Source of the DNA: Armatimonadaceae bacterium
Lineage (GTDB): Bacteria; Armatimonadota; Armatimonadia; Armatimonadales; Armatimonadaceae
Length of the DNA stretch: 9,165 nucleotides
NCBI GenBank assembly: GCA_030446525.1
Contig: JAUJNC010000175.1
Coordinates: 1-9,165, forward strand
Direction of reading: 5' to 3'
Shown here in pieces: positions 1 to 9,165 of this stretch. A program made the translations under genes and the position numbers. Within the stretch, counting starts at the first letter, position 1, and each line of letters starts with the position of its first letter. The notes under the pieces were generated by a model, which was not told the origin of the DNA, did no database searches, and saw only the letters and a list, made by a program, of their open reading frames with translations.

Positions 1-2
1 AG

Positions 3-176
3 ACCATCTGCTACCACACGTTCCGGGCGACCGGCATCACCAACTGCCTGGAGAACGGCGGTACGGTGGAGAACGCGCAGGCCATCGCCGCCCATGAGTC
101 GCCGCGGACGACCAAGCTCTATGACCGCAGGAGCGACCGGATCAGCGTAGACGAAATCGAGAAGATTGCGCTCTGA
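3..176 (+). CDS. Tyrosine recombinase/integrase, C-terminal end (5' end outside window)
   Basis: The first 57 codons of the window read as the carboxy-terminal catalytic end of a tyrosine-type site-specific recombinase and end at TGA 174-176. Visible catalytic elements are the HxxR box (HTFR, residues 5-8 of the visible part), the second histidine in AAHES (residue 31), and the nucleophilic tyrosine in the KLYDR context (residue 40, codon 120-122). The spacing between these is normal for the family. The missing part holds the SAM-like DNA-binding domain and the first catalytic arginine, so I cannot say whether the whole gene is intact. Enzymes of this family cut and rejoin DNA at attachment sites through a 3'-phosphotyrosine intermediate. 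The gene marks a mobile or formerly mobile segment ending near this point. A housekeeping XerC/D role is less likely but not excluded. Confidence 0.85.
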   Translation, partial: TICYHTFRATGITNCLENGGTVENAQAIAAHESPRTTKLYDRRSDRISVDEIEKIAL

Positions 177-414
177 CGTCTTAAGCCCGATAGCGGCCGC
201 CCCATCAGTATGGATAGACTGAATTGCCGCCGCAGGCAGCTGCTAGTGCTCCGTTTCCCCAGGGAGGCATCCCCCTCCGCTGGAGGCCACTCAGCAGAAG
301 CCTTCGGACTCCGTCGCGTTGTTGCCAGAGGAGCCTGCCTGCTTCCGGACTTAGTATTCTGCGCTTGCGGACGAAGCCGGAAGCAAGCACGCGCCTGACC
401 TGAACAACGTGCTC
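177..414. other. Intergenic stretch without a recognisable gene
   Basis: This stretch lies between the recombinase stop and the prepilin remnant. Frames that stay open on either strand look like out-of-frame sequence rather than a protein, rich in Arg, Leu and Gly with no motif. It holds two small inverted repeats, CCTCC-gct-GGAGG at 274-286 and a 9-bp pair at 340-385. As it directly follows a recombinase gene, an attachment site could be here, but I see no direct-repeat partner inside the window. Confidence 0.5.
340..385. repeat. 9-bp perfect inverted repeat downstream of the recombinase
   Basis: TGCTTCCGG (340-348) is repeated as CCGGAAGCA (377-385) with 28 bases between. The loop could form a further short stem with G-U pairs around TCTGCG/TGCGGA. 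There is no T-run, so this is not a convincing intrinsic terminator. It could be a recombinase-associated structured site or chance. Confidence 0.3.
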
Positions 415-642
415 CGCCCCATAGCCGTTCATGACGGGATGCTGGAAATCGTTCACGGATGCTACCAGCGGCCCCAGCTTTCCCTGCGATTGATAGTTGG
501 CGTGTCCCTCGGCGTAGAGAACACGGGAGCCTTCCGTATACCGTGCCAGCGCCGCACCGTTGAATGCACTCCCCCAGAAATAGGTCAGTGCCAATGGTGC
601 AGTGCCACAACCCTCCCGAATACCCCAGCCACTACCGGGCAT
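415..642 (-). pseudogene. Degenerate C-terminal remnant of a DUF1559-type (H-X9-DG) prepilin
   Basis: Read on the minus strand, this stretch encodes about 75 residues that resemble the end of a prepilin with a carboxy-terminal H-X9-DG motif. The telling part is RYTEGSRVLYAEGHANY, which aligns with the RHxxxxNxxYxDGHxK pattern of the two intact prepilins in this window (for example [10 protein letters not shown]). Here the conserved His has become Tyr and the Asp has become Glu. No prepilin helix precedes it, because the upstream sequence belongs to the oxidoreductase gene. Its only ATG (640-642) overlaps that gene's TAG stop (632-634), with no Shine-Dalgarno sequence suited to it. Beyond about position 415 the frame stays open to 205 but no longer looks like protein. 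I infer a truncated relic. A divergent small secreted protein is the alternative. Confidence 0.45.
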
Positions 643-2383
643 GAGGATCGTTCGGGCCTACGGGACGTTTCTGCGCCCCGGGAGCCTTCTCCCATGCCAG
701 TACTTGTCGATCTTCCAGCAATCGCCTCTTCAGCGCCTCATAGACGACGTCCTGCACCGGCGTTCCGCCATCCAACGCCATGGCGGCCGCGGTGGCCGCC
801 GACTGGCCCAGGACCATGAAGACCGGCTCCATCCGGATCGAGCCGTAGGCGATGTGCGAGGCCGAGAGGCACACCGGCACCAGCAGATTCTGGCACTGCG
901 CTTTCTTGGGAACGATCGAGCGGTACGAGATAGCATAGGGCGGCATGCCCCCGACCTGCACATCCCCCTCGTTCAGCGCGCGGCCGTCTTTAACGAACCG
1001 CTGGCAGTTGTGCGAGTCCATCGTGTAAGCCGCCAGACCCACCGAATCCTCGGCGACCTCCTCACCCCGGCAGTTGTGCTCGGTCATCACGTGCTCGGAG
1101 AGCATCCGCCGCGCTTCGCGCACGTACAGCTGGTGTGGCCAGCCGCCGCTGTCCGCAAACTCATCCTTGCACAGGCCCCACGCGCTCCATTTGGTGCGGA
1201 TAGACTCCGGTACGCGGGGATCGTTGCCCATGAACCACATTAGCCCCTTCTGATACGTCACATGCGCCTGGAAGATCTTCTCGCGCGTGGCATAATCGGC
1301 CTCCGGGTAGTCGTAGTTACGCCCGATGTAGTCGGTGGAGACCGCCCCGTGGTTGTTCTTATCGACTTTGAGGTAGCGCTCTGCGGCCGTCGCCGGACCG
1401 GGACGGCTCTCACGGTTGCGGATGGGGTCGAACTTGCGGAACACCTCGCTCTCGGGCCAGCCGGCCTTCAGGTAGCGGGCGAGCAGGGCATACTCCTGCG
1501 GCTCGTAGTCTTCGGGTCTTTCGAACGGGATGCGGTTTTGCGGGTCATTGGTCAGGCACAGGCGGAAATTATAGGCTTGGATGCGATGGTCGCCCGCGCC
1601 CGGCTGACCGGGATCGCCGGGGTTGATGCCGGGCAGAAGCCCGCTCTTCGGATCGCCCTCGACGACGTACGGGTCGACAGGAAGCTCGAACTGGTGCTTA
1701 CCCCGCACTTGAACGCCGTTGAGCGTCTCTTTATAGGTCGCGTTCGACTCGCGGCCCACGTGATACCTCACACCGGCCCTGGCCATCAGGTCCCCTTCAT
1801 AGGTGGCATCGATAAAGGCTTTGGCCCGCACGGTGATGCCACTCTGCGTCTGGATGGACACGATGCGCGCGCCGTTCTTCTCGACGGATCTGAGGAACTG
1901 ATGATAATAGACCGGCACCTGCGCTTCCTGAGCCATCTCCTGGAACACCTGCTCGGCAACATGGGGCTCGAAGCGCCATTCCTCCTCCACGCCGTACTTG
2001 CGACCCGTGCGGCGATAGAACTCGCGGGCGATGCCGCCGATGGCGCCTTTGTTGCCGATATCGGTATTGCTGAGTCCGCCGGAGCTGAGTCCGCCCAGAT
2101 GGCCGCCGGGTTCGAGGAGAATGGCCTTCTTGCCCATGCGGCTCAGTTGCAGCGCCGCCGCCACGCCGGCAGACGTGCCGCCATAGATGCAAACATCAGT
2201 CTGCAGAGTCTGGACCACCGGTTTTACGGCAGACGGGTTGTAGTAATAGAGCACCTTTTCCTGGCGTCCTTGTTCGTTGGGCTCCTTTGCGGAAGGCGTC
2301 CGTGGTGCAGAGATCCCCTCTGCGGCAGCAAGGACGCTCGTCAATGCCCAAAAGGCAAGCAAGAGATACCGGCAAGTTCGCAT
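632..2383 (-). CDS. Secreted FAD-dependent oxidoreductase (FAD_oxidored family)
   Basis: This gene encodes a 583-residue protein with a signal peptide (residues 1 to about 21, hydrophobic core LLLAFWALTSVLAAA). A Rossmann-type FAD-binding fold follows: IYGGTSAGVAAAL at 66-78, an acidic residue ending the second strand (E91), and GGHLGGLSSGGL at 93-104. The carboxy-terminal part has the family signature around CLSASHIAYGSIRMEP, then GQSAATAAAMA, which closes the flavin site. This is typical of the PF12831 FAD_oxidored family, often annotated in carbohydrate loci of Planctomycetes, Bacteroidetes and Armatimonadota and sometimes labelled 'xanthan lyase'. The substrate is unknown. The frame stays open upstream to 2956, but the true start is the ATG at 2383, which has AGGAAGGG (2388-2395) four bases upstream and opens the signal peptide. 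It lies 65 bp behind a prepilin gene on the same strand, so co-transcription is likely. Confidence 0.93.
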   Translation of the reverse strand: MRTCRYLLLAFWALTSVLAAAEGISAPRTPSAKEPNEQGRQEKVLYYYNPSAVKPVVQTLQTDVCIYGGTSAGVAAALQLSRMGKKAILLEPGGHLGGLSSGGLSNTDIGNKGAIGGIAREFYRRTGRKYGVEEEWRFEPHVAEQVFQEMAQEAQVPVYYHQFLRSVEKNGARIVSIQTQSGITVRAKAFIDATYEGDLMARAGVRYHVGRESNATYKETLNGVQVRGKHQFELPVDPYVVEGDPKSGLLPGINPGDPGQPGAGDHRIQAYNFRLCLTNDPQNRIPFERPEDYEPQEYALLARYLKAGWPESEVFRKFDPIRNRESRPGPATAAERYLKVDKNNHGAVSTDYIGRNYDYPEADYATREKIFQAHVTYQKGLMWFMGNDPRVPESIRTKWSAWGLCKDEFADSGGWPHQLYVREARRMLSEHVMTEHNCRGEEVAEDSVGLAAYTMDSHNCQRFVKDGRALNEGDVQVGGMPPYAISYRSIVPKKAQCQNLLVPVCLSASHIAYGSIRMEPVFMVLGQSAATAAAMALDGGTPVQDVVYEALKRRLLEDRQVLAWEKAPGAQKRPVGPNDPHAR

Positions 2384-2387
2384 AATG

Positions 2388-2395
2388 CCCTTCCT
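2388..2395 (-). promoter_or_regulatory. Ribosome binding site deciding the oxidoreductase start
   Basis: On the minus strand AGGAAGGG precedes ATG 2383 by four bases. It selects this start over in-frame upstream codons, which would read through the neighbouring prepilin gene in the wrong frame. Confidence 0.75.
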
Positions 2396-2448
2396 ACGAT
2401 CCCCGTTGCGTTGGCCGCCGAAGCGGTGCATGACGAGAAGCACAACCG

Positions 2449-3252
2449 TCAATCGTCGGCGCAGGTAAAGGCGGTCATGATCGGCTGGCCGTTGATCGTG
2501 GTGATCTTGGCCAGTTCGCTCAGTCGGGACGCCTTGGCGTGGCCGTCGCAGTACACGGCATTGGTGGTCTCCTGATGCCGTGCGACCAGAGCGCCGCGGT
2601 TGCCCGGCGCAGCCAGACGCATTGGTTTGACCGAGGTATTGACGGTGGGGTTGTTCGTCGGGTCCGGCCATCCGATTTTGGGTCCCCAGCCAGCAGCGGC
2701 ATTGCTGCGCGTATCGCCGTCGGCCGCCCAGAGCGTCGTGGCAGGCGCCTGGATCGATGCCAAGCTCTGGGCGTACGGAGGGCCTTGCGGCGTGCCCTGA
2801 TAGCTGTAATAAGCGGAGTTGCCGGAGTAGCTCCCATAATTGGTGCTGGTCTGTCCCGTGGCAATGTTCTTGTGATAGACGTATTTCGCACCGCTGTCGC
2901 TCGGGCAGGTAAATACCTGCTCGTTTTTCATATAGGGATAGATCGCGTCCATCCACTTGTAGTTGATGGTGCTGTTAGAGGGGTTATCGTTGGGGTAACG
3001 GGTGGAGGGCAGAGTTTCATCGTAGTCCTGGGCGTACATCATCAGCCCGGTGCCGATCTGCTTCACGTTGTTCAGACAGGCGCTCTGCCGTGCCTTCTCT
3101 CTTGCCTGGGCGAAGACGGGGAACAAGATAGCAGCGAGGATAGCTATTATGGCAATCACCACGAGCAGCTCGATGAGAGTGAAGGCCGCCCCGGCCGGGG
3201 GTGCGCCAGGCGCGTTCGTGAAGGCGCCGTGGCTTCTTGAGTTGCGGGACAT
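2449..3252 (-). CDS. Prepilin-type N-terminal methylation / H-X9-DG (DUF1559-like) protein 1
   Basis: This is a 267-residue type II/IV pseudopilin-like protein, counted from the ATG at 3252. A 23-residue leader rich in Ala, Gly and Pro ends in GAA just before FTLIELLVV, with Glu at +5 of the mature protein. Prepilin peptidase should cleave at A23|F24, though Gly is usual at that position. A long hydrophobic helix (24-45) is followed by AQDYDE and a soluble domain. Near the end, [16 protein letters not shown] gives a perfect H-X9-DG motif (H226, D236, G237). An ATG two codons upstream (3258) abuts the GGAGGT Shine-Dalgarno directly, whereas ATG 3252 lies seven bases from GGAGG and is preferred. 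Such proteins are exported and assembled by, or act with, type IV pilus or type II secretion-like machinery, none of which is in the window. The gene leads a probable two-gene operon with the oxidoreductase. Confidence 0.95.
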
Positions 3253-3258
3253 CCCCAT

Positions 3259-3264
3259 ACCTCC
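3259..3264 (-). promoter_or_regulatory. Shine-Dalgarno of prepilin 1
   Basis: GGAGGT on the minus strand touches the first in-frame ATG (3258) with no spacer. It is correctly spaced, seven bases after GGAGG, for the second ATG at 3252. This places translation start at 3252. Confidence 0.7.
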
Positions 3265-3319
3265 ATGGATAAGGTCGGTCCGGAGAAACGAGCGATTGCT
3301 ACCATTCTATCATATAAGC

Positions 3320-3367
3320 TCATAAAAAGGGGTTGACTCCGTTCTTCTGCGGCGGTTTTGTTTCCAT
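3320..3367 (-). CDS. Possible 15-residue small ORF between lacI and prepilin 1
   Basis: A minus-strand ORF of 15 codons plus TGA encodes METKPPQKNGVNPFL. It is preceded by GGGAGGA, followed by AGC and then the ATG (upstream positions 3368-3377), which is a strong Shine-Dalgarno at near-ideal spacing. It starts 64 bp after the lacI stop and ends 67 bp before the prepilin start. Either a leader peptide in the transcript that runs into the prepilin gene or a chance Shine-Dalgarno match would explain it. The peptide has no signal sequence or recognisable motif. The translation signal is the only evidence. Confidence 0.3.
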   Translation of the reverse strand: METKPPQKNGVNPFL

Positions 3368-3405
3368 GCTTCCTCCCGTTGATGTAGCTTATCTTACACT
3401 CCATC

Positions 3406-3433
3406 AAAGCGGAGGAAGGCCAATTACCGCTTT
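3406..3433 (-). terminator. Weak hairpin at the end of lacI
   Basis: AAAGCGG and CCGCTTT form a 7-bp stem (3406-3412 with 3427-3433) with a 14-base loop, overlapping the lacI stop codon. No T-run follows, so it may slow ribosomes or protect the transcript end rather than terminate. Read-through from lacI into the prepilin/oxidoreductase unit is possible. Confidence 0.3.
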
Positions 3434-4460
3434 ACGCGGATTCGCGCAGGGTCAGCGTGCAGGCGAGCGTTCGTATCTGCGGTCGCCAGTCGCCCGGGTT
3501 TTCCAAACGCTCGATCAGGCGCTCAACGCCGCTGCGGCCGATCTGCTCCAGCGGGCAGTGCACGCTGGTGAGCGGCGGGTCCAGCGCGTCGCAAAGCACG
3601 GGGCCGTCATCGAAGCCCACCAGGGCCACATCCCCGGGGACGCTCAGGCCGGCGCCCCGCAGCGAGCGCAGCACGCCCGCCGCCAGGCTGTCGTTGGTCG
3701 CGAACACCGCGTCGGCGCGGACCGGGCGCGACAGGAACTCGCGCCCCGCCGCCTCGCCGCATTCTGCCGTGAAGGCGCGTGTCGTCACGACCAGCTCCTC
3801 GCGCGGGGTCACACCGAACTCCGCGTGCGCGCGGCGGTACCCCGCCAGCCGGGCGCGCCCCGAATTCAGGCGCGGGGGCCCTACGAACGCCACGGCGCGC
3901 CGGCCCTGCTCCAACAGGTGGCGCGTCGCCAGATAGCCCCCCTGCTCCTGGTCCACCAGGAAACAGTCCGCCTCGACGCCTTCCACGGGGTCGTGATAGG
4001 TGGTGACGAAGGGCAGGCCCGTCGCGGCCAGGCCCGTCACGATGCCGTTGAGCCGGCCGCTGAGGCTGCCCGCGGTCTCGAAAAGGCAGACGATGCCGTC
4101 CATGCGCCGCGCCGCCATGGCGCGCTGGGCCAGCAGCGCCCGGTCGATCTGGGACCGGTAGGCCGAGAGCATGATCGTGTAGCCGCGCTGCTGGGCGGCC
4201 TCCTCCACGCCGGCAAGCTGCTGGGCGGTGATGTGCGAGCCCACCTCGGGCACCAGCACGCCCAGCATGGTGCCGCGCCCGGTGACCAGGCCGCGCGCCA
4301 GCAGGTTGGAGGAGTATCCCAGCTCCTGTGCCGCCGCCAGCACCCGCTCTCGCGTCTCCTGGCTGACGGGCTTGGGCCCGCCGTTGAGGGCGTAGGAGGC
4401 GGTGGACCAGGCCACCCCGGCCCGGCGCGCTACCTGCTTGAGTGTGGCATTTGCCGCCAT
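3432..4460 (-). CDS. LacI/GalR-family transcriptional repressor
   Basis: This gene encodes a 342-residue regulator of normal family length. Residues 6-26 form the LacI helix-turn-helix (TLKQVARRAGVAWSTASYALN). Trp18, Ser19 and Tyr23 sit at the base-reading positions where E. coli LacI has Tyr, Gln and Arg. The hinge helix is NLLARGL (52-58), with the Leu54-Ala55 pair that in this family inserts into the central CG step of the operator. Residues 62 to about 330 form the periplasmic-binding-protein-like sensor domain, including FDDGPVLCDALDPPLTSVHCP near the end, so the effector is probably a sugar. The start at 4460 has a weak AAAGGA 11 bases upstream, and the next in-frame region already encodes the DNA-binding domain. 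A promoter and one operator-like palindrome directly upstream predict self-repression. Two further palindromes control the divergent prepilin gene. Confidence 0.96.
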   Translation of the reverse strand: MAANATLKQVARRAGVAWSTASYALNGGPKPVSQETRERVLAAAQELGYSSNLLARGLVTGRGTMLGVLVPEVGSHITAQQLAGVEEAAQQRGYTIMLSAYRSQIDRALLAQRAMAARRMDGIVCLFETAGSLSGRLNGIVTGLAATGLPFVTTYHDPVEGVEADCFLVDQEQGGYLATRHLLEQGRRAVAFVGPPRLNSGRARLAGYRRAHAEFGVTPREELVVTTRAFTAECGEAAGREFLSRPVRADAVFATNDSLAAGVLRSLRGAGLSVPGDVALVGFDDGPVLCDALDPPLTSVHCPLEQIGRSGVERLIERLENPGDWRPQIRTLACTLTLRESA

Positions 4461-4509
4461 TCGCTGTTGCGTCCTTTACTCCACCACCGTGTGACGCTTC
4501 GCCCGTTTG

Positions 4510-4523
4510 TCGAAGCGTTTCGA
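4510..4523. promoter_or_regulatory. LacI-type operator in the lacI promoter (site C)
   Basis: TCGAAGCGTTTCGA is a 14-bp near-palindrome with central CG and two mismatched positions. It matches the two sites upstream of the prepilin gene (consensus TCGMARCGTTKCGA). It lies ten bases downstream of the lacI -10 box, at about +4 to +17 of the expected transcript, where a bound repressor would block initiation or escape. It also shares an 8-bp inverted repeat with ACGCTTCG at 4494-4501. Confidence 0.7.
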
Positions 4524-4533
4524 GTCGTTTTCA

Positions 4534-4562
4534 AGTTTACACCAGTTCCCCACCCGTGTCAA
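4534..4562 (-). promoter_or_regulatory. Sigma-70-type promoter of lacI
   Basis: On the minus strand a perfect -35 box TTGACA (4557-4562) is followed by exactly 17 bases and a -10 box TAAACT (4534-4539, four of six consensus bases). Transcription should begin near 4527, giving a leader of about 67 bases that contains operator site C. Confidence 0.65.
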
Positions 4563-4749
4563 GGACACCTATCGCCGGCCAGGGTTCATTCCGTGTCGGC
4601 GTGAAGATCCCGTCCGATGCCGTGATTTTCAAACCAGCTGTCCGCGTTAATTGTGGCAGAGGCGGGCACCGTGCGCTCTCCGGCCCTTTTGTTTTACCTG
4701 CCCCGGCGTGTAGACAGCGTCACCAGAGATTGCTCCACCACGCGTGTTG

Positions 4750-4797
4750 AAAATAATTTTAACCTCGCAACGTTTCGACAAAATTTCATGGTATCAT
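4750..4797 (+). promoter_or_regulatory. Extended -10 promoter of prepilin 2, with UP-like AT tract
   Basis: An extended -10 element, TG-G-TATCAT (4789-4797), is present on the plus strand. No good -35 box occurs at 17 bases, which is tolerated by extended -10 promoters. The AT palindrome AAAATAATTTT (4750-4760) would sit at about -54 to -44, the position of an UP element. Transcription should begin near 4804, 85 bases before the prepilin ATG. Operator sites A and B bracket the -10 element. Confidence 0.5.
4765..4778. promoter_or_regulatory. LacI-type operator upstream of prepilin 2 promoter (site A)
   Basis: TCGCAACGTTTCGA is a near-palindrome centred on AACGTT with two mismatched positions. 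It is the exact reverse complement of site B. It falls over the -35 region of the predicted prepilin promoter. Confidence 0.75.
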
Positions 4798-4812
4798 AAT
4801 GGTCAACAGACA

Positions 4813-4826
4813 TCGAAACGTTGCGA
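4813..4826. promoter_or_regulatory. LacI-type operator downstream of prepilin 2 promoter (site B)
   Basis: TCGAAACGTTGCGA is the exact reverse complement of site A, at about +10 to +23 of the predicted transcript. The centres of sites A and B are 48 bp apart, with the extended -10 element between them. The 14-bp identity over a 34-bp gap makes chance unlikely. Central AACGTT is also seen in known LacI-family operators such as that of PurR. Confidence 0.75.
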
Positions 4827-4877
4827 ATCTGTCCGACAACGTAATGATGTGCTGATTTGTGTCAAGGTGAACGTGCC

Positions 4878-4883
4878 AGGAGG
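4878..4883 (+). promoter_or_regulatory. Shine-Dalgarno of prepilin 2
   Basis: AGGAGG followed by five bases and ATG 4889 is an ideal ribosome binding site, which fixes the start of prepilin 2. Confidence 0.85.
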
Positions 4884-4888
4884 GTACT

Positions 4889-5713
4889 ATGGATCGATTC
4901 CGGAATCGTTTTCCCCGGGGGGGCACAACCGACGGCTTTACGCTGATCGAGCTTCTCGTCGTGATCGCTATCATTGCGATCCTTGCAGCCATCCTTTTCC
5001 CCGTATTCGCCCAGGCTAGGGCAAAGGCCCGCCAGACCGCCTGCCTGTCCAATCTCAAACAGGTCGGCACCGGCATCATGATGTATGCTCAGGACTACGA
5101 TGAGATGCTGCCCGGAAACTCCTTTACCGCCCCGAATAACTCCGCCGGCGATGCGGGACTGACCAACGCAGCCGGTACACAGAATCCGCGTGGCTTCATG
5201 GAGCCCGAACCACAGGTTGGGCGCAACTGGGCGCGCGACATTCAGCCCTACGTCAAAAACCTCCAGGTATACGTCTGTCCAGATACGGAGCCGCGCGGCG
5301 CGGGACAAGTGTACGCCGAGACTAGGGTCCCAGGCGGTGGGAACGTTTCCTATCTGCTGAATGGACTCGTTTCCTCTCAGGCGATGGCGGTGATCCCGAA
5401 TACGGCGGACATCGTCTTCATGCATGAGTACAGGTACATTAGCCGCGTTTCTCAGGTGCGTCCCTACCCGAGCGGCACCATGAACGGGAAGCAGAGGTAC
5501 ATCTCGTTCAACAACGCCTTGTACGACATCGAACACAACGAGGGAGCTAACCTGTTATACTGCGACGGACATGCTAAGTGGAAGAAGAAGACGGCAATCA
5601 TGTTCAAGGAGTTCGGCGCAGACACGACGAGAGAGTCGAACCCCAACCGTACCTTCTCATTCGATAACCCCGGCCCTGAGGGTAATCCGTTAGGATTTAC
5701 TGCGGTGTGGTGA
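4889..5713 (+). CDS. Prepilin-type N-terminal methylation / H-X9-DG (DUF1559-like) protein 2
   Basis: This gene encodes a 274-residue pseudopilin-like protein. The leader is short and basic ([16 protein letters not shown]), with a classic prepilin peptidase site G16|F17 and Glu21 at +5. A hydrophobic helix (17 to about 38) and AQDYDE follow. The soluble domain ends with [17 protein letters not shown], a perfect H-X9-DG motif (H216, D226, G227). About 47 residues follow the motif. Its helix region is identical to that of prepilin 1 over 28 residues, although 17 of those 28 codons differ. The start has AGGAGG at five bases. The gene is divergent from the LacI-family regulator and has two operator-like palindromes around its promoter, so it is probably repressed until a sugar-type effector appears. 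It appears to be transcribed alone, since strong hairpins follow its stop codon. Its role in filament formation, secretion or surface binding cannot be decided from sequence. Confidence 0.96.
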
Positions 5714-5736
5714 TTCCCGCGTAGGATACGCGGGAA
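5714..5736 (+). terminator. Perfect 10-bp hairpin directly after prepilin 2
   Basis: TTCCCGCGTA-GGA-TACGCGGGAA begins at the base after the TGA stop. The 10-bp stem with a 3-base loop is very stable. No T-run follows, so it may act with the next hairpin or protect the 3' end of the transcript. Confidence 0.5.
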
Positions 5737-5783
5737 GCCGATACCGACAACATCCCCCGCCGCAGGGCAGGGAGCGCAAACAG

Positions 5784-5813
5784 AACCGGGGTGGCACATT
5801 GCCCACCCCGGTT
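5784..5813. terminator. Probable bidirectional intrinsic terminator
   Basis: AACCGGGGTGG (5784-5794) and CCACCCCGGTT (5803-5813) form a perfect 11-bp GC-rich stem with an 8-base loop. It is followed by a short T-rich run on the plus strand (TTTCCGTT), and on the minus strand by TCTGTTTG. It lies between the convergent prepilin 2 gene and the decayed glycosidase gene, so it could end transcripts from both sides. Confidence 0.6.
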
Positions 5814-5820
5814 TCCGTTC

Positions 5821-5843
5821 GTGCTCGATGGTCCATCGAGCAC
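5821..5843. repeat. Perfect 11-bp inverted repeat (1-base centre)
   Basis: GTGCTCGATGG-T-CCATCGAGCAC is a 23-base perfect interrupted palindrome. It could be a third hairpin of the terminator cluster or a protein-binding site. It does not resemble the AACGTT-centred operators found upstream of prepilin 2. Confidence 0.5.
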
Positions 5844-5911
5844 AGCGCCGTTAGCGTCGCCACCGGAAGCTATACTCCCGGTCGTCCTCTGCTTTCTCGG
5901 CTCGGGCCCCA

Positions 5912-6920
5912 CTAAAGCGGATGGGCCTGTAGTCTTTGGATGGCCTGTCGGACCTGCTCGATGGCGGCCACGTGCGTCTCGCGACGCCTTTCCAGGGTGG
6001 GAGCCCAGGGGGCGGTCAGGAACCCCAGCAGACGCTCCGGGGCGATGCGCTCCAAACAGAACTGCACCGTGTCGCCGAAGTTGGTGTCGTTCGCCCAGTT
6101 GCCGGTGGGCGTACCTGGTCATACCGGTGCGCCTCCAGCGTGACATAGGCCAGGTGCCCCTTCTTGCCTGGCGGGCTTCGCTCGGCCCCGGCCGCGGGAG
6201 TCATGTCAAAGCTCCTCGCCGTAGTACCAGTTGCTCTGCAGCGCGGACCGGGGCATCTTCTCCAGGAACACCTTCGCTGGTGCCAGAGGCGGTCCGACCA
6301 GACCCAGGGCGCGAGCCGGCTTCCTCCACTTCCTCAAAATAGAACAGCAGGTCGTGCCACCAGAGCCTCGTACTGGCGCACCAGAGAGGAAGGGAAGTAC
6401 AGGTGCGCGTGCGTCTCCTCGTCCATGCCCAGGTGGAAGAAGCGCGTATCGAACAGGAGACGCACTCCTGGATCAGGGTTCCGGCACACCTCGTAGTACC
6501 CAAGCGTGGACACCATGCGGGAGTAGTCTTTGAGCCAGGCGTCGTGGGCGGCGGAGAAGTTGAGCTTGGGGATGGGCTCGATGCCCATCTGGCGCATCCT
6601 GGCGGTTCCTCGTCGCGCAGGCGCCGGGTGCCTCAGGCGTTCTGGACGGCGATCTCGGGGTGGCTGTCGTACTCGACGGCGTCTCCCAGGTCGAGCACCA
6701 CCATGTTCATGCCGGCCGCCTGCATCTGGAGCAGAAGGCCGTCCAGAGCGAGTCATCGAAGGAAGATACGGCTGGGCGTGGTTGCTGCTGCGGGGCCTCT
6801 CGTTGAAATAATGGCCACTGCGCGACATGTTATAGCTGAGGTGGATCAGGTTTGCCCAGACTGCTTCTCGTAGGGGGTGTTTTTCAGAGGCGAGTTGTAG
6901 ATCGTCGGTGCGTTATCCAT
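5912..6920 (-). pseudogene. Decayed GH20-like glycosidase (TIM-barrel), many frameshifts
   Basis: Pieces in all three minus-strand frames line up in order as one protein of about 335 residues. It starts MDNAPTIYNSPLKNTPY (ATG 6918-6920), followed by EAVWANLIHLSYNM, then LLLQMQAAGMNMVVLDLGD. Next come MGIEPIPKLNFSAAHDAWL, FFHLGMDEETHAH (6415-6435 covers HLGMDEE), LWWHDLLFYFEEVEEAG, then APWVWSDRLWH. The last pieces are FLEKMPRSALQSNWYYGEEL, YVTLEAHRYDQV and NWANDTNFGDTVQFCLERIA, ending at TAG 5912-5914. The HxGxDE element matches the catalytic Asp-Glu motif of GH20 hexosaminidases. I count about ten frame changes plus in-frame stops at 6633-6635 and 6206-6208, so no functional enzyme can be made. 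The family is recognised from its pattern; the exact substrate is unknown. It lies downstream of the DUF4838 gene on the same strand and may once have worked with it. Consensus errors in the assembly are the alternative to true decay. Confidence 0.85.
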
Positions 6921-7095
6921 GGTTTTCGTACTTTCCGTGCTTGCTGCACATCGGGCCGCGTTCCTGCGCGAACAAACTCCGTCCTGCCAGACCGCGTCCC
7001 GTGGTCCAGGTGCTGGGGTAGAACTCAAGCCCCTGGCTCTCTACCAGACTCCGATTGGTTCGCACGCGTTGCGGAGCCGTGCTCCTCGTTCCGGC

Positions 7096-7115
7096 GCGTG
7101 AGGTGGATCTCACGC
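7096..7115 (-). repeat. Short hairpin after the DUF4838 gene
   Basis: GCGTGAG and CTCACGC form a 7-bp stem with a 6-base loop, 22 bp past the DUF4838 stop on the minus strand. No T-run follows, so a terminator role is only possible. The rest of 6921-7137 holds no gene that I recognise. Confidence 0.3.
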
Positions 7116-7137
7116 CCGTCAAACGGCGCGCCGCCAT

Positions 7138-9144
7138 TCACGGGTCTAACGGGTCATAGATGCGCTCCGGCTGTCCGCCGGCGGCGGGAAGCACCTTGCG
7201 GCTACGCAGATCGGCGGTGTCCCAGTTGAAAGGCTCCCGGAGCTGAGCCCGGCCCCGCAGCAGCCGCAACTGGTCTTCTTTGCGGCCGCCGAAGTATTTC
7301 GGCCAGCCGCCAAACCCGCGGAACTCGCCGCTCTGGTCGAACCAGCTGCCGAGCAGGGCGTTGCGAGCATCAACGGCCTTCGCCACGAGCTCGAAGGTCG
7401 TGACGGACGGCTGGATCTGGTAAACACGGTAGAGATGGAAAATGTTCGCCACGCTTTTCGTGTAGTCGAGCTCCACCTGGATCAGCCGCAGGCGGTCCGC
7501 TATCGGGCCGTCCGGCTCGGCGGCCTTGGCCGCGTCCAGGTTCTTTTGCAGATTTGCCAGGTGTTCCGGCGGATAGAAGTACGTATACGCTGTCTGCGGG
7601 GTCAGGAAGGTCGTCTGCCAGGTCAACGTCGTATCCGTGTAGTGCATGGGGGCGTGAAACTCGGAGTATGCCTCAAGCTTCTTGTGAAGAGCATTGAAAA
7701 ACGTCTTCATCGGCTCATATGCCTTGCCGAAGGCGCAACGGTAGTATTCCTCCTCGATGTCGGCCGCTTCCAGCGACGGGTCGCCCATGGTCCGCCCGAA
7801 CACGTAGTAAGCGGGGCCTTCCAAGCCGAGCAGCGAGAAGGCGCCGCAAAGGTAGATCCCCTGCACTTTATTCTTGACGAAGAGTTTGATCTGCTCCGAC
7901 CCGTAGGCGGCATGCCGTACCGGTGAGTTTCCCAGGGGGTAGAACACTTCCCAGTTATAGATGTAGGCTGTCTTCGGGTTCTTGAACCGGTCCCATAAAG
8001 CAAGGTTTTTGGGGGTGTAGTTCGACACCTGAACGACGACGTTGTCCGGCAGTGTATCGAAAGACTTCGGCAGAGACTTCGTCGGGCCGTAGGCGATGGT
8101 CATTATTTTGCCGTTCGGTCGGCGCTTCTTCATTTCCAGCGCGAGATCCCGATGGAAGACCCACAGCCGCTCGTCGGGATCGGCATGGATCTTGGCGCAC
8201 TCCGGGCACTCGCAGGGTACATAGCCATCGGTTTGGGCGAGTTCCACCCACTGATACCCCCGGTCCAGCTGCCGCTCCATCTCCTCAAGCATCAGCCGCC
8301 GCACGTCGGGGTTGGAGATGCAGAGATGCCCCTGCTTGCCCAGGTTGAGTTTGCCCAAGGCCCGCTTGCCATCTTTGAGATGGAAGTATTCGGGGTGCGT
8401 GGCCCAGTACTTGCCCGAGGGGACCGCGGTATAGTAGGAGTGGCCGCCGTAGGTCTTGACGAGCGGCGTGGGAAAGAAGTTGTTGGCGGCCGCGTAGACG
8501 ATGTCACCCGGAGTACGGCCGATCACGTACTGGAAGTTGGGCCGGAAGGCTCTGTCGTAGTCGCCGCGTATGCCGACGGTGGCCGCTTTGGGCACGTACG
8601 ATCCGTTGGGCCCCGGCATCAGAAACCGGACGCCGAACGCATCCTCCAGGAACAGCGTCACCGCCTTGAGCGTGCCGCGGTAGGCGTTCGCCTGGTCAAT
8701 GTCGCCGGTTTCCGTGCGGACACCCACGGGATTGTCATCCCCCACCAGATAAACACTACGCCCGATAACGGCGGCGCGGCAATTCCAACCCGTGAGCGCA
8801 TCTACCGGCAAACCGGCCCTGCGCGCCCCGGAGGACTTCCCCAGGAAGAGGGCGGGCGTCGTACCGGAGAAGTCCCTCTCCTCAACGAGGGGCAGGCGAG
8901 CGCCGGAAGCCAGTTCCACGAACCGCTGCAGAGTCTCCGCGGCGTGACGCACGCGCCCATTGGTCTGGGCCGTCTCAGCGACAACGATTTGGTAAGAAGA
9001 TTTGCCCTCCTGCACAAAAGGTATTGTCATCGCACCCCCGGCGGCATAGACTTCAGCGGATGTGATGGCTGTGGTCAGCACAGCCGCAACAAAGATCACT
9101 AAACCAGGCAACAACGCCCGCCTCGGGCGAGGAGAGGCGAACAC
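7138..9144 (-). CDS. Secreted DUF4838 protein with GH67-N-like domain (5' end uncertain)
   Basis: This gene encodes about 668 residues, counted from a GTG at 9144. A signal peptide spans residues 1 to about 34 (hydrophobic LLPGLVIFVAAVLTTAI, ending VYA before AGG). Residues 45-190 resemble the amino-terminal alpha/beta domain of alpha-glucuronidases (GH67-N) and of GH20 enzymes, with the pattern AAETLQRFVELASG, ALFLGKS, AVIGRSVYLVGDD, then GTLKAVTLFLEDAFGVRFLMPG. The central part (about 220-480) matches the DUF4838 style, including QTDGYVPCECPECAKI with Cys311, Cys313 and Cys316. A helical carboxy-terminal region follows. Proteins of this type occur in polysaccharide-use loci and probably act on, or bind, glycans outside the cytoplasm, but no reaction is established. 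No Shine-Dalgarno precedes the GTG and the frame is open to the window edge (9165), so the true start may lie outside. It probably headed a unit with the decayed glycosidase. Confidence 0.88.
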   Translation of the reverse strand: MFASPRPRRALLPGLVIFVAAVLTTAITSAEVYAAGGAMTIPFVQEGKSSYQIVVAETAQTNGRVRHAAETLQRFVELASGARLPLVEERDFSGTTPALFLGKSSGARRAGLPVDALTGWNCRAAVIGRSVYLVGDDNPVGVRTETGDIDQANAYRGTLKAVTLFLEDAFGVRFLMPGPNGSYVPKAATVGIRGDYDRAFRPNFQYVIGRTPGDIVYAAANNFFPTPLVKTYGGHSYYTAVPSGKYWATHPEYFHLKDGKRALGKLNLGKQGHLCISNPDVRRLMLEEMERQLDRGYQWVELAQTDGYVPCECPECAKIHADPDERLWVFHRDLALEMKKRRPNGKIMTIAYGPTKSLPKSFDTLPDNVVVQVSNYTPKNLALWDRFKNPKTAYIYNWEVFYPLGNSPVRHAAYGSEQIKLFVKNKVQGIYLCGAFSLLGLEGPAYYVFGRTMGDPSLEAADIEEEYYRCAFGKAYEPMKTFFNALHKKLEAYSEFHAPMHYTDTTLTWQTTFLTPQTAYTYFYPPEHLANLQKNLDAAKAAEPDGPIADRLRLIQVELDYTKSVANIFHLYRVYQIQPSVTTFELVAKAVDARNALLGSWFDQSGEFRGFGGWPKYFGGRKEDQLRLLRGRAQLREPFNWDTADLRSRKVLPAAGGQPERIYDPLDP

Positions 9145-9165
9145 GGGCGATTCGATAAACAGCGT

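Follow-up and report, generated by a model that had tools for sequence, protein, structure and literature searches.

Three predicted LacI-type operators between a regulator gene and a divergent DUF1559 pseudopilin gene

Gene content of the locus and the three candidate operators

The question raised by this locus is whether a LacI-family regulator represses both its own gene and a divergently transcribed pseudopilin gene from three similar sites in the gap between them. The window, by which we mean the whole analysed stretch of 9,165 bases, encodes proteins whose named closest relatives are mostly from Armatimonadota. Reading frames, domain searches and alignments place a LacI-family regulator of 342 aa on the minus strand (3432..4460), and reading frames with domain searches place a DUF1559/H-X9-DG pseudopilin of 274 aa, divergent from lacI, on the plus strand (4889..5713), leaving a gap of 428 bp. 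Downstream of lacI on the minus strand lie a second DUF1559 prepilin (2449..3258; reading frame and domain search) and, 65 bp beyond it, an FAD-dependent oxidoreductase with a signal-peptide-like start (PF12831; 632..2383; domain search). A DUF4838 protein, also recognized by domain search, is encoded on the minus strand from 7138 to the window end. Adjoining its gene, the minus-strand frames of 5850-7137 seem to be broken by frameshifts, as a decayed gene or sequencing errors would leave them; three pieces within 5850-6828 had no Pfam match at E up to 1. An Rfam search matched no RNA family.

The predicted operators are three 14-mers in this gap, found by pattern match and assessed with shuffles. 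Operator 1, TCGAAGCGTTTCGA (4510..4523), lies just downstream of the lacI promoter, operator 2, TCGCAACGTTTCGA (4765..4778), covers the proposed prepilin -35 region, and operator 3, TCGAAACGTTGCGA (4813..4826), stands just past the inferred prepilin start. All three match the consensus TCGMARCGTTKCGA with 0 mismatches, are palindromic in 6 of 7 pairs and have CG at the centre; operators 2 and 3 are exact reverse complements of each other. Operators 1 and 2 are 255 bp apart and operators 2 and 3 have a spacing of 48 bp; positions 4506-4524 and 4764-4782 form an inverted pair of 19 nt with 89% match. Also in this region, on the plus strand, TTACTCCACCAC (4476-4487) and TTGCTCCACCAC (4730-4741) start 34 and 35 bp ahead of operators 1 and 2, respectively; this pair is perhaps a relic of duplication, or chance.

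Single and loose matches occur near chance level, with 7 matches to the consensus at up to 3 mismatches in the window (shuffle mean 5.55) and 9 CG-centred near-palindromes (shuffle mean 6.1), so that the evidential weight rests on the mutual likeness of the three sites. This was assessed with dinucleotide shuffles, in which we counted triples of non-overlapping CG-centred near-palindromes that fit into 428 bp and differ from each other by no more than 2 mismatches. Triples this alike appeared in 0 of 3,000 shuffles of the window and in 0 of 30,000 shuffles of the 428-bp intergenic region; two identical sites by themselves appeared in 2 of 3,000 window shuffles, and where overlapping sites were permitted such triples arose in 5 of 2,000. 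A sequence-only reading had described three near-palindromic, CG-centred sites of one consensus: its coordinates proved exact, and the three sites are alike beyond chance.

The regulator, the pseudopilin and their promoters

The adjacent regulator belongs to the LacI/GalR family, with 54.4 bits for the LacI HTH (PF00356, cut-off 27) and 115.1 bits for the periplasmic-binding-protein-like effector domain (PF13377, cut-off 26.5). Its Leu58 aligns to the hinge Leu of PurR and is invariant in 16 aligned proteins, the window protein among them, which bears out the expectation of a family member with an intact hinge Leu. The CG-centred palindromic site near its own promoter that is expected for this family is present, as read from the sequence only. 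Eleven relatives (P0002-P0012) are 62-84% identical to the regulator over 99-100% of its length. In the recognition helix, A17, S19-T20-A21-S22-Y23-A24 and N26 are invariant in 16 close proteins including the window's, and the window helix is found in 0 of the six most distant members of a 23-protein alignment. Among relatives with solved structures the ribose repressor ranked first, and PurR was also among the nearest. The regulator reached no NCBIfam equivalog cut-off, and its scores fell far short of those of the three candidates tried (RbsR, 177.7 vs 382; PurR, 152.9 vs 501; CcpA, 121.6 vs 442.35), so that by this test the regulator is none of the three.

A sigma-70 scan of 4400-4950 returned a single match (shuffle mean 0.3), the lacI promoter TTGACA-17-TAAACT on the minus strand (4534..4562). 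Operator 1 begins 10 bp downstream of the -10 of this promoter, in agreement with the earlier placement of the operator at the lacI start site. The same scan gave no consensus match for the prepilin promoter, a weaker one that is proposed as an extended -10 read by eye, TGG-TATCAT (4789..4797, plus strand). From it we infer a prepilin start near 4804; operator 2 would then cover the -35 region and operator 3 would span about +10 to +23. Relative to this start the two sites stand at about -32 and +16. The suggestion that they bracket the prepilin promoter agrees with this placement, the two sites flanking the proposed extended -10.

Behind the prepilin gene, two strong hairpins are predicted on the plus strand (5709..5820; folding z -3.80 and -4.25) in a region with no match to a T-run terminator. 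They are possibly the 3' end of the prepilin transcript, which may then carry this gene (4889..5713) alone. In the stretch from lacI to the second prepilin (3150-3520) we found no promoter match and no minus-strand terminator match, which suggests that lacI, the second prepilin and the oxidoreductase may form one transcript under operator 1.

By its profile matches, the product of the divergent gene is a DUF1559/H-X9-DG pseudopilin. It scores above the cut-offs for the prepilin cleavage/methylation motif (PF07963, 30.5 bits vs 21.2; TIGR02532, 32.7 vs 16.3), for DUF1559 (PF07596, 36.4 vs 23.3, covering residues 42-123 only) and for the H-X9-DG C-terminal motif (TIGR04294, 23.5 vs 19). The predicted model has a long helix at 19-69 and is otherwise beta-rich (mean pLDDT 71.5); a fold search of the PDB gave no significant match. 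Right behind the start codon, at 4895-4908, CGATTCCGGAATCG forms a perfect CG-centred palindrome unrelated to the operator motif.

Candidate operators and lacI-prepilin pairs in Verrucomicrobiota

A search of genome contigs for an orthologous locus gave one weak match, in an Opitutae genome of the Verrucomicrobiota, and 288 genomes of this phylum served for comparison. Viral contigs searched with the LacI protein and with an alignment gave no match. A search with the prepilin alignment found 212 stretches of viral contigs encoding DUF1559 prepilin relatives, which are either virus genes or bacterial contamination, and by HMM lacI occurred in 0 of the 80 loci kept (L002-L081). A plasmid search gave 2,748 records with general LacI relatives (12 listed, 36-37% identity) and no prepilin match.

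The window pattern was searched for in these genomes irrespective of gene content. Four of them (about 21 Mb) contain one site, in G288, located 78 bp before a lacI gene with a prepilin gene directly behind it. The full set of 288 contains 59 distinct sites in 48 genomes; strand matches number 69 vs 39 for the reversed pattern, so most of the sites are chance. Sites with the AGCGTT core of operator 1 number 49, and lacI was near 0 of the 24 examined (about 1.5 kb on each side). The AACGTT-core sites number 10, all of which were examined, and 2 have lacI directly downstream. The palindrome TCGAAACGTTTCGA occurs at three places in the 288 genomes, two of them just upstream of lacI (G262 and G288); the roughly 5 kb around the third (G067) are free of lacI, and so is the neighbourhood of the other perfect palindrome, TCGCAACGTTGCGA (G257). 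In G262, where the contig ends inside lacI, the site is 8 or 23 bp before the gene depending on the choice of start codon, and it follows a promoter read by eye, TTGACT/TATATT, with nearly the geometry of the window lacI promoter.

The recognition helices of these two regulators were ranked by HMM alignment among 110 distinct LacI helices from the fetched loci. The G262 helix, AISTASLALN, came first with 8 of 10 residues identical to AWSTASYALN of the window, and the G288 helix, SISTVSCALN, with 6 of 10, is one of five tied as second-best. Two lacI genes chosen solely by their operator thus rank among the nearest by helix; of the independent evidence, this speaks most strongly for the assignment of the operators, with two cases behind it.

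Operator-like sites were also found at lacI-prepilin loci with other motifs. The gap of a divergent lacI/DUF1559 pair in G007 (L185) holds CATTAACGTTAAAG and TTTTAACGTTAAAG, and the pattern derived from them, WTTAACGTTAAAG, has no third match in this 4.8-Mb genome (reversed pattern, 1). At another G007 locus (L195), ATTGTTCGTACAAT stands twice upstream of a lacI-prepilin pair; these are its sole exact copies in the genome, where one copy with 1 mismatch occurs elsewhere. Exact operator copies are thus confined to their own locus at both. In the other divergent pair of G007 (L192), the 350 bp preceding lacI contain no CG-centred near-palindrome, and over the lacI-prepilin loci of that genome at least one such site is present within this distance at 11 of 21 and none at 10, counted without shuffles. 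Among the 17 loci that have a prepilin no further than 1.5 kb away, L185 alone showed alike sites upstream of both genes; the test is biased towards the divergent layout, since the upstream stretches of divergent pairs overlap.

The pairing of the two genes was then counted without regard to operators. A regulator match is present in 226 of the 288 genomes (seven to nine matches per genome listed at most), and the first 81 places listed, with one overlapping place left out, gave 80 regions of up to 19.7 kb. Prepilin genes number 13 in 153 flank-kb at less than 1 kb from lacI, 6 in 146 at 1-2 kb and 24 in 894 at 2-9 kb; in 52 of the 80 regions prepilin genes are absent altogether. Within 500 bp of lacI there are 12 prepilins: 10 follow lacI in its own direction, 1 lies upstream in that direction and 1 is divergent. 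A CG-centred near-palindrome is found upstream of lacI in 45 of the 80 regions, as compared with 22.5% of shuffles.

Two genomes, both picked since they already showed pairs, were analyzed in full. In G007, a lacI HTH gene is followed by a co-directional prepilin in at least 24 of 58 cases (random positions, mean 0.7 and largest 5 in 2,000 trials). The corresponding count in G239 is at least 18 of 40, against a mean of 0.7 and a largest value of 5 among 34 shifts of the positions by 4-20 kb, a control that is lowered where shifts leave the contig. Divergent pairs among the matches listed number 2 of 58 in G007 (random 0.8) and 0 of 40 in G239. The LacI-prepilin pairing is therefore strongly recurrent in both genomes; the enriched layout is lacI followed directly by a prepilin gene, and the divergent layout occurs at about chance level. 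Each of the two genomes also has at least 150 prepilin-motif matches (150 scored of 198 candidates in G007 and of 235 in G239), an extreme expansion.

The surroundings of four loci, chosen by hand and not sampled, were scanned for domains, and several of the neighbours had no match or one below cut-off. At L116 (9272-18456), lacI and prepilin genes are followed, all in one direction, by those of a pectinesterase, a pectic acid lyase, a pectinesterase/GDSL protein and a GH43 protein, a candidate pectin-use operon including a pilin. At L142, lacI and a DUF1559 prepilin precede two proteins with no Pfam match and then a DUF4838 protein and an SSF transporter, DUF4838 being common to this locus and the window. 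The L192 prepilin carries the prepilin motif, has no DUF1559 match and adjoins a GH42 protein; around the L185 prepilin only sub-threshold matches were obtained on the prepilin's strand.

Proposed regulation, alternatives and known systems

We consider it probable that the window encodes an autoregulated local LacI-type repressor which has the DUF1559 pseudopilin as a direct target and is induced by a sugar. A dimer of the LacI-family protein would bind operator 1 and shut its own promoter, and on operators 2 and 3, at both sides of the prepilin promoter, it would block transcription of the pseudopilin gene. A small molecule, most likely a glycan-derived sugar or oligosaccharide, would bind the periplasmic-binding-protein-like domain and lift repression, so that production of the pseudopilin would follow the presence of its glycan. 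Read-through from the lacI promoter may place the second prepilin and the oxidoreductase under this control as well, and the regulon probably serves glycan use. The sequence-only reading had predicted self-repression with effector-controlled expression of the pseudopilin, and it is supported: self-repression combined with repression of the divergent prepilin fits the geometry of the sites best, and the L185 pair and the link of TCGAAACGTTTCGA to lacI point the same way.

Other readings of the same sites have to be weighed. It is improbable, in our judgement, that another LacI paralogue or a global regulator binds them and that the adjacent lacI is merely one of its targets. Genomes of this kind may well carry dozens of LacI paralogues, as the 58 and 40 HTHs in two Verrucomicrobiota genomes illustrate, and some could share a motif; yet operator 1 sits on lacI's own promoter, the motif elsewhere adjoins two lacI genes with a similar helix, and two G007 operators have exact matches only at their own lacI, even if one of them has the 1-mismatch copy. 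A regulator that controls only itself and its downstream genes, with operators 2 and 3 as looping auxiliaries and the divergent prepilin incidental, would accord with the prevalence of the co-directional layout elsewhere, with the lack of enrichment of the divergent one, and with the loop-sized 255 bp between operators 1 and 2. We nevertheless take this to be unlikely, since looping alone, we reason, needs no such close flanking of the proposed prepilin promoter as operators 2 and 3 provide, and since L185 has a similar layout in another phylum.

The sign of the control could also differ, the regulator activating the prepilin gene or, in the manner of PurR, repressing it together with a corepressor. 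In favour of this, PurR belongs to the nearest relatives of solved structure and the prepilin -35 is poor, like those of activated promoters. Against it, positions of about -32 and +16 relative to the inferred start fit repression, the ribose repressor outranks PurR, and several related loci have glycan genes nearby; we give such control only a small chance in place of sugar induction. An origin of the palindromes by chance or as a mobile repeat is very improbable indeed: about six CG-centred near-palindromes can be expected per shuffled window, yet neither shuffle series produced triples this alike, and no repeat unit longer than the sites is common to all three. Sugar-inducible repression of lacI and the pseudopilin gene thus remains our preferred reading.

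A wider reading is possible, although we hold it to be doubtful: in Armatimonadota and Verrucomicrobiota a module of one LacI glycan sensor and one DUF1559 pseudopilin may be repeated, with substrate-specific pseudopilins swapped in. The swapped proteins would be subunits of filaments that capture glycans or guide secretion, according to the polysaccharide present. If true, this would give a role to the very large DUF1559 family and explain its many paralogues. The recurrence of pseudopilin and LacI genes, in some cases beside glycan-degrading genes, makes the idea testable, in that each pseudopilin should be induced by a glycan and serve its use. The predicted operators offer a direct handle, as any ligand found to release the repressor would identify the substrate.

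Literature on Planctomycetes provides the nearest comparison for the pseudopilin. For two planctomycetes, DUF1559 families that comprise 68 and 74 members and lack a settled function are described (PMC10632474, PMC2754498, available text), and the proteins are labelled there and in the available text of PMC4807772 as of unknown function or solute-binding. These DUF1559/H-X9-DG pseudopilins belong to the same Pfam family as the window prepilin, but differ in that the available text of the three papers (PMC2754498, PMC10632474, PMC4807772) draws no link to LacI. Planctomycetes are further reported to have pili-like fibres that bind dextran (PMC5394234), and one planctomycete to have type IV pili that help adhesion to chitin (PMC11131199), both as given in the text available. 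The former represent a polysaccharide-binding surface fibre, a possible role for such a pseudopilin; the available text of PMC5394234 leaves the fibre protein unnamed and does not contain the word 'pilin', and the link to DUF1559 is ours.

In the open-access literature searched, no work mentions both DUF1559 and LacI, and LacI and the prepilin domain name co-occur only in one work, apparently on another subject. The earlier remark that the pairing was not known as described accordingly agrees with our finding no report of it there. The mechanism itself is ordinary; it is the pseudopilin target and the recurrence in another phylum that were not found described in this literature.

Among known regulators, RbsR, PurR and CcpA have the domain order and the hinge Leu in common with the window regulator and differ from it by equivalog cut-offs which the window protein does not reach. 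The survey of LacI regulons by Ravcheev et al. 2014 (PMC4052901) draws on 7 phyla, which include neither Armatimonadota nor Verrucomicrobiota, and the word 'pilin' is absent from its main text. According to the available text of this survey, nearly 90% of the LacI-family regulators it studied act as local sugar regulators, 72% are autoregulated, and most have CG-centred palindromes. The local sugar regulons described there resemble the predicted one in their CG-centred even palindromes, in autoregulation and in having sometimes several sites per intergenic region, while the 48-bp spacing of operators 2 and 3 falls outside the spacing peaks named in that text (13, 22 and 32 bp). The direct target also sets the locus apart: here it is predicted to be a pseudopilin rather than a catabolic enzyme or a transporter.
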